Shown piece after piece: positions 1 through 64,000 of a stretch of DNA of 64,000 nt. Both the position numbers and the translations under genes were made by a program. The DNA is from Spongiivirga citrea (GTDB lineage Bacteria; Bacteroidota; Bacteroidia; Flavobacteriales; Flavobacteriaceae), in contig NZ_JAABOQ010000002.1 of the NCBI RefSeq assembly GCF_010671565.1, positions 496,001 to 560,000 of the forward strand, given 5' to 3'. Numbering within the stretch: the stretch's first letter is position 1; each line of letters begins with the position of its first letter. The notes under the pieces are model-generated. The model was given only the letters and a program-made list of their open reading frames with translations, searched no databases and was not told where the DNA came from.

Positions 1-1454
1 TCGGCATCCGTTGCTATTACGATATTGTTATAACGAAGATCTGCCAAGCTCTCTTCTATATTAAGAGCGGCCTGAAGTAAATTGAATTCCTCATTCTCAT
101 ACACGATCTTTTTAGACATCCCATAGGAATTCAAAGGCTTTCCTTTTAAACTAAATACAGCCTGCGTATTTACATCTCGACTTTTTGTTATCGATCCACT
201 TGCCGAATCACCCTCAGTAATGAACAAGGTTGTTTCTAAGCGTCGATCGTTTTTTAAATCCCCCAAGTGGGCACGGCAATCCCTTAATTTCTTATTATGA
301 AGATTTGCTTTTTTGGCACGATCTTTCGCAAGTTTTCTAATTCCAGATAGCTCCTTACGCTCCCGTTCCGCCTGCATGATCTTGCGTTGAATAGCTTCAG
401 CTACATCGGCATTCTTGTGAAGGAAATTATCAAGATATCTACCTAAAAAGTCATTTATATAGGTTCGTACCGTTGGAAGATTTCCTCCCATATCTGTCGA
501 CCCTAATTTGGTTTTTGTTTGCGATTCAAAAACCGGCTCCATTACCTTAATCGATATCGCAGCGATAATCGATTTTCTAATATCAGAAGCATCGTAATTC
601 TTACCATAAAAATCGCGAATAGTTCGCACTAGTGATTCTCTAAAGGCTGCGAGGTGTGTTCCTCCTTGCGTCGTGTTTTGCCCGTTTACAAACGAATGGT
701 ACTCTTCACTATACTGTGTTTTACTATGTGTAATCGCTACCTCAATATCATCTCCTCGAAGGTGAATAATAGGATATAACATATCCTCAGTATTCGTAGT
801 ATCTTCTAAAAGGTCCTTTAGTCCATTTTCAGAGAAATACTTTTCGCCATTAAAGATCATTGTCAACCCAGGATTGAGGTAGACGTAATTCTTGATCATT
901 TTAATGATGTACTCATGACGATATTTATACTTCTTGAAAATACTATCATCTGGAATAAAGGTAACCTTAGTACCTCGTCTTCTTGAAGTTTCATCAAGTA
1001 GCTCCTCGTTAACAAGGTTTCCTGTTTCAAATTCAGCCGACTTTGATTTGCCGTCTCGAGTAGATTCAACTCTAAAAAATGTGGAAAGTGCATTTACTGC
1101 TTTTGTACCGACGCCATTTAATCCCACGGATTTTTTAAAGGCACGTGTATCGTACTTACCACCAGTATTCATTTTTGATACTACATCAACAACTTTCCCT
1201 AAGGGAATACCCCGGCCATAATCACGAACAATTACTCTATTATCCTGAACAGAAACCTCAATCGTTTTACCGGCACCCATAACGAATTCATCGATACAGT
1301 TATCGAGTACTTCTTTTATAAGAATATAGATTCCGTCATCGGCACTTGAGCCATCGCCTAACTTACCAATGTACATACCAGGACGCATACGAATATGCTC
1401 TTTCCAATCGAGTGAACGTATATTATCTTCAGTGTATGCGGACTGTTGTGCCAT
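1..1454 (-). CDS. parE: DNA topoisomerase IV subunit B (3' end outside window)
   Basis: ATPase/TOPRIM subunit of topoisomerase IV, which decatenates daughter chromosomes together with ParC. The frame opens at an ATG at 1454 and runs without a stop to the left edge, giving 484 codons. The N terminus ([20 protein letters not shown]) and the following RMRPGMYIG are typical of GHKL ATPases. Further on are VLDNCIDE (the Mg/ATP-binding E and N region), DYGRGIP and [14 protein letters not shown] (the ATP lid). A transducer domain follows, then the TOPRIM start ITEGDSASG. The translation stops inside the TOPRIM ATDAD acidic motif, so the C-terminal part of TOPRIM lies outside. ParE is preferred over GyrB because the flavobacterial ParE start and the [11 protein letters not shown] segment match; parC would be expected downstream, outside the window. 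The gene identity is secure; the ParE/GyrB choice is knowledge-based. Confidence 0.93.
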
Positions 1455-1466
1455 AAATCGATAAAA

Positions 1467-1499
1467 CAAAGTGAATGTCTGCTAATATAAAGGTTCAAA
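1467..1499 (-). promoter_or_regulatory. possible parE promoter
   Basis: On the minus strand TCACTTTG (1474-1467) differs by one base from the Bacteroidota -7 element TAnnTTTG. A TTTG (1499-1496) lies 21 bases upstream, a plausible -33 element. The distance to the parE ATG is about 12 bases. Weak, motif only. Confidence 0.35.
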
Positions 1500-1621
1500 G
1501 CAAAAAAAGAAATGCTGTGTGACTAAAGTAATTAACAAAGAGTGTGGGCCGATTGTTAAGAAAAAAATACCCCTTCTACTGTGGTAAATATCAATAATTA
1601 AAAATCCAAATTACAATCGGG

Positions 1622-2536
1622 CTAAACTTTCTTCTTCTTTAACTTAATCAACAAAATTCCTGCTATTACAACAAAAGCACCTAAAAATTGTATTGGAGAA
1701 AGGGTTTCATTTAAAAAGAAATATGCAAGAATAATCGTTGAGATCGGTCCAATACCAGCAACTACAGAAAAATTAGAGCTCGATATCACTTTAATAGAAG
1801 CAGAAACTAAGAATGAAGGTATCACAGTTGCAAAAACTGCAATGGCACCACCATAGGCGTACACCTGCCAAGGAAAATTAAATATATCCGCTGTATTTGT
1901 AATTAGATAATGGATAAATACACATATACAAGAAACGATCATTACAAAGGCAGTAAAGGTCATTACCCCGAACTTCGGAATTAACCAACCACTGCCGGCA
2001 ATGTAAGATGCATAGGTAAGTGCGCTTAAAAACACCAAAAAACTCCCGAGATAAACGTTTTGACCATCAAGACTTACTTCATCCCAAAATACCACAATTA
2101 CTCCAAGATATGTTAATAAAATAGCAATGGATTGCAACTTGGTAATAGGAATTTTTAGAACCAATCGATTGATGATTAGTACAATTGTAGGGTATAAAAA
2201 TAGAATGATACGTTCGAGACCCGCTTTTATATAGCGTAGACCTTCAAAGTCAAAAAAGCTGGCAAGATAATACCCTAGAATCCCACAGGCAATTAACCAC
2301 AAATAGTGTTTTTTAGTTAGCTTTCCCTGTCGTTTTTCTTTAGAATATATAAGTGCAACGGCCACATAAAAAGGAAAAGAAAACAACATTCTAAACAATA
2401 ATAAGCTAACAGAATCAACCTCATATTCGTAAGCCAATTTTACCATTACGGCTTTAGAAGAAAACAAAACGATACCCAAGACCCCAAGGATAATTCCTAA
2501 GCTAAAACTCTTTTCTTTTGAAAGTGTTTTATTCAA
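1622..2536 (-). CDS. EamA/DMT-family transporter
   Basis: Inner-membrane drug/metabolite-transporter superfamily protein with the usual length (304 residues), about ten hydrophobic helices and an internal duplication of two five-helix EamA units. The first helix begins at residue 13 (LGIILGVLGIVLFSSKA); the second unit starts near residue 160 (GSFLVFLSALTYASYIAGSG). The C-terminal tail is lysine-rich (LKKKKV), consistent with a cytoplasmic end. The substrate cannot be read from sequence. The start is uncertain: the frame opens with TTG at 2536 because no ATG occurs before the first helix, and an in-frame stop lies 24 bases further upstream, so the true start must be TTG or a rarer codon. It is transcribed alone, convergent with nothing and followed by parE on the same strand. 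Confidence 0.85.
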   Translation of the reverse strand: MNKTLSKEKSFSLGIILGVLGIVLFSSKAVMVKLAYEYEVDSVSLLLFRMLFSFPFYVAVALIYSKEKRQGKLTKKHYLWLIACGILGYYLASFFDFEGLRYIKAGLERIILFLYPTIVLIINRLVLKIPITKLQSIAILLTYLGVIVVFWDEVSLDGQNVYLGSFLVFLSALTYASYIAGSGWLIPKFGVMTFTAFVMIVSCICVFIHYLITNTADIFNFPWQVYAYGGAIAVFATVIPSFLVSASIKVISSSNFSVVAGIGPISTIILAYFFLNETLSPIQFLGAFVVIAGILLIKLKKKKV

Positions 2537-2590
2537 AATTGATTTCGAATAACTGATTTATGTACGTTTGTATGTGAACTCTTAATGATA

Positions 2591-2674
2591 GTCATGCTTA
2601 AATTGTTTCAGCATCTCATATCACACTTAAATCTTGATCATCTTAATAAGACCATGAAATGAATTCAGGGTGAC
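2591..2674. repeat. degenerate REP-like inverted repeat
   Basis: The left arm begins GTCATGCTTAAATTGTTTCA and the right arm, read on the other strand, begins GTCACCCTGAATTCATTTCA. The two arms are diverged copies of one roughly 27-base unit in inverted orientation, filling the space between the EamA gene and the end of ychF. The form resembles the GTCATCCTGAA-type interspersed repeats common in Flavobacteriia. It is one of several such elements in the window. Confidence 0.5.
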
Positions 2675-2679
2675 GCAGG

Positions 2680-3774
2680 CTAAACATTGAAAAGAAAATG
2701 CATCACATCGCCATCCTTAACAACATAATTCTTTCCTTCTACGCGCATTTTTCCAGCTTCTTTGACCTTAGTTTCACTTCCATAGCTTGCATAATCGTCA
2801 TACGAAATTACCTCGGCACGGATAAATCCTTTTTCAAAATCGGTATGAATGACGCCTGCTGATTGTGGTGCAGTTGCACCAATTGGAATAGTCCATGCGC
2901 GAACTTCTTTTTCTCCTGCTGTAAAATAGGTCTGCAAGTTTAATAATTTATAGGCCGATCGTATCAATTTAGAAACTCCAGGCTCTTCAAGACCAATATC
3001 TTCCAAAAACATTTGGCGCTCCTCATAACTTTCAAGTTCAGTTATATCCGCTTCAGTGCCAACTGCAAGAACTAAAACTTCTGCATTTTCATCTTTTACA
3101 GCTTCTTTTACTGTATCTACGTAGGCGTTACCACTTACCGCGCTCCCCTCATCTACATTACATACATACAATACTGGCTTGTCTGTGATAAATTGTAATG
3201 GCCTAACAAAGTCAGCACGATCATCATCAGAAAATTCAATAGCACGAACCGATTTACCTGCTTCTAATCCGTCTCTAATCTGATTTAGAATAGCTTGTTC
3301 TTTTAAAGCCTCTTTATTACCTGTTCTAGCAGCTCTATTTACTTTTTCTAATTTCTTTTCAACTGTTTCGAGGTCTTTTAATTGCAACTCCATATCAATC
3401 GTCTCCTTATCTCTAATAGGATCGACAGAACCATCAACATGCACAACATTATCATTATCAAAACATCGCAATACATGTAAGATCGCATCTGTTTCTCGAA
3501 TATTACCTAAAAACTGATTTCCTAGTCCTTCTCCTTTACTAGCACCTTTAACCAAACCAGCAATATCAACAATTTCCACTGTAGCTGGAAGTACTTTTTC
3601 CGGATTCACCAATGACTCCAGTTTTTCCAATCGTTCATCAGGCACATTTACAACGCCTATATTAGGTTCTATAGTACAAAAGGGAAAATTAGCACTCTGT
3701 GCTTTTGCATTAGACAAGCAATTAAACAGGGTCGATTTACCAACATTAGGGAGTCCGACAATACCAGCTTTCAT
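2680..3774 (-). CDS. ychF: redox-regulated ATPase/GTPase YchF (Obg family)
   Basis: Ribosome-associated P-loop NTPase of the YchF/OLA1 family, 364 residues, matching the usual length of about 363. The G1 loop GLPNVGKST is at residues 7-15, G3 DIAG at 70-73, followed by GLVKGASKGEGLGNQFL, a signature of YchF. A helical coiled insertion lies near residues 130-200 and a C-terminal TGS domain follows from about 280 (YFTAGEKEVRAWTI to the end). The family prefers ATP over GTP and acts in translation and stress response. The start ATG at 3774 is fixed by the G1 motif at residue 7. It is a single gene, divergent from the ECF sigma factor, with an exact -7 element 20 bases upstream. Confidence 0.97.
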   Translation of the reverse strand: MKAGIVGLPNVGKSTLFNCLSNAKAQSANFPFCTIEPNIGVVNVPDERLEKLESLVNPEKVLPATVEIVDIAGLVKGASKGEGLGNQFLGNIRETDAILHVLRCFDNDNVVHVDGSVDPIRDKETIDMELQLKDLETVEKKLEKVNRAARTGNKEALKEQAILNQIRDGLEAGKSVRAIEFSDDDRADFVRPLQFITDKPVLYVCNVDEGSAVSGNAYVDTVKEAVKDENAEVLVLAVGTEADITELESYEERQMFLEDIGLEEPGVSKLIRSAYKLLNLQTYFTAGEKEVRAWTIPIGATAPQSAGVIHTDFEKGFIRAEVISYDDYASYGSETKVKEAGKMRVEGKNYVVKDGDVMHFLFNV

Positions 3775-3793
3775 AGGATTAATTTTAAGTGCG

Positions 3794-3801
3794 CAAAGAT
3801 A
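3794..3801 (-). promoter_or_regulatory. -7 element of ychF promoter
   Basis: TATCTTTG on the minus strand is an exact match to TAnnTTTG, the -7 box of the primary Bacteroidota sigma factor, 20 bases before the ychF ATG. No clear -33 TTG was assigned. Confidence 0.6.
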
Positions 3802-3871
3802 GTGTTCTACATTACTTTTTTATTACTTTTTTCTGGATTAAATACGCTCAACTTTTCTAAATGTTAGATAA

Positions 3872-4495
3872 ATGTTAAATTTTTTAACTACATTTAGCAG
3901 ACGATCAACGAAAAAAATGGACTGTTTAGCGGATAAATCAGTATGGTATTCCTTTATTGAGGGCAATGTACAAGCCTATTCAGCCATTTTTCGCAACTTC
4001 TATCCCGGTCTTCACAATTACGGACTAAAAATATCAGGAAACGAGACTTTAACCGAAGATTGCCTTCAAGATTTCTTTGTTTATTTATATGACAATAGAG
4101 AAAATTTAGGTGAGATTAAGAGCATTAAATCTTATCTATTCGTTTCGTTTAGAAGAGCACTACTTAAGAGCCTGAAAAAAGAACGCGCTTTTACTTCAGA
4201 AATTCCTGAACAAGCGCAGTTAGAAAACTTTGAGTTTTCCCCTGAAGAAATTGCCATTAAACAAGAATTTACTGCAATAAAGACTGCGACACTAACCACT
4301 ATTTTAAATACACTTTCCAAAAAGGAGCGTGAATCTATCTATCTTAAATACTACAGCGACTTAAAGGTGTCAGAAATAGCAATTGTTATGGATATAACAT
4401 ATCAGAGTGTTCTTAACAACATTCAGCGCGCTTTTTCTAAAATTCGTAAAGAACTAGAAAACAAGGCTGTGCAAGAAATTTTCCTGTCTAATTAA
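3872..4495 (+). CDS. ECF RNA polymerase sigma factor (FecI-like)
   Basis: Sigma-70 family ECF factor of the Bacteroidota expansion group. The sigma2 region is about residues 40-105 (YPGLHNYGLKISGNETLTED, then CLQDFFVYLYDN, the core-binding helix). The sigma4 helix-turn-helix is about residues 140-195 (LSKKERESIYLKYYSDLKVS, then EIAIVMDITYQSVLNNIQRA). The 207-residue frame is slightly long for the family; a second ATG at 3917 (residue 16, MDCLADKS) gives a more usual 192-residue product and may be the true start. It is followed 82 bases later by its FecR-type anti-sigma and then by an STN-domain TonB receptor, which defines a trans-envelope signalling cassette. It probably directs transcription of the receptor gene, and perhaps of itself. 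Confidence 0.92.
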   Translation: MLNFLTTFSRRSTKKMDCLADKSVWYSFIEGNVQAYSAIFRNFYPGLHNYGLKISGNETLTEDCLQDFFVYLYDNRENLGEIKSIKSYLFVSFRRALLKSLKKERAFTSEIPEQAQLENFEFSPEEIAIKQEFTAIKTATLTTILNTLSKKERESIYLKYYSDLKVSEIAIVMDITYQSVLNNIQRAFSKIRKELENKAVQEIFLSN

Positions 4496-4577
4496 AAAAA
4501 CTCAAAAAAACTGAGTATAAAATAAGCTTTGTAATCTCTTTATATATGTAGCGCAACAAACAGCTACATCCTGCATA

Positions 4578-5597
4578 ATGAAAAAGGGAAAACAACCAAG
4601 CTTAAATAATCTCCTAGAAGATACTTCATTTATAAACTGGGCTAAAGAATCTAACCAAAACGATGTTGCTTTTTGGAATAAGTGGATTGAACAAAACCCT
4701 GATCATGTCGATATCATTTATGATGCGAAAGCCATGGTATTGGGTATTTCATTTAATAACACCAGTTTAGATAAAAGCAAGGTAGATAATGCCTTGGCTT
4801 CTGTTCTGAAAAAAATAGATAACAAAGCGACAACCAAACAGCCAAAAAAGCTTTTTAACTTAAATAAAACGATGTTGCGTTACGCAGCGGTTATGGTCTT
4901 GTTGATTACTTCAGCAGTTATGATTTATCAATTAAGTGATAAAGCGACCACGGTTGTTCATAAAACTGCTTATGGAGAAATTATGGATCTAACATTACCA
5001 GATGGTACTAATGTAGTTTTAAATGGTAATTCTGAAATCCAGTATGAGAAATTAAATCCACGTTCTGTAACGCTTGCAGGTGAAGCTTATTTTAAAGTAA
5101 GGAAGAAGCTTGAAACAAACGCCAAGTTCTGGGTGCATACTGAAGATTTGGTTGTAGAAGTCTATGGTACTGAGTTCAATGTGAATTCTAGAGAAGAAAA
5201 AACGGATGTCCTACTGGATGAAGGTTCTGTAAAACTGCTACTAGAAAACGGAGATCGAAAACAAATGGTTCCTGGAGATTTTGTTTCATTTTCTAGAAAT
5301 AACAAAACATTATCTCAAGAAAAAGTTACCTCAGAACTCACCTACGCCAGCTGGAAAAATGGCACTTACATTTTCAACAAAGTTCCTTTAGCAGAGGTAT
5401 TAAAATATATTGGTAACACCTATGGTCTTGAAACGAATTATCAGAATGAGGAGTTAAAAGATATCATTATTTCAGGTGGTATTCCTAATCAGAATTTAAA
5501 CATATGCTTAGAAGCGATTCAAAAATCAACTGGAATAAAAATTAAGCATATAGAGAATGAACTATTAATTATTAACAACACTATAAATCAAAATTAA
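4578..5597 (+). CDS. FecR family anti-sigma factor
   Basis: Single-pass inner-membrane sigma regulator, 339 residues. The cytoplasmic N-terminal part (residues 1-95) carries the sigma-interacting helical segment. One membrane helix lies near residues 100-117 (LRYAAVMVLLITSAVMIY). A periplasmic FecR beta domain follows (about 125-225: EIMDLTLPDGTNVVLNGNSE, then LAGEAYFKV and VEVYGTEFNV), then a C-terminal DUF4974 domain (about 265-335: FNKVPLAEVLKYIGNTYGL). The family holds its ECF sigma inactive until an outer-membrane receptor signals. It lies between the sigma gene and the receptor gene and only 4 bases before the receptor, so it is co-transcribed with it. Confidence 0.94.
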   Translation: MKKGKQPSLNNLLEDTSFINWAKESNQNDVAFWNKWIEQNPDHVDIIYDAKAMVLGISFNNTSLDKSKVDNALASVLKKIDNKATTKQPKKLFNLNKTMLRYAAVMVLLITSAVMIYQLSDKATTVVHKTAYGEIMDLTLPDGTNVVLNGNSEIQYEKLNPRSVTLAGEAYFKVRKKLETNAKFWVHTEDLVVEVYGTEFNVNSREEKTDVLLDEGSVKLLLENGDRKQMVPGDFVSFSRNNKTLSQEKVTSELTYASWKNGTYIFNKVPLAEVLKYIGNTYGLETNYQNEELKDIIISGGIPNQNLNICLEAIQKSTGIKIKHIENELLIINNTINQN

Positions 5598-5601
5598 AAT
5601 T

Positions 5602-8600
5602 ATGAATGTGAAACAAGTAACTAAAACCTTATTCATGTTGTTAGCGCTTTTAGGAACGCTACAGATGAGTGCAATTGACCCCGGCGGTGATGCTGACATC
5701 AAGGAAATCGATTTAGCTGATTTTCTTAGTGAACTAAGTGAGAAGCATGAAGTGTTTTTTACTTACAATCCTGAATTAATTTCTGGAACGAAGCTTAATC
5801 CTAGTAAATACAACTACAAAAAGCTAAACAAAGTAATAAGTAAGCTAGAAGCAAGTACACGTTTAGATTTTGAGTATTTAGGCAACAAATACTATGTAAT
5901 ATACACTAGGAAAAACGCCAAGGTATCAATCGCTGAAATGGGAAATGCAGAAGGTCTTAATCTTTCAGTTTCTAATGATTTTGTAAAAACTCAGTTTACA
6001 GTAAAAGGAAAAGTCACTGATAGTGATGGAAACCCACTACCAGGAGCTAATGTTGTTGAAGAAGGTACCTCAAATGGTACTACGACTGACTTCGAGGGGA
6101 ACTATGAAATTACCGTAGGTGATAACGCCAAATTAGTATTTAGTTATGTTGGTTTTGGTACACAAACTCTAAGCGTAGCTGGTAGAAGCACATTAAACGT
6201 TAGCTTAAGTGAGGGCGAACAACTTGAGGAAGTAATTATGGTTGGTTCTCGTGCAGCAGCACGTAGTAATACGGAATCGCCTTTGCCTGTAGATCGTGTA
6301 GGTGTTAAAGAATTACAAAACACAGGACAGATCACATTTGATAAGTCATTACAGTATAGAATTCCATCGTTCAACACCGTGCAAACGCCGGTTAATGATG
6401 CAACTTCGCTTTTAGATCCATATGAAATAAGAAATATGGGGCCTTCGCGTACCTTAATTCTTATTAACGGAAAACGGAAAAACTTAAGTGCACTTTTATA
6501 CACTCAGACCTCCCCTGGTCGTGGTGAAACGGGTGCTGATATCTCAGCAATTCCAACTGATGCGATTAAAGAAGTACAAATCCTTCGTGACGGTGCATCA
6601 GCACAGTACGGGTCAGATGCGATTGCTGGTGTAATGAATATTATACTTAAAGATGCGAGTATTGGAACTTCAGCAACCGTTCGAACGGGTATTACTAGTG
6701 AGGGTGATGGAGAAATGTTTGGTATCGCATTAAACAGTGGTAATAGTATTGGCGAAGACAAAGGTTTTATCAACTATACAATTGATTTATCTAAAGTAAA
6801 TCTTGCAAACAGACCAGGCACAGTAAGTGCAGAAGGTGAAGCCGCAGATTTTGGTGCTGATATTGCCGACGTTCAAGAATTTTTATCAAGACGTCCAGAT
6901 GCTGGAAACATCAATGGATCGCCAGAAACTACTGCAGCTAAATTCTTAGTAAATGGTGGTTTTGAACTCGGGGAAAACTCTGATATGTATTTTAATGGTG
7001 CTTACGTATATAAAAAGGTGAATTCATTTGCTAACTATAGAACACCATACTGGAGAACTGTTACGGATTTCCCTTATCTAGCTGATTTCTTCCCAGGTAA
7101 CAACCCTAACAATGCAGGTGGTTATGATGGATATGTACCAACTTTTGACGGTGATTTAAATGATTTTAATGCCACCTTAGGTTTTAAAAATGAAACTAAT
7201 GGCTGGTATACCGATGTTAGTTTTACTGCAGGTGGAAACAGACAAACTTATGCAGTAACTAATACCCACAACCGTAATTTTGTATTTTCTCCTTCTACAT
7301 GGCTTGATGCTAATGGAAATGGAAGCGTAGATGATGGTGAGATCACTGAAGGATCAAGTTTATATAGAGAGAATAGTGCATTGGCATTCGATCCAGGAGG
7401 AACACAGTTTAATCATATTGTAGGTAACCTTGATGTTTCTAAAAGTTTGTCAGATATTACAACCTTATCGTTTGGTGCCGAGTTTAGAAGTGAAACATTT
7501 ACTGTGATCGAGGGTGCTTTAGATTCTTATGACGGTGGTGGTGCCGATTCATTCGCTGGTAACGCTCCAGAAAACTCAGGAAAATTCAACCGTTATAACT
7601 TTGGTGGTTATCTTGATGCTGCATTCGATTTCACAGATAACTTTTTAGTAAATGCAACCATACGTACCGAGAATTATTCCGATTTTGGTAATGCATTTGT
7701 ATGGAAGTTAAGTTCTAGATATAAATTCCTAGATGATAAATTAACTTTAAGAGCGTCGGCCTCTACAGGATTCAGAGCTCCTACCCTGCACCAGATTTAT
7801 ACGCAAAAAGCGCAGTATAGCTTTATTCCTGGTCAAGGTATTCAAGTGGGTGGTTTAATTAATAATGTATCATCTCAGGCTAATTTATTAGGTATTAATA
7901 ACCTTGATGCCGAAACTTCCACAAACATTACAGTTGGTTTAGGTGCTAAACTCAGCAACAACTTTAACTTTACAATCGACTACTACAACATCGCTGTTGA
8001 TGATCGTATCGTTTTAAGTAATGAAATTGGAGCAACCGCTGCTGGAAATACTGCTTTAGATCAGATTCTACAGGATAACAATTTATCAGATGTTAGTTTC
8101 TTTGCCAATGCAATTGACACTAGAACTTCAGGTATTGATGTTGTTGCCAATTACAGAAACATTGCATTAGGAGAAGGAAACTTAAACTTCAGCTTAGCGG
8201 GTAATTATGTAATTCAGAATGAACGTGATGGTGCGGTAAATAACCCGGCACTAGTTGCTGATTCTGGTCAATCAGTAGTAGATGCAACTCAAGAAGCATT
8301 ATTCTTTACTTCTAGACCAGAAACTAAATGGATACTAGGTGCTAATTATGAAATCGGAAAATTCGATTTACTATTAAATAATACTTATTTCGGAAAGACA
8401 ACTTTCAAACAACAAGGTCTTGATGAAAATTTAAGAACAGAGTTTACTCCTAAAATCGTAACTGATCTAGGTGTAAATTGGAGTGCTTCTGAGAATGTAA
8501 CAGTAGCATTCAATATCAATAACATTTTGAATATTCTTCCAGAGTGGAGCTTTAAAGCAGAAAATGCAGCAGGTCAAGCTATCTTAGATGATACTAGTAC

Positions 8601-8742
8601 AAATGCTTTCGGACTTACTCCAGCGGAAAATTTCTCAAACCTATTAACGTTTAACCAACGTTACTCTCAAATGACATACGATGGTTATCACTTCAGCCAA
8701 TTAGGTACAATGTTTAACCTGTCGTTAAACTATCGCTTCTAA
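5602..8742 (+). CDS. TonB-dependent outer-membrane receptor with STN signalling domain
   Basis: Outer-membrane beta-barrel transporter, 1046 residues. A signal peptide (residues 1 to about 24) is followed by an STN domain (about 33-105, IDLADFLSELSEKHEVFFTY) that would contact FecR. Next is a carboxypeptidase-D-like beta domain (about 132-205, VKGKVTDSDGNPLPGANVVE), then a plug with TLILINGKRK, GRGETGADI and ILRDGASAQYGSDAIAGV, and a long barrel ending in an aromatic residue (LNYRF). There is no SusD partner beside it, so it is not a SusC/D glycan system by context. Siderophore-type receptors share the SAQYGSDAIAGV plug form, but the ligand is unknown. It is co-transcribed with fecR and ends at a strong terminator. 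Confidence 0.93.
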   Translation: MNVKQVTKTLFMLLALLGTLQMSAIDPGGDADIKEIDLADFLSELSEKHEVFFTYNPELISGTKLNPSKYNYKKLNKVISKLEASTRLDFEYLGNKYYVIYTRKNAKVSIAEMGNAEGLNLSVSNDFVKTQFTVKGKVTDSDGNPLPGANVVEEGTSNGTTTDFEGNYEITVGDNAKLVFSYVGFGTQTLSVAGRSTLNVSLSEGEQLEEVIMVGSRAAARSNTESPLPVDRVGVKELQNTGQITFDKSLQYRIPSFNTVQTPVNDATSLLDPYEIRNMGPSRTLILINGKRKNLSALLYTQTSPGRGETGADISAIPTDAIKEVQILRDGASAQYGSDAIAGVMNIILKDASIGTSATVRTGITSEGDGEMFGIALNSGNSIGEDKGFINYTIDLSKVNLANRPGTVSAEGEAADFGADIADVQEFLSRRPDAGNINGSPETTAAKFLVNGGFELGENSDMYFNGAYVYKKVNSFANYRTPYWRTVTDFPYLADFFPGNNPNNAGGYDGYVPTFDGDLNDFNATLGFKNETNGWYTDVSFTAGGNRQTYAVTNTHNRNFVFSPSTWLDANGNGSVDDGEITEGSSLYRENSALAFDPGGTQFNHIVGNLDVSKSLSDITTLSFGAEFRSETFTVIEGALDSYDGGGADSFAGNAPENSGKFNRYNFGGYLDAAFDFTDNFLVNATIRTENYSDFGNAFVWKLSSRYKFLDDKLTLRASASTGFRAPTLHQIYTQKAQYSFIPGQGIQVGGLINNVSSQANLLGINNLDAETSTNITVGLGAKLSNNFNFTIDYYNIAVDDRIVLSNEIGATAAGNTALDQILQDNNLSDVSFFANAIDTRTSGIDVVANYRNIALGEGNLNFSLAGNYVIQNERDGAVNNPALVADSGQSVVDATQEALFFTSRPETKWILGANYEIGKFDLLLNNTYFGKTTFKQQGLDENLRTEFTPKIVTDLGVNWSASENVTVAFNINNILNILPEWSFKAENAAGQAILDDTSTNAFGLTPAENFSNLLTFNQRYSQMTYDGYHFSQLGTMFNLSLNYRF

Positions 8743-8766
8743 TTTGTTTGATTAAGTCAATTTGTG

Positions 8767-8802
8767 AAAAGAGCCATCTCCCCCCAGATGGCTCTTTTTT
8801 AT
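8767..8802 (+). terminator. intrinsic terminator after the TonB receptor
   Basis: AAAAGAGCCATCT, a six-C loop, then AGATGGCTCTTTTTT: a perfect stem of at least nine pairs followed by a T run, 25 bases after the receptor stop codon. It closes the sigma/FecR/receptor cassette. Confidence 0.92.
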
Positions 8803-8873
8803 TTAAATAATCATAGTTTTATGAATCAAGAGCCAAAACAATTAAAAATTAATTGCGAGAAACACAGGAACGT

Positions 8874-9653
8874 ATGATTAAAAAAATAGGCCTACAAGGA
8901 ATTTTATACGACGATAAATCATCATTTGCACAAGGTCCAGCGCAAGCACCACCTCTAATAAGAGAAGCTTATAATTCCCATTCAGCTAACTATTTTGCTG
9001 AAGAAGATGTAGAAATAAGACCCGAGTTGTTTGATGACAAAGGCGATTTTACAATTAATGAGTATTTTGACATTGAAACAATTACTGCCACCAATCTCGA
9101 AAAAGGCACACCGTTAATCACATTGGGTGGAGATCACTCCATCACCTATCCTATTATTAAATCCTTCTATCAAAAATACGGTCAGCTCAATATTTTGCAT
9201 ATTGATGCACATGGTGATCTATATCATGAATTTGAAGGCGACAAATATTCGCACGCTTGTCCGTTTGCACGAATTATGGAAGACGGTTTAGCCAAAAAAC
9301 TAGTACAGGTTGGGATTAGAACCTACAATACCCATCAACGTGAACAAGCTAAGAAATATGGGGTGACTTCAATAGAAATGAAAGATTTTGCATTGGAAAA
9401 AATTCTACCTCTAGACGGGCCACTTTATGTTTCTGTTGATATTGATGCTCTAGATCCGGCCTTTGCTCCTGGTATTTCTCATTACGAACCAGGAGGACTT
9501 ACTACTAGAGAACTGCTAAGCATCATTCAGCAAATCAATACACCAATTATTGGCGCTGATATAGTTGAATATAACCCAACTCGCGATTATAATAAAATGA
9601 CAGCAATGATCTGCGCTAAAATTCTGAAGGAACTGGCAGTCAAATGTATTTAA
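8874..9653 (+). CDS. speB: agmatinase-type ureohydrolase (arginase family)
   Basis: Mn-dependent ureohydrolase that would split agmatine to putrescine and urea. The family metal motifs are complete: GGDHSIT, HIDAHGDLY and SVDIDALDPAFAPGISHYEP. From ATG at 8874 the product is 259 residues, short for the family (about 300) because the N-terminal segment is brief. A TTG 21 bases upstream would extend it, but the ATG is preferred. It is a single gene preceded by the terminator of the receptor cassette and convergent with the ferredoxin gene. Agmatinase rather than arginase is inferred from family resemblance; guanidinobutyrase or another guanidino-hydrolase remains possible. A second ureohydrolase (hutG) lies 12 kb downstream and is clearly distinct. 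Confidence 0.8.
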   Translation: MIKKIGLQGILYDDKSSFAQGPAQAPPLIREAYNSHSANYFAEEDVEIRPELFDDKGDFTINEYFDIETITATNLEKGTPLITLGGDHSITYPIIKSFYQKYGQLNILHIDAHGDLYHEFEGDKYSHACPFARIMEDGLAKKLVQVGIRTYNTHQREQAKKYGVTSIEMKDFALEKILPLDGPLYVSVDIDALDPAFAPGISHYEPGGLTTRELLSIIQQINTPIIGADIVEYNPTRDYNKMTAMICAKILKELAVKCI

Positions 9654-9658
9654 AACAA

Positions 9659-9686
9659 AAAATCCCAAGCTTTCGCTCAGGATTTT
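9659..9686. terminator. bidirectional terminator between ureohydrolase and ferredoxin
   Basis: AAAATCC and GGATTTT form the outer stem, with AGC/GCT as an inner stem around TTTC, and A and T runs on both sides. It sits between two convergent genes, so it can serve both. Confidence 0.6.
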
Positions 9687-9710
9687 AATATTTTCATTTT
9701 CTACTTTCCC

Positions 9711-10061
9711 CTATTCTGGGTGCATAAAACGTTGCTTTCCTAAAAGTACTTCTTCTGTTTCAACATGATCCTCATCAGGAACACAACAATCTACCGGACA
9801 TACAGCTGCACATTGTGGCTCCTCATGAAAGCCCTTACATTCTGTACACTTATCGGGTACTATGTAGTATATCTCGTCAGAAACAGGCTCCTGAGCTTCT
9901 TCAGCATTCACGGATTTACCATCCGGTAATACTACATCTCCCTCAAGACTTGTGCCGTCTGCATAGCGCCAATCATCTGCTCCCTCGTAAATTGCAGTAT
10001 TAGGACATTCCGTCTCGCAGGCACCACAATTAATACACTCATCTGTTATGATTATAGCCAT
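9711..10061 (-). CDS. 2[4Fe-4S] ferredoxin (4Fe-4S dicluster protein)
   Basis: Small cytoplasmic electron carrier, 116 residues. The first cluster motif is [12 protein letters not shown] near residues 10-21. The second is [20 protein letters not shown] near residues 74-93; its longer spacing between cysteines is typical of this Bacteroidota/proteobacterial family. An acidic insert of about 45 residues between the clusters and an acidic C-terminal part are also normal. It is divergent from the acyl-CoA reductase gene with only 68 bases between start codons, an arrangement that suggests shared regulation. The redox partner is not identifiable from sequence. Confidence 0.93.
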
Positions 10062-10080
10062 TTTCTTTTTCTTATTTGCT

Positions 10081-10088
10081 TAATTTTG
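10081..10088 (+). promoter_or_regulatory. -7 element of acyl-CoA reductase promoter
   Basis: TAATTTTG matches TAnnTTTG exactly, 41 bases before the ATG at 10130. It lies back to back with the -7 element of the divergent ferredoxin gene. Confidence 0.5.
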
Positions 10089-10091
10089 TTG

Positions 10092-10099
10092 CAAAAATA
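10092..10099 (-). promoter_or_regulatory. -7 element of ferredoxin promoter
   Basis: TATTTTTG on the minus strand matches TAnnTTTG exactly, 30 bases before the ferredoxin ATG at 10061. It is separated from the plus-strand element by three bases, so the two transcription starts compete for the same DNA. Confidence 0.55.
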
Positions 10100-10129
10100 A
10101 AGCCTGTATGCTTTATATACAACCTTTGT

Positions 10130-11194
10130 ATGGATTTAACATCTAGAATTGAAGCCTTCTCAAAATTAGGTAAGTTTTTATCTCAATTTAGTAGAGAAAA
10201 GATCGCTGAAAAAGAGGATATACCTTTTAATGAGCTGTTCTATGACGGCTTTTTACATCAAATAAACCTTGCTGAAGAACACAACGCCTGGTTTACTAAA
10301 GATAACATTTTATATGCCCTAGAAGGTTGGAGTGCAGCACTTACGTCACAAAAATTAACCAATTGGTTAGAAAAATACGACTTCAGTTCTAATACAGAAT
10401 TAAAAAAGGTCGGGATTGTAATGGCAGGAAACATCCCGCTAGTTGGTTTTCATGATTTTTTATCGGTATTAATATGTGGTCATAGTGTGCTAGTAAAACA
10501 GTCATCTAACGACAGAAACCTACTGCCCTTTTTAGCCAAGTATTTGGAATATGTCGCCCCAGAATTTAAAGGCAGAATAGCATTTACTGAGGATAAACTG
10601 GAAGACTTTGACGCAGTGATTGCAACTGGCAGCAACAATACTGCTCGCTATTTTGAATACTACTTTAAAGACGTTCCTTCTATCATAAGAAAAAACAGGA
10701 ATTCAGTTGCAATTTTAACCGGAAACGAGACTGAAGAAGATATGCAAGCCCTAAGCGAAGACATTTTTAGATATTATGGATTGGGTTGTCGCAGTGTATC
10801 GAAAGTTTTTGTTCCCAAAGGATATGATTTTGATGCCTTGTTTAAAGGTGTTTACCATCAATCTGCAATTATAGAAACTGCGAAATACGCCAATAATTAC
10901 GACTACAATAAGGCAGTATATATTATGAGTCAGTTTGATATACTTGAAAATGGCTTTTTAATGATTAAAGAAGACGAAAGTTGTAGTTCACCCATAGCGA
11001 CCTTGTTTTACGAAACTTATAAAGATACTAACGAACTAAAAGAACGTCTGAAAAATGACGAAGATCAAATTCAATGTATTGTATCTAAAGGGTTTACAGA
11101 CAGCGAAATAACTTTTGGGCAAACCCAATGCCCAGAGCTAAATGACTATGCCGATGGCGAAGATACCATTGAGTTTTTGTTAAAAAGATGCTGA
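10130..11194 (+). CDS. acyl-CoA reductase, LuxC family
   Basis: NADPH-dependent acyl-CoA reductase domain (LuxC/aldehyde-dehydrogenase-like), 354 residues from the ATG at 10130. A TTG further upstream would add 18 residues and overlap the promoter elements, so the ATG is chosen. Visible are MAGNIPLVGFHDFLSVLICG, VIATGSNNTARYFEYYF and GLGCRSVSKVF, which holds the likely catalytic cysteine. No luxD/luxE or luciferase gene is near, so bioluminescence is not implied; these lone LuxC proteins are common in Bacteroidota and their substrate is unclear. The divergent ferredoxin could be an electron-transfer partner, but this is only inferred from the shared promoter region. Confidence 0.85.
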   Translation: MDLTSRIEAFSKLGKFLSQFSREKIAEKEDIPFNELFYDGFLHQINLAEEHNAWFTKDNILYALEGWSAALTSQKLTNWLEKYDFSSNTELKKVGIVMAGNIPLVGFHDFLSVLICGHSVLVKQSSNDRNLLPFLAKYLEYVAPEFKGRIAFTEDKLEDFDAVIATGSNNTARYFEYYFKDVPSIIRKNRNSVAILTGNETEEDMQALSEDIFRYYGLGCRSVSKVFVPKGYDFDALFKGVYHQSAIIETAKYANNYDYNKAVYIMSQFDILENGFLMIKEDESCSSPIATLFYETYKDTNELKERLKNDEDQIQCIVSKGFTDSEITFGQTQCPELNDYADGEDTIEFLLKRC

Positions 11195-11277
11195 ATAAAA
11201 TGCGATTTTATCAATGTTCATTAATCAATTAATTAGCACCTTTGTAACTTTATTTTTCAACAATAATAATAGCAATA

Positions 11278-12342
11278 ATGAAGAAACATAATTTTAGCGC
11301 AGGACCATGTATTTTGCCTAAGGAAGTAATGCAAAAAGCAGCTGAGGCCGTAGTTGAGTTAAACGGCTCCGGACTTTCGCTTATTGAAATTTCTCATCGA
11401 AGCAAGGATTTTGTTGATATTATGGAAAAAGCTCGAAGCCTAGCATTAGAGCTCTTAAATCTTGATGGAAAAGGATATAAAGCCTTATTCCTGCAAGGTG
11501 GTGCGAGTATGGAGTTTTTGATGGTTGCCTATAACCTACTCAACAAAAAAGCTGGCTATATAAATACGGGTACATGGAGTTCGAAGGCTGTTAAAGAAGC
11601 TAAAATGTTTGGTGAAATCGTTGAAGTAGCTTCTTCTAAAGACAAAAATTTTAACTACATCCCTAAAGGGTATACTGTTCCTGAAGGTCTTGATTATTTA
11701 CACACCACTAGTAACAATACCATTTTTGGTACACAAATAAAGGAATTTCCTGTTACCGATGCGCCTTTGGTTTGCGACATGAGCAGTGATATTTTCTCAC
11801 GTCAACTAGACTTTAGTAAGTTTGATTTAATATATGCAGGTGCACAAAAAAATATGGGACCCGCTGGAACGACACTTGTTGTTATTAAGGAAGATATTTT
11901 AGGAAAAGTAGAACGTCAAATTCCTTCTATGCTTGATTATTCAGTGCATTTAAGTAAAGGCAGCATGTTCAACACGCCGCCTGTATTCCCTGTTTATACA
12001 TCGATGTTAACTATGGAATGGCTTAAAGATCTTGGAGGAATACCAGCAATTGAGGAGATAAATGAGAAAAAAGCCAACCTTATTTATTCGGAGATTGAGT
12101 TAAATCCTCTTTTTGATGGGTTTGCTGCTAAAGAAGACCGATCTCATATGAACGCCACTTTTAGTCTTACTCGTGATGATCTAGCAGAAACCTTTAACGC
12201 TATGTGGAAAGAAGCTGGTATTAATGGTCTAAATGGCCATCGATCAGTTGGTGGATATCGTGCATCAATGTATAATGCCATGTCATTAGAAAGTGTTGGC
12301 ACATTAGTAGATGTAATGAGCGAATTGGAACGTAAAGCATAG
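11278..12342 (+). CDS. serC: phosphoserine aminotransferase
   Basis: PLP enzyme converting 3-phosphohydroxypyruvate and glutamate to phosphoserine and 2-oxoglutarate in serine synthesis (and possibly acting in pyridoxine synthesis). Length is 354 residues, typical. The N terminus KKHNFSAGPCILP is the family signature; LFLQGGASMEFLMVAYNLL is the PLP phosphate-binding segment, and AGAQKNMGPAGTT holds the Schiff-base lysine. The C-terminal GHRSVGGYRASMYNA is diagnostic. serA follows 69 bases downstream in the same direction, so the two form a serCA unit; the third enzyme, phosphoserine phosphatase, is not in the window. Confidence 0.97.
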   Translation: MKKHNFSAGPCILPKEVMQKAAEAVVELNGSGLSLIEISHRSKDFVDIMEKARSLALELLNLDGKGYKALFLQGGASMEFLMVAYNLLNKKAGYINTGTWSSKAVKEAKMFGEIVEVASSKDKNFNYIPKGYTVPEGLDYLHTTSNNTIFGTQIKEFPVTDAPLVCDMSSDIFSRQLDFSKFDLIYAGAQKNMGPAGTTLVVIKEDILGKVERQIPSMLDYSVHLSKGSMFNTPPVFPVYTSMLTMEWLKDLGGIPAIEEINEKKANLIYSEIELNPLFDGFAAKEDRSHMNATFSLTRDDLAETFNAMWKEAGINGLNGHRSVGGYRASMYNAMSLESVGTLVDVMSELERKA

Positions 12343-12411
12343 ATTCAGTAGGCGGCTGGTAGTATCCAGTCTGTAGTAATTATATAAAATTTCAAGTTTT
12401 AAACTTTAAAA

Positions 12412-13365
12412 ATGAAAGTATTAGCAAACGATGGTGTTTCACAAAGCGGAATTGACGCTTTAGAAGCTGCAGGTTTTGAAGTGAACACAACAACAGTGGC
12501 ACAGGAGCAACTAATCAATTTTATCAACCAAGAAAAGATTGATGTTATTTTAGTTCGCTCAGCAACTAAAGTGAGAAAAGATATAATCGACGCCTGTCCT
12601 AGCCTAAAAATCATTGGTCGCGGTGGTGTCGGTATGGATAATATTGATGTTGAATATGCGCGCGAAAAAGGTTTAAAAGTAATCAACACTCCAGCAGCTT
12701 CTTCAAGTTCTGTTGCCGAACTAGTTTTTGCACATTTATATGGAGGTGTTCGTTTTCTGTTCGATGCTAACCGAAATATGCCATTAGATGGTGACTCTAA
12801 ATTCAAAGATCTTAAAAAATCATACGCCAAGGGTGTAGAGTTACGCGGAAAGACAATTGGAATTATCGGATTTGGTCGTATTGGTCAAGAGGTCGCAAAA
12901 ATTGCACTAGGTGTAGGCATGCGTGTTATCGCAGCAGATAAGTTTATTGAGAACGCTACTATTAAACTCGACTTTTACGACGGACAGTCTGCAGACTTTG
13001 AAATCAAGACACAGTCCATGGATGCAGTTTTAAAGGAAGCAGATTTCATTACACTTCATGTTCCTGCTCAAAAAGACTATGTAATTGGTAAAAAGGAATT
13101 CGATCTAATGAAATCAGGAGCAGTTTTAATTAATGCCGCTCGTGGCGGTGTAGTCAATGAAGTAGAACTATTAAATGCACTCAATGATAATAAATTGGCA
13201 TTTGCAGGACTTGACACATTTATTGATGAACCTAAGCCAGCAGTTCAAGTACTAATGCATCCTAAAGTTTCTCTTACCCCGCACATTGGTGCCGCTACAG
13301 GTGAAGCTCAAGATAGAATCGGTACTGAATTAGCTACACAGATAATCGATATTCTAGGGAATTAA
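12412..13365 (+). CDS. serA: D-3-phosphoglycerate dehydrogenase (short form)
   Basis: NAD-dependent D-isomer 2-hydroxyacid dehydrogenase making 3-phosphohydroxypyruvate for SerC. At 317 residues it lacks the C-terminal ACT domain that gives serine feedback inhibition in long forms, so allosteric control by serine through ACT is not expected. The Rossmann motif GIIGFGRIGQEVAKIA is clear; the catalytic arginine lies in INAARGGVVNE and the histidine in LTPHIGAATGEAQ. The substrate-binding segment GRGGVGMDNIDVEYA is present. It is directly downstream of serC, which supports SerA over other 2-hydroxyacid dehydrogenases. A terminator follows 25 bases after the stop. Confidence 0.94.
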   Translation: MKVLANDGVSQSGIDALEAAGFEVNTTTVAQEQLINFINQEKIDVILVRSATKVRKDIIDACPSLKIIGRGGVGMDNIDVEYAREKGLKVINTPAASSSSVAELVFAHLYGGVRFLFDANRNMPLDGDSKFKDLKKSYAKGVELRGKTIGIIGFGRIGQEVAKIALGVGMRVIAADKFIENATIKLDFYDGQSADFEIKTQSMDAVLKEADFITLHVPAQKDYVIGKKEFDLMKSGAVLINAARGGVVNEVELLNALNDNKLAFAGLDTFIDEPKPAVQVLMHPKVSLTPHIGAATGEAQDRIGTELATQIIDILGN

Positions 13366-13390
13366 TCGATTCTTTAAACATACATTTGTA

Positions 13391-13420
13391 AAAGTCCGCT
13401 CATTTGAGTCGGACTTTTTT
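13391..13420 (+). terminator. intrinsic terminator after serCA
   Basis: AAAGTCCG and CGGACTTTTTT form a strong stem around CTCATTTGAGT (itself a small CTCA/TGAG stem), ending in six T. It closes the serC-serA unit. Confidence 0.9.
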
Positions 13421-13462
13421 GTATCTTACCGATGATATTAACTAACTAAAAAACAGAATATA

Positions 13463-14095
13463 ATGTCAGGAATATTAGATCTTTTAAATAGCGACATGGG
13501 TCGTCAAATGATTAGCGGAATGAGTAGTCAAACAGGCACTTCTTCTTCTCAAACCTCTAGCGTATTAAGTATGGCTCTTCCTGTACTAATGGGTGCTATG
13601 AAAAAAAATGCACAAACTGAGCAGGGTGCTGCGGGATTAATGAATGCATTATCAGGTAAGCATAGTGGTGGAATTCTTGACAATCTAGGAGGATTATTTG
13701 ATGGCGGTGTCGACGATTCAGTAATGAGCGATGGTGCAGGTATTTTAGGCCATGTACTAGGAGGAAAACAAGCTTCTGTAGAAAATGCCTTAAGCCAGCA
13801 GTCTGGAGTTGATGCCGGCTCTGTAGGACAGATATTAAAAGTTGCTGCTCCATTATTAATGGGATTTTTGGGTAAACAAAAACAACAGGCAAACGTTCAA
13901 GATGCATCTGGTATGAATGCGCTATTAGGCGGCATGCTTGGCGGACAACCAAAACAAAATCAAAGTTTAATCGCCTCGTTAATAGATGCTGACGGCGATG
14001 GTAGCGTTCTTGATGATGTAGCCGGTATGGTATTAGGTGGCGGGAAAAAGCGAGGTGGTCTTGGCGGATTACTTGGTGGACTTTTCGGTAAATAG
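13463..14095 (+). CDS. DUF937 (YidB-like) protein with EF-hand-like tail
   Basis: Conserved protein of unknown function, 210 residues, built of glycine-, methionine- and leucine-rich helices typical of DUF937 (LSMALPVLMGAMKKNAQTEQ; VAAPLLMGFLGKQKQQ). Two repeats of about 80 residues can be seen. Near residue 176 the segment DADGDGSVLDD has the DxDxDG pattern of a calcium-binding or dockerin-like loop. It ends in a glycine-rich GGLGGLLGGLFGK tail. No signal peptide is evident. It is monocistronic, between terminators at 13391 and 14123. Confidence 0.85.
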   Translation: MSGILDLLNSDMGRQMISGMSSQTGTSSSQTSSVLSMALPVLMGAMKKNAQTEQGAAGLMNALSGKHSGGILDNLGGLFDGGVDDSVMSDGAGILGHVLGGKQASVENALSQQSGVDAGSVGQILKVAAPLLMGFLGKQKQQANVQDASGMNALLGGMLGGQPKQNQSLIASLIDADGDGSVLDDVAGMVLGGGKKRGGLGGLLGGLFGK

Positions 14096-14122
14096 GCTGT
14101 TAAACCAAAGATAAAATTCATA

Positions 14123-14157
14123 AAAGAGCAATGTATTCTTCGTACATTGCTCTTTGC
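14123..14157 (+). terminator. intrinsic terminator after the DUF937 gene
   Basis: AAAGAGCAATGTA, a seven-base loop, then TACATTGCTCTTT: a perfect 13-pair stem. Its T tract is short (TTT then GC), so it may work in both directions or act partly as a processing hairpin. Confidence 0.75.
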
Positions 14158-14177
14158 ATATATAAATGTTTTAAAAG

Positions 14178-14618
14178 ATGAGACAGTTTTTAACCATACT
14201 TCTAATTGCAGGCTTAATAGCCGCATGTTCATCTTCTAATAATCTAAAAACTCAAGATAAGGCTGAACAAGAGTTTACCAATAAAGGGAATGACACCGTA
14301 ACCATTGCAAGTGAAAAAACGGAATATGAAATCATCATCATTGAACCAGGTTTTAATTATTGGCTACAAAGCGTCGCAAGACCAGAAGGTTTTTACAGCC
14401 AAAGCTTCTTAGAAAACAGAAATTACATCTTAGTAACAGAATGGAATCAACGGGTTCTACAACCACAACGCTTCGACCCCAATCTTTATGAATTACGAAT
14501 AGATTACGATCCATTTACAGATTACGGCTACGAGGTAAACTATAAATTATACAACTACTTTATCTTCTTCCAAAGAAGATACAATCAGCGTTTAGCGGGC
14601 TTTATTCCTAGAGTGTAA
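14178..14618 (+). CDS. DUF6146-like lipoprotein
   Basis: Predicted lipoprotein of 146 residues. The signal peptide MRQFLTILLIAGLIAACSSS carries a lipobox (LIAAC) with the lipidated cysteine at residue 17. The mature part contains FNYWLQSVARPEGFYSQSFL and YELRIDYDPFTDYGYEVNYK, matching my recollection of the Flavobacteriia-restricted family DUF6146, whose function is unknown. Tyrosine and asparagine are abundant. It lies 29 bases before the next small gene and starts shortly after the terminator at 14123. Confidence 0.8.
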   Translation: MRQFLTILLIAGLIAACSSSNNLKTQDKAEQEFTNKGNDTVTIASEKTEYEIIIIEPGFNYWLQSVARPEGFYSQSFLENRNYILVTEWNQRVLQPQRFDPNLYELRIDYDPFTDYGYEVNYKLYNYFIFFQRRYNQRLAGFIPRV

Positions 14619-14623
14619 ATGGC

Positions 14624-14631
14624 TATATTTG
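14624..14631 (+). promoter_or_regulatory. -7 element upstream of the small membrane protein gene
   Basis: TATATTTG is an exact TAnnTTTG match just after the lipoprotein stop codon and 15 bases before the ATG at 14647. It gives the small membrane protein its own promoter with a very short leader. Confidence 0.55.
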
Positions 14632-14646
14632 TCGCGTTATTACGCT

Positions 14647-14952
14647 ATGGAAAAACTAAAACAACGCTGGGGTATTGACTCCAACTGGCAAATAGTTGTC
14701 ATATTTATTGTATTTGCAATTACGGGTTCGTCTGCGGCAAAACTTGCTGAACCCTTAACCAACTTTATCGGACTTGATCAAGAATCAACTAATGGATTTA
14801 TATACTGGACCGCTCGTATATTACTAATATTTCCCATTTACCAAATACTGCTCGTTGCTTTTGGATGGCTATTTGGTCAATTTCAATTTTTTTGGGGTTT
14901 TGAGAAAAAGATGCTGAAACGTCTTGGTTTTGGATTTCTTTTCAGAGATTAA
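14647..14952 (+). CDS. small conserved membrane protein (DUF6787-like)
   Basis: A 101-residue inner-membrane protein from the ATG at 14647; an upstream TTG in frame overlaps the -7 element and is rejected. MEKLKQRWGIDSNWQIVVIF begins the first membrane helix and a second covers about residues 60-83 (ARILLIFPIYQILLVAFGWL). The tail FGFEKKMLKR-type segment is basic and presumably cytoplasmic. The form recalls the Bacteroidota family DUF6787; no function is known. It is convergent with the LysR gene, with six bases between stop codons. Confidence 0.75.
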   Translation: MEKLKQRWGIDSNWQIVVIFIVFAITGSSAAKLAEPLTNFIGLDQESTNGFIYWTARILLIFPIYQILLVAFGWLFGQFQFFWGFEKKMLKRLGFGFLFRD

Positions 14953-14958
14953 AACCCT

Positions 14959-15843
14959 TTATATTAAACCAATGGTAGTCTTCAAAACCGGATTATTGTT
15001 ATTCTTATTCCATATCATCTGCAAAGTAGTTCGGTGCTTAATTTTGGTTAAGGGAATAAACTTAATATCCATATCATAACCTATTTGAAGTGTGCTAGGT
15101 ACTATAGACAATCCAAAATTACGTTCCACCAATCGATATATGGTCGTAGCGTGAACTGTATTGTGTGCTACTTTGGGTTGAAAACCGCTGTCCTCAAAAA
15201 TTTGCATCACTTTTTTATAATAGGATCCGCTGTAGGAAGCATCAAACAAAACGAAAGGCTCTTCTTTTAATTGCGATAAGTTTTTAAAATTATTCTCATT
15301 TATAACATGATCTTTTGGTAATACTAAGGAAAATGTATCCTCAAAAACTGGCTTCATTCGCAATCCAATTGGCACCTGATCGAGCCTCACGAAACCAATA
15401 TCAATATCTTGCGACAGCAATTGATTAATCTGTTCTTGGTTATCCATTTCCTTTAAGTCATATTGAATATTTGGATATTCTTTTCTGATTTTTAATAAGA
15501 AATCTGGTATAACGTTTTGCATGGCCGAACCTATAAAACCCAGCCGCAAATGTCCTTCAATACCTTTTTCCAATAATTGTGCATGATTTACAACGAATTC
15601 TAAATCCTTAAAGATTGTTCTTACTTGATCTCTTAAGTAATGGCCCGTTGGTGTCAATACTACTTTCCGGTTATGTCGCTCAAATAGGTGGATGCCTAGC
15701 TCCTCCTCTAGTTGTTTTATTTGTCTGCTTAATCCAGGTTGTGAGATATACAGTTTTTCCGCTGCATTTCTAAAGTGTAATTCTTCAGCTACCATTAAGA
15801 AATAGCGAAGGTGGCGAAGTTCTAATTGATTACTTAAATGCAT
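14959..15843 (-). CDS. LysR family regulator, likely of the hut genes
   Basis: Transcription factor of 294 residues from the ATG at 15843; a TTG one codon upstream is possible. The N-terminal winged helix-turn-helix is canonical (LRHLRYFLMVAEELHFRNAA, then KLYISQPGLSRQIKQLEEEL and GIHLFERHNRKVVLTPTG). A periplasmic-binding-fold effector domain covers about residues 92-290. It is divergent from hutH with 86 bases between starts, the usual place for a LysR activator of the neighbouring operon. Histidine operons are more often controlled by HutC repressors or HutP, so LysR control here would be a different design. Urocanate is a plausible inducer, by analogy only. Confidence 0.88.
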   Translation of the reverse strand: MHLSNQLELRHLRYFLMVAEELHFRNAAEKLYISQPGLSRQIKQLEEELGIHLFERHNRKVVLTPTGHYLRDQVRTIFKDLEFVVNHAQLLEKGIEGHLRLGFIGSAMQNVIPDFLLKIRKEYPNIQYDLKEMDNQEQINQLLSQDIDIGFVRLDQVPIGLRMKPVFEDTFSLVLPKDHVINENNFKNLSQLKEEPFVLFDASYSGSYYKKVMQIFEDSGFQPKVAHNTVHATTIYRLVERNFGLSIVPSTLQIGYDMDIKFIPLTKIKHRTTLQMIWNKNNNNPVLKTTIGLI

Positions 15844-15859
15844 CAAATATGGTATTAAA

Positions 15860-15895
15860 TGATATTATTATGCATCAAAAGTAATCGTAACTTTA
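15860..15895 (+). promoter_or_regulatory. hutH operator/promoter region
   Basis: TGAT-N10-ATCA (15860-15877) is an interrupted palindrome of the LysR-box type, placed just upstream of TAACTTTA (15888-15895), which differs by one base from the -7 element TAnnTTTG. hutH starts 35 bases further on. The arrangement fits LysR activation of hut transcription; it is a motif-level inference. Confidence 0.4.
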
Positions 15896-15929
15896 TAGAT
15901 ATCAAACTACGATAAACCAATTTCTAGAT

Positions 15930-17420
15930 ATGTTTAAATATGGCATAGATCATTTAACGGTTGAAAAAGCTATCGCACTTGCGAGCGCTAAGCTCGTTGG
16001 TGAATTAACCAATGAAGCTATTACTAAAGTGAATACCTGCCGACACTATGTCGAAAAAATGGCTAGCGGAGATAAAGCCGTCTATGGTATAAATACGGGA
16101 TTTGGGCCATTGTGTGATACACAAATATCTCCAGCTGAAACGAGTAAACTTCAAGAAAACTTATTAATTAGTCATGCGGTTGGTGTAGGCAAACCTATTG
16201 ACCCTTTTATAGCCAAGCTTATGCTAATTTGCAAGGTGCATGCATTGAGCATAGGGCATTCTGGAGTTAGAAAAGAACTTATTGACCGTATTTTATTGTT
16301 CATTGAAAAAGACTGGATTCCCGTAGTTCCTGAACAAGGGTCTGTTGGCGCTTCTGGTGACTTAGCTCCACTATCGCACTTGTTCTTGCCGCTTATTGGT
16401 GAAGGTGAATTCTGGATTAATAACGAAATCAAAAGCGCTCGTAGTGTTTTAAAAGAGCATAATATTCAGCCTTTAAACTTACAAGCTAAAGAAGGACTTG
16501 GTCTTATAAATGGCACTCAGTTTATATTGGCTCATACCATTTTCGGTCTGCATAAAATGAACTATTTGCTCGATTTAGCCGATGTTTCCGGAACGATGAG
16601 TTTAGAAGGTTATCAAGGCAGTAGTTCACCTTTTAAAGAGGACCTTCATAATTTAAGACCTTATGCCGGATCAAAAAAGGTAGCATCTCGTATTCGCCAG
16701 TTTCTTAGTAATTCAGAAAATTTAGATTCGCACGCCAACTGTGGTAGGGTTCAAGATCCATATTCTCTTCGATGCATGCCTCAGGTTCACGGTGCTTCTA
16801 GAAATGCTTATGAGCATTTAAATGAATTGGCAGAGATCGAAATGAATTCGGTTACTGACAATCCTATTGTAATTAGTGAGGAAGAGGCTATTTCTGGAGG
16901 TAACTTTCATGGTCAACCTTTGGCAATGGCAATTGATTATGCTTCTATTGCCGCGGCCGAATTAGGAAATATAGCAGATAGAAGATGCTATTTACTTCTT
17001 GAAGGCCATCATGGTCTACCAAGATTATTGGTAGAAAGCGGTGGACTCAATTCTGGTTTAATGATCCCGCAATATACAACAGCGGCGCTGGTAACTGAGA
17101 ATAAATCACTCTGCTTCCCTCCTTCGGCGGATAGTATTCCGACTTCAATGGGTCAAGAAGACCATGTGTCTATGGGGAGTATTTCTGGACGAAAATTCAA
17201 TCAAATTTTAAATAATCTTGAAAAGATATTGGGTATTGAGTTACTATATGCGGCCCAGGCGATGGATTTTAGAAGACCACTAGCTTTCTCATCTATTATC
17301 GAAGAAAACTTTGAAATTATAAGAAAAGTAGTTCCAAAACTAGAAGATGATCGTTACCTGAATCCTGATATTCAAGCAATCATAAAATTAGTACAACAAA
17401 AAAAGATTATCGTAGCATAA
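15930..17420 (+). CDS. hutH: histidine ammonia-lyase
   Basis: First step of histidine breakdown, histidine to urocanate and ammonia; cytoplasmic homotetramer. Length is 496 residues, typical of about 510. The MIO cofactor forms from Ala-Ser-Gly at residues 141-143 inside GSVGASGDLAPLSHL. Other signatures are YGINTGFGPLCD near the active site, EGLGLINGTQ, QDPYSLRCMPQVHGASR and NSVTDNP. It begins the hut operon and is followed by hutU after 4 bases. That neighbour makes HAL far likelier than a phenylalanine or tyrosine ammonia-lyase. Confidence 0.97.
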   Translation: MFKYGIDHLTVEKAIALASAKLVGELTNEAITKVNTCRHYVEKMASGDKAVYGINTGFGPLCDTQISPAETSKLQENLLISHAVGVGKPIDPFIAKLMLICKVHALSIGHSGVRKELIDRILLFIEKDWIPVVPEQGSVGASGDLAPLSHLFLPLIGEGEFWINNEIKSARSVLKEHNIQPLNLQAKEGLGLINGTQFILAHTIFGLHKMNYLLDLADVSGTMSLEGYQGSSSPFKEDLHNLRPYAGSKKVASRIRQFLSNSENLDSHANCGRVQDPYSLRCMPQVHGASRNAYEHLNELAEIEMNSVTDNPIVISEEEAISGGNFHGQPLAMAIDYASIAAAELGNIADRRCYLLLEGHHGLPRLLVESGGLNSGLMIPQYTTAALVTENKSLCFPPSADSIPTSMGQEDHVSMGSISGRKFNQILNNLEKILGIELLYAAQAMDFRRPLAFSSIIEENFEIIRKVVPKLEDDRYLNPDIQAIIKLVQQKKIIVA

Positions 17421-17424
17421 CAGT

Positions 17425-19425
17425 ATGACGTTTAAAGAACATATAGTGCAAGGCATTCCTAATGTTTTACCTCCTAAAAAGACATTTAGCGAAGAAAGTA
17501 ATCATGCACCCAAAAGAAAAGATATTCTTTCAAAAGAGGAAAAAACACTTGCTATTCGTAATGCGTTGCGATATTTTCCAAAAGACTGGCATTCAGACTT
17601 AGCAAAAGAATTCGCTCAGGAATTAACTGATTACGGTCGTATTTATATGTATCGTTTTCAACCAGAATATAGGATGTACTCTCGGTCAATAGATGAATAC
17701 CCTGCCAAATCAAGGCAAGCTGCAGCAATTATGTTGATGATACAGAATAACCTTGACCCTACCGTCGCCCAGCATCCAGATGAATTAATTACTTATGGAG
17801 GTAACGGTGCCGTATTTCAAAATTGGGCACAGTATCTATTAACCATGCAGTATTTGACAAATATGTCAAATGAACAAACACTTCATATATATTCAGGGCA
17901 TCCTATGGGATTGTTTCCCTCCTCAAAAGAGGCACCAAGAGTGGTTGTAACAAATGGAATGATGATACCTAATTATTCGAAGCCTGACGATTGGGAACGC
18001 TATAACGCGCTGGGAGTTACACAATACGGACAGATGACTGCGGGTTCGTATATGTACATTGGTCCACAAGGTATTGTGCACGGCACCACTATTACGGTAA
18101 TGAATGCATTCAGAAAAATTCTTGACACAAACGAATCCCCGGCTGGTAAAATATTTTTGACCGCCGGACTTGGCGGCATGAGCGGAGCACAACCAAAAGC
18201 GGGCAATATTGTAGGTTGTGTTACCGTCTGTGCTGAAGTCAATGCAAATGCTGCAAAAAAGCGTTTTGACCAAGGTTGGGTAGATGTTTTGATAGATAAT
18301 TTAGATGAGTTAATAGTAAGAGTTCGTCAAGCTCAAGAGCAAAAAGAAACTGTTTCTATTGCATTTATCGGTAATGTAGTTGACGTTTGGGAACGTTTTG
18401 ATATCGAAGATGTATTCGTACACGTTGGATCCGATCAGACTTCCCTTCATAATCCATGGTCAGGTGGCTATTATCCAGTTGATATAAGTTATGAAGAGGC
18501 GAATGAATTGCTTAGAGCAGAACCAGAAACTTTCAAGGAAAAAGTTCAAGAAACGATACAAAAGCATGCATCTTTAGTCAACAAACACGCTGCGAAAGGA
18601 AGTTATTTTTTCGATTATGGGAATGCCTTCCTGCTAGAAAGTGCGAGAGCAGGTGCCGATGTAATGGCTGAGAACGGGATTGATTTTAAATACCCCTCAT
18701 ACGTACAAGATATTCTAGGCCCTATGTGTTTTGACTACGGTTTTGGGCCTTTTCGTTGGGTATGCACTTCTGGGAAACCTGAGGACTTAGATGCAACGGA
18801 TGCAATCGCAACCAATGTTCTAACAGCAATTATGAAGGAAAGTCCAGATGAAATTAAACTGCAAATGCAGGATAATATCAAATGGATAAAAGAAGCCAAA
18901 GCAAATAAAATGGTTGTGGGATCACAAGCCCGTATTTTATATGCCGATGCTGAAGGTCGCGCTAAGATTGCAAAAGCATTCAACGATGCAGTAGCTGACA
19001 ACAAAATAGGTCCTGTCGTACTAGGTCGTGACCATCATGACGTTAGCGGAACAGATTCGCCTTACAGAGAAACATCTAATATTTATGATGGTAGCAAGTT
19101 TACTGCTGATATGGCAATACACAATGTCATTGGTGATAGCTTTAGAGGCGCTACCTGGGTATCTATACACAATGGCGGTGGCGTTGGTTGGGGTGAAGTC
19201 ATTAATGGCGGATTCGGTATGTTGTTAGATGGAACTGAGAAAGCGGAAACAAGATTAAAGAACATGTTATTTTACGACGTAAATAACGGGATTGCCCGTC
19301 GTAGTTGGGCTAGAAACGATGAGGCCATTTTTGCGATTAAAAGAGAAATGGAACGAACCAAAGATCTTAAAGTCACTTTGCCTAATTTAGTGGATGATGA
19401 ATTATTGAAAGGGCTTTTTGATTAA
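17425..19425 (+). CDS. hutU: urocanate hydratase (long form)
   Basis: NAD-dependent enzyme turning urocanate into imidazolone propionate. At 666 residues it is the long type, like the animal enzyme (about 676), rather than the roughly 555-residue type of most proteobacteria. Recognisable parts include MRYF-like N-terminal RNALRYFPKDWHSDLAKEFA, YGGNGAVFQNWAQY, GQMTAGSYMYIGPQGIVHGT, GLGGMSGAQPKA and GRDHHDVSGTDSPYRET, and C-terminal HNGGGVGWGEVINGGFGMLL. It lies 4 bases after hutH. A 175-base gap with an inverted repeat separates it from hutI, the only large gap in the operon. Confidence 0.97.
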   Translation: MTFKEHIVQGIPNVLPPKKTFSEESNHAPKRKDILSKEEKTLAIRNALRYFPKDWHSDLAKEFAQELTDYGRIYMYRFQPEYRMYSRSIDEYPAKSRQAAAIMLMIQNNLDPTVAQHPDELITYGGNGAVFQNWAQYLLTMQYLTNMSNEQTLHIYSGHPMGLFPSSKEAPRVVVTNGMMIPNYSKPDDWERYNALGVTQYGQMTAGSYMYIGPQGIVHGTTITVMNAFRKILDTNESPAGKIFLTAGLGGMSGAQPKAGNIVGCVTVCAEVNANAAKKRFDQGWVDVLIDNLDELIVRVRQAQEQKETVSIAFIGNVVDVWERFDIEDVFVHVGSDQTSLHNPWSGGYYPVDISYEEANELLRAEPETFKEKVQETIQKHASLVNKHAAKGSYFFDYGNAFLLESARAGADVMAENGIDFKYPSYVQDILGPMCFDYGFGPFRWVCTSGKPEDLDATDAIATNVLTAIMKESPDEIKLQMQDNIKWIKEAKANKMVVGSQARILYADAEGRAKIAKAFNDAVADNKIGPVVLGRDHHDVSGTDSPYRETSNIYDGSKFTADMAIHNVIGDSFRGATWVSIHNGGGVGWGEVINGGFGMLLDGTEKAETRLKNMLFYDVNNGIARRSWARNDEAIFAIKREMERTKDLKVTLPNLVDDELLKGLFD

Positions 19426-19439
19426 ACATCTTTGAAAAA

Positions 19440-19587
19440 TGTCAGTTCGAGTGGTTTTTGTTAAAGCGATAGGGAAAACAAAGATTGTATCGAGAACCTT
19501 TTGATGATTAAAACTTTCTAAGGCTTCTCGATACAATTTCACTTTCTCCCGAATCCTCAGGATCAACTGAAATCACTCGAAGTGACA
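19440..19587. repeat. REP-like nested inverted repeat between hutU and hutI
   Basis: The outer arms are TGTCAGTTCGAGTG (19440-19453) and CACTCGAAGTGACA (19574-19587). The inner arms are ATTGTATCGAGAA (from 19484) and TTCTCGATACAAT (from 19525). The centre holds no gene. The same outer and inner left-arm words recur at 39531-39581, which shows it is an interspersed element and not a hut-specific site. Inside an operon it may lower or stabilise downstream hutI-hutG transcript. Confidence 0.8.
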
Positions 19588-19600
19588 AATATTAAGCAAA

Positions 19601-20839
19601 ATGCAAATGAAGAAAATCTTCAAGAACATAAAAGAACTTATTCAAATCAGAGAAAGCGACATATCCTATGTTTCGGGTAGTGATATGAATACATTACCAA
19701 CCATCAAGAACGCTTTTTTAATAGTCAAAGATGGTTTGATAACTGATTTTGGATCAATGGATGAGTGCCCATATAATTTTGATGGAGAAGTTGTTGACTG
19801 CACTGGAAAAATGATCCTTCCGAGCTGGTGTGATTCTCATACTCATATTGTTTATGCTGGCAATCGCGAAGGTGAATTTGTAGATAGAATTAATGGATTG
19901 TCTTATGAGGAAATTGCTAATAAAGGTGGTGGTATCCTAAATTCAGCGGACAAACTCCAACAGACTTCTGAAGAAGAATTGTTTGAACAAAGTAAGCATC
20001 GACTAGAAGAAGTCATTAAAATGGGAACCGGAGCCGTTGAGATTAAATCAGGTTATGGTTTGAACAAGGAAGCCGAGTTGAAAATGCTTCGTGTGATCAA
20101 GAAATTAAATAACACCTATCCTATTCCCATAAAAGCGACTTTTCTCGGTGCGCATGCTGTACCAAAAACACATAAAAGTGCTGCTTCATACATTGATTAC
20201 TTAATTGATGATGTCCTGCCAGAAATTGCGAAGGAAGGTCTTGCAGATTATATTGATATTTTCTGCGAGAAAGGCTATTTCGACACATCTGATACTAGCA
20301 AATTGTTAAAAGCTGGTCAACAATATGGTTTAACACCAAAAATTCATGTAAACCAGTTTAATGCTATTGGCGGGGTGGAAACTGGAGTAAAACACAAAGC
20401 ACTTTCCGTTGATCACCTTGAAGTTTTAACTAATACTGATGTAGAAGCTTTAAAAGGTAGCACTACAATGCCAGTAGCCCTGCCAGGCTGCTCTTTCTTT
20501 CTAAGTATTCCTTACACACCAGCAAGAACATTAATCGACAATGGACTGCCCTTGGCCTTAGCAACGGACTTTAATCCAGGCTCTTCTCCTTCTGGGAACA
20601 TGAACTTTGTAGTCGCAACAGCTTGCATTAAAATGAATATGACTCCTGAAGAAAGCATCAACGCAGCAACTATAAATGGAGCTTATGCGATGGGATTGAA
20701 TCAGGAAGTGGGAAGTATCAGTAAGGGAAAGAAAGCCAATTTGATCATAACTAAATTCATTAACTCTTATGGCTACATCCCCTATTCTTTCGGTTCTAAC
20801 TTGATCGATTCAGTTTACCTAAACGGGTTAAAGCAATAA
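19601..20839 (+). CDS. hutI: imidazolonepropionase
   Basis: Zn/Fe-dependent amidohydrolase opening imidazolone propionate to N-formimidoyl-glutamate. The length of 412 residues is typical. The metal motif SHTHIVYAGNREGEFVDR is intact. Others are GTGAVEIKSGYGLN, KATFLGAHAVP, KIHVNQFNAIGG, SVDHLEVLT and ALATDFNPGSSPSGNM. Two ATGs lie at the start (19601 and 19607); the difference is two residues. It is followed by hutG after 6 bases, so the two are translated from one message. Confidence 0.97.
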   Translation: MQMKKIFKNIKELIQIRESDISYVSGSDMNTLPTIKNAFLIVKDGLITDFGSMDECPYNFDGEVVDCTGKMILPSWCDSHTHIVYAGNREGEFVDRINGLSYEEIANKGGGILNSADKLQQTSEEELFEQSKHRLEEVIKMGTGAVEIKSGYGLNKEAELKMLRVIKKLNNTYPIPIKATFLGAHAVPKTHKSAASYIDYLIDDVLPEIAKEGLADYIDIFCEKGYFDTSDTSKLLKAGQQYGLTPKIHVNQFNAIGGVETGVKHKALSVDHLEVLTNTDVEALKGSTTMPVALPGCSFFLSIPYTPARTLIDNGLPLALATDFNPGSSPSGNMNFVVATACIKMNMTPEESINAATINGAYAMGLNQEVGSISKGKKANLIITKFINSYGYIPYSFGSNLIDSVYLNGLKQ

Positions 20840-20845
20840 GAAGTA

Positions 20846-21817
20846 ATGGACTTTTCTAAATTCAACATCAACTATAAACCGACTGCTTCGCAAATATGGA
20901 CTGGCAGAAAAACCGATCCCAATGCAGGGACTCAATACTGGTATCAAGCTATTCATCAAGCATCGCTAGAAGAAAGTGCCTCAAATACCGATATTGGTCT
21001 TATAGGATATGCCTGTGATGAAGGCGTAAAACGGAATTTAGGAAGAATAGGTGCAAAGAAAGGTCCGACTGTTATAAAAGAACGATTAGCTAAACTATCT
21101 TTTCATCACTTTGATAACCAAATTGTAGATTTTGGTGATATATCCTGTATTGAAGATGATTTAGAATCCTGTCAAGAAGCTTTCGCTCAATCGATCGCCC
21201 AATTACTCGCAAACAATAGCTTTCCCATAGCTATTGGTGGGGGCCATGATATTGCATATGCTCACTTTAAGGGAATCCATGATCACCTTAAAGATCAAGC
21301 AAATAATCGGATTGGTATTATAAATTTTGATGCACACTTCGACCTTCGACCAGTACTAGAAAATGGGAATTCAGGGACGCCATTTAATCAAATTTTTGAT
21401 GGGTTTGATAATGTATCATATTTTGCCTTAGGAATTCAAAAGGCATCAAATACAAGCGAACTATTTCAAATTGCAAAAGAAAACAAAGTAGAATTTATAT
21501 TAAATGATGAGTGCAATCTTACCAATATTAGTTCTATTCAACAAAGGCTTGATGCTTTTTTAATGGATATCGATCATCTATATATCACAATCGATCTAGA
21601 CGGTTTTTCATCGGCATATGCGCCCGGAGTTAGCGCTCCATCTCCCGTTGGAATCCATGCCGATTTCGGTATTCATATATTAAAGTATTTGTTTAAATCA
21701 AGTAAAGTAATTAGCTGTGATATAGCTGAAATGAATCCAGTATATGATCAAGACAGCAGCACTGCAAATTTAGCCGCAAGATTGATTGATTGCATTTGTG
21801 AGTTTCACTCTAACTAA
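20846..21817 (+). CDS. hutG: formimidoylglutamase (ureohydrolase family)
   Basis: Mn enzyme of the arginase superfamily that splits formimidoyl-glutamate to glutamate and formamide, so this organism uses the direct, deiminase-free route. Length is 323 residues. The metal motifs are GGGHDIAYAHFKG, INFDAHFDLR and TIDLDGFSSAYAPGVSAPSP. The N-terminal WTGRKTDPNAGTQYWYQAI is typical of HutG. It is the last gene of the hut operon and its stop codon overlaps the first arm of a repeat cluster that probably serves as a terminator against the convergent glmM. Confidence 0.96.
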   Translation: MDFSKFNINYKPTASQIWTGRKTDPNAGTQYWYQAIHQASLEESASNTDIGLIGYACDEGVKRNLGRIGAKKGPTVIKERLAKLSFHHFDNQIVDFGDISCIEDDLESCQEAFAQSIAQLLANNSFPIAIGGGHDIAYAHFKGIHDHLKDQANNRIGIINFDAHFDLRPVLENGNSGTPFNQIFDGFDNVSYFALGIQKASNTSELFQIAKENKVEFILNDECNLTNISSIQQRLDAFLMDIDHLYITIDLDGFSSAYAPGVSAPSPVGIHADFGIHILKYLFKSSKVISCDIAEMNPVYDQDSSTANLAARLIDCICEFHSN

Positions 21818-21945
21818 CCTGCAAGGTATTCCCGAAGTGAGGTACGAACGGAGCGGTTCCTTGTAGGTTAGAATACGAAATTTTTGCTGAAGAAAAAAGT
21901 TAATCTTAATAAGAAACCTACAAGGTTTTATAAACCTCGCAGGTT
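21816..21945. repeat. AACCTnCAAGGTT palindrome cluster between hutG and glmM
   Basis: Four related words occur: AACCTGCAAGG (21816), CCTTGTAGGTT (21859), AACCTACAAGGTT (21915) and AACCTCGCAGGTT (21933). The first pair is inverted around a 32-base centre; the last two are short palindromes separated by a spacer of TTATA type. The cluster fills the space between two convergent genes and touches both stop codons, so it probably terminates transcription from both sides. Confidence 0.75.
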
Positions 21946-23332
21946 AAATCCCTGCTATTTCGGAAATCTCGCCCATAATTTTTTGTGCAAGGTCATCAGC
22001 TTTTGTTTGAGTTGATGCTTCTGTATAAATTCTAATAATAGGTTCTGTATTTGACTTTCGTAGGTGTACCCAATTTTCAGGAAAATCGATCTTTACACCA
22101 TCGATTGTTGAAATATCCTCATTCTGATATTTCTCAGCCATTGTTTTTAAAATTCCATCAACATCCAGTTCTGGTGTTAATTGAATTTTATTCTTACTCA
22201 TAAAATAAGCCGGATAGGAAGCTCTTATCTCACTTACTTTTTGTTTTCTTTCAGCCAAAAGCATCAAAAACAGTGCTGTTCCTACTAAGGAATCTCTACC
22301 ATAATGAGATTCTGGGTAGATAATTCCCCCATTACCTTCACCACCGATGATGGCATTATTCTTCTTCATTAAATTCACTACGTTCACCTCACCAACAGCA
22401 CTCGCTTGATAACTACCTCCATGCTTATTGCTGATATCTCTAAGTGCTCTTGAAGATGACAAATTTGAAACCGTATTTCCTGGAGTTTTACTCAACACGT
22501 AATCCGCACAGGCTACCAGGGTGTACTCTTCACCAAACATTTCACCATCATCGCTAATAAACGCTAGTCTATCAACATCCGGATCTACAACAATTCCGAA
22601 ATCAGCTTTTTCTTTCACCACCAGATCGCAGATGTCCTTTAAATGCTCTTTTAATGGCTCTGGATTATGCGGAAAATGACCGTTTGGCTCGCAGTACAGC
22701 TCAACTACTTCAACCCCCAATCGTCTTAATAGTTTTGGTATCGCAATGCCCCCAGTAGAATTAACACCGTCAACGACCACTTTTAATTTATTTCCTTTTA
22801 TAACATTCTCGTCAACTAAAGACAATTTCAGTACTTCGTCAATATGAATGTCAATATACTTATCATTTACAGTTACTGTTCCTAAATCATCAACATCGGC
22901 AAAGTCAAATGCTTCGTTGGCAGCAATCTCTAGTACCTTAGCTCCTTCCGCCCCATCAATAAACTCTCCTTTTCCATTTAATAACTTCAAGGCGTTCCAT
23001 TGTTTCGGATTATGGCTTGCCGTTAAAATAATCCCGCCATCCGCATTTTCCATCGGTACTGCTATCTCAACTGTCGGAGTTGTTGAAAGCCCTAAATCGA
23101 CAATATCAATACCTAATCCTACCAACGTATTAACAACCAAACTCTGTATCATTGCACCAGAAATACGAGCATCACGACCAATGACTACCTTAGGATTGTC
23201 TTTTTTACAATAGTCCTTTAGCCAAGTACCATAGGCCGCAGCGAACTTTACAGCATCTACAGGTGTTAAATTATCGTTTACTTTTCCTCCTATAGTTCCT
23301 CTTATTCCAGAGATTGATTTTATTAGTGTCAT
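21944..23332 (-). CDS. glmM: phosphoglucosamine mutase
   Basis: Alpha-D-phosphohexomutase converting glucosamine-6-P to glucosamine-1-P for UDP-GlcNAc and the cell wall. Length is 462 residues. The phosphoserine loop is TASHNP, with the serine at residue 106; the metal loop is VDPDVDRLAF; the sugar loop is GGEGNGGIIYP; and the C-terminal phosphate loop is RKSNTEPIIRIYTEA. Phosphomannomutase/phosphoglucomutase activity is possible because the family overlaps, but a SISGIRGTIG start and RKSNTEPI are usual in Bacteroidota GlmM. Single gene with its own -7 element. Confidence 0.88.
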   Translation of the reverse strand: MTLIKSISGIRGTIGGKVNDNLTPVDAVKFAAAYGTWLKDYCKKDNPKVVIGRDARISGAMIQSLVVNTLVGLGIDIVDLGLSTTPTVEIAVPMENADGGIILTASHNPKQWNALKLLNGKGEFIDGAEGAKVLEIAANEAFDFADVDDLGTVTVNDKYIDIHIDEVLKLSLVDENVIKGNKLKVVVDGVNSTGGIAIPKLLRRLGVEVVELYCEPNGHFPHNPEPLKEHLKDICDLVVKEKADFGIVVDPDVDRLAFISDDGEMFGEEYTLVACADYVLSKTPGNTVSNLSSSRALRDISNKHGGSYQASAVGEVNVVNLMKKNNAIIGGEGNGGIIYPESHYGRDSLVGTALFLMLLAERKQKVSEIRASYPAYFMSKNKIQLTPELDVDGILKTMAEKYQNEDISTIDGVKIDFPENWVHLRKSNTEPIIRIYTEASTQTKADDLAQKIMGEISEIAGI

Positions 23333-23352
23333 GAGATTATTTTAAAACGCAT

Positions 23353-23360
23353 CAAAGATA
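23353..23360 (-). promoter_or_regulatory. -7 element of glmM promoter
   Basis: TATCTTTG on the minus strand, exact TAnnTTTG, 20 bases before the glmM ATG; the same spacing and sequence as for ychF. Confidence 0.6.
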
Positions 23361-23553
23361 ACTCTTTGACTAGGAAAGAAAAGGCATTTTATCGTGTTGT
23401 TCGACTTTCTGTCGAGTAGGAATTAAGGACATCTAATAATTTAGCGAACTTCTTTGTTGAAACAGATAAATCCCTTCCCTGGAGAGGAGACAATCACTGT
23501 ATTAACTATATTTCTTAAAAAGTAATTAAACATAAAAACAGTAATTTCGATTA

Positions 23554-24147
23554 ATGAACTTTCTAGCCCATATTTATCTTTCCGGAGAAGACGACCACAT
23601 CAAAATCGGAAATTTTATTGCAGATAGTATCCGTGGAAAGAAATACGAAAACTTTCCAACGGCAATTAAAAATGGGATTTTATTACACCGTCAAATCGAC
23701 ACCTATACTGATAAACATCCCATCGTAAGGCAGAGTACAAAGCGTCTTCATAAGAACTATGGGCATTATAGCGGTGTAATTGTCGATATTTTATATGATC
23801 ATTTCTTAGCTAAGAATTGGGCGCGTTATTCTGACATTCCACTAGAAGATTATATAAATGATTTTTATGATTTGTTAGAAGATAATTTTAATATCCTCCC
23901 TGATCGAATTCAGCATATGATGCCATATATGATCGCTGATAACTGGTTGAAAAGTTATGCCACTGTAGAAGGGATTGGCAAGATTTTACATCAAATGAAT
24001 CGACGCACCAAGAATAAGTCAAAAATGAACTTCGCAGTCATTGAACTAGAGCAATTTTACACAGAATTCGAAACAGAATTCACCAACTTCTTCGAAGAGT
24101 TAATTGCTTTCTCTAAAAATACATTGGAGGAACTTCAATCTAAATGA
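23554..24147 (+). CDS. acyl-carrier-protein phosphodiesterase-like (DUF479/AcpH)
   Basis: HD-like metal hydrolase of the AcpH family, 197 residues. The N terminus MNFLAHIYLSGEDDHIKIGN and the following FIADSIRGKKYENFP, LLHRQIDTYTDKHP and YSGVIVDILYDHFLAKNW are diagnostic. AcpH in E. coli removes the phosphopantetheine arm from acyl carrier protein; many family members in Bacteroidota are untested, so that activity is by family only. It is a single gene. A near-match -7 element (TAATTTCG) precedes it by a few bases. Confidence 0.88.
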   Translation: MNFLAHIYLSGEDDHIKIGNFIADSIRGKKYENFPTAIKNGILLHRQIDTYTDKHPIVRQSTKRLHKNYGHYSGVIVDILYDHFLAKNWARYSDIPLEDYINDFYDLLEDNFNILPDRIQHMMPYMIADNWLKSYATVEGIGKILHQMNRRTKNKSKMNFAVIELEQFYTEFETEFTNFFEELIAFSKNTLEELQSK

Positions 24148-24198
24148 ATTATAAAATTAGTCGATGAGGCAACACTATTTTGTTGCATTAAGAATCTT

Positions 24199-24206
24199 TA
24201 TATTTG
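24199..24206 (+). promoter_or_regulatory. -7 element of ggt promoter
   Basis: TATATTTG, exact TAnnTTTG, 40 bases before the ggt ATG. TTTTG and TTG words around 24178-24185 are reasonable -33 candidates. Confidence 0.6.
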
Positions 24207-24246
24207 AAAGCAAGTGAAATCAAGCTTCATTTTATAACCAACCATT

Positions 24247-25935
24247 ATGAGAAAAATACTAGTACTCTCTTCCCTTTTCATTCTTGTATCAACTTCCAGC
24301 TGTAAACGTAACATCGTACGAGGCAAAATAGCCGAAAAAGCGATGGTTGTTTCTGCTCGTGAAGAAGCCTCGAAAATAGGCCAGACCATATTAAAGAATG
24401 GCGGTAATGCTTTTGACGCAATGCTCGGAGTTGACTTAGCTTTGAATGTGGTGTACCCCTTTGCAGGAAGTATTGGTGGTGGTGGTTTTATGGTATATAG
24501 AATGAACAATGGCACTTCTGGAAGTTTAGACTACCGAGAAAAAGCACCGGCTGCGGCCACTAGAGATATGTATTTAGATTCTCTGGGCAATGTTATTCCC
24601 GACAAAAGCACCTTGGGTGCTATGGCAGTAGGTGTTCCTGGTGGGATTGCCGGAATCTTCGAGGCTCATGCCAAGTTCGGAAAACTACCTATTGCTGATA
24701 TTATTCAGCCTGTAATTGATCTGGCAAGAAATGGAGTTCCAGTAACCGAAAATCAGGCTAAGAGATTAAAAAATCAACAAGAGAAATTCCTTCAGGTAAA
24801 TGACTCCAATTTCTTTTTAGCTAAGGATTTCAAAAATGGGGATATTATCAAATATCCCAAACTCGCTGAAACACTGACATTACTAAAAGATAAAGGCCCG
24901 CAAGAATTTTATACTGGAGAAACCGCAAAAAAGCTAGCTGCTTTCATGCGAGAAGCTGGCGGAATTATTACCGAGGAAGATCTTGCCAATTACAAACCAG
25001 CTTGGCGAGATCCTGTCGTTTTTGATTATGACGATAAGAAAATCATTTCTATGAGTCCGCCATCTAGTGGTGGCGTTTGTATTGCGCAGATTATGAAAAT
25101 GATCGAGCCTTATGATATTGATAAGTTTGGTCACAACTCTGCAAAAACAATCCAAGTTATTACCGAAGCCGAACGACGTGCTTACGCTGATCGCTCTTTC
25201 TTTTTGGGTGATCCTGATTTTTCTGAGATTCCAATGAATGAACTGACATCTTCAGCATATCTCGCTGATCGCATGAGCAATTTCTCTTTCGATCAAGCTA
25301 CGACATCAGAATCTGTTAGTCACGGTACAATAAACATGACAGCTGAGAGTATGGAAACTACCCACTACTCTATTGTCGATCAATTTGGAAATGCAATCTC
25401 GGTTACTACAACGCTTAACGGTGCTTACGGATCGAAGTTATACTGCGAAGAACTTGGTTTCTTTTTAAATAATGAAATGGATGATTTCAGTTCAAAACCT
25501 GGTGTGCCTAATATGTTTGGGTTAATTGGTGCTGAAGCCAACAGCATTGCTCCTGGTAAGCGCATGTTGAGTTCTATGACTCCTACTATTGTCGAGAAAG
25601 ACGGTAAATTATGGATGGTTGTTGGTACTCCCGGAGGGTCGACCATTATCACGTCAGTAGTGCAAACAATTTTGAATGTGCATGAATACAAAATGGGAAT
25701 GCAAGAAGCTGTTAACGCAGCTCGTTTTCACCATCAATGGCTGCCTGATGTCATTACATTTGAGCCTGATGCTTTTTCAGCTGAATTGTTACAGGAATTA
25801 AAGGATAAAAAATACATTATTAATGAGAATCGCACCCCAATAATAGGTAAGGTTGATGCAATTTTGGTATTAGAAGACGGAACACTCGAAGGTGGTGCCG
25901 ATCCGCGTGGAGATGATGCTGCGGCAGGATTTTAA
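24247..25935 (+). CDS. ggt: gamma-glutamyltransferase
   Basis: N-terminal nucleophile hydrolase that cleaves or transfers the gamma-glutamyl group of glutathione; 562 residues, usual length. The N terminus MRKILVLSSLFILVSTSSCK is a signal peptide ending in a likely lipobox cysteine, so the enzyme is probably a periplasmic or outer-membrane lipoprotein. The self-cleavage site is METTHYSIVDQFGNAISVTT, with nucleophile Thr at residue 371. Others are GGNAFDAMLGVDLALNVVYP, GSIGGGGFM, DYREKAPAAA, MLSSMTPTIV and GTPGGSTIITSV. The product ends ADPRGDDAAAGF, typical. The membrane protein gene downstream follows after 10 bases and is probably co-transcribed. Confidence 0.95.
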   Translation: MRKILVLSSLFILVSTSSCKRNIVRGKIAEKAMVVSAREEASKIGQTILKNGGNAFDAMLGVDLALNVVYPFAGSIGGGGFMVYRMNNGTSGSLDYREKAPAAATRDMYLDSLGNVIPDKSTLGAMAVGVPGGIAGIFEAHAKFGKLPIADIIQPVIDLARNGVPVTENQAKRLKNQQEKFLQVNDSNFFLAKDFKNGDIIKYPKLAETLTLLKDKGPQEFYTGETAKKLAAFMREAGGIITEEDLANYKPAWRDPVVFDYDDKKIISMSPPSSGGVCIAQIMKMIEPYDIDKFGHNSAKTIQVITEAERRAYADRSFFLGDPDFSEIPMNELTSSAYLADRMSNFSFDQATTSESVSHGTINMTAESMETTHYSIVDQFGNAISVTTTLNGAYGSKLYCEELGFFLNNEMDDFSSKPGVPNMFGLIGAEANSIAPGKRMLSSMTPTIVEKDGKLWMVVGTPGGSTIITSVVQTILNVHEYKMGMQEAVNAARFHHQWLPDVITFEPDAFSAELLQELKDKKYIINENRTPIIGKVDAILVLEDGTLEGGADPRGDDAAAGF

Positions 25936-25945
25936 TTGAAATTAA

Positions 25946-26656
25946 ATGAAAAGGATATTTAAAGCATTACTTAAGATTCTCGGTATTTTTATCGGACTTC
26001 TAATTGTAGCATCGATTGTCATCTATTTTATTTATAATGAACCACTCCCAGAGGGAAAATCAGGTGCTAAGGCAGATGCATTGGCGGAAAAAATGCTTAT
26101 TGCGGTCGATCAAACCTCTTATAGGAACACACGCTTTTTGGAATGGACCTTTGCTGGAGTTCATACTTACAAATGGGATAAGGAAATGGGATTAGTAGAT
26201 GTCACTTGGGACACCTACAAAGCTGCACTCAACCTAAATGACCCGATAAAAAGCAAAGTTTACAAGAACGGAACTAAACTGATTGGAGATGCTTCGGAAA
26301 AACAACTACAAAAGGCCATTGACTACTTCAATAATGATTCATTTTGGTTGGTAGCTCCTTTCAAAATATTCGATAAAGGCACGACACGAGCCATTGTTGA
26401 CAGTGAAGACGGATCTAAGGGTCTTTTAGTTACTTATGGCCAAGGAGGCTCGACACCTGGAGATTCTTATCTATGGAAATTAAATGATAACGGCTTCCCT
26501 CAGTCATATAAAATGTGGGTTAAAATTATTCCTATTGGTGGTGTTGAAGCTACATGGGATGATTGGAAAATTGTGCAATCAGGAGCCCGCCTTCCTGCTT
26601 CACATCAACTTTCGTTTATGGAATTGAGTATAAGTAATCTGAAAGGCTATAATTAA
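25946..26656 (+). CDS. conserved membrane-anchored protein of unknown function
   Basis: Not recognised. It has 236 residues with one N-terminal hydrophobic helix (about residues 9-31, ILGIFIGLLIVASIVIYFIY) preceded by lysines, so the remaining 200 residues should be periplasmic. The soluble part is rich in tryptophan (FLEWTFAGVHTYKWDKEMGL; VDVTWDTYKAAL; ATWDDWKIVQSGA) with alternating strands, like a small beta-sandwich. No catalytic motif is visible. It follows ggt by 10 bases. The tryptophan pattern occurs in a family of uncharacterised Bacteroidota proteins. Confidence 0.7.
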   Translation: MKRIFKALLKILGIFIGLLIVASIVIYFIYNEPLPEGKSGAKADALAEKMLIAVDQTSYRNTRFLEWTFAGVHTYKWDKEMGLVDVTWDTYKAALNLNDPIKSKVYKNGTKLIGDASEKQLQKAIDYFNNDSFWLVAPFKIFDKGTTRAIVDSEDGSKGLLVTYGQGGSTPGDSYLWKLNDNGFPQSYKMWVKIIPIGGVEATWDDWKIVQSGARLPASHQLSFMELSISNLKGYN

Positions 26657-26756
26657 ATAACGAAAATAGATAAATTCCTGAAGCCAGTATTAACTTGGCT
26701 CCTATCCTTAGAGTTTAGTAATTGCTGCTTACTGCTACTGCCAGTCCAAGACTATT

Positions 26757-29069
26757 CTAAAGCACTTCAAGCTTTGCAAATCTCAGCAAGAGCTTTTTAA
26801 GTCCGCCATTTTCGAAACGAATCTCAGCTTTTTTGTCTTGACCAACACCTTCTAGCTTGATAATCTCTCCTCTACCAAATCGAGTGTGGTTCACTTTTGT
26901 ACCTGCGACTAAATCGCTATCAAACAAATTGCCTGTGGGTGCACCATCAGAAACTGGTTTTAGCTTGCGGAGTTTTCGTAGTTGTTCTTCCGAAGGTCCT
27001 TTTGGTGATTTCCCTGCAATTGGTTTTTTAAGGCGGAGTTTACTTTTATCGACTTCACCAAAAATATCTGCATCGATCATTGGCTTGTAGCGTCGGTCGT
27101 TTATTGGAGTAATGTATTCTAAATATTGTTCATCGATCTCTTCTATAAATCGACTAGGCTCAGCGTCAATAAGTTTCCCCCATCGGTATCTGGACAAGGT
27201 ATAGGTTAAATAAGCCTGTTTTTCGGCTCGAGTAAGTGCTACGTAAAATAGACGGCGTTCTTCCTCTAACTCAGTACGTGTATTCATACTCATCGCCGAA
27301 GGAAACAGATCTTCTTCCATTCCCACAATATAAACATGAGGGAATTCTAATCCTTTTGCTAAGTGAATGGTCATTAAGGCAACCCGGTCGTCATCACCTG
27401 TGTCTTGATCTAAATCTGTTGCCAATGCTACGTCTTCTAAGAACTCCGATAACGAACCAGTTGCATCGGCAATTTCTTGCTGCCCTTCGACAAAATCTTT
27501 AACACCATTCAATAGCTCCTCTATATTCTCCATGCGGGCAATACCTTCTGGAGTACCGTCTTTTTTAAACTCTTGAATTAGTCCCGTTTTCTTCGATACA
27601 TGCTCGGCTACTTGAAACGCATCTGCATTGGCGTTCATCACCTGAAAACTTCGAATCATCGTAACAAAATCTTCGAGCTTTCGCTTCGTTCCTGCGTTGA
27701 TCTTCAATTCGATCTTATCAAGATGCATCATTACCTCGAAGATCGATCGGTTATAGTGATTTGCAGCTACCACCAAACGTTCTATTGTAGTCTGACCAAT
27801 ACCTCTTGTCGGGTAATTAATAACACGTTTTAAAGCTTCTTCATCAGCTGGGTTGACAATTAGACGCAAATATGCCAATACATCCTTTATCTCCTTACGT
27901 TGGTAAAAGGATAGGCCGCCATAAATGCGATATGGAATATCCCTTTTTCGTAAAGCATCTTCAATAGCCCTAGATTGGGCGTTCGTTCTGTATAAAACAG
28001 CAAACTCTCCGTTCTTGAGCTGATTGTTCATTTTATTGTCCCAAATAGAAGCGGCAACGAATCGACCTTCTTCAGCATCAGTAATCAATCGATTAACGAT
28101 AATTTTTGGACCATCATCATTCGCAGTCCAAACAACTTTATCTAGCTTGGTTTTATTTTTATCGATAATAGAATTAGCCGCTTGTACAATGTTTTTAGTA
28201 GAACGATAATTCTGTTCTAAGCGATACGTTTTAACATCGTCATAATCCTTTTGGAAATTCAGGATATTATTGATGTTCGCGCCTCTAAATGCATAAATAC
28301 TCTGTGCATCATCACCAACTACACAAATATTCTGAAAACGGTCCGATAGTGCTCGCACAATCAAATATTGCGAATGGTTCGTATCTTGATACTCATCCAC
28401 CAAAATATATCTAAAACGATCTTGATATTTTAAAAGTACATCTGGAAAACGAGTAAGCAATTCATTTGTTTTCAGTAATAAATCATCAAAATCCATTGCA
28501 CCCGCTTTAAAACAACGATCCACATAATTTTGATAAATCTCACCCATCCGTGGCCGTTTTGCCATGGCGTCACTTTCCTGCAATTCTCCATTTTGAAAAT
28601 AGGCCTTGACGGTAATCAGGCTGTTTTTGTAAGATGATATACGAGAATATACTTGCTTGTATTTGTAAATATCCTTGTCCAAGCCCATCTCCTTAATAAT
28701 ACTAGAAATAAGACGTTGCGAATCTTGAGTATCGTAAATCGTAAAATTGGAAGGATAGCCTAGCTTATCAGCTTCAAAACGCAAAATTTTAGCAAAAATG
28801 GAATGGAAGGTTCCCATCCACAGGTTTTTCGCTTCGCTATTTCCAACAATATCGGCAATACGTTTTTTCATCTCACGTGCTGCTTTGTTGGTAAAGGTCA
28901 ACGCCAAGATGTTAAACGGGTCAACCCCCTGACTCATTAGGTATGCTATGCGAATAGTAAGCACTCTTGTTTTACCCGATCCCGCACCAGCAATGACGAT
29001 CATAGGACCATCTTTTTGCAGTGTAGGTGCAAGCTGTGCTTCGTTAAGTTGACTTAGATATTGTTCCAA
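26757..29069 (-). CDS. uvrD: ATP-dependent DNA helicase UvrD/PcrA/Rep
   Basis: Superfamily 1A 3'-5' helicase for nucleotide excision and mismatch repair and for removing proteins from DNA. 770 residues, usual. Motif I is AGAGSGKT (residues 27-34), motif II VDEYQDTN, motif III VVGDDAQSIYAFRGA, motif IV LEQNYRSTKNI, motif V MTIHLAKGLEFPHV, motif VI YVALTRAEKQ. The C-terminal tail HTRFGRGEIIKLEGVGQDKK forms a Tudor-like domain as in PcrA. The start is TTG at 29069: MEQYLSQLNEAQ matches the usual N terminus of the family and no ATG is available, so TTG is likely the real start codon. Single gene. Confidence 0.95.
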   Translation of the reverse strand: MEQYLSQLNEAQLAPTLQKDGPMIVIAGAGSGKTRVLTIRIAYLMSQGVDPFNILALTFTNKAAREMKKRIADIVGNSEAKNLWMGTFHSIFAKILRFEADKLGYPSNFTIYDTQDSQRLISSIIKEMGLDKDIYKYKQVYSRISSYKNSLITVKAYFQNGELQESDAMAKRPRMGEIYQNYVDRCFKAGAMDFDDLLLKTNELLTRFPDVLLKYQDRFRYILVDEYQDTNHSQYLIVRALSDRFQNICVVGDDAQSIYAFRGANINNILNFQKDYDDVKTYRLEQNYRSTKNIVQAANSIIDKNKTKLDKVVWTANDDGPKIIVNRLITDAEEGRFVAASIWDNKMNNQLKNGEFAVLYRTNAQSRAIEDALRKRDIPYRIYGGLSFYQRKEIKDVLAYLRLIVNPADEEALKRVINYPTRGIGQTTIERLVVAANHYNRSIFEVMMHLDKIELKINAGTKRKLEDFVTMIRSFQVMNANADAFQVAEHVSKKTGLIQEFKKDGTPEGIARMENIEELLNGVKDFVEGQQEIADATGSLSEFLEDVALATDLDQDTGDDDRVALMTIHLAKGLEFPHVYIVGMEEDLFPSAMSMNTRTELEEERRLFYVALTRAEKQAYLTYTLSRYRWGKLIDAEPSRFIEEIDEQYLEYITPINDRRYKPMIDADIFGEVDKSKLRLKKPIAGKSPKGPSEEQLRKLRKLKPVSDGAPTGNLFDSDLVAGTKVNHTRFGRGEIIKLEGVGQDKKAEIRFENGGLKKLLLRFAKLEVL

Positions 29070-29212
29070 TGAAAAATAGCAATTTTAGAGGTCGTGAATT
29101 TAAAGAAAATGATACCAAACCAAAAGCAGTGAACCCATTAGTTATAAACATCAAGTCACTAAAAGTAAATTCCCATTTTTTAAATATCTTTAGCCTTTAA
29201 CCAATAAAGTAA

Positions 29213-29746
29213 ATGCACCAAAAGAACATACTAGTCCTTCTATCATTTCTTTTCGTTTTAGGAGTACAAGCACAAAAAAAAGGTCCGATTATCAAAGATT
29301 TCGGAGCAGTACGTCAAATTGAAAATCCGGATTTTAAAACTGATACTTCCGAAACCTTTAAGGTTGTTTTTGATGTGATGGATTCGCCTGAAGATTTAAA
29401 TGCTATTAACAAAAAAATAGAGACCGCCGCCCGCTTTTTAAATATGCATGCACAAGCTGGTGTGCCTAAAGAACAGCTAAAAGTAGCATTGGTAGTCCAC
29501 AATAAGGCATCAAAAGATCTAATTACTGATAAAGCATATCAAAAGCGATACAAAACAAAAAATCCGAATTCACAACTTATCCAATCATTAATGGATGCTG
29601 GAGTTGAAGTCATTTTCTGTGGTCAATCTTCAAAATCAAGAGGCTTCCCAAAGGAAGATCTTATTCCAGGGACCCAGATATCATTATCTGCAATGACAGC
29701 TTTAATTCAATTACAAAATCAAAATTACAGACTAATCAAATTCTAA
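29213..29746 (+). CDS. secreted DsrE/DsrF-like protein
   Basis: 177 residues with a signal peptide (MHQKNILVLLSFLFVLGVQA, cleavage before QKK). The mature part has a DsrE-like fold, a sulfur-carrier superfamily: FKVVFDVMDSPEDLNAINKK, LKVALVVHNKASKDLI, SLMDAGVEVIFCGQSSKSRG with one cysteine in the position of the active-site cysteine of DsrE proteins. Periplasmic location is inferred. The M20 peptidase gene begins 3 bases downstream, so the two form an operon. A role in sulfur transfer is not shown. Confidence 0.85.
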   Translation: MHQKNILVLLSFLFVLGVQAQKKGPIIKDFGAVRQIENPDFKTDTSETFKVVFDVMDSPEDLNAINKKIETAARFLNMHAQAGVPKEQLKVALVVHNKASKDLITDKAYQKRYKTKNPNSQLIQSLMDAGVEVIFCGQSSKSRGFPKEDLIPGTQISLSAMTALIQLQNQNYRLIKF

Positions 29747-29749
29747 ATA

Positions 29750-31030
29750 ATGAAATATTTTTTATTGGGCACTGCCCTGTTATTAGGTGGTTTTACATTT
29801 TCTCAAAGTAAAATTGACAAACAAATCGACAAGATTGAAAAAAAAGTCATCGAATGGCGTCGCGATTTTCATCAAAATCCTGAATTATCAAATAGAGAGT
29901 TTGAGACTGCAAAAAAAGTGGCTGCGCACCTTAAGTCATTAGGTATGGAAGTAACTACAGGTGTTGCTCATACAGGAGTTGTTGGTATACTTAAAGGTGG
30001 TAAACCAGGAAAAGTTGTTGCTTTAAGAGCCGATATGGATGGACTTCCAGTTGATGAACGTGTGGACCTTCCTTTTAAGTCGACCGCAAAGGCTACTTAT
30101 AACGGAAAGGAATCTGGTGTAATGCATGCTTGTGGCCATGATACTCATGTTGCAATCTTAATGGGCGTTGCCGAAATACTTTCTAAAAACAAAAAAGATA
30201 TTAAAGGAACTGTTAAATTCATTTTTCAACCAGCAGAAGAGGGTGCTCCCAAAGGTGAAGAAGGAGGTGCAAAATTAATGGTAAAAGAAGGTGTCCTTAA
30301 AAATCCAGATGTAGATGCTATTTTTGGATTGCATATAAGTTCAGGAACTCATATTGGGACTATCAACTACAAACCAGGGGGTATTATGGCTGCTGCGCAG
30401 CGGTTTGAGATTACTGTGAAAGGTAAACAAGCACATGGTTCTAGACCTTGGCAAAGTATTGATCCTGTAGTCGCATCAGCACAAATAATTATGGGGTTAC
30501 AGACTATTGTTAGTAGAGAAACGGAATTGACTAAGGAAGCGGCTGTCATATCAGTTGGAATGGTAAATACAGGTATTAGAAATAATATCATTCCAGAATC
30601 TGCTACCATTATTGGTACTATCAGAACCTTAGACTACGGCATGCAAAAGAAATTAAATGATCGCATGAAAGAAATGGTGCCCGCTATTGCTAAAGCATAT
30701 AAAGCCGAGGCGACTTTAGAAATTGCTGATGGTACTGCGATTACTTATAATAATGAAACCTTAGTTGCGCAAATGTTACCAACATTACAACGAACGGCAG
30801 GTAATGACAAGGTAAAACTTATTGATGCGATCACTGGTGCTGAAGATTTCTCGTTCTTTCAAGAAAAAGTTCCTGGTTTCTATTTCTTTTTAGGCGGTAC
30901 ACCATTAGACATGAAAGAAGAAGATGCGCCTTCACATCATACCCCAGATTTCTTTATTGACGAAGATGGAATGAAATTAGGAGTTAGAGCATTGACTAAT
31001 CTGACTTTCGATTATTTGAATAGTAAATAA
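29750..31030 (+). CDS. secreted M20 family amidohydrolase
   Basis: Zn amidohydrolase of the M20D/hippurate hydrolase (IAA-amino-acid hydrolase) type, 426 residues. A signal peptide (MKYFLLGTALLLGGFTFSQS) sends it to the periplasm. Motifs are ALRADMDGLPVDER, HACGHDTHVAILMG, FQPAEEGAPKGEEGG, the dimerisation-domain GKQAHGSRPW, and the late metal ligand region TGAEDFSFF and HHTPDFFIDEDGMKLG. It is likely to remove an acyl or aminoacyl group from amide substrates; the substrate is unknown. Operon with the DsrE-like gene (3 bases). A strong inverted repeat follows 18 bases after the stop. Confidence 0.9.
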   Translation: MKYFLLGTALLLGGFTFSQSKIDKQIDKIEKKVIEWRRDFHQNPELSNREFETAKKVAAHLKSLGMEVTTGVAHTGVVGILKGGKPGKVVALRADMDGLPVDERVDLPFKSTAKATYNGKESGVMHACGHDTHVAILMGVAEILSKNKKDIKGTVKFIFQPAEEGAPKGEEGGAKLMVKEGVLKNPDVDAIFGLHISSGTHIGTINYKPGGIMAAAQRFEITVKGKQAHGSRPWQSIDPVVASAQIIMGLQTIVSRETELTKEAAVISVGMVNTGIRNNIIPESATIIGTIRTLDYGMQKKLNDRMKEMVPAIAKAYKAEATLEIADGTAITYNNETLVAQMLPTLQRTAGNDKVKLIDAITGAEDFSFFQEKVPGFYFFLGGTPLDMKEEDAPSHHTPDFFIDEDGMKLGVRALTNLTFDYLNSK

Positions 31031-31048
31031 GAATAAGCCTATGTACCC

Positions 31049-31110
31049 TCGAGCGCAGTCGAGAGGTCTCTGGTTAGAAACTGTTTGAAATAGGTCTCGA
31101 CTGCGCTCGA
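31049..31110. repeat. perfect 16-bp inverted repeat, REP-like
   Basis: TCGAGCGCAGTCGAGA (31049-31064) is exactly repeated in inverted orientation as TCTCGACTGCGCTCGA (31095-31110), with 30 bases between. The word is G+C-rich in an A+T-rich genome. Related GAGCGCAGTCGAGA elements are widespread in Bacteroidota. Located between the M20 gene and the glutamate-synthase-like gene, it can also serve as a transcript end signal. Confidence 0.85.
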
Positions 31111-31127
31111 CCGGACACACTAGTATC

Positions 31128-32693
31128 ATGCAAGAAATTCTTGATTTTTTTGGAAATATCCCATGGTGGGGGTGGATCATAGTTTTAGTTGCGCTTGTTG
31201 CAATACGGGATATATTCTTTCAAAAGAAACATACCATTAGCCATAACTTTCCAGTTGTTGGTCACATTAGGTATATGCTAGAAAGTATTGGTCCTGAACT
31301 TAGACAGTATTTGGTTGCTAATAACCGCGAAGAGCTTCCTTTTAATCGCATTGAACGCGGTTGGATCTATGCATCAGCCAAAAAAGAAAACAACTACGAA
31401 GGCTTTGGTACTGACAGGGATATCTATACGCATCAATATATCTTTATAAATAATGCGATGATACCTTATAAAGTGAAGGAGGATCATCCTAATAAAGATG
31501 ATAATACATTCGTGCCTTGTGCGAAGGTAATGGGCTTGCATAAGAATAGAAAACGTCCATTTAGACCTCGTTCTGTGGTAAATGTCTCTGCCATGAGTTT
31601 TGGTTCTCTATCGGCCAAGGCCATAGAATCACTAAACAAAGGTGCGGGATTGGCAGGTGCATATCATAATACTGGAGAAGGAGGCCTTTCCCCCTATCAC
31701 AGTAATGGTTCGGATGTAGTGTTTCATTTTGGTACTGGCTATTTCGGAGTGCGGGATGAGAATGGGAATTTCTCTTTGGAAAAAATGAAAAAGTTAGTAG
31801 CCGATAATCCATTTGTTCGCGCTATAGAGGTGAAACTATCGCAGGGTGCAAAACCGGGAAAAGGTGGTGTATTGCCTGGGAAAAAGATAACTCCCGAAAT
31901 TGCAAAAATTCGAGGTGTAGAAGTCGGAAAAGATGTTTTATCGCCATCTACACACTCCGCTTTTAATACCGTGGCAGAATTGGTTGATTTTGTTGAAGAC
32001 ATAGCCAATGAAACAGGATTGCCTGTAGGTATTAAAGCTGCAATTGGTAAACTTGATCAATGGGAAGAATTGGCAGATATCATGAAAAAAACCGGGAAAG
32101 GCCCTGATTTCATTGCTGTTGACGGTGGTGAAGGTGGTACAGGCGCCGCTCCCCCGGCCTTTGCAGATCATGTGTCATTACCTTGGGTGTACGGTTTTAG
32201 TGATATATACAAGCTCTTCAAAAAAAGAGGTTTGTGTGATCAAATTGTATTTGTAGCGAGCGGCAAATTAGGCTTTCCCGCAAAAGCGGCTATGGCCTTT
32301 GCTATGGGTGCTGACTGTATTAATGTTGCCCGCGAAGCAATGATGAGTGTTGGTTGTATACAAGCACAAATTTGTCATACTAATAAATGCCCAGCTGGGG
32401 TTGCTACCCAAAAGAAATGGCTTCAAAATGGAATTAATATCCCATTAAAATCTGAAAGACTTAATCAATATTTCAGGACTTTTAGAAAGGAGTTATTAGA
32501 TATTACACATGCCGCAGGATATGAGCATCCTTCGGAGTTTACTATGGATGATGTTGATATTAGTTTGGGGGATAAAAACCTAACTAGGACATTAGCAGAC
32601 ACCTATATGTATCACAAGGAAAAAGTTGATTTCGATTCTATGCAGTTTTTAAAAGATTGTGAGCACATTGGGAGTATTCACGAATCACTTTAG
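31128..32693 (+). CDS. FMN-binding glutamate synthase-domain protein
   Basis: 521 residues with one N-terminal membrane helix (about residues 9-27, WWGWIIVLVALVAIRDIFF) followed by the FMN/glutamate-synthase central domain. Typical parts: NVSAMSFGSLSAKAIESLNK, HNTGEGGLSPYH, KPGKGGVLPGKKITPEIAKI, VDGGEGGTGAAPPA, and a cysteine cluster GCIQAQICHTNKCPAGVATQ that in GltB binds a 3Fe-4S cluster. It lacks the glutamine amidotransferase and C-terminal structural domains of GltB and no gltD is beside it, so it is not ordinary glutamate synthase. Such lone archaeal-GltB-like proteins are frequent in bacteria and their reaction is not settled. Confidence 0.88.
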   Translation: MQEILDFFGNIPWWGWIIVLVALVAIRDIFFQKKHTISHNFPVVGHIRYMLESIGPELRQYLVANNREELPFNRIERGWIYASAKKENNYEGFGTDRDIYTHQYIFINNAMIPYKVKEDHPNKDDNTFVPCAKVMGLHKNRKRPFRPRSVVNVSAMSFGSLSAKAIESLNKGAGLAGAYHNTGEGGLSPYHSNGSDVVFHFGTGYFGVRDENGNFSLEKMKKLVADNPFVRAIEVKLSQGAKPGKGGVLPGKKITPEIAKIRGVEVGKDVLSPSTHSAFNTVAELVDFVEDIANETGLPVGIKAAIGKLDQWEELADIMKKTGKGPDFIAVDGGEGGTGAAPPAFADHVSLPWVYGFSDIYKLFKKRGLCDQIVFVASGKLGFPAKAAMAFAMGADCINVAREAMMSVGCIQAQICHTNKCPAGVATQKKWLQNGINIPLKSERLNQYFRTFRKELLDITHAAGYEHPSEFTMDDVDISLGDKNLTRTLADTYMYHKEKVDFDSMQFLKDCEHIGSIHESL

Positions 32694-32817
32694 TTCGGAC
32701 ACAACGCTTGGTCTTAGATTATATATATCCCAAAACATCTGAAACTTATCAACATAAGCCTATTGGTCTTCTATAAGTTTTCTATTTTTATCCTTCAAAT
32801 CGCAAATAGTATAAAAT

Positions 32818-33324
32818 ATGGCAACCGTTACATTAAAAGGTAATGCAATACATACATCAGGAGATCTACCATCAGTAGGTAACGAAGCTCCTAATTTCAA
32901 ACTAGTTTTAAATGATCTTTCATCTATTTCTTTAGGAGATTTCAAAGGATCGAATCTCGTTTTAAACGTCTTTCCTAGCATAGACACAGACACGTGCGCT
33001 GCATCTGTCAGAAAATTTAATGAGCAGGCGGCATCATTAGAAAACACTAAAGTATTGTGTATTTCTCGTGATCTTCCTTTCGCTCAAGCTCGTTTTTGTG
33101 GTGCTGAGGGGATTAAAAATGTTATTAATTTATCTGATTTTAGGGATCGTGAGTTCGGTAGATTGTACGGTCAAGCATTTATTGATGGCCCATTAGAAGG
33201 GTTATTGGCGCGTGCAATTGTAGTGATTGATGGTGATGGCAATGTAACGCATACTGAACAAATAAGTGAAATTGTTGACGAACCAAATTACCAAGCGGCG
33301 CTAGATGCGCTCACAAATGAGTAA
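32818..33324 (+). CDS. tpx: thiol peroxidase (atypical 2-Cys)
   Basis: Tpx peroxiredoxin that reduces peroxides with electrons from thioredoxin; 168 residues, normal. The peroxidatic cysteine is residue 60 in SIDTDTCAASVR and the resolving cysteine is residue 94 in ARFCGAEG. N-terminal VTLKGNAIHTSGDLPSVG is typical. In E. coli Tpx is periplasm-associated, but there is no signal peptide here, so cytoplasmic. Its last codons overlap the start of the next gene (dgkA) by about 8 bases, implying translational coupling. Confidence 0.95.
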   Translation: MATVTLKGNAIHTSGDLPSVGNEAPNFKLVLNDLSSISLGDFKGSNLVLNVFPSIDTDTCAASVRKFNEQAASLENTKVLCISRDLPFAQARFCGAEGIKNVINLSDFRDREFGRLYGQAFIDGPLEGLLARAIVVIDGDGNVTHTEQISEIVDEPNYQAALDALTNE

Positions 33325-33688
33325 TAAAGATCAAAAAACATATAGCAAACGCTTTTTAGGCATTCAATATGCACTAAAAGGCGTTTTTCTTTTGTTCAAA
33401 ACTGAACGCAATTTTCAGATCCAGTTCACTATAGCTATTATTATGACTGGAGCTGGGTTTTGTTTCAAAATTTCTACAACAGAATGGCTTTTTCAAATCA
33501 TTGCAATTTCGATGGTGCTATCCTGCGAAGCTATGAATACAGCATTCGAAAAATTAGCAGATTTTATAATGCCTGATCATCATGATAAAATAGGACAGGC
33601 AAAAGACATTGCTGCAGCTGCTGTTTTCCTAACTGCCATTTTTGCTGGCGTTATAGGTTTGATTATTTACCTACCTAAACTGCTCTAG
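33317..33688 (+). CDS. dgkA: diacylglycerol kinase family protein
   Basis: Small integral membrane kinase of the DgkA/undecaprenol kinase family, 123 residues from the ATG at 33317; an in-frame ATG at 33305 gives four more residues and a longer overlap with tpx. Three membrane helices are visible. The signatures are FKTERNFQIQFTIAIIM, the conserved SCEAMNTAFEKLADF (ELLNTAIE in other members) and AKDIAAAAVFL with the catalytic-site pattern. It recycles diacylglycerol or phosphorylates undecaprenol. It overlaps tpx, an association found in related genomes. ftsK begins 66 bases downstream with its own promoter. Confidence 0.93.
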   Translation: MSNKDQKTYSKRFLGIQYALKGVFLLFKTERNFQIQFTIAIIMTGAGFCFKISTTEWLFQIIAISMVLSCEAMNTAFEKLADFIMPDHHDKIGQAKDIAAAAVFLTAIFAGVIGLIIYLPKLL

Positions 33689-33726
33689 CACTATACTTTT
33701 TTATTAGGAAAAGCGTTAAACATTCG

Positions 33727-33734
33727 TATTTTTG
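33727..33734 (+). promoter_or_regulatory. -7 element of ftsK promoter
   Basis: TATTTTTG, exact TAnnTTTG, 20 bases before the ftsK ATG. Confidence 0.6.
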
Positions 33735-33754
33735 TTTGAACCCTAACACCAATA

Positions 33755-36154
33755 ATGGCAGTAAAAAAGAAACCTAAAAAACGTACCACTACTCCGAAGA
33801 AAAAATTAAGTTTTAAGCTTTCTAAACAGAATAAAATTATTCTTGGAAGCCTTTTAATGCTTTTGGGGATAGCCCTATTTATTGCTTTCGTTTCATTTTT
33901 CTTTAATTGGCAAGACGATCATAGCACTATAGCTAGTTTCAATGATCGCAACGTAGAAACCAAAAATTGGATGAGTAAATTCGGAGCCAATATTAGCTAC
34001 TATGCCATTTATAAAGGCTTCGGAATTGCATCTTTTATATTAGTAGGCCTTTTATTTACTACCGGGTTGTATTTGTTTTCTAGTATTCCTCTCAAAAAAT
34101 TGAATAAGAACTGGTTTTGGGGATTGATCATTATGCTTTGGACCGCTATCCTTTTAGGATTCCTTGCGAAGACAGAGCCACTACTTGGCGGTGTTTTTGG
34201 TTATGAAATGAACTCCTTTTTAAAAGATTACATCGGCACACCAGGAATTGCTTTACTTCTAACCTTTGGATTAGTGAGCTATTTAGTCGTTCGTTTTGGC
34301 CTGACCCCAGAAAGTGTTGTCTCCTTCTTCCAAAGAACTAAAAAAGAAATCATTCATGATTTTCAAGAAGAAAAACCATCGGTTCAAACGGAATCCTCGG
34401 TATCAACTGAACTCCCAAAAACAGATGACACTAAAAAAGAAGTTGTTTTTGATGCGACTGATGATGCTCAAGTATATGGCTCCTTTAAAGAGAAAGAAAA
34501 TAAAACTCCTATAGACACCCCTATTTCTGTTACTCCTATTAAGAATGAAGTCGAAGATGTAGCTATTGAGGTTGAAAAGGTTGTTGAGGAAAAAGCAGTT
34601 AGTAAAAATCAGGCAGACCGATTAGTGAAAGAGTTTGGGGAGTTTGACCCGACATTAGATTTAAGTAATTACAAATTCCCAACGCTCGAATTATTAAAAG
34701 ATTATAATGCCGGTGGCGGAATTACGATCAATCAGGAGGAGTTAGAAGAAAACAAAAACCGGATTGTAGATACGCTAAAAAACTACAAAATTGGCATATC
34801 GCAAATTAAAGCGACTATTGGTCCTACGGTAACTTTGTACGAAATTGTACCGGACGCAGGTGTACGAATTTCGAAAATAAAGAATCTTGAAGATGATATC
34901 GCCTTGTCTTTGTCCGCTTTGGGAATACGTATTATTGCTCCAATTCCAGGAAAAGGTACAATCGGTATTGAAGTGCCTAATAAAAAGTCGACTATTGTAT
35001 CGATGCGATCCGTTATTGCATCACCTAAGTTTCAAGGTGCTGAAATGGAATTGCCAGTGGCGCTTGGTAAGACCATCAGTAATGAAACATTTGTGGTCGA
35101 TCTTGCCAAAATGCCTCACTTATTAATGGCTGGTGCTACAGGACAAGGTAAATCGGTTGGTTTAAATGCAGTGTTAACTTCTCTTTTATACAAAAAACAT
35201 CCTGCCGAAGTAAAATTTGTGCTGGTTGACCCCAAGAAAGTAGAATTGACTTTGTTCAACAAAATAGAGCGTCATTATCTAGCAAAACTTCCAGATTCGG
35301 AAGAAGCCATTATTACAGACAACTCCAAAGTGATTAGCACCTTAAACTCGCTTTGTATTGAGATGGATAACCGATATGAGCTTTTGAAAACAGCATTGTG
35401 TCGAAACATCAAGGAATACAATCAAAAGTTTAGAGCACGTAAATTAAACCCGAATGATGGGCATCAATTTTTACCATATATAGTCTTAGTTGTTGATGAG
35501 TTCGCCGATTTGATTATGACCGCTGGTAAGGAAGTAGAAACTCCTATTGCTCGATTAGCCCAATTGGCAAGAGCAATCGGTATTCATTTAATTATTGCAA
35601 CGCAACGACCATCGGTAAATGTAATCACAGGTATTATTAAGGCAAATTTCCCAGCGCGAATTGCATTTAGAGTAACGTCTAAGATCGATTCTAGAACTAT
35701 TTTAGATAGTGGTGGTGCCGACCAGCTTATTGGTCGTGGTGACATGTTATATACATCTGGCAATGATTTGACACGTATACAGTGTGCTTTTGTCGATACG
35801 CCTGAAGTAGAACGCATTTGTGATTTCATCGGTGCACAACGTGCCTATCCTGACGCTCATTTACTACCGGAATATGTTGGTGAAGAAAGTGGCACAAGTC
35901 TTGATATGGATATAAGTGACCGAGATGCACTATTTCGTGAAGCGGCCGAAGTTATTGTAACAGCCCAACAAGGTTCAGCCTCTCTTTTACAGAGAAAGCT
36001 TAAATTAGGGTACAATAGAGCCGGTCGTATAATCGATCAGTTAGAAGCTGCTGGCATTGTAGGACCCTTTGAAGGAAGTAAGGCTAGACAAGTACTAGTG
36101 CCCGATTTTGTTGCACTCGATCAGCTATTAAATAATGAAAGTGATTTAATTTAG
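33755..36154 (+). CDS. ftsK: DNA translocase FtsK/SpoIIIE
   Basis: Septal DNA pump that clears chromosomes at division; 799 residues. The lysine-rich start is followed by about four membrane helices within residues 25-185, an acidic linker (about 190-285) and the motor. The motor has Walker A GATGQGKSVGLN (about residue 464), Walker B VVDEFADLI, IIATQRPSVNVITGIIKANF and GRGDMLY. The C-terminal gamma winged helix (EVIVTAQQGSASLLQRKLKL, then GYNRAGRIIDQLEAAGIVGP) reads KOPS-type DNA. It heads a conserved flavobacterial run: ftsK, lolA-like, lptG-like, ribBA. lolA begins 13 bases after the stop. Confidence 0.97.
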   Translation: MAVKKKPKKRTTTPKKKLSFKLSKQNKIILGSLLMLLGIALFIAFVSFFFNWQDDHSTIASFNDRNVETKNWMSKFGANISYYAIYKGFGIASFILVGLLFTTGLYLFSSIPLKKLNKNWFWGLIIMLWTAILLGFLAKTEPLLGGVFGYEMNSFLKDYIGTPGIALLLTFGLVSYLVVRFGLTPESVVSFFQRTKKEIIHDFQEEKPSVQTESSVSTELPKTDDTKKEVVFDATDDAQVYGSFKEKENKTPIDTPISVTPIKNEVEDVAIEVEKVVEEKAVSKNQADRLVKEFGEFDPTLDLSNYKFPTLELLKDYNAGGGITINQEELEENKNRIVDTLKNYKIGISQIKATIGPTVTLYEIVPDAGVRISKIKNLEDDIALSLSALGIRIIAPIPGKGTIGIEVPNKKSTIVSMRSVIASPKFQGAEMELPVALGKTISNETFVVDLAKMPHLLMAGATGQGKSVGLNAVLTSLLYKKHPAEVKFVLVDPKKVELTLFNKIERHYLAKLPDSEEAIITDNSKVISTLNSLCIEMDNRYELLKTALCRNIKEYNQKFRARKLNPNDGHQFLPYIVLVVDEFADLIMTAGKEVETPIARLAQLARAIGIHLIIATQRPSVNVITGIIKANFPARIAFRVTSKIDSRTILDSGGADQLIGRGDMLYTSGNDLTRIQCAFVDTPEVERICDFIGAQRAYPDAHLLPEYVGEESGTSLDMDISDRDALFREAAEVIVTAQQGSASLLQRKLKLGYNRAGRIIDQLEAAGIVGPFEGSKARQVLVPDFVALDQLLNNESDLI

Positions 36155-36167
36155 TAAAAACCCAAAA

Positions 36168-36806
36168 ATGAAAAAATTAGGAGCCCTTTTAATATGTTTG
36201 TTTATCGCGAATAGCGTACTAGGGCAAGATGCTGCAAAAGCAAAACAATTGTTAGACGATGTTTCTAAAAAAGTAAAAAGCTACGATAACATTTCACTCG
36301 ACTTTAAATATGTGCTTAATAACACAGAAGAAGATATTAAACAGGAAACTACTGGTAATGTCGTTCTTCAAGGAGAAAAGTACCTTTTAAACTTTATGGG
36401 AATCACCAAGTTGTTCGATCTTAAAAAAGAATACACTATTGTTCCTGAAAATGAAGAAATCACGATTGCTGAGCCAGAAGATAGCGAAGCCGGTGTAATC
36501 ACCCCATCTAAAATGCTTACGTTTTATGAAGATGGATATAATTACAGTTGGGATATTGTGCAGAATATAAAAGGTAGAAAAATTCAATTCATCAAACTAA
36601 CTCCAATGGACTCTAGCGCAGAGATTTCTCAGATTTTGTTGGGTATTGATGTTCAAACAAAACATATCTATAGTTTAATTCAAAGTGACGGTAGCAGTAC
36701 CACTACAACCTTTACTGTTAATTCTTTTAAAACCAATCGGCCTTTATCAAAAAGCTTGTTTACCTTTGATCCTAGTAAGTACAAGGATTATTACATTAAC
36801 AACTAG
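36168..36806 (+). CDS. lolA: LolA-like periplasmic lipoprotein carrier
   Basis: Periplasmic carrier fold, 212 residues. The signal peptide is MKKLGALLICLFIANSVLGQ; the mature protein starts DAAKAKQLLDDVSKKVKSYD. The beta-half-barrel pattern (SLDFKYVLNN, GNVVLQGEKYLLNF, QFIKLTPMD) is that of LolA/outer-membrane lipoprotein carrier proteins. It lies between ftsK and lptG-like, which is a conserved order in Flavobacteriia and supports envelope transport. A LolB partner is not evident, as usual in Bacteroidota, so the lipoprotein-transfer route is partly inferred. Confidence 0.9.
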   Translation: MKKLGALLICLFIANSVLGQDAAKAKQLLDDVSKKVKSYDNISLDFKYVLNNTEEDIKQETTGNVVLQGEKYLLNFMGITKLFDLKKEYTIVPENEEITIAEPEDSEAGVITPSKMLTFYEDGYNYSWDIVQNIKGRKIQFIKLTPMDSSAEISQILLGIDVQTKHIYSLIQSDGSSTTTTFTVNSFKTNRPLSKSLFTFDPSKYKDYYINN

Positions 36807-36815
36807 ACATTCATT

Positions 36816-38312
36816 TTGAAGATACTCGACAGGTATATTCTGTTCAGCTTTATAAAAATATTCGTGAGCACTTTAACGTTGCTCATGTTTATTTTTGTCC
36901 TACAGTCATTATGGCTTTATATAAATGAGCTCGCAGGAAAAGGACTGGGTATCGACATCATTCTGAAGTTTTTATTCTTCGTATCACCAAAATTAGTTCC
37001 GCTTGTACTTCCTTTATCAGTTTTACTAGCGTCCATCATGACCTTTGGTAACTTTGCTGAAAACTACGAGTTCGCGGCAATGAAAAGTAGCGGTATTTCG
37101 CTACAAAGAGCCATGGGAAGTCTTATCATTTTCATTTTTTTTACAGGAATTGGCGCTTTTTATTTCTCCAATACAGTAATTCCAAAGGCGGAATTAAAGT
37201 TTTTCAATCTAAGGCGAAATCTTGCTAAGTTACAACCAGCACTGGCAATTGAAGAAGGTATTTTTAATGATATTGGTGATAAAATCAATATTAAGGTAGA
37301 TGATAAACACGGTGATAATGACGAATTCTTAACCAATATTACCATTCACGAAAAATCTCCTGATGGGACCAATCGCATAGTACTTCGAGCCAAAACTGGT
37401 GAGTTAAAAAGCAGTAAAAAGTCCGATGTTCTTCAACTCGTTTTATTTGAAGGAAATCGCTATGAAGATGTAAACCCCAAAAAGAGAAGGGACCGGGAGA
37501 AACTACCACATGCGAAAGTGTTTTTTGAAGAATATACTATGAACATCGATATTTCTGACTTTAACGATGTTGATCTGGAACAACAAGATTATAAGACATT
37601 TTATCGAATGCTAAGTGTTGTTGATCTAAAAGCAAAAAGAGATACCCTTACGGAAGAATACACAAAAAAAGTAGAGCTTTTTGGAGATAATGTTTTAAAA
37701 CGCACAGGTATTGTTTCCTTATCAAATACAACCACAGTTACTGATAAAGAAGGAAGGACTAAGACAAAAAAGAACGACAAAGTCATAGCTAATCCGCAAA
37801 CACCAAATCTTGATAGTGTTGTCCAAAATCTAAAGGATTATAAGACAATTATGATCCTCGATCAAGCAATCAACAATACCAAAAATTCCTTAGATATTGT
37901 AAAGAGTAAGGAGAAAGAGCTTTTTAATAGTGATAAACTTATCAACCTACATATAACGGAATTTCATAATAAGTTCGCACTTGGAGTCTCTTGTATTATC
38001 CTCTTTTTTGTAGGTGCTCCTTTAGGCGCAATAATTCGTAAAGGTGGTATGGGATTACCGATGGTTTTGGCTATAATCATCTTCCTGGCATACCATTTTA
38101 TTGGAATTTTCGGTAACAAAAGTGCCGAAGACGGCACGCTAAACCCGATTATTGGGTCTTGGCTTTCAACCATGATTATGCTTCCATTTAGTGTTATTTT
38201 AACCAGGAAAGCAACAGCTGATAAAGGCCTGTTTAATCCTGATAGTATTACAATGCCAATTAAAAATTTCTTTGAAAAAATAGCAGGGATTAAGAAGAAA
38301 AAGTCGCAATAG
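36816..38312 (+). CDS. LptF/LptG family lipopolysaccharide export permease
   Basis: Inner-membrane permease of the YjgP/YjgQ family, part of the ABC machine that pushes LPS to the outer membrane. MKILDRYILFSFIKIF and LPLSVLLASIMTFGNFAENY, then EFAAMKSSGISLQR, are the family signatures. Three N-terminal and three C-terminal helices flank a periplasmic domain. At 498 residues it is longer than the E. coli proteins (about 360); a basic insertion lies near residues 260-370. The start codon is TTG at 36816: the family consensus M-KILDRYI fits it exactly and no ATG is near. It lies 9 bases after lolA. Whether it is LptF or LptG cannot be decided. Confidence 0.93.
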   Translation: MKILDRYILFSFIKIFVSTLTLLMFIFVLQSLWLYINELAGKGLGIDIILKFLFFVSPKLVPLVLPLSVLLASIMTFGNFAENYEFAAMKSSGISLQRAMGSLIIFIFFTGIGAFYFSNTVIPKAELKFFNLRRNLAKLQPALAIEEGIFNDIGDKINIKVDDKHGDNDEFLTNITIHEKSPDGTNRIVLRAKTGELKSSKKSDVLQLVLFEGNRYEDVNPKKRRDREKLPHAKVFFEEYTMNIDISDFNDVDLEQQDYKTFYRMLSVVDLKAKRDTLTEEYTKKVELFGDNVLKRTGIVSLSNTTTVTDKEGRTKTKKNDKVIANPQTPNLDSVVQNLKDYKTIMILDQAINNTKNSLDIVKSKEKELFNSDKLINLHITEFHNKFALGVSCIILFFVGAPLGAIIRKGGMGLPMVLAIIIFLAYHFIGIFGNKSAEDGTLNPIIGSWLSTMIMLPFSVILTRKATADKGLFNPDSITMPIKNFFEKIAGIKKKKSQ

Positions 38313-38315
38313 CCG

Positions 38316-38342
38316 TAACTTTGCGTTATTGTATTTAAGGAG
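38316..38342 (+). promoter_or_regulatory. ribBA promoter -7 element and Shine-Dalgarno site
   Basis: TAACTTTG (38316-38323) is an exact TAnnTTTG match directly after the lptG stop. AAGGAG (38337-38342) lies 7 bases before the ribBA ATG. A strong Shine-Dalgarno sequence is unusual in Bacteroidota, so it stands out. Confidence 0.55.
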
Positions 38343-38349
38343 ATAAGAT

Positions 38350-39498
38350 ATGCAGACATCAGAAACTATTACTTCTGTCAAACTCAACACCATAGCTGAA
38401 GCTATAGAAGACATTAGACAGGGTAAAGTCATTATTGTCGTAGATGATGAAAATCGTGAGAATGAAGGAGATTTTATTGCGGCAGCCGATAAGGTACATC
38501 CTGAAATGATCAATTTTATGGCAATGCACGGCCGTGGATTAATCTGTACACCGCTAACCGAGTCTCGTTGTAAAGAGCTAAAGTTGGACATGATGGTAAG
38601 TAATAATACTGATCCCATGGAAACTGCTTTTACCGTATCTGTCGACTTAAAAGGTAATGGTGTTACCACAGGTATTTCTGCTTCTGACAGGTCCAAAACA
38701 ATAAATGCTCTAGTTGAACCTGGAACCACATACTACGATTTAAGTAAACCTGGTCATGTTTTTCCATTAATTGCTAAAGATGGTGGTGTCTTAAGAAGAA
38801 CTGGTCATACTGAGGCTGCAATTGATTTTGCAAGGCTAGCTGGTTTAAATCCTGCCGGAGTGATCGTTGAGATCATGAATGAGGATGGCACTATGGCGCG
38901 ACTTCCTCAGTTGTTGGAAGTCGCTAAAAAATTCGACCTTAAAATTGTATCCATTGAAGATTTGGTTGCTTACAGAATGCAACATGACTCTTTGATCGAT
39001 AAAAAAGAAGATTTTGATATTGAAACGCGTTTCGGGAAGTTCCGATTACGTGCATATCAACAAACTACAAATGACCAAGTACATATTGCGCTTACCAAGG
39101 GAAGTTGGAAAGAGAATGAGCCTGTACTTACACGTATTAATGCCAGTTTGGTAAACCACGACCCGCTTAGTATGTTGACCAATAATACTGACAAAAAACT
39201 GGATGAAATGTTTGCTCTACTCAACGCAAATGAAAAAGGTGCAATCATTTTTATAAATCAGCAAAGTGATTCATTGAATCTGCTAAATCGCCTAACAATC
39301 CTAAAAAACACCCAACAAGAAAATAAAGTAACCAAAGCGCCGCGAATCGATATGGACGCAAAAGATTTTGGAATTGGTGCTCAAATTCTTCACGATCTAA
39401 ATATTAAGAAGATCAAACTGATGTCGAATACCAAACAAGCCAAGCGTGTTGGGATGATTGGGTATGGGTTGGAGATTACTGAGTATATTAATTACTAG
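38350..39498 (+). CDS. ribBA: 3,4-dihydroxy-2-butanone-4-phosphate synthase with degenerate GTP cyclohydrolase II domain
   Basis: Riboflavin pathway protein, 382 residues, with the RibB domain first (about 1-210) and a RibA-like domain (about 215-382). The RibB part is intact: VVDDENRENEGDFIAAADKV, MHGRGLICTP, TDKR-like SASDRSKTI, PGHVFPLIAKDGGVLRRTGH and TEAAIDFARLAGLNPAGVI. The RibA part keeps the fold (FGKFRLRAYQ, DFGIGAQILHDL, RVGMIGYGLEITEYI) but lacks the three zinc-binding cysteines of the GDxxxSxRCDCG motif and the following RGHEGRGIG-type segment; after residue 210 there is no cysteine at all. GTP cyclohydrolase activity is therefore not expected and a separate ribA should exist. The domain may be structural or regulatory. 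Confidence 0.9.
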   Translation: MQTSETITSVKLNTIAEAIEDIRQGKVIIVVDDENRENEGDFIAAADKVHPEMINFMAMHGRGLICTPLTESRCKELKLDMMVSNNTDPMETAFTVSVDLKGNGVTTGISASDRSKTINALVEPGTTYYDLSKPGHVFPLIAKDGGVLRRTGHTEAAIDFARLAGLNPAGVIVEIMNEDGTMARLPQLLEVAKKFDLKIVSIEDLVAYRMQHDSLIDKKEDFDIETRFGKFRLRAYQQTTNDQVHIALTKGSWKENEPVLTRINASLVNHDPLSMLTNNTDKKLDEMFALLNANEKGAIIFINQQSDSLNLLNRLTILKNTQQENKVTKAPRIDMDAKDFGIGAQILHDLNIKKIKLMSNTKQAKRVGMIGYGLEITEYINY

Positions 39499-39530
39499 TT
39501 AAGAGTTCTAATATTCAAAAAAAAGCCAAA

Positions 39531-39581
39531 TGTCAGTTCGAGTGATTTCGACGCTAGGAGAGATCGTATCGAGAACCTTTT
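39531..39581. repeat. half copy of the hutU-hutI type REP-like element
   Basis: TGTCAGTTCGAGTG (39531-39544) and GTATCGAGAACCTTTT (39566-39581) repeat the left half of the element at 19440 in the same order and orientation; the right half is missing. It lies between convergent ribBA and the DegT aminotransferase gene. Confidence 0.75.
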
Positions 39582-39615
39582 CAAAACTAGTTCATTCCAA
39601 GACAATTGTAAAATT

Positions 39616-40809
39616 CTAAATAAACTGAGTAAGTACTTCCGCCATCTTTCTAGCTCTTTCCTGAACTTGTTCTTCTGTCCAAGACAATTTAATTAAACTA
39701 GAAACAGTGCGTCCCATCCAATGGTCAGACTTAGAAAAATCTTGATTATGATAATCCGGTAGTTGATTCTTAATTTCTTGTGGTAGTTTTCCTAAAGACT
39801 TTAGATCTTTTAAATGATCCCATTTTTTAATGTAGTGCCAATTGTTGTCATACCAATAAAAACAGGCGTCAACTCCATTTTCACCCAACGCTTTGTGCGC
39901 ATTTCTAGCTGAATCTTCAGTAGGTAAAAAGAAATTCAAAAACCCATAATTAGGAACACCTTCTTCTGGAATCTTTCGAAATGAAATACCATCAATTTTC
40001 GATAATTCATTTTTAATAATAGAATAGTTTCTTTTTTGAAGCTCTAAAAAGTGAGGTAGTTTTTCCACTTGTGCTAAACCCACAGCAGCGTTTAATTCAG
40101 ATATTCTAAAATTATATCCTAGAAAAGGATGCGACTCTGCTCCCCTATCATTTCCGACATGATCATGACCATGATCAGTATAATGATCACTATTGATATA
40201 GTAATTCTTATTATTGGTAATTACGGCACCACCTTCACCACAAGTTATAGTTTTTACGTAATCGAATGAAAAACAACCTAAATCTCCATAAGAACCTAGT
40301 GGTTTATTCTCATAAGTACCACCAATTGCCTGGCATGCATCTTCCAATAAAATAAGATTGTATTCGTCACAAATTGCCTTCAGCTCCTTCAATTGAGCCA
40401 TACTACCGCACATATGCACTGGCATAACGACGCGCGTTTTTCCTGTAATGGCATTTTTAACCGCTTGCGGATCTAAGGTTAGGGTATCATCAATATCTAC
40501 AAGAACAGGAACTGCTCCTAGTGCTATAATAGATTCAAAACTAGCTACAAATGTAAAGGTAGGCATAATGACTTCATCTCCTGCTCCTACACCAGCAGCA
40601 GCGAGTGCAACCGTAAGCGCAGCCGTGCCACTAGAAGTAAGTTGTGTATGCTTTACCTGCATTATTTTTGATAAAGCGGCTTCCAACTCTTTCGCTTTCC
40701 AATGGCCATTCCGCATGCCATCGAATCCATAGCGCATTAAAACGCCATTATCTAAAACATCATTTACTTGTTGGCGTTCTTCTTCACCAAAAAATTCAAA
40801 TCCAGGCAT
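39616..40809 (-). CDS. DegT/DnrJ/EryC1/StrS family aminotransferase
   Basis: PLP aminotransferase of the nucleotide-sugar type, 397 residues. The Schiff-base lysine is residue 186 in SFDYVKTITCGEGGAV. LTSSGTAALTVALAAAGVGA, GDEVIMPTFTFVASFESI and ALGAVPVLVDID are typical, as is LLEDACQAIGGTYENKPLGS. It would transfer an amino group from glutamate to a keto-sugar nucleotide, but no sugar-biosynthesis genes are near, so the substrate is unknown. Other members work in antibiotic or cofactor pathways. Single gene with its own -7 element. Confidence 0.88.
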   Translation of the reverse strand: MPGFEFFGEEERQQVNDVLDNGVLMRYGFDGMRNGHWKAKELEAALSKIMQVKHTQLTSSGTAALTVALAAAGVGAGDEVIMPTFTFVASFESIIALGAVPVLVDIDDTLTLDPQAVKNAITGKTRVVMPVHMCGSMAQLKELKAICDEYNLILLEDACQAIGGTYENKPLGSYGDLGCFSFDYVKTITCGEGGAVITNNKNYYINSDHYTDHGHDHVGNDRGAESHPFLGYNFRISELNAAVGLAQVEKLPHFLELQKRNYSIIKNELSKIDGISFRKIPEEGVPNYGFLNFFLPTEDSARNAHKALGENGVDACFYWYDNNWHYIKKWDHLKDLKSLGKLPQEIKNQLPDYHNQDFSKSDHWMGRTVSSLIKLSWTEEQVQERARKMAEVLTQFI

Positions 40810-40832
40810 AGTTATGTATTCAATATTACATG

Positions 40833-40840
40833 CAAAAATA
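40833..40840 (-). promoter_or_regulatory. -7 element of the DegT gene promoter
   Basis: TATTTTTG on the minus strand, exact TAnnTTTG, 23 bases before the ATG. Confidence 0.55.
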
Positions 40841-40881
40841 TTGAAAATAGACGGTGTAAAGGGAGTAATTAACGAATAAGA

Positions 40882-41319
40882 CTAGAGCATCTTATCAACA
40901 AAATCAAAATACAATTCTGGCGAACCTGAATACGAATTAATGGTATTCTTGATCTTACCTTTTGAATCTAATTGTAATACCGTAGGGAAAAGACCACGCT
41001 TATTGTATTTACCCATTAACTGGATATTGTATTGCATTTGCTCTTTGGTAAGCAAATCGCGTCGTCGCGGAATATCGACCATCACTAAAATCAGATTTTG
41101 AGACTGTTCCACGAACTTCTCACTATTGAAAAAGTCTTTTTTCAACATTTTACAAGGTCCGCACCAATCACTTCCTGTGAAATACATTAAAATGGGTTTG
41201 CTTTCCTTCTTTGCAATTTTTTGGGCTTTATCAAGATCTGTAAGCCAGTCTAGCTTTGTTTCCTGTGCTCCAGCAAACGAAAATGTAAAAATCGATACTA
41301 GCAAAATTAGCGTTTTCAT
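40882..41319 (-). CDS. secreted thioredoxin-family protein
   Basis: 145 residues. The signal peptide MKTLILLVSIFTFSFAGAQ is followed by a thioredoxin-like fold with the active-site pair C53-C56 in GSDWCGPCKMLKKDFF. KPILMYFTGSDWCGPC resembles the thioredoxin_7/DUF255-type periplasmic proteins of Bacteroidota. The cis-proline region is KRGLFPTVLQLDSKGK. It would act in periplasmic disulfide reduction or exchange; the partner is unknown. It has 72 bases before the DegT promoter and 60 bases after the nitroreductase gene, so independent transcription is possible. Confidence 0.9.
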   Translation of the reverse strand: MKTLILLVSIFTFSFAGAQETKLDWLTDLDKAQKIAKKESKPILMYFTGSDWCGPCKMLKKDFFNSEKFVEQSQNLILVMVDIPRRRDLLTKEQMQYNIQLMGKYNKRGLFPTVLQLDSKGKIKNTINSYSGSPELYFDFVDKML

Positions 41320-41379
41320 AAGCTTAGTTTAGTTGAAAATTTATGAACTACTGAATGTTTAACAATTATCTTGCCAACT

Positions 41380-42012
41380 TTATTGTATAGTAATAATAGA
41401 ATCATGAAGTTCTTTACGTACTTTTTTAAAATCTGAGAACATATCATCATCGGCGCGATAGCCTACTGGCATTACTAAAACAGCACTTAATCCCTTTTCC
41501 TCCAAGCTCAATATGCGATCGTACTCTTCCGGAATAAATCCTTCCATTGGACAAGCGTCTATTTTTTCAATTGCACAAACAGTTAGCAAATTACCCATTG
41601 CCAAATAGGCCTGTTTGGTCGCCCACTCATTAACCTCTTCTCTATTCTTTTCTTTAAAACTATCAATAAGTGATTCTTTAAAAGGATCTAACACCACATC
41701 CGGCGTATTTCTAACCTTTTTGACGCGATTAAAATAAGATGTAATGTAATCGCTATCAATGCCTTTTTCAATAGCAAAAATCAAAAGATGAGAGGCATCT
41801 GCTACTTGCTGCTGTTGCCAAGAGTGAGGCACCAATGCTTCTTTTATCAGCCGATCCTTAATAATGATAAGCTTGACCGGTTGCAAACCGTAAGAGGTAG
41901 CCGTCAAGTTGAATGCATTTTTAATAGTTGCAATCTGTTCTTCTGACAAGTTCTTATTAACATCAAACTTTTTGACTGCATATCGCCACTCCAAACTTTC
42001 AATTATACTCAT
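41380..42012 (-). CDS. NAD(P)H-dependent nitroreductase family protein
   Basis: FMN oxidoreductase of the NfsB/Frp type, 210 residues. The N terminus SIIESLEWRYAVKKFDVNKN is the phosphate/FMN-binding start (RYAVKKF). TSYGLQPVKLIIIKD, HSWQQQQVADASHLLIFAIE, EWATKQAYLAMGNLLTVCAI and DACPMEGFIPEEY are typical of NAD(P)H-dependent oxidoreductases in Bacteroidota. It may reduce quinones or nitro-compounds; the natural substrate is not known. Monocistronic. Confidence 0.92.
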   Translation of the reverse strand: MSIIESLEWRYAVKKFDVNKNLSEEQIATIKNAFNLTATSYGLQPVKLIIIKDRLIKEALVPHSWQQQQVADASHLLIFAIEKGIDSDYITSYFNRVKKVRNTPDVVLDPFKESLIDSFKEKNREEVNEWATKQAYLAMGNLLTVCAIEKIDACPMEGFIPEEYDRILSLEEKGLSAVLVMPVGYRADDDMFSDFKKVRKELHDSIITIQ

Positions 42013-42028
42013 GCTATGCCATTTTTTA

Positions 42029-42036
42029 CAAAATTA
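42029..42036 (-). promoter_or_regulatory. -7 element of the nitroreductase gene promoter
   Basis: TAATTTTG on the minus strand, exact TAnnTTTG, 16 bases before the ATG at 42012. Confidence 0.55.
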
Positions 42037-42091
42037 AGAAATAGTGAGTTTGTTGTTGCTAACTATACTATTAATTCAATATATAGTCCGA

Positions 42092-42844
42092 TTAAAAGAA
42101 CCATAGTTTAATCGAAATGGCTATTACCATAATAAGTAAGAAAACCTTAATTACCCCATCTCCCTTTTTTACAGACCATCGGCTTGCAAACCATGCTCCT
42201 AAAGAGTTTCCTACAGCCATTATAATTCCAATTAAATACTCGATTTTATCATTTAAAGCGAATACCACGACCGCGGCAATGGTATAAATAAAAGCTACTG
42301 TAACTTTGGTGGCATTACTTTTTACTAGCGATAGTTTATTAAACCGAGATAACAACAGCATCATAAAAAAGCCGATTCCGACATTTATAAATCCGCCATA
42401 AATGCCAATGAAAAAGAAAACTATTATTGAAATAGCTAGGTGCTTGCCACTTAGTCGCTCTATAGCCTCAGAAGTCGCCATTTTGGGTTTAAAAACAACA
42501 ATAAGCACAACCATGATCATTATGATTGCAAGGATTCTGTCAAAAAGATCTCCTCGAATATCAGTCGCCAATTGTGCACCGAGTATGGCACCAACAAGGG
42601 CCGTAATACCAAAATAGATGCTATACGGAAAGGTAGTAACACCCTTTGATTTGAATCCGCCTACTGCTGTTGCAGTTTGAAACATGATAGCGATACGGTT
42701 AGTCCCGTTAGCAATGTCGGCTGGTAATCCAATAAAAATTAGGGTAGAAAGAGTAATTAGTGATCCGCCGCCTGCCATCGTATTGATAAATCCTGCAGCA
42801 AAACCAGCTGCTATAAGCAAGGGGATTTCCCAGGTAAGTTCCAT
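42092..42844 (-). CDS. TauE/SafE family permease
   Basis: Inner-membrane sulfite/organosulfonate-exporter-family permease, 250 residues from the ATG at 42844. A TTG 33 bases upstream would give a longer start, but the ATG places the first helix naturally (ELTWEIPLLIAAGFAAGFIN). Family motifs are AGFINTMAGGGSLITLSTLI and GAILGAQLA near the middle, GIYGGFINVGIGFFMMLLLS for the second repeat, then ATKVTVAFIYTIAAVVVF. About seven or eight helices. The substrate (sulfite, sulfoacetate, or other anion) cannot be inferred; no sulfur gene is adjacent. Confidence 0.9.
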   Translation of the reverse strand: MELTWEIPLLIAAGFAAGFINTMAGGGSLITLSTLIFIGLPADIANGTNRIAIMFQTATAVGGFKSKGVTTFPYSIYFGITALVGAILGAQLATDIRGDLFDRILAIIMIMVVLIVVFKPKMATSEAIERLSGKHLAISIIVFFFIGIYGGFINVGIGFFMMLLLSRFNKLSLVKSNATKVTVAFIYTIAAVVVFALNDKIEYLIGIIMAVGNSLGAWFASRWSVKKGDGVIKVFLLIMVIAISIKLWFF

Positions 42845-42956
42845 TAAATGTTGGTTAGTTAAAGGAAATATTAGCAATGCGAAGTTATGCTTAAATGCCG
42901 AAACAATTACATTAAAAAAAGTTAGATATTTCTTTCAATAACCGTAAAAAGGATGT

Positions 42957-42964
42957 TATATTTG
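42957..42964 (+). promoter_or_regulatory. -7 element of the tRNA-Ser promoter
   Basis: TATATTTG, exact TAnnTTTG, followed by GC, about 36 bases before the mature tRNA end. Confidence 0.6.
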
Positions 42965-43000
42965 CACCCGCATTCAGCGAATAGCTGATGAGGCACTCGA

Positions 43001-43085
43001 GGAGAAATGGCAGAGTGGTCGAATGCGGCAGTCTTGAAAACTGTTGAGGGTCACACCTCCGGGGGTTCGAATCCCTCTTTCTCCG
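43001..43085 (+). tRNA. tRNA-Ser (anticodon UGA)
   Basis: Acceptor GGAGAAA pairs with TTTCTCC (43078-43084), discriminator G 43085. The anticodon stem GCAGT/ACTGT holds loop CTTGAAA with anticodon TGA at 43035-43037. The T arm GGGGGTTCGAATCCCTC is complete and a long variable arm marks a class II tRNA. CCA is not encoded. Confidence 0.97.
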
Positions 43086-43093
43086 CTTAGTTA

Positions 43094-43124
43094 AAAGCTT
43101 CACCCATAAGGTGGAGCTTTTTTC
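43094..43124 (+). terminator. terminator after tRNA-Ser
   Basis: AAAGCTTCACC, loop CATAA, GGTGGAGCTTTTTT: an 11-position stem with one mismatch, then a T run. It ends the tRNA transcript. Confidence 0.85.
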
Positions 43125-43285
43125 GTTTTACATAGACTAAAGGTGCAGCTTTCAAAGTTGGAGTAAAATGAAAAGTGCAGTAGAGCACGATCTAAAACCA
43201 TTTTTGATGTATTCTACTATTTGTTTAGGATCGGTGGAGTTGGCCCCATTCCTCGTATAGGAATTTAATATGTTCCGCTAAAATA

Positions 43286-43801
43286 TTAGCGCTCAAAACG
43301 CCTCAAAAGCACAGCAGCTTCTAGATAATTACGACGTCTTCTAAAATCACGCTTTTTGGTATAATGTACATTCACAAGCTCACCAAAAGCAGTTTTTTGC
43401 TCAATATGATACAGTAGCTTTTGAATATTGTTAAAAGATCCGGTTACCGAAAAGGAGTAAGTGATTACTTTATAATCTTTTTCATTAAATATATGTGGCG
43501 CTACAAAAGCAGAAACCTTAAGATCATTTGCTGCATCAAAAGACGATAAGGTTTTTAATAATTCGTTCTGTAAAGAAGAACTCCCTATATTATTTGCGTT
43601 TAAAATGGAATCGTAATAGCGTTCCTTCTGTTTTAAGATAGAAATTCGTTGCGGAGTATTTTCAAAAGCAAGTTGCTCCTGTTCTAACTTCATATGCGAT
43701 TTTCGCAACCGCAAAGTTTCAGCAAAAGCAAATTGGTAGGCAATGATTACCATTAAAGCAAATCCAAAAATCAATGCAATATTTTTATTTCTTTTCGTCA
43801 T
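43286..43801 (-). CDS. GspM/PilO-like pilus or secretion assembly protein
   Basis: 171 residues with one N-terminal membrane helix (about residues 7-27, NIALIFGFALMVIIAYQFAF) followed by a helical coiled stretch (about 30-65) and a small alpha/beta domain (YSFSVTGSFNNIQKLLYHIE). This is the layout of PilO/GspM inner-membrane platform proteins. SFSVTGSFNNIQKLLYHIE resembles the ferredoxin-like domain of PilO. Direct sequence evidence is weak; the call leans on its place as the last gene of the operon after the GspL-like gene, with which it overlaps by 17 bases. Confidence 0.7.
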   Translation of the reverse strand: MTKRNKNIALIFGFALMVIIAYQFAFAETLRLRKSHMKLEQEQLAFENTPQRISILKQKERYYDSILNANNIGSSSLQNELLKTLSSFDAANDLKVSAFVAPHIFNEKDYKVITYSFSVTGSFNNIQKLLYHIEQKTAFGELVNVHYTKKRDFRRRRNYLEAAVLLRRFER

Positions 43802-44975
43802 TGATTGTAAGAATTAATTCAAAATTCGCAGTTCGATTTCCTTCTTCGTAGCTTGATGTGAGAACAGACTTAATCCAATTTAAAGATTCGAGCATAGCGA
43901 CCCAAGCTGTGAAAGATTCTTTATTAGCAGTAGTTCCCGATATAAATATTTCGTTTGCTTTTACATTAATTGCACTGTCGTTTTTTATTGCTCTTAATAA
44001 AGGCTGGTAGTTAATTTCTTCCAACACAACTGCAGCCGGCAATATTGTGATGATCTCATCGATTTGTTTAGAACTTTTCGAGGAGGCAGCATTTAGCAGG
44101 TTTTCACTTAATTGCTGTTTCCGTTTCACTTTTTCATTTAACTCAAGAAGTTTACCACTATTGGTGGTATTGGTTTGAGCTTGCTGTTGCAGGGTATTAA
44201 CGCCATCAAAATAGTAACTAAACAGAAAAAAGTTAATAAGTAGGCTTCCAAGTAAAAGAGCAATAGCAACCCGTGAGAAAACAAAAAAGAAGCGATCTTG
44301 AAGGTAATCAGTTTTTACCTGATTGTTTCTATCAACTAAATTAGAATTGGCATTTTCCTTCCGTAAAACAGATTGTAAAGCGCCGCTAAAAGCTAAGAGT
44401 GATTGTGAACTTATATCTAATCCGTTGATATGGTAATTAAAATCCTCGCTACTCTCGCTTTTTTCTATATTCTTAATGTCATTATCTTCAATCGTTGTTT
44501 TAAAACCATTGGATATCAAATTCCCTGAAATAAAAGGAGTAAGTTCTTTTATCCCTATTGGGCCCAACAAAATCTGTACAACTTTAATTCCTTCTTTCTG
44601 ATAAGAACTGACAAGGTCATTCACAATTTCTTTACGACAAATTGAAATAAACGTGGTAGTCGCTCCTTCACAAAAACTGTAGTAAAAATGATCAATAGCA
44701 ATATTTGGAAATGCTTCGTTGAGCAGAGCACTAATAGTCCCCGATTTAGGAATAGTTTTAGTAAGCACCTGCTTTGTATTGATCGTTAAGAAAGCATGCT
44801 GCTTTTTAGGAAGCTTATTCGCTAGTTGTTCAATTTCGTTTGCTTCTACCCTTTGATCAACATCTAGCGTATTTTTCTTTTGCTTTATCAATAAAGCTAA
44901 AATTCCTTGATCAGTATGTTCTATACCGCAAAAGCGATGACAATATTTTGCGTATGACAACCAAGAACTCAACAC
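43785..44975 (-). CDS. GspL/PilM-PilN-like assembly protein
   Basis: 396 residues, starting at GTG 44975 that overlaps the TAG of the secretin gene by one base. The N-terminal half (about 1-160) has the look of an actin-like PilM/GspL cytoplasmic domain (YCHRFCGIEHTDQGILALLI; YYSFCEGATTTFISICRKEI). A single membrane helix lies near residue 240 (VAIALLLGSLLINFFLFSYY), followed by a periplasmic part (coiled stretch LQQQAQTNTTNSGKLLELNE, then a domain with VNVKANEIFISGTTANKESF). The fused cytoplasmic-plus-periplasmic plan matches GspL. Identity is a structural guess supported by operon position. Confidence 0.7.
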   Translation of the reverse strand: MLSSWLSYAKYCHRFCGIEHTDQGILALLIKQKKNTLDVDQRVEANEIEQLANKLPKKQHAFLTINTKQVLTKTIPKSGTISALLNEAFPNIAIDHFYYSFCEGATTTFISICRKEIVNDLVSSYQKEGIKVVQILLGPIGIKELTPFISGNLISNGFKTTIEDNDIKNIEKSESSEDFNYHINGLDISSQSLLAFSGALQSVLRKENANSNLVDRNNQVKTDYLQDRFFFVFSRVAIALLLGSLLINFFLFSYYFDGVNTLQQQAQTNTTNSGKLLELNEKVKRKQQLSENLLNAASSKSSKQIDEIITILPAAVVLEEINYQPLLRAIKNDSAINVKANEIFISGTTANKESFTAWVAMLESLNWIKSVLTSSYEEGNRTANFELILTINDEKK

Positions 44976-47191
44976 TATTTAATAATGGTTGGTTTTATTA
45001 ACACGGTCAATTTCTTTCTGGAATCTTCGCGCTTGCGCTTACTGAATAGCCATTTTATTACGGGGATTCTTGCTAAAAAAGGAACTCCAGAACCAGAATC
45101 GTTCTTTAAACGCTCTTCTAACCCACCTAAAACCACCAAATCTTTATTTTGAACTCGTATAGAGGAACTAAACTCTCTTGAATTTATTCCCGGAGGGGCG
45201 TCCTCATCAATTCGCTCTCCATTAAAATCAGATTGTATTACAAATACATTAAGTGTTACCTGACCATCCCCTGAGACAATTGGTTTTATGGTAATACCCA
45301 ACTCCGCATCTATAGGAACAAAATTTCTAATCTCACTGGTTTGTGGATTATCCGTACCGAATATGTTTCTATTGGTTATCGCGTAATATGTAGTAGTTCC
45401 ACTAGAGAAACTCGCTTGATGTCCGTTGAGCGTTGCTAACTTGGGTGTTGAGCGTATCTTGATATTACCGTTGGCTTCCATCGCCTTTACGCGTGCAAAA
45501 AACTCAGGTACCACCTGTCCCAAATTTCCCAAACCGCTGAATCCGCCAATTACCTTGTTAACCGTTTCAGCCCCAAAGGTGATATCTGTATTAGGAAACA
45601 CATTTCCTTCTGTTTTTACTGGGTCCGAGCCAATTCCCCACTCAATGCCAGTCTCAACTGTGGCGCTCCGACTTACTTCAATGATCATTACTTCTATGAG
45701 TACAACGGGTACAGGCTTGTCTAGATTTCGAACGAACTTTTTAAAGCGAACAATATTTTGACTTGGTCCACTAACGACAAAGCTGTTTAATTCAGTATCA
45801 CTGCGAATATCTAACCCTTGTTTCACTTCATCAGGTACTAAATCTAGTAAGCTTTGAGATTCCTGCGTAGTATTACTACTTCTTTGGAAATCTCTCGTTG
45901 TCGATCGATTATTCCTATTTTGAAAACCATTGACGCCCTGATTTCCAAAGCCACCTTGATTACCAAATCCTTGACTTAGGCCACCATAATAATTTTGAAA
46001 TCCTCCAAAATCACTAAAGGTCCTTCCGACGCTTCTACTCGTACCTGCCGCTGGATCCCCTAAAATTTCAATAGCTCTGAATCGCATCGGCACCACTTCT
46101 ACCTGACGCACACTTAATTGATCTGCTGTTCCGAAAAAATAAATATTCCCTTCTTTCTTAAACGTAAAGGCAGTATTGTTAACACCTCCAGAAATTGATG
46201 GTTGCGTGGCTTGAGGGCGATTATTAGAAGTAGTAGTTTGTTGATTGTTATTTTGAATTCCACTAGCACCTCCTTCAAAAAGGTCAACTAGTAATTTATC
46301 AAATGAAATGCGCTTTGCTTTAAATGATGCATTCCCAGCTTCTGTTAAGGGCGTCGCCGTAAAAATATTGATTCCTAAATCACTACCTATATCATTAATA
46401 ACACTCGAAATTGGAGTATTCTCAAAATCCACCTCTACCACCATTTTTAACGAATCAAGAATCTTGTAATAGAAATTAGAATTTCCTCGTCTTCGAGGTC
46501 TAACTCTATTAGGCTGATTGTTGGTATTTCCAGTACTTACAATTGTTGTTGGTGTATTATCTTCAAACATGAAGAAGCCATCTCTAGTCTTGTTTACACT
46601 TAAATTATTAGCAAAAGCCAATTTGTTCATTGCTACCTCAAAAGGGGCTTCCTTGATGAAAAATGAGATTGACTTATTTTGAAGTTCAGGTGAAAAAACC
46701 AAATTCTTTCCTGTTTTGTTGATGACTTCCTTAAAAGCAACATGGAGTGTATCATTCTTAATATCTAGACTCAGTAAATCTCTAGCCGTATCATAACTAA
46801 TTGGAATTATTCGATCAGGAATTTCCAGCTGTGGAGCTTTATATTTCCTAACCAACAAAATATTCCCAGTAAACTCAATATCAAGATCATACGCTTTACA
46901 TAAAAAAACCAACAAATCAGAGACCGTCACATCTGGGAAGTTGTTGACAATATTCGTTTCATTTAATTCGGGATTCACCGTAATATTAACCTTATGCAAC
47001 TGCCCAACTGCAATCAATAAGTTAGAAAGCGTGGTGCTCGTAACGTTAATATTCACTTTTTCAGTAAGACCTTTATTTTCAACCGCAAGTACCTCCAGAT
47101 TATTCCTAATCTGTTGTATACGGTTCTCGTCCTGAGCAATTATGCTCAAACAAGTAAAAAGTAATATTAGGAGAATACAGCTTCTTTTCAT
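44975..47191 (-). CDS. gspD: secretin (GspD/PilQ-like)
   Basis: Outer-membrane channel, 738 residues. Signal peptide MKRSCILLILLFTCLSIIAQ. N-terminal domains (about 40-320) have STN-like and N0/N1-type pieces: VNINVTSTTLSNLLIAVGQL, LHVAFKEVINKTGKNLVF. An asparagine/glycine-rich spacer (about 400-450, NYYGGLSQGFGNQGGFGNQG) precedes the last N domain (LNSFVVSGPSQNIVRFKKFV) and the secretin core: VPVVLIEVMIIEVSRSATVE, RVKAMEANGNIKIRSTPKLA, TLNGHQASFSSGTTTYY and the C-terminal VQNKDLVVLGGLEERLKNDS, GVPFLARIPVIKWLFSKRKR. Third structural gene of the operon after gspE; 10 bases separate them. No pilotin is recognised nearby. Confidence 0.92.
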   Translation of the reverse strand: MKRSCILLILLFTCLSIIAQDENRIQQIRNNLEVLAVENKGLTEKVNINVTSTTLSNLLIAVGQLHKVNITVNPELNETNIVNNFPDVTVSDLLVFLCKAYDLDIEFTGNILLVRKYKAPQLEIPDRIIPISYDTARDLLSLDIKNDTLHVAFKEVINKTGKNLVFSPELQNKSISFFIKEAPFEVAMNKLAFANNLSVNKTRDGFFMFEDNTPTTIVSTGNTNNQPNRVRPRRRGNSNFYYKILDSLKMVVEVDFENTPISSVINDIGSDLGINIFTATPLTEAGNASFKAKRISFDKLLVDLFEGGASGIQNNNQQTTTSNNRPQATQPSISGGVNNTAFTFKKEGNIYFFGTADQLSVRQVEVVPMRFRAIEILGDPAAGTSRSVGRTFSDFGGFQNYYGGLSQGFGNQGGFGNQGVNGFQNRNNRSTTRDFQRSSNTTQESQSLLDLVPDEVKQGLDIRSDTELNSFVVSGPSQNIVRFKKFVRNLDKPVPVVLIEVMIIEVSRSATVETGIEWGIGSDPVKTEGNVFPNTDITFGAETVNKVIGGFSGLGNLGQVVPEFFARVKAMEANGNIKIRSTPKLATLNGHQASFSSGTTTYYAITNRNIFGTDNPQTSEIRNFVPIDAELGITIKPIVSGDGQVTLNVFVIQSDFNGERIDEDAPPGINSREFSSSIRVQNKDLVVLGGLEERLKNDSGSGVPFLARIPVIKWLFSKRKREDSRKKLTVLIKPTIIK

Positions 47192-47200
47192 TCAGAATAG

Positions 47201-48610
47201 TTAGTGAGCCAATATAGAAAATACTTCTTCAATTGAAGTTGTTCCGTCTTTAACCAGAGCTATGGCATTTTGCTTTAGGGTATTGATATTATTTTCGGCA
47301 ATATAGTCATCTATTTGCAGTTCGTTAGTTTTTATTCGATCAGATAATGTATTTGTAATTGGAATAATCTCATAAATAGCCTTTCGCCCCAAATATCCCG
47401 TATGATAACATTTTTCACATCCGTTGGCGATCCATTGATTTTGAATATTTTTTAGGGATGATAATTCGGTATACTCTAGATGATCCAAGGCGATTTCCTG
47501 TTTACATGAATTGCAAAGTTTTCGAACTAAGCGTTGGGCTATACTAATATTTAAAGTACTAGCTATTAAAAAAGCTGGAACTCCCATATCGATCAATCGT
47601 GAAACTGTTGCCCAAGCACTGTTAGTATGTATAGTTGATAATACTAAATGTCCAGTTAGCGCTGCGCGAATTGCCATATTAGCCGTTTTAGCATCTCGTA
47701 TTTCACCAACCATAATGATATCCGGATCCTGTCGTAAAAAGGTGCGTAAGGTACTGGCAAAATCTAAACCAATATTCTCTTTTAATTGTACCTGATTAAT
47801 CCCTTCTAAGGTATATTCAATCGGATCTTCAATTGTAAGAATATTGGTCTTACTATCGTTTAATAACTTTAAAGTCGCATACAAGGTTGTGGTCTTCCCT
47901 GAGCCCGTAGGTCCAGAAATCAGAACGATACCGTTTGGCTTTTTTACGGAATGTTTATATCGTTTTAACTCCTCAACTGTGAAACCCAATTGTTCGAGTT
48001 GAATGGCACTCGCATCTTTACTCAGAAGTCGAAGCACGATTTTCTCACCATGCAGTGTTGGCAAAGTCGACACCCGAATATCAAACTCATCGTCTGATGA
48101 AGTCATGGTAATACGGCCATCCTGCGGAAGTCGCTTCTCAGAAATATCTAGCTGCGCTTTGATTTTAATTCTATTGATAATAACTGGGTATTCATCAATA
48201 TTTATTTCATACTGTTCCTTTAGCTTTCCATCTAAACGAAATCGAATTCTACACTTTTCTTCATAGGGTTCAAAATGAATATCACTACTACCCACAGCTT
48301 TTGCATGGTGCAAAACTTTTTCCAGAAAATTAGCATTATAATGTAGCTCTTCAGTCTTGTTATTCTGTGTTTTACGGTAATTGGTAAATAATAATTTGTC
48401 TACTAATTCGGTATTTTCATTTTGAATTTGAACTTCTCTTCCTAATAATATTGACAACTCCTCCTCTACTAAATCCGATTGATCATTATCAGAAAGGAAT
48501 TGTATTGTGCTTCCATTAATCGAGCTCGGTACTACTCGATAGTGATATGCCTGATCTGATGTGATTAATTGCTGCAAAGCAGCTGATAGTTGATAATCTT
48601 CAGTCCTCAT
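47201..48610 (-). CDS. gspE: GspE/PulE/PilB-type secretion ATPase
   Basis: Cytoplasmic hexameric ATPase that drives pseudopilus assembly, 469 residues. Walker A GPTGSGKTT near residue 233, Asp box IEDPIEYTLEGINQVQLKEN, Walker B RQDPDIIMVGEIRDA, His box ALTGHLVLSTIHTNSA. The zinc site is the CNSC...CEKC pair (LCNSCKQEIALDHLEYTELS and NGCEKCYHTGYLGRKAIYEI). N-terminal domain (about 1-100) is short. GspE and PilB are not separated by sequence alone, but the zinc site and absence of pilus retraction ATPase PilT here favour GspE. Starts 2 bases before the stop of the prepilin peptidase gene. Confidence 0.95.
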   Translation of the reverse strand: MRTEDYQLSAALQQLITSDQAYHYRVVPSSINGSTIQFLSDNDQSDLVEEELSILLGREVQIQNENTELVDKLLFTNYRKTQNNKTEELHYNANFLEKVLHHAKAVGSSDIHFEPYEEKCRIRFRLDGKLKEQYEINIDEYPVIINRIKIKAQLDISEKRLPQDGRITMTSSDDEFDIRVSTLPTLHGEKIVLRLLSKDASAIQLEQLGFTVEELKRYKHSVKKPNGIVLISGPTGSGKTTTLYATLKLLNDSKTNILTIEDPIEYTLEGINQVQLKENIGLDFASTLRTFLRQDPDIIMVGEIRDAKTANMAIRAALTGHLVLSTIHTNSAWATVSRLIDMGVPAFLIASTLNISIAQRLVRKLCNSCKQEIALDHLEYTELSSLKNIQNQWIANGCEKCYHTGYLGRKAIYEIIPITNTLSDRIKTNELQIDDYIAENNINTLKQNAIALVKDGTTSIEEVFSILAH

Positions 48611-48612
48611 TA

Positions 48613-49098
48613 TTAAAATGTATAAATACTATCAAAAACTCCAATTCCATTTAATATGATACTAACGGCAAAAAAAAGTGCCACATATCCAGCTAGAGGA
48701 GCAGTTTGGTCTTTCATTTTTCTTCGAAAACCTAAGTGCATGACCAGAGCGAATATCAAAGAAAAAGATAGTAATACTATAAAAGCGATTGTCGGATACC
48801 CAAAGCATAATGCGATAAACAACAACAAGTCCCCCACACCAAAGCTATGGTTCAAAAAATTTTTTTTCAAAACAAAATTCGAATATCCATACAACACCGT
48901 TATGATAAGTGCAACTAGCACTAGATTAATCCCAATGTAATACCTCATAATCATATAATCTATTTGATTAAACGCAAGTGCACCAAACAAAAGACCGGTA
49001 ATAACAAACAACCACCAATAAACTGCTCTATCGTTTATATCTTGATATAAGATGTATACAAGGCTAATAACTAATAATATCTGCAAAGCTAAAATCAA
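48613..49098 (-). CDS. minimal GxGD prepilin peptidase (A24)
   Basis: Aspartic leader peptidase for pseudopilins, 161 residues, all membrane helices. The two catalytic aspartates are D20 (YQDINDRAVYWW) and D90 in GVGD (FGVGDLLLFIALCFG). It lacks the N-terminal zinc/methyltransferase domain found in PilD/GspO (about 280 residues), so N-methylation of the mature pilin would not be done by this protein. Start is TTG at 49098, overlapping the pseudopilin TGA by four bases, so translation is coupled. The next gene is gspE, two bases away. Confidence 0.88.
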   Translation of the reverse strand: MILALQILLVISLVYILYQDINDRAVYWWLFVITGLLFGALAFNQIDYMIMRYYIGINLVLVALIITVLYGYSNFVLKKNFLNHSFGVGDLLLFIALCFGYPTIAFIVLLSFSLIFALVMHLGFRRKMKDQTAPLAGYVALFFAVSIILNGIGVFDSIYTF

Positions 49099-49508
49099 TC
49101 TTTTACAACTTGTTTAGGGTTCCCATTTTGATCAATCTCCCAAATATTAAAAACCCCGTCACCATCAAAATCGACTACGGCAGTGGCTACTGCTTTAAAA
49201 GTAGAACCTGTAGCCTCCGTAATTTCATAACTGTAATTCGCTGTTCCATTCTGGTTAACTGTATTAGGCGCTTCAAAATCGATCTCATCAAAATCTAGCG
49301 AGTACTTAGAATGCATATACCTAAAAGTGGTCTGCATATTATAAATCTGCTTTAGTTGTGTTTGGGCTTCTAGGCTTTTTGTTTTACTTATTAACGGCAT
49401 TAAACGCGGTAATGCCAAAAGAAGTAAAATTCCAATTATTGCCAAAACAATTAATATTTCCTGAAGGTTATAGGCCCTTAGTTTATGGTTTAGATGATTT
49501 TTTCTCAT
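49095..49508 (-). CDS. gspG: type II secretion pseudopilin (GspG-like)
   Basis: 137 residues and first gene of the operon. A 12-residue basic leader (MRKNHLNHKLRA) is followed by YNLQEILIVLAIIGILLLLA, the hydrophobic N-terminal helix with the conserved glutamate five residues in. The usual GF cleavage junction is AY here. The C-terminal domain ends DFDGDGVFNIWEIDQNG, an EF-hand-like DxDxDG loop; GspG proteins bind calcium in this area. Alternative: another pilin-like protein of a type IV pilus. Preceded by an exact -7 promoter element. Confidence 0.9.
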   Translation of the reverse strand: MRKNHLNHKLRAYNLQEILIVLAIIGILLLLALPRLMPLISKTKSLEAQTQLKQIYNMQTTFRYMHSKYSLDFDEIDFEAPNTVNQNGTANYSYEITEATGSTFKAVATAVVDFDGDGVFNIWEIDQNGNPKQVVKD

Positions 49509-49947
49509 AGATAGTGCAAAGATTCAAATATAGAAAGAAAATGATTTTCTCTTAGCTTTCCGACAAAACATAGCATTTTAACATATACACCTACTTCATA
49601 GTATGTTTTAGCTGTTTTAAACAACAATAATCGAAATTCAACACAATTAATTTAAATTCAATGCATTACAATTTATGTTAACAACTAATAGAGATTTTTT
49701 TCTTCTATTTGTTTGTTTCATTATCATTTTTTTTTAGATTTGATTCATCCTCTAACAATAAATACTACACCTTGTGTAGGAGTATTGAAACTGTTTATAA
49801 AGAATATCCTTATTAAGGAAAAGGAATGTCCCAACCATTCCGGACTTTTATAACCAGCCAAATCGTAGTTTATTTTAATAATTCTCCGTTGATGTGATAT
49901 CAATGGCTAAACGATATTGTACTAAAACGAGCCTTTAATACTTTTAA
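49509..49947. other. divergent intergenic region between secretion operon and Rhs genes
   Basis: 439 bases without a gene. The left end holds the pseudopilin promoter. The centre is strongly A+T-rich with T runs. Near the right end two small hairpins lie in tandem: TCCTT-ATT-AAGGA (49807-49819) and GGAATG-TCCCAAC-CATTCC (49823-49841), possibly in the 5' leader of the first Rhs gene. No exact -7 element was found for the Rhs direction. Confidence 0.5.
49525..49532 (-). promoter_or_regulatory. -7 element of the secretion operon promoter
   Basis: TATATTTG on the minus strand, exact TAnnTTTG, 16 bases before the pseudopilin ATG. Confidence 0.6.
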
Positions 49948-52900
49948 ATGAAAACGATCTTTAAATTATTCTTATTAGTTTGGTTGATTCCTTCAATTTG
50001 TCTTTCTCAAGACAATGGAGAAAATCCTTATAACGTAGATTATCAGGCAGAGGTAAATCAAATGGTTAATATTCCTAATTCTCCTGAAGCTGCGGCATTC
50101 ACTAAATACGGAAATACAAAGGTTAGCTTGTATTCAGGTACTCCTGATATTAGTGTACCATTATATACTATTCAAGGTAGAGAATTAAATGTCCCTATAG
50201 CGCTTACCTATGATGCCTCGGGAGTCAAAGTTTCTCAAATTGCAACATGGGCCGGATTAGGATGGAATCTAAATGTTGGAGGTCGTGTTTCAAGAATCAC
50301 CAACGGATTACCAGATGATTATTTACAAGGCGCTTATACATCAATTTATAACGCAGATGTAAGGCAAAAAATAAACCATTTTGGAAGTAGAAATATTTAT
50401 CAAGAAGGAAATGAGTGGTTTGATAGTGTTCAAGAAGCTCAGGAATATTACGAATGGTTACACCAAATTAATCAGAGTTTCATTGACACGCAACCAGATA
50501 TTTATAGTGTTAATGCACCAGGGTTAAGCGCCCACCTTGTTTTTGATATTAAGACCAACAATCTTCCAAGAGCATTGAACAATCCTAGAATTAAAATACA
50601 AATATTAAACAGCAATTTAGGCTACAATCATATAAATGGATGGATCATCACTAATGAAGATGGAACACAATATTTCTTTGAAAATGTTTTTGAAAAAACA
50701 CTGAGTTTAGGAGAAGACACCTCCGCCAATGGAGCTTTAGTTAACGAATATGCATCCTCATGGATGCTTACAAAAATAATTTCTGCTAATAAGAAAGATA
50801 CTTTTGAGTTTGATTATACAACAGATGCCGAAGTTGGGTACTGGCTAAGTGAACAAAATGGATCGTCGGCATCTGCAGCTGTTACCACCACGAGAAATGA
50901 GGTCTACAATTACCCTGCAGCTGACCAAACATTCTCGGCCGGTGCTGGGCATTATACACTTCAGAAATTTTTAAAATCAATAAAACACAATGGGACTCCT
51001 TTAGCAACAATTTCTAGAGGTAATAGAACAGATATCGATCAAGCCCCAACAAATACAAAGCTGGACGGAATCACGATCAAAGACTACAAAGGAAACCTAA
51101 TCAAGCAAGTTGATTTTAATAACAACGATTATTTCAATAATCACAAAACCTCATCAACCGACATCCGCTTAAAATTGAATGGTATAACCATCAAAGGGCG
51201 TAATAACGAAAAATACCAAGAATATACTTTTGAGTATGACAGCCCGAATGGTCTTCCTTCAAGAAACTCTTTTGCCCAAGATTACTATGGGTATTATAAT
51301 GGTGTTAACAATAACGTATTATATCCTTCTTACCAATATGGAGAATTTTCTTTCGGTGGAGCCAACAGAGAGCCAAATTTTACTGAGGCCAAAAAAGGTC
51401 TGCTTAAAAGAATAACTTATCCTACCGGAGGATATAGCATTTTTAATTTTGAAGGAAATCAAGTAGTAGAATCAGTAAACACACCAATCACAAGAAATTA
51501 CGCTGGAGCTGGTATTAATGCCTTAACGGAAAATAACGATGCCCTTTATCAAAATGAAGACGGCTCTTGGGCTGATGATCAATACCTCCCTTTTGCTCCA
51601 AAAATAGTGATCAAAAACTTTGATATACCAGAATCTGGATACTACACAATTAAATATTTTGGGAATGTAAATCAACAGGAAACTGAAGCTCATATTATTC
51701 AACGTGGAGTTATTGATAATACTTGTTATCAAAGTGGAGGCGAATGGACCTGCCCTAATTTTCCAAAATTTAAATCGTTTGGAGAGTTTTTGAGTGCTCC
51801 CGTAGAACATAAATTCTGGCAATCTACTGCCTATTATCAGGGGTCGAAATATTTCAACGCTGGGGTTTATTCTGTTATGGTGGTAATGGACGAAAATAAT
51901 GAAGTTCAAGGTGATTATGGAAGTGTAAGCTTTACCATCGAACGACAAGAAACAGTAGCTGTAGACCAAACAAAAGACCTTGGAGGCATTCGTATCGCAA
52001 ATATAATGGACTACACCGAAAATGGAACCTTTGCACAAGGTAAAAGCTATACTTATGATAATGTTAAGGTCAATTATAAGCCCTCTTTTGTTTCTTTGGA
52101 TGTTAGCTATAGTGGACCTAGTACTTCAGCTGCCTATGGAACTGTTAATAGTTCTATAATTAGAAGGGGCAATATTCCAAGGGGGGATGATCCAGCTTTT
52201 GTTTATGGTAATGTTATCGAAAAAAACATCAATAGTAATGGGAATTCTATCGGATATACCTCCTATACTTTTAGTACTGACCAAGCAGGAATGAGGCCTA
52301 GAAACTCCCCTCCTTATGAATCAAACTATTTCCCAAGTATTTCTGGTGGGCAAGTAAACAAGGTAGAGGTTCTTAATACTAATGCTGAATTAGTATCTAG
52401 CTCAACAACATCGTACTATGAAGTTCCAAATTTTTCTGTTAGAGGGCGGGTTATTGTAAACAACAATGATCATGGCGAGAAAACAATTTTTCTTCGACAA
52501 GGAAGTAACGGAAAGTTAATTGCAGATAGGCTAAATAACTGGGCCTGTGGGGAAGGTTATTATGGAAGTTTCGGCAGTCCCATTACTCTGAATACTGAGT
52601 GCTGGGAACCAAGATATTTCACACATCCGGAAGAATATGGTTATGTGGCAATTTTAGCTGCTCACTATAGTCCACTTGAAAGCCGCTATACATTTGCTTC
52701 AGGAGCTGTTGGTGGACAGTCTTTAGTAGTTCAAAAACAATATTTTAAAAACACGGATACCACTTTTTCAGAAACATCACAAACCAGTGAAACAGTATAT
52801 GATTCGTCTATAGGCTATTTAACCAGGAATGTTACAACAACCGATAGTAAGGGTGATCAAATCAAACAAAGCTTTGAGTACCCTAAGGATCATGCTTTGG

Positions 52901-55710
52901 TCAATAACTCCAATTCAGATGCTGTAGCACTACATGCTCAAAATAAACTAAATACCGTTTTAAAAACAGTTACGGAAGTAAAAAAATCTGGCTCTTATAC
53001 ATTTACATCTCTTTTTGAAAAAGAATATGCCTACTCTTACATAGCACAAGGTATCACATCACCAACAAGTGTAATTTCAAAAAAAGCTAATGAACAAGGA
53101 GAAGATCGTATAAACTTTACATACTATTCAAACGGCAATATTAAAGAAACCAAACAGGTAAATGGCGCTACATCCGTCTATGTCTGGGGATATAATGATA
53201 TGTATCCGGTTGCTAAAATTGATAATGCTACCCATAGTCAGTTAGGAGGTACCGGTTATAATAGTGCTGTCTTAAATAATCTTGCTAGTTCTGATACCCA
53301 AATCCGAACAGAGATTAATAAAATTCGTACTGGATTACCTAATGCCATGATTACTTCATACACTTATGATCCCATGATCGGTATGACATCTATGACTGAC
53401 CCTCGAGGATATACCTCCTATTATAAATATGATGCCTTTAATCGTTTGAGTTATATCGAAGATGCCGATGGCCATATCTTGAAGAAGTATAATTATAATT
53501 ATGACGGACAAAGTACCGAAGGCTTGGCAGCACTAAATGCTAGCCTTAGTTTACCCGGAGCCGCACTGATCAATGATAATTCATCTTTAGTTGCTAATAA
53601 CAGTGGTGGTTCTGGAAATTATAAACACCAATGGACCATTAACGACCAGCCATTAGCTCATAACAACAGTACACTCGATTTTGTATTTGAAGCTCCTGGT
53701 GAAAACAATGTGTCCTACATCCTAACAGATCTAAACACCGGTCTTAAAAAGACTGTCAATGGTACTGTTACCGTATACCAACCTTTAAAAACACCAACAT
53801 TAACTAAGGATAAAACTCATATTATCAAAGGTAGTTCAGTAGTATTTACTACTGCTAATGTAGGTGGAGGCTCAGGTAGTCGTTCCTATGAATGGTATGA
53901 AGGTAGCACTAAACTTTCTTCTACTAACGGCTCTACTCTTACCCATACACTTAACAATACCGGTACTATTCCTGTTAAGTTCAAGGTAATTGACAATAAT
54001 ATCTCAGGGCATAGCAATGAGGTTTCTACAACAGTCAGTGTCTATAATCCATTAAACGCACCTTCAGTATCCGCCAACAATACCTATGTCCTAAAAGGGA
54101 CTACCATTTCATTTGGTACTGGAAACATTGGTGGTGGGTCAGGCAATAGAAGCTATAAGTGGTATGTAAATAACACTGAACAATCAGCTACTGGTACTTC
54201 GTTTAGCTATACCCCTTCTACGGCAGGTAACTATACCATTAAATTTAGAGTGACGGATACCACTGTGCCAGGACATTATAAAGAAGGTGTGAGAACCGTA
54301 TATGCGTACGAGCCGCTTTCTACACCAAATGTTGGGTCGAATGTCACCTATTTGCTCAAAAATGGTCAGGTGAACTTTACTGCTAGTAACATTCGAGGTG
54401 GTTCGGGAAATAGGCGTTATGAGTGGTTTGTAAAACACAACAGCGGTGGTTATGTTAAACAGACTACAACAGCGACTAGTTTTAATTACAATACTCCTAA
54501 CACAGGTACCTATACCATCTTATTTAGAGTTTGGGATACTAGGATATCAGGGCATTATAAAGATAGAACAAGAGTAGTCTATTCATACAACCCTCTAAAT
54601 ACACCAACTGTTAGTTCAAATAAAACTTATGTGGTTAAAGGAAGTCCTATCAACTTTACAACTGGCAACATTGGTAACGGCTCCGGATATAGACGTTATG
54701 AATGGTATGTAAAACAAGGTTCTGCTGGCTATGTCAAACAATCGGTCACAGGTACTTCATTCACCTATGCACCACCAACCAATGCAACCTATTATGTAAA
54801 ATTTAGAGTGATTGATACTAGAATCGCTAATCATTACAAGGAATTTGCAAAAGTGGCATATGCATACAACTCATTAAGTACTCCCAATTTATTTGCGGAC
54901 AAAACATACATCTTAGAAGGTAAAACTATTAGCTTTACAACCAATGGCATCGGTGGTGGTTCAGGCTATAGGCGTTACGAATGGTTCTGGAGACGAAACG
55001 GTAGTAGTTGGACTAAAGAGTCTACAACAGCTACTAGCCTAAATAAATCATTCTCGACTGATGGTACTTATGTCATTAAATTTAGAGTATGGGACACCCG
55101 AACCAATCAGTATGTAGATCGCGATCGAACTGTATATGTCTATAATCCTCTCGGTGGTGGTATTTCTGCGCCTTCAACAGTAACGGTAAACAACAATGCT
55201 TCATTTAATATGGGGATTACAGGCGGAAGTGGTGTTTTTACGTATTCTTGGAACATTACTACTCCTTGGAAAACATATACCAATACGTCTAAATCATTTA
55301 CCTTAAAAATGAACTATGATTACTATGGCACTAGAACAGTTCGATGTACTGTTCGGGATAGTAGAACGGGCGATAGTAGAACCGTCACTAAATCAATCAC
55401 CACTAATGGCGCACCAACGCTGGGTGGAACATTAAGCAAATCAAACATTAATGTAAATACTAATTACGAGCAGTACCGAATTACGGCAGTACCAAAGTCT
55501 GGCTCCGGACATTATACTTATAAATGGTATTTCGGCAAATCGACAAGCGTAGTAAGTACCGCTACCAATGTATCTATTTATCTTGATTGCAGTACACTGA
55601 AGAAAAAAGTTACTTGTGATATTAAAGATACTAGAACCGGGCAGACTAAAACAGTGTATGCAACGTACTACTTCTCAGGTAACTGTAATAGCGGAGGCGA
55701 TCAATACTAA
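49948..55710 (+). CDS. giant secreted YD/Rhs-repeat protein with Ig-like C terminus
   Basis: 1920 residues with signal peptide MKTIFKLFLLVWLIPSICLS. The N-terminal region (about 30-1000) has the conserved start seen in many Bacteroidota Rhs-like proteins: FTKYGNTKVSLYSGTPDISV, PLYTIQGRELNVPIALTYDA and WAGLGWNLNVGGRVSRITNG. YD-repeat-like segments lie at about 1060-1185 (TYYSNGNIKETKQVNGATSV, YKYDAFNRLSYIEDADGHIL). There is no Rhs core motif. From about 1195 to the end follow some eight Ig-like units of 75-95 residues. No T9SS C-terminal sorting domain is visible. The next Rhs gene begins 25 bases downstream. In this phylum these proteins usually come as such pairs; their function is unknown, with toxin delivery or surface adhesion the usual guesses. 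Confidence 0.85.
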   Translation: MKTIFKLFLLVWLIPSICLSQDNGENPYNVDYQAEVNQMVNIPNSPEAAAFTKYGNTKVSLYSGTPDISVPLYTIQGRELNVPIALTYDASGVKVSQIATWAGLGWNLNVGGRVSRITNGLPDDYLQGAYTSIYNADVRQKINHFGSRNIYQEGNEWFDSVQEAQEYYEWLHQINQSFIDTQPDIYSVNAPGLSAHLVFDIKTNNLPRALNNPRIKIQILNSNLGYNHINGWIITNEDGTQYFFENVFEKTLSLGEDTSANGALVNEYASSWMLTKIISANKKDTFEFDYTTDAEVGYWLSEQNGSSASAAVTTTRNEVYNYPAADQTFSAGAGHYTLQKFLKSIKHNGTPLATISRGNRTDIDQAPTNTKLDGITIKDYKGNLIKQVDFNNNDYFNNHKTSSTDIRLKLNGITIKGRNNEKYQEYTFEYDSPNGLPSRNSFAQDYYGYYNGVNNNVLYPSYQYGEFSFGGANREPNFTEAKKGLLKRITYPTGGYSIFNFEGNQVVESVNTPITRNYAGAGINALTENNDALYQNEDGSWADDQYLPFAPKIVIKNFDIPESGYYTIKYFGNVNQQETEAHIIQRGVIDNTCYQSGGEWTCPNFPKFKSFGEFLSAPVEHKFWQSTAYYQGSKYFNAGVYSVMVVMDENNEVQGDYGSVSFTIERQETVAVDQTKDLGGIRIANIMDYTENGTFAQGKSYTYDNVKVNYKPSFVSLDVSYSGPSTSAAYGTVNSSIIRRGNIPRGDDPAFVYGNVIEKNINSNGNSIGYTSYTFSTDQAGMRPRNSPPYESNYFPSISGGQVNKVEVLNTNAELVSSSTTSYYEVPNFSVRGRVIVNNNDHGEKTIFLRQGSNGKLIADRLNNWACGEGYYGSFGSPITLNTECWEPRYFTHPEEYGYVAILAAHYSPLESRYTFASGAVGGQSLVVQKQYFKNTDTTFSETSQTSETVYDSSIGYLTRNVTTTDSKGDQIKQSFEYPKDHALVNNSNSDAVALHAQNKLNTVLKTVTEVKKSGSYTFTSLFEKEYAYSYIAQGITSPTSVISKKANEQGEDRINFTYYSNGNIKETKQVNGATSVYVWGYNDMYPVAKIDNATHSQLGGTGYNSAVLNNLASSDTQIRTEINKIRTGLPNAMITSYTYDPMIGMTSMTDPRGYTSYYKYDAFNRLSYIEDADGHILKKYNYNYDGQSTEGLAALNASLSLPGAALINDNSSLVANNSGGSGNYKHQWTINDQPLAHNNSTLDFVFEAPGENNVSYILTDLNTGLKKTVNGTVTVYQPLKTPTLTKDKTHIIKGSSVVFTTANVGGGSGSRSYEWYEGSTKLSSTNGSTLTHTLNNTGTIPVKFKVIDNNISGHSNEVSTTVSVYNPLNAPSVSANNTYVLKGTTISFGTGNIGGGSGNRSYKWYVNNTEQSATGTSFSYTPSTAGNYTIKFRVTDTTVPGHYKEGVRTVYAYEPLSTPNVGSNVTYLLKNGQVNFTASNIRGGSGNRRYEWFVKHNSGGYVKQTTTATSFNYNTPNTGTYTILFRVWDTRISGHYKDRTRVVYSYNPLNTPTVSSNKTYVVKGSPINFTTGNIGNGSGYRRYEWYVKQGSAGYVKQSVTGTSFTYAPPTNATYYVKFRVIDTRIANHYKEFAKVAYAYNSLSTPNLFADKTYILEGKTISFTTNGIGGGSGYRRYEWFWRRNGSSWTKESTTATSLNKSFSTDGTYVIKFRVWDTRTNQYVDRDRTVYVYNPLGGGISAPSTVTVNNNASFNMGITGGSGVFTYSWNITTPWKTYTNTSKSFTLKMNYDYYGTRTVRCTVRDSRTGDSRTVTKSITTNGAPTLGGTLSKSNINVNTNYEQYRITAVPKSGSGHYTYKWYFGKSTSVVSTATNVSIYLDCSTLKKKVTCDIKDTRTGQTKTVYATYYFSGNCNSGGDQY
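53530..55700 (+). repeat. about eight tandem Ig-like repeats inside the first Rhs protein gene
   Basis: Units repeat roughly every 225-290 bases. Each unit has a YxPLxTP hinge, a K-T-Y-x-x-K-G strand, GGGSG-R-R-YEW(Y/F) and a KFRV(W/I)DTR strand ending near GHYK. Units two to five share most; the first and the last two are more diverged (VYQPLKTPTL; GGSGVFTYSWNI; SGSGHYTYKWYF). Seen at protein level; DNA identity is lower, so the array is old and not freshly amplified. Confidence 0.8.
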
Positions 55711-55735
55711 TCACTAACAATAAATAAGAAAAGAC

Positions 55736-58700
55736 ATGTTTTCATTTAAAAAATCTTTATTCGCTGTTCTTATCACGTTGTTAGGAACTAGTGCTCTCTA
55801 TAGTCAAGTAATTACATCTGATAAAAACTATGTGCATGAGATAACGCCCCAAGTACCAGTTACTATTGGTAATATTAATAATGTTGGTGGTTTTGATGCT
55901 CCTGCGACAGAACGCCATATTAACAATGTCACCTATTTCGATGGTCTCGGTCGTCCCATACAACAAATCGGAGTGCAAGCTGCGGGGAGTACTAACAAAC
56001 CTGTATACGCACCTGGGTGGACTAATGATTGGACTACCGGATCAGGCTCAACCGGATTCTATAATCGTAATGGAAATGTAGCCGAGAATGTACGACAATA
56101 TGGCTCTGACCCTTTTGGTAACAACTCGATTCTTTGGAAATGTGTCAATGATGCTGCTCGTAATGGAGATGGAGGATGGAATACCGATTATATCCCCATC
56201 GATAAAAATGTAAGCTACCGCTATAGCGTTTGGGTTAAGCGTACTCACGGTATAGACGGAAATACCTATCACGGTACTCAAAATGTAAATGACCTTAATG
56301 GTAATTTTCAATCTAATCCGTATTTCTGGGTTGGTGCCCCACCAACTTTAGGACAGTGGTATTTAATGGTCGGAGTGATTCATCCTTACAACTATACTGG
56401 AGCTGATACAGGAATTAGTGGTGTCTACGACCGTAATGGGAATAAAGTTCTTGACGGAAAAGAATTTAAATGGACAGCTGACAGAACTACATCCAGATTT
56501 AGAAGCTATTTCTACTACTCTACTGATGTCAACACCCAACAGTATTTTTGGAATCCTGTACTAGAGCAAGTTGATGGTACCGAACTATCCATCCAGCAAA
56601 TGGTCAATGGGCCTTCCATCAAAGATGTGGTTACCCATATTGAATATGATCAATATGGAAGACAAACCAAAGAGTATTTACCATATGCCACGGCTAGCAA
56701 TAGCGGACTGTTTTTAGGTGGTGATCAGGTAGTTCAAACGCGAAGCTACTACCAACAGCACTATCCTGATGATTTTGCTGATTTACCAGATCATAGAGTA
56801 AACCCATTCTCTGCAACTGCATTAGAGGCTTCTCCACTAAATCGGGTACAAAAACAAGCAGCACCAGGTAAAGATTGGGCAATGGGTAGCGGACACGAAA
56901 TTAAATTCGACTATCAAACTAATAGTACTGACGAGGTACGCTTATTTACCGTAAGTCTTGCTAGTGACTACACTCCTACTTTGGTTGATGGTAATAGCTA
57001 TTATAACCCAGGAGAACTCTCTAAAACCATTACACGAGACGAAAACTATACTAGTGGTCTTGATCATACCACCGAAGAGTTTAAAGACAAACTAGGACGG
57101 GTAGTATTAAAACGTACCTATGAAAGTGAAATGCAGCATGATACCTATTATGTTTATGATGACTATGGGAATCTTACTTATGTATTGCCTCCTAAGGTCG
57201 ATACTACTGATGGAGTCTCTGCCATAGAATTATCGGAGCTATGCTACCAATACCAATATGATGGTAGAAACCGACTAGTAGAAAAGAAAATCCCTGGAAA
57301 AGGAGAAGAATACATCATCTATAATAAGCTAGATCAACCTGTGATGACTCAAGATGCCAATCTTCGTGAGCAGGACAAATGGCTAATCACAAAATACGAT
57401 GTGTTTGGCAGAGTAGCCTTTACCGGTATTCATCATCAACCTGCCGGATTTAGTAGAGAAACCATGCAGAATGATTACGCCAATAACACCAATACATACA
57501 CCCAATATGTCACTAAAACAACCACACCAACTAATATTGGTGGTGGTATCATTTATTATACCAATACAGCTATACCACATGGTATAGCTGAACTGCTTAG
57601 CGTAAACTATTACGATGATTATAATTTTGATCGTGACGGCTTGGATAAACCGAGTTCAGTAAACGAAATAACTACCACGAATAACGTAAAAGGACTCGCC
57701 ACAGGTTCTAAAGTTCGAGTACTTGGAACCAACAATTGGATCACCACCGTTACCGCTTATGATGAAAAAGGAAGAGCCATTTGGACAGGTAGTAGAAATC
57801 GCTACCTAAGTACCATTGATAAAACAGCATCGAAGCTTGATTTTAATGGAAAGGCTCTTGAAGTGGTCAATAACCATATACGAAATGGTGGAGCACCTAT
57901 TATCACTATTGACCGCTTTACGTATGATCATGCGGGTAGGCTACTAAAACAAACCCAAGAACTTGATGGCAATATTGAACTGATTGCCGAAAATACTTAT
58001 GACGAATTAGGTCAATTAATACGAAAAGGTGTCGGCGGAGGACATAACAACCACTCTCTTACCATTATAGACGAACTACTAACCCAACAAAATGACGATT
58101 TGATAACGACCACAACTACCACCAATTCATGGGGAAATAGTGGATTTGCTACTCTAGAAAGTATCTCGGGCGATGGTTATGTTGAATTTGAAGTAACTGC
58201 AACTAATAAATATTTAATGGTTGGCCTATCAGTTGACAATCCGGATGCACACTATAATACAATTAATTTTGCAATTTATCCTAGGTCTGGAGGAGAAGTA
58301 CGGGTATACGAAAACGGAAGTTATAAAGGTTCATTTGACACCTACGTTATAGGCGATGTTTTAAGGGTAGAAAGGGTCGGCAGTACTATTTACTACAAAA
58401 AGAACAACACTACTATTTACACTTCAACAATAAGTTCAACTGCTACCCTTATTGGTGATGTAGCTTTCCACAGCACGGGTAGTTCCATTAAAAACCTAAA
58501 AGTTGTCAATTTTTCTTCGCAAAATTTTAAAAGTAGTGCCTTACAAAATGTAGATTATAACTACAATGTACGTGGCTGGTTAAAAGACATTAATGATGTC
58601 AATAACCCAGGCAATGACCTCTTTAGTTTTAAAATTGATTACAATACCAGCGCGAATGCATTATTTAACGGTAACATTGCCAAAACTTCGTGGCGTACGG

Positions 58701-60811
58701 CTAATACCGATAACAGCTTAAAAAGCTACGACTACACCTATGATGCGCTCAATAGAATTAAATCCGGGATCAGTAATAACGTGAACTACGACCTCTCCAA
58801 CGTTAACTACGACAAAAACGGGAATATCCTAAACCTAAACCGTAAAGGACACCTAAACACAGGTGCGACTTCCTTTGGCGTGATGGATATCCTGAGTTAT
58901 CAATATGACGATGGCAATAAACTGACCAAAGTCACTGATGCCGGCAATGACAATTACGGATTTAAAGATGGTTCTAACAATGACAACGACTATACCTATG
59001 ATGCCAATGGTAATATGGAAAAAGACCAAAACAAAGGTATTACTAATATCGTGTATAACTATTTAAGCTTACCAACCAAGGTAACAGTAACTGGCAGTAA
59101 TGCAGGAGTGATTGAATTTATATACGATGCGACAGGTGCTAAACAACGAAAAGTTGTAAGTTCTGGAACTACTGTTGACTATGCCGCAGGATATATTTAT
59201 GAAAACGGAAACTTAATACAGTTCTCACAACCAGAAGGATATGTGAAACTTGATGGAAACGGTTATATGTATGTGTATAGTTTTCTTGACCACTTAGGTT
59301 CTGTTAGATTGGATTATTCTGATATGAATAATGATGGTACTGTAAACAGTTCTGAAATATTACAAGAGCGAAATACGTATCCCTTTGGACTTGAACACAA
59401 AGGATATAATGACCAAATTATTGATGCCGAAAATACTTATCAAACGTATTTAGGTCAGGAAACCAACAAAGAGTTAGGCTTGAATTGGTTAACCTTTAGG
59501 CATCGAAACTATATGCCAGAAATAGGCAGATTCTTTGGTGTTGATCCTGTTTCTGCGGATTATGTAAACATATCTACTTATCAATTTGCGCATAACAACC
59601 CCGTCTCTAAAATTGAGCTAGAAGGATTAGAAGGATATCAACCAAATGGTTTTGATGTTATAAATGCGCTTCCCTCTGGAGGAGGTACACAAAACCCTGC
59701 AGCTCACTTACCATTACCTATTGGCGATGGAACAGGAAAACATGGTAGCGTTGCTAAGGCAAAACCACAAATTAATGCGCAAATAGGAGTGGGGGCAGGA
59801 AAAACTATCGGCGCAAACTTTAAACTATTTGGCATTGAAGCGGGAGCAACTTATGACGGAGGTACAACGGAACAAACTTTTAGTACTTTAGATGGCGGAG
59901 TTACCTCTCATACGGAAGGATACTCCGTAAATGCTGCGATATTTGGTTATTCCAAAGGAACATCTACCGATTTGAGTGTAGGGGAAAACAAAACAACAAG
60001 CAGTTCGACCATGATAGTAACCGAAGAACAAACCTTTTCCACTACCCAAACTAGTTCGGAAGCTTTTTCGTATGCCTTTGGAGAAGCCTCCTTTGATACA
60101 ACTACTAACGTTGATGTCTCAATTGAAGAATTTTCTACTACTGTAACTAATCATTCATCAAGATTAGTTCATGCCAGTAAAACGTCTTTTAATACTTCCA
60201 TTTCCGAACCGACATCCGCTAACACTAATTCTACAAGTCATACATTAAATATTTTTGGTTTTGAAGTTAATTTTGGATTAAGAATTAAGGCTGATTTGAG
60301 TATTGACATACCTTCAGACTATCGCTCTAAAAAACCATATTTGCATCCAATATGTTTTATTCAAGGAACTAAAATAAGGATGGGTAATGGAACATTAAAA
60401 AATATTGAAGATGTAAAGAATGGTGATTATGTAAAGTCTTATAATGAAAAAAACCAGAGGATAGAAAATAAAAAAGTAATTTTAACGGAAATATCCAGTA
60501 GTTCTGAGTTTATAGAAATAGAGTTTGAAAATGGGACTAAAAATATTAATACATTAACTCATCCCTATTTTATCAAGAAAAAAGGTTGGAGTTCGTATAA
60601 TCAGATTGAGGCTATTGACAAATATAAAGTAGCCGTTTCTAAGTTATCAGTTGGAGACATTGCTTATAAATTAGAAAATAATAAGTTAAAAGAGTTGAAA
60701 ATTATAAGTATTAAAATTTTAAAAAAGAAAGAAAAAACCTATAATCTCTCCAATGTTGAAGACAATCATAATTTCTTTGCAAATGGAGTATTAGTTCATA
60801 ATAGAAGTTAA
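55736..60811 (+). CDS. Rhs-core protein with two inserted lectin-like domains and C-terminal Hint domain
   Basis: 1691 residues; signal peptide MFSFKKSLFAVLITLLGTSA. The DUF6443-type start (ERHINNVTYFDGLGRPIQQI) is interrupted by a roughly 210-residue insertion (about 83-293, with NDAARNGDGGWNTDYIPIDK and YRYSVWVKRTHG) before VVTHIEYDQYGRQTKEYLPY. A second insertion (about 769-937, SGDGYVEFEVTATNKYLMVG) splits the YD region before VDYNYNVRGWLKDIND. The Rhs core ends at about 1260-1285 (MPEIGRFFGVDPVSADYVNI). A Thr/Ser-rich stretch follows. The Hint domain spans 1540-1689: it begins CFIQGTKIRMGNGTLKNIED, has TLTHPYFIKKKGWS, and ends in HN at 1688-1689, just before the terminal RS. No toxin follows. 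The DNA becomes visibly more A+T-rich from the Hint region on. Confidence 0.87.
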   Translation: MFSFKKSLFAVLITLLGTSALYSQVITSDKNYVHEITPQVPVTIGNINNVGGFDAPATERHINNVTYFDGLGRPIQQIGVQAAGSTNKPVYAPGWTNDWTTGSGSTGFYNRNGNVAENVRQYGSDPFGNNSILWKCVNDAARNGDGGWNTDYIPIDKNVSYRYSVWVKRTHGIDGNTYHGTQNVNDLNGNFQSNPYFWVGAPPTLGQWYLMVGVIHPYNYTGADTGISGVYDRNGNKVLDGKEFKWTADRTTSRFRSYFYYSTDVNTQQYFWNPVLEQVDGTELSIQQMVNGPSIKDVVTHIEYDQYGRQTKEYLPYATASNSGLFLGGDQVVQTRSYYQQHYPDDFADLPDHRVNPFSATALEASPLNRVQKQAAPGKDWAMGSGHEIKFDYQTNSTDEVRLFTVSLASDYTPTLVDGNSYYNPGELSKTITRDENYTSGLDHTTEEFKDKLGRVVLKRTYESEMQHDTYYVYDDYGNLTYVLPPKVDTTDGVSAIELSELCYQYQYDGRNRLVEKKIPGKGEEYIIYNKLDQPVMTQDANLREQDKWLITKYDVFGRVAFTGIHHQPAGFSRETMQNDYANNTNTYTQYVTKTTTPTNIGGGIIYYTNTAIPHGIAELLSVNYYDDYNFDRDGLDKPSSVNEITTTNNVKGLATGSKVRVLGTNNWITTVTAYDEKGRAIWTGSRNRYLSTIDKTASKLDFNGKALEVVNNHIRNGGAPIITIDRFTYDHAGRLLKQTQELDGNIELIAENTYDELGQLIRKGVGGGHNNHSLTIIDELLTQQNDDLITTTTTTNSWGNSGFATLESISGDGYVEFEVTATNKYLMVGLSVDNPDAHYNTINFAIYPRSGGEVRVYENGSYKGSFDTYVIGDVLRVERVGSTIYYKKNNTTIYTSTISSTATLIGDVAFHSTGSSIKNLKVVNFSSQNFKSSALQNVDYNYNVRGWLKDINDVNNPGNDLFSFKIDYNTSANALFNGNIAKTSWRTANTDNSLKSYDYTYDALNRIKSGISNNVNYDLSNVNYDKNGNILNLNRKGHLNTGATSFGVMDILSYQYDDGNKLTKVTDAGNDNYGFKDGSNNDNDYTYDANGNMEKDQNKGITNIVYNYLSLPTKVTVTGSNAGVIEFIYDATGAKQRKVVSSGTTVDYAAGYIYENGNLIQFSQPEGYVKLDGNGYMYVYSFLDHLGSVRLDYSDMNNDGTVNSSEILQERNTYPFGLEHKGYNDQIIDAENTYQTYLGQETNKELGLNWLTFRHRNYMPEIGRFFGVDPVSADYVNISTYQFAHNNPVSKIELEGLEGYQPNGFDVINALPSGGGTQNPAAHLPLPIGDGTGKHGSVAKAKPQINAQIGVGAGKTIGANFKLFGIEAGATYDGGTTEQTFSTLDGGVTSHTEGYSVNAAIFGYSKGTSTDLSVGENKTTSSSTMIVTEEQTFSTTQTSSEAFSYAFGEASFDTTTNVDVSIEEFSTTVTNHSSRLVHASKTSFNTSISEPTSANTNSTSHTLNIFGFEVNFGLRIKADLSIDIPSDYRSKKPYLHPICFIQGTKIRMGNGTLKNIEDVKNGDYVKSYNEKNQRIENKKVILTEISSSSEFIEIEFENGTKNINTLTHPYFIKKKGWSSYNQIEAIDKYKVAVSKLSVGDIAYKLENNKLKELKIISIKILKKKEKTYNLSNVEDNHNFFANGVLVHNRS

Positions 60812-60812
60812 A

Positions 60813-61232
60813 ATGGAAGATAACAGTATAGGAAGCGAAATTTTGGTCAAATCGCAAAATTTTAATATCAATGTAAAAAGAGTAATTGCATTTTTCATTG
60901 ACTTAATAACTTTTGCTGTATTTCCAATTATAATAAACGTATTAGAAGATATTATTGGTAAAAAAATTATCAGTTCAGATGTTCTTTTTTATGCTACAAC
61001 ATTTTTTTATTTATTTAAAGATTTGTTTAATAGTAGTGGTTCTTTTGGCAAAAAGACAATGAATTTAACTATTATCAATTCAAGCAATCAAGGAATTAGC
61101 TTTTCTTTAAAGAAAGTTTTGAGAAATATAACCAATTTTATTTGGCCTATTGAAGGAATTTTCATCCTTCTTACTAAACAAAGATTATCTGATAGACTTT
61201 TAAATATTGATGTCATAAACAACAATCAATAA
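60813..61232 (+). CDS. RDD family membrane protein next to the Rhs-Hint gene
   Basis: 139 residues, two to three membrane helices. RVIAFFIDLITFAVFPIIIN is the first RDD helix with its R and D, followed by FFYLFKDLFNSSGSFGKKTM, LTIINSSNQGISFSLKKVLR and the end KQRLSDRLLNIDVI, all typical of RDD. It starts one base after the stop codon of the Rhs gene, so it is co-transcribed. The position is that of an immunity gene in polymorphic toxin loci. RDD proteins are otherwise often transport or stress proteins, so immunity is only a hypothesis. Composition is A+T-rich like the preceding Hint part. Confidence 0.85.
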   Translation: MEDNSIGSEILVKSQNFNINVKRVIAFFIDLITFAVFPIIINVLEDIIGKKIISSDVLFYATTFFYLFKDLFNSSGSFGKKTMNLTIINSSNQGISFSLKKVLRNITNFIWPIEGIFILLTKQRLSDRLLNIDVINNNQ

Positions 61233-61251
61233 TGGTAATTTTTGCCTTGGG

Positions 61252-61287
61252 ATTTAGCCAGTTCGATCTGGCTTAGTCAATAAAGCC
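61252..61287 (+). pseudogene. relic of a RAYT transposase 3' part
   Basis: CCAGTTCGATCTGGCTTAGT reads PVRSGLV and continues NKA; the intact RAYT downstream encodes PVRLGLVNKA near residues 149-158, and 17 bases (GGCTTAGTCAATAAAGC) are identical. Preceded by ATTTAG, like ATTTAAAT of the intact gene, with a small deletion and a stop. Confidence 0.65.
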
Positions 61288-61331
61288 CAGCTTTAGGTAG
61301 ATGGTTTGGTATTGATGAACTAGCAGAAAAC
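61284..61331 (+). pseudogene. relic of an Rhs core C-terminal motif
   Basis: The frame reads SPALGRWFGIDELAEN, the conserved end of Rhs cores (compare MPEIGRFFGVDPVSAD of the intact gene). An in-frame stop lies directly before it. It is the trace of a displaced rhs tip or an older Rhs gene. Confidence 0.7.
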
Positions 61332-61392
61332 CCCGCTCTGCGAAGTGTAGCTCTGCGAACGCCCCGCTCTGCAAAGTGTAGCTCTGCGAATG
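61331..61392 (+). repeat. two tandem 31-bp repeats
   Basis: CCCCGCTCTGCGAAGTGTAG plus CTCTGCGAACG (61331-61361) is repeated with two base changes at 61362-61392. GCTCTGCGAA-type words recur four times inside the pair, and CTTCGCAG (61403 region) is the inverse of CTGCGAAG. Confidence 0.85.
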
Positions 61393-61510
61393 TCTGTGAC
61401 TTCGCAGCCTTACTAAGTTACAATGAAATTATTAAAATTATATTGCAGTTTGTAACTGGAAGCCAACATTTTATTGAACAGAAATAGCAATTGAGCTACT
61501 ACATAAAGAA

Positions 61511-61533
61511 GTGCGAAGTTGTAAACTTCGCAC
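61511..61533. repeat. GTGCGAAGTT/AACTTCGCAC hairpin upstream of RAYT
   Basis: A perfect ten-base inverted repeat with a three-base loop, 33 bases before the RAYT ATG. It shares the GCGAAG word with the tandem repeats nearby. It may be a REP substrate of the RAYT, or an attenuating hairpin. Confidence 0.75.
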
Positions 61534-61566
61534 AGCACTACACGAACGTATTTAGTATATTTCAAC

Positions 61567-62169
61567 ATGCAAACAGACGGTTACAAAATAAGAGATCAAT
61601 CAAAACCGCATTTCATCACTTTTACCGTAGTTAACTGGGTAGATATTTTTACCAGAAAAGTATATAAAGATATCGTTATAGAGAATTTGCAGTATTGTAT
61701 CAATAACAAAGGAATGGTTCTTTATGGATATGTTGTAATGAGTAATCATATTCACTTAATAATTCAAAGTAGTGATGATGATCTATCCGGACTAATACGA
61801 GATTTTAAAAAGAATACCGCAAAGAAAATTATAAAACAAATTAATACGGGACCTGAAAGTAGAAGAGAATGGATGCTAAACCAATTTAAAAAGGCTACTG
61901 AAAGCCACAATCGCAATCAAGAATATCAATTCTGGAAATATGGTAACCATCCGGAAGAAATATATTCTCAAAAATTTATGTGGTCTAAGTTAGATTATAT
62001 TCATTTAAATCCAGTTAGGTTGGGCTTAGTCAATAAAGCTTCACACTACATATATTCCAGTGCATCGAATTATGTAAATAATGACGGTGTTATTGATACT
62101 ACAAAAGTAGATAACGCAATTATTAACACTAATAATGATCAAGATTTTTGGAAAAGTATTGCGTGGTAG
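61567..62169 (+). CDS. REP-associated tyrosine transposase (RAYT, Y1/IS200-like)
   Basis: 200 residues, intact. The HUH motif is H61-I-H63 in VVMSNHIHLII and the catalytic tyrosine is Y144 in KLDYIHLNPVRLGLVNKA. FITFTVVNWVDIFTRKVYKD at the start is typical. RAYTs are single-strand DNA endonucleases that mobilise or maintain REP palindromes; they usually occur once per genome without terminal repeats of their own. A hairpin with GCGAAG words lies just upstream. The neighbouring relic shows that another RAYT copy once existed here. Confidence 0.92.
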   Translation: MQTDGYKIRDQSKPHFITFTVVNWVDIFTRKVYKDIVIENLQYCINNKGMVLYGYVVMSNHIHLIIQSSDDDLSGLIRDFKKNTAKKIIKQINTGPESRREWMLNQFKKATESHNRNQEYQFWKYGNHPEEIYSQKFMWSKLDYIHLNPVRLGLVNKASHYIYSSASNYVNNDGVIDTTKVDNAIINTNNDQDFWKSIAW

Positions 62170-62306
62170 TTTAAACGCATTAAATTCTTTTACGGTCCAC
62201 TATTGCTAGTCTGTAAATGAGAGTAAATACAAAGAGTTTTCCCACTTTATACATTTGACAATCACAACAAATATTCTATATTGCGATATAGGAATGAACT
62301 CCTTTT

Positions 62307-64000
62307 ATGACAAAAAAACTACTATACTTTTTTCTTGTTTTAATTTCCTGCCAGTTCATTAACGGGCAACAAGAAACCGCTATTTGGTATTTTGGTGAGT
62401 ACGCAGGCCTCGATTTTCGTGGTGGAGACCCAGTAGAACTTACAGACAGCGCCATGCGTACTATTGAAGGTACATCTGTCATAGCTACTGCAACAGGCGA
62501 TTTACGATTTTATACCAACGGTGTTAACATCTGGAACCGTAATCATCAAATAATGCCTAACGGTAGTGGGCTAAAAGGAGACTCTAATTCTACCCAATCT
62601 TCATTAGTCGTACAACGCCCAGGATCTACCCAAGAATATTTTTTATTTACCGTAGAAGAATATGCCGGAGCCGATGGGTTTAGCTACTCCGTTGTCGATA
62701 TGGCTTTAGATGGTGGTTTAGGTGCGGTAACTAGTCAAAAAAACATACAGCTAGCCACTCCAGTAATGGAAAAATTAACGGCTGTAAAACATCGCAACGG
62801 TAGGGATGTTTGGGTCATCGTTCATGGTTGGCCAAATACTGATTTTCAAGCGTATTTGGTCACTGACGCTGGAGTAAATACAACGCCAATAATAAGCAAT
62901 GTTGGCGCAGATATCAGTACACAGTTTAATTTTACGGGCGAATATACATTGGGCTATTTAAAAGCTTCTCCTGATGGTCGTAAACTGGCAATCGCTCATT
63001 TTAATACCACCGTAGAGTTACTAGATTTTAACAATGAAACCGGAATTGTTTCAAATCCCATTCGTTTAGATAATCCTACAGATCGCTTTTACGGGGTGAT
63101 TGGAGGGTTCGAACAACGTAATTTTTATGGTTTAGAATTCTCTGCTTCCGGCGATCGTTTGTATGTCGCAGTACAGCAAACGATTAATAGTCCAAGGGTA
63201 GAATCTGCCTTACTGCAATACGATTTAACCGCTGCTGATATTCCTGCCTCAGAAATTGTAATTGACCGCCCTTTATTTTTAATCGGTGCCATACAACTTG
63301 CTCCAAATGGTAAAATGTATGTGGCCAATCAATCTCAAAACAGTTTGGGTGTAATTAATAATCCTGAGGCACTAGGTACTGGGTGTAACTATCAAAAAGA
63401 AGGTTTTGCGCTTTCAACACGAAGCTTTGCAGGTTTACCACAATTTAATCAGTCCCTTTTTGTAGCAGGAATTTCTGCTGAAAATTTGTGTTTAGCTAGT
63501 ATAACAGAATTCAAGTTAAATGCCAACCAAATACCCGATGCGGTCGTTTGGAATTTTGATGATCCCGCTTCTGGGGCGAACAATACTTCAACCTTAGAAA
63601 ATCCAACTCACACATTCTCTGCGCTGGGTACCTATATGGTAACTGCACAAGCTACTATTGGGGGTATTGTTTCTGATTTTTCAAAAGAAATAACGATCAA
63701 CAGCGTGCCCTCAATAACAAATATTGAAGATTTTGAAATATGCGATAATGATGCCGATGGCTTTGCTGAATTCGATCTGAGCAACTTGGAACAACAGCTA
63801 ATTAATGGTCAAACAAATGTCAATGTTCGGTATTTTAATGAAGATGATGACGTTATTTCAAGTCCAATTTCGGATTCGTATGTCAATACAATCGCTAATC
63901 AACAACAAATTACTGCTAGGGTTGAAAATGTAAATGATGCCGGTTGTTATTCAGAAACTTCATTCAAGTTAATTGTACATCCCAAAGTGGTAGCCAATCC
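62307..64000 (+). CDS. large T9SS-type surface protein, 5' part only
   Basis: Open frame from ATG 62307 to the right edge (564 codons). Signal peptide MTKKLLYFFLVLISCQFING. The first 370 residues form a beta-propeller-like region (ETAIWYFGEYAGLDFRGGDP; YLKASPDGRKLAIAHFN; IQLAPNGKMYVANQ). A PKD domain follows (VVWNFDDPASGANNTSTLEN; PTHTFSALGTYMVTAQATIG), then a repeat that begins FEICDNDADGFAEFDLSNLE. This order is that of Flavobacteriia proteins with a T9SS type B sorting domain at the far C terminus, which would lie outside. Adhesion or gliding is the likely role; unproven. Confidence 0.85.
   Translation, partial: MTKKLLYFFLVLISCQFINGQQETAIWYFGEYAGLDFRGGDPVELTDSAMRTIEGTSVIATATGDLRFYTNGVNIWNRNHQIMPNGSGLKGDSNSTQSSLVVQRPGSTQEYFLFTVEEYAGADGFSYSVVDMALDGGLGAVTSQKNIQLATPVMEKLTAVKHRNGRDVWVIVHGWPNTDFQAYLVTDAGVNTTPIISNVGADISTQFNFTGEYTLGYLKASPDGRKLAIAHFNTTVELLDFNNETGIVSNPIRLDNPTDRFYGVIGGFEQRNFYGLEFSASGDRLYVAVQQTINSPRVESALLQYDLTAADIPASEIVIDRPLFLIGAIQLAPNGKMYVANQSQNSLGVINNPEALGTGCNYQKEGFALSTRSFAGLPQFNQSLFVAGISAENLCLASITEFKLNANQIPDAVVWNFDDPASGANNTSTLENPTHTFSALGTYMVTAQATIGGIVSDFSKEITINSVPSITNIEDFEICDNDADGFAEFDLSNLEQQLINGQTNVNVRYFNEDDDVISSPISDSYVNTIANQQQITARVENVNDAGCYSETSFKLIVHPKVVAN

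What the first reader, a model, noticed from the sequence alone, without database searches (positions are those of the whole stretch)
61252..61392. Mosaic of RAYT and Rhs relics beside an intact RAYT
Within 140 bases lie a translated RAYT fragment (PVRSGLVNKA), an Rhs core end (SPALGRWFGIDELAEN) and two tandem 31-bp repeats. The intact RAYT 0.3 kb away shares 17 identical bases with the fragment. This documents repeated rearrangement at the 3' end of the rhs locus, and may show how rhs tips are exchanged.
Basis: seen in the sequence. Interest (0 to 1): 0.5.

Follow-up and report, generated by a model that had tools for sequence, protein, structure and literature searches.

The report
Transposase repeats that bracket toxin-tip cassettes
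The odd 140 bases are the left edge of a small domesticated transposase element lodged in a decayed Rhs toxin-tip cassette; related elements and their hairpin repeats keep turning up, in one orientation, at the ends of Rhs toxin loci in this bacterial family, so they may mark or help move exchangeable toxin tips.

Summary
The RAYT fragment is real (0 of 400 shuffles reach its score), and so is the Rhs core-end relic (26 bp at 96% inside an Rhs core of another genome). The "two 31-bp repeats" are a partial duplication of the head of the RAYT's own REP block, of which the genome holds two more partial copies, one 3' of a second rhs gene.

The wider pattern is the result. Of the best RAYTs of 100 Flavobacteriaceae genomes, 28 lie within 7.5 kb 3' of an Rhs core on the same strand, none upstream-opposite. 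Among the first 80, 25 were seen and at most 0.28 expected. rve transposases: 2 of 150. The linkage is scattered over the RAYT tree.

In two genomes searched whole, REP-unit matches were found only at Rhs loci (13 of 13, 15 of 15). In one, 6 of 7 orphan cassettes share one format: REP, leader, core end, tip.

Best reading: a RAYT/REP element specialised to rhs 3' ends that spreads with tip cassettes. That it drives tip exchange is untested. Three of four other arrays show no REP-like hairpins; outside the family the link is rare (1 of 20).

The parts
55736..60811 (+). intact rhs gene (DUF6443, Rhs core 59378-59629, C-terminal HINT/intein-like region)
   Evidence: of the HINT-type profiles AXH and intein_Cterm pass their cut-offs, the Hint, PT-HINT and Intein_splicing models do not
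60813..61232 (+). 139-aa ORF with a weak RDD match (23.3 bits, cut-off 24.1); by position a candidate immunity gene
   Evidence: role inferred from position only
61258..61286 (+). fragment of a RAYT gene (PVRSGLVNKA)
61284..61331 (+). Rhs core-end relic SPALGRWFGIDELAEN; its last base and the REP head together read CCCC
61332..61393 (+). two tandem 31-bp copies of the REP head (CCCGCTCTGCRAAGTGTAGCTCTGCGAAYGY)
   Evidence: a 31-bp head duplication of the same kind in Aquimarina L052:2119-2184
61384..61407 (+). left REP hairpin CTGCGAA...TTCGCAG
   Evidence: DNA fold of 61380-61412, z -3.96
61511..61533 (+). right REP hairpin GTGCGAAGTT...AACTTCGCAC
   Evidence: DNA fold of 61505-61545, z -4.96
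61332..61533 (+). whole REP block; partial copies at G000:C17:89489-89636(-), which covers 61381-61530 at 79%, and G000:C10:592563-592665(+), which covers 61363-61466 at 80%
61567..62169 (+). RAYT (TnpAREP-like HUH transposase), 200 aa, intact, single copy

Best explanation
The 140 bases are the left flank of a RAYT/REP element (a transposase gene with its own hairpin repeats) that sits in a decayed orphan tip cassette behind the rhs gene. SHOWN: the relic is an Rhs core end joined at CCCC to a REP block whose head is duplicated; the block has partial copies elsewhere; RAYTs of this kind recur 3' of Rhs cores on the same strand; in two genomes every detected REP match is at an Rhs locus; in one genome a REP is the near-fixed left edge of 6 of 7 orphan tip cassettes. 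INFERRED: the element makes its living in rhs cassette regions. It copies REP units there (the RAYT nicking REP hairpins in single-stranded DNA, as known for TnpAREP; recalled) and spreads between rhs loci and between genomes together with tip-immunity cassettes, which recombine through the core on their 5' side. Similar direct REP units behind cassettes would give the 3' side a stretch of homology that these cassettes otherwise lack. In the window the cassette's tip and the right REP have been lost.
For: Linkage: 25 of 80 best-per-genome RAYTs have an Rhs core upstream on the same strand within 7.5 kb, 0 of 80 upstream on the opposite strand; at most 0.28 expected from 293 Rhs matches in 319 Mb. 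A further 3 of 20 family genomes, again none upstream-opposite. Four named Aquimarina loci with a full RAYT each have an Rhs core within 2.4 kb: three upstream on the same strand, one convergent downstream. Control: rve transposases 2 of 150 within 5 kb of a listed Rhs core, RAYTs 17 of 121, Fisher p 4e-5. Recurrence: 20 label changes on the RAYT tree, at least 8 forced by well-supported branches. REP units: in G230 13 of 13 genome-wide matches lie 1.5-6.9 kb 3' of an Rhs core, 11 on its strand; in G150 15 of 15 lie 0.95-4.5 kb 3' of an Rhs core, all on its strand; own genome 2 of 3. Cassette edge: 6 of 7 orphan cores of G150, in three separate loci, are preceded by a REP (827-935 bp from the start of the REP match to the end of the core match) with the same leader and the same first codon of the core piece; 10 of 12 cores have a REP directly 3'. 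Same anatomy elsewhere: in G189 and G072 a core-end fragment abuts a REP head and the RAYT follows; pieces that by position look like toxin C-termini stand 3' of the RAYT. Second RAYTs or fragments in 24 of 85 loci.
Against: 72 of 100 family RAYTs have no Rhs core within reach (in 12 of the first 80 the contig ends before 7.4 kb upstream), and outside the family only 1 of 20 is linked. Of four other orphan arrays scanned, three (L198, L199, L201) show no REP-like hairpins between cassettes by a perfect-stem scan, so REPs are not needed for such arrays. In G150 itself one orphan (of 7) lacks the REP edge and 2 of 12 cores lack a REP behind them; one of four Rhs loci of G230 has none. One of the three units of the own genome lies away from any Rhs core (L019). 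Co-orientation with the upstream gene is partly general: 37 of 52 unlinked RAYTs with an upstream ORF in reach are co-oriented with it. The whole-genome REP searches cover two genomes besides the own one, chosen because their REPs had already been seen at rhs loci. No activity of the RAYT was tested. No strain with an empty site was found; no genus-mate appears among the genomes listed.
Confidence: 0.62

Rival explanations
1. Safe haven: RAYT elements insert widely, but copies survive mainly in rhs 3' regions, which are full of displaced and dispensable cassettes. There is no special relation to tip exchange.
For: The region holds decayed gene pieces; second RAYTs or RAYT fragments are common in these loci (24 of 85).
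Against: rve transposases do not collect there (2 of 150 against 17 of 121). A haven predicts both orientations, but upstream linkage is 28 same to 0 opposite in 100 family loci. Two genomes have no detected REP match elsewhere.
Confidence: 0.2
2. Pure hitchhiking: a REP became part of a tip cassette and is carried wherever the cassette goes through core recombination; RAYT and REP do nothing.
For: The constant REP-leader-core format of six orphans in three loci of G150 is what inheritance with the cassette predicts.
Against: The linkage arose or was lost many times on the RAYT tree, with different hairpin sequences in different genomes. In G230 related units (full-length or partial, 78-100% identical) lie 3' of three different rhs genes with no further core piece in reach.
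Confidence: 0.3
3. Terminator supply: the unit carries a terminator-like hairpin and is kept at 3' ends of operons for that reason; rhs is only one example.
For: Terminator-like hairpins lie inside the units of L166 and L146 and beside those of L051; co-orientation with upstream genes is also seen in unlinked loci.
Against: It does not explain why all detected units in two genomes are at Rhs loci and not at other gene ends.
Confidence: 0.15

Closest known systems
TnpAREP/RAYT subclass 2.6 of PMC6006769 (Bertels group 5), Bacteroidetes
   Same: HUH transposase of about 180-200 residues with an NHIH motif, a YIHxNP-type tyrosine motif and an SS pair; low copy number; flanked by unusual hairpins with copies elsewhere in the genome (passages of PMC6006769).
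   Different: That paper's main text has no occurrence of 'rhs'. Here the genes and hairpins are tied to Rhs loci. The motifs here, aligned by eye, are YIHLNP and WK, against YIH[QN]NP and WQ in its table.
Rhs / polymorphic-toxin tip exchange with orphan cassettes (PMC3482391)
   Same: Core-end pieces with tips and small downstream genes behind an intact gene; PMC3482391 describes single recombination events at the 3' tip and remnants behind it (passages).
   Different: In the part of the text that is held (300,000 of 357,715 characters) 'transposase' occurs once, for another matter; no repeat boundary of cassettes was seen in the passages read.
REPIN/BIME units
   Same: Two hairpins in a non-autonomous unit of 100-200 bp that depends on one RAYT gene (recalled; of PMC3116915 and PMC2817692 only title and start of abstract were seen).
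   Different: Few copies (3 in the own genome, 13 and 15 matches in two others) that lie nearly all at one kind of locus, instead of more than 100 spread over the genome (abstract start of PMC2817692).
Correia elements (CREE) flanking type VI secretion clusters in Neisseria (PMC10210955)
   Same: Short repeats of 107-161 bp with inverted ends beside an effector locus (passages).
   Different: Another repeat family; no resident RAYT gene is mentioned in the passages read.

Membership tests
RAYT / TnpAREP | profile match over the curated cut-off | tested here: met
   NF047646 97.1 bits, cut-off 80
RAYT / TnpAREP | HUH and single catalytic tyrosine motifs | tested here: met
   NHIH and KLDYIHLNP read in the ORF; catalysis not tested
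RAYT / TnpAREP | single-copy gene | tested here: met
   one match in the own genome
RAYT / TnpAREP | REP hairpins beside the gene with copies elsewhere | tested here: met
   hairpins, two further partial copies
RAYT / TnpAREP | REP on both sides of the gene | tested here: not met
   no hairpin seen after the stop in the window; L051, L052 and L053 have one there
TnpAREP subclass 2.6 | NH[LIV]H, WQ and YIH[QN]NP motifs | tested here: inconclusive
   NHIH fits; YIHLNP and WK each differ in one position, aligned by eye
IS200/IS605 insertion sequence | multicopy element, IS200 profile over cut-off | tested here: not met
   NF033573 21.2 bits, cut-off 55; single copy
Rhs orphan tip cassette | core-end piece without N-terminal part | tested here: met
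   61284-61331
Rhs orphan tip cassette | toxin tip and immunity gene after the core piece | tested here: not met
   in the window the RAYT and then a gene with a weak PKD match (below cut-off) follow. In G150 L202, of 8 cassette ORFs scanned, 1 has Colicin_D over the cut-off, 1 Tox-REase-9 below it, 6 nothing

The most novel reading that the evidence does not exclude
REP hairpins are the defined ends of a mobile tip cassette and the RAYT is its mobilase: the transposase cuts at REPs and moves or copies REP-bounded core end, toxin and immunity gene between rhs loci. That would be an integron-like tip-exchange device built from a domesticated single-strand transposase.
Probability: 0.22. Interest if true: 0.92.

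Novelty: new variant of a known kind. Interest (0 to 1): 0.66.

Why it matters
RAYTs are called domesticated transposases, but the benefit that keeps them is not settled (recalled, not from a call). How polymorphic-toxin tips find the right landing place on their 3' side, where tips share no sequence, is also open (recalled). If REPs made by a resident RAYT mark the cassette edge, both questions meet in one locus that can be tested: remove the RAYT or one REP and measure tip turnover. Even as a parasite, an element nearly confined to one kind of locus in the genomes searched, in one orientation, in many genera would be unusual.

Tried and rejected
Rfam: four sub-threshold matches, none meaningful. 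PDB sequence search with the RAYT: no hit at E 0.01. 'Shared word by chance' was rejected. 'One inherited arrangement' was rejected as the sole cause by the tree (quick method), although the label is weakly clustered (20 of 500 shuffles as low). A universal rule 'REPs between all orphan cassettes' was rejected. Comparison with strains of the same genus was not possible: the 60 relatives searched hold no genus-mate. The perfect-stem scans miss imperfect hairpins, the window's left one included, so their blanks are weak evidence. Figures in my notes that the calls do not bear out and that are mended here: '10 of 11' cores with a REP in G150 (10 of 12), a leader of about 170 bp (141-142 bp), a 28-bp head duplication in G189 (26 bp), a 42-bp one in L051 (43 bp).

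Rows dropped and caps: three of 103 family genomes with a RAYT (G293, G384, G388) were not fetched; three RAYT rows under 120 residues, all unlinked, were left out of the tree (82 of 85 kept). In some searches only the best 150 matches are listed, so the counts rest on those; its 17 linked RAYT rows include two pairs from single loci (G036:C4, G304:C1), and many rve rows are near-identical copies. In some searches, 40 of 41 and 40 of 51 first-look candidates were scored. The linked loci were found with an Rhs HMM of my own from 33 core pieces, most of them from genomes that are also in the test. The two genomes with whole-genome REP searches were picked after their REPs had been seen at rhs loci. 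Only one control family of transposases (rve) was tried.

Full report
What is there. Behind an intact rhs gene (55736-60811) and a 139-aa ORF (60813-61232) the window reads: a 29-nt RAYT fragment, an Rhs core-end relic, two 31-bp repeats, a first hairpin, about 100 bp, a second hairpin, and an intact RAYT at 61567-62169. The RAYT passes NCBIfam's cut-off for REP-associated tyrosine transposases and is single copy. The RAYT fragment is not chance. The relic is an Rhs core end unlike the genome's three intact cores.

The 31-bp repeats are REP. Parts of the block recur at C17:89489-89636 (window 61381-61530, 79%) and C10:592563-592665 (window 61363-61466, 80%). The second of these lies about 235 bp 3' of the stop of another rhs gene, with a 61-aa ORF between; the first has no Rhs core in the 15 kb around it (L019). 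Of four Aquimarina loci whose RAYTs are 68-77% identical, three (L051-L053) carry the same kind of left block and a hairpin right after the RAYT stop. Tandem partial duplications of the REP head are also present in L052 (31 bp) and L051 (43 bp) and in G189 (26 bp). So the duplication is a recurrent form of this repeat.

RAYTs lie behind Rhs cores. Of 395 Flavobacteriaceae genomes searched, 104, the own genome included, have a RAYT at E 1e-20. For 80 of the other 103 I fetched the best RAYT with 7.5 kb on each side where contigs allow (in 12 of 80 the upstream side is shorter than 7.4 kb). An Rhs core lies upstream on the same strand in 25 of 80 (23 within 4 kb, 11 within 2 kb), upstream opposite in 0, downstream same in 2, downstream opposite in 1. 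From 293 Rhs matches in 319 Mb at most 0.28 would be expected. Twenty of the remaining 23 family genomes add 3 of 20; 20 RAYTs from outside the family give 1 of 20. As a control in the same 80 genomes, rve transposases lie within 5 kb of a listed Rhs core in 2 of 150 cases, RAYTs in 17 of 121. Part of the orientation effect is general: unlinked RAYTs are co-oriented with the next upstream ORF in 37 of 52 cases. The linkage is spread over the RAYT tree: 20 changes, at least 8 forced.

REP units are at Rhs loci. In G230 the 151-bp unit has 13 matches at E 1e-5, all 1.5-6.9 kb 3' of three of its four Rhs cores, 11 on the Rhs strand; the two opposite ones overlap same-strand matches and cover the palindromic terminator hairpin. 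In G150 the REP pair has 15 matches at E 1e-3, all 0.95-4.5 kb 3' of an Rhs core and on its strand, in five separate places. By my HMM these places hold 12 cores (one of them in two pieces); 10 of 12 have a REP directly 3', and 6 of 7 orphan cores are preceded by one, 827-935 bp from the start of the REP match to the end of the core match. These six share a REP, a leader (141-142 bp in the four of L202) and the first codon of the core piece; two intact genes aligned beside them have neither REP nor leader. In the array L202 five of six cassette boundaries hold a REP. Against this, arrays in G036, G378 and G064 show no REP-like hairpins in a perfect-stem scan, so the format is not universal.

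The window's mosaic has relatives. In G189 and G072 a core-end fragment is joined to a REP head and the RAYT follows; beyond it stand a piece that by position looks like a toxin C-terminus and a further small ORF (no profile search was made of these). The relic-REP joints of the window and of these two loci all carry CCC or CCCC. In the window nothing of a tip or of a right REP was seen 3' of the RAYT; the next gene, with a weak PKD match below its cut-off, starts at 62307. The plain reading is a RAYT/REP element lodged in an orphan cassette that later decayed; the order of events is inferred.

Mechanism. Shown: place, strand, recurrence, near-identical direct copies within one rhs locus of G230 (151 nt, 97-99%), a near-fixed cassette edge in G150. 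Inferred: REP units are copied by the RAYT, travel with cassettes and offer homology on the 3' side of tips. Not shown: any activity, or any exchange event seen between strains.

Literature. Eight full-text searches listed no paper that, by its title and abstract start, links RAYT or REP to Rhs tips; the 19 papers that hold both words were not opened, and searches listed only part of their hits (20 of 36, 3 of 4, 10 of 25). Passages were read of PMC6006769, PMC3482391, PMC10210955 and PMC5808330. Most subscription papers are not held, so this is weak evidence of absence.

Noticed in passing
window 55736-60811: The Rhs protein ends right after a HINT/intein-like region (VHNRS), with no toxin domain after it in the same frame; the next ORF starts at 60813.
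   Followed up: no
window 60813-61232: The 139-aa ORF behind rhs has a weak match to the RDD membrane family (below cut-off); it could be an immunity protein.
   Followed up: no
L205 and L268 (G230): Two of the three REP-bearing Rhs loci of G230 have REP matches but no RAYT (one RAYT match in that genome at E 1e-20), so one RAYT may serve several loci.
   Followed up: partly
L141 (G133), L170 (G247), L119 (G010): A second RAYT on the same strand 1.3-1.5 kb further on, 96-99% identical to the best RAYT query.
   Followed up: no
L053:2740-3760: An Aquimarina RAYT has what looks by eye like a lipoprotein N-terminal piece against its left REP and an AraC-type C-terminal piece against its right REP (sequence): fragments of different genes on the two sides.
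   Followed up: no
L202, L266, L267 (G150), upstream of orphan cores: A leader of about 140 bp, conserved in six orphan cassettes and absent from two intact rhs genes; possibly a promoter or part of the element.
   Followed up: partly
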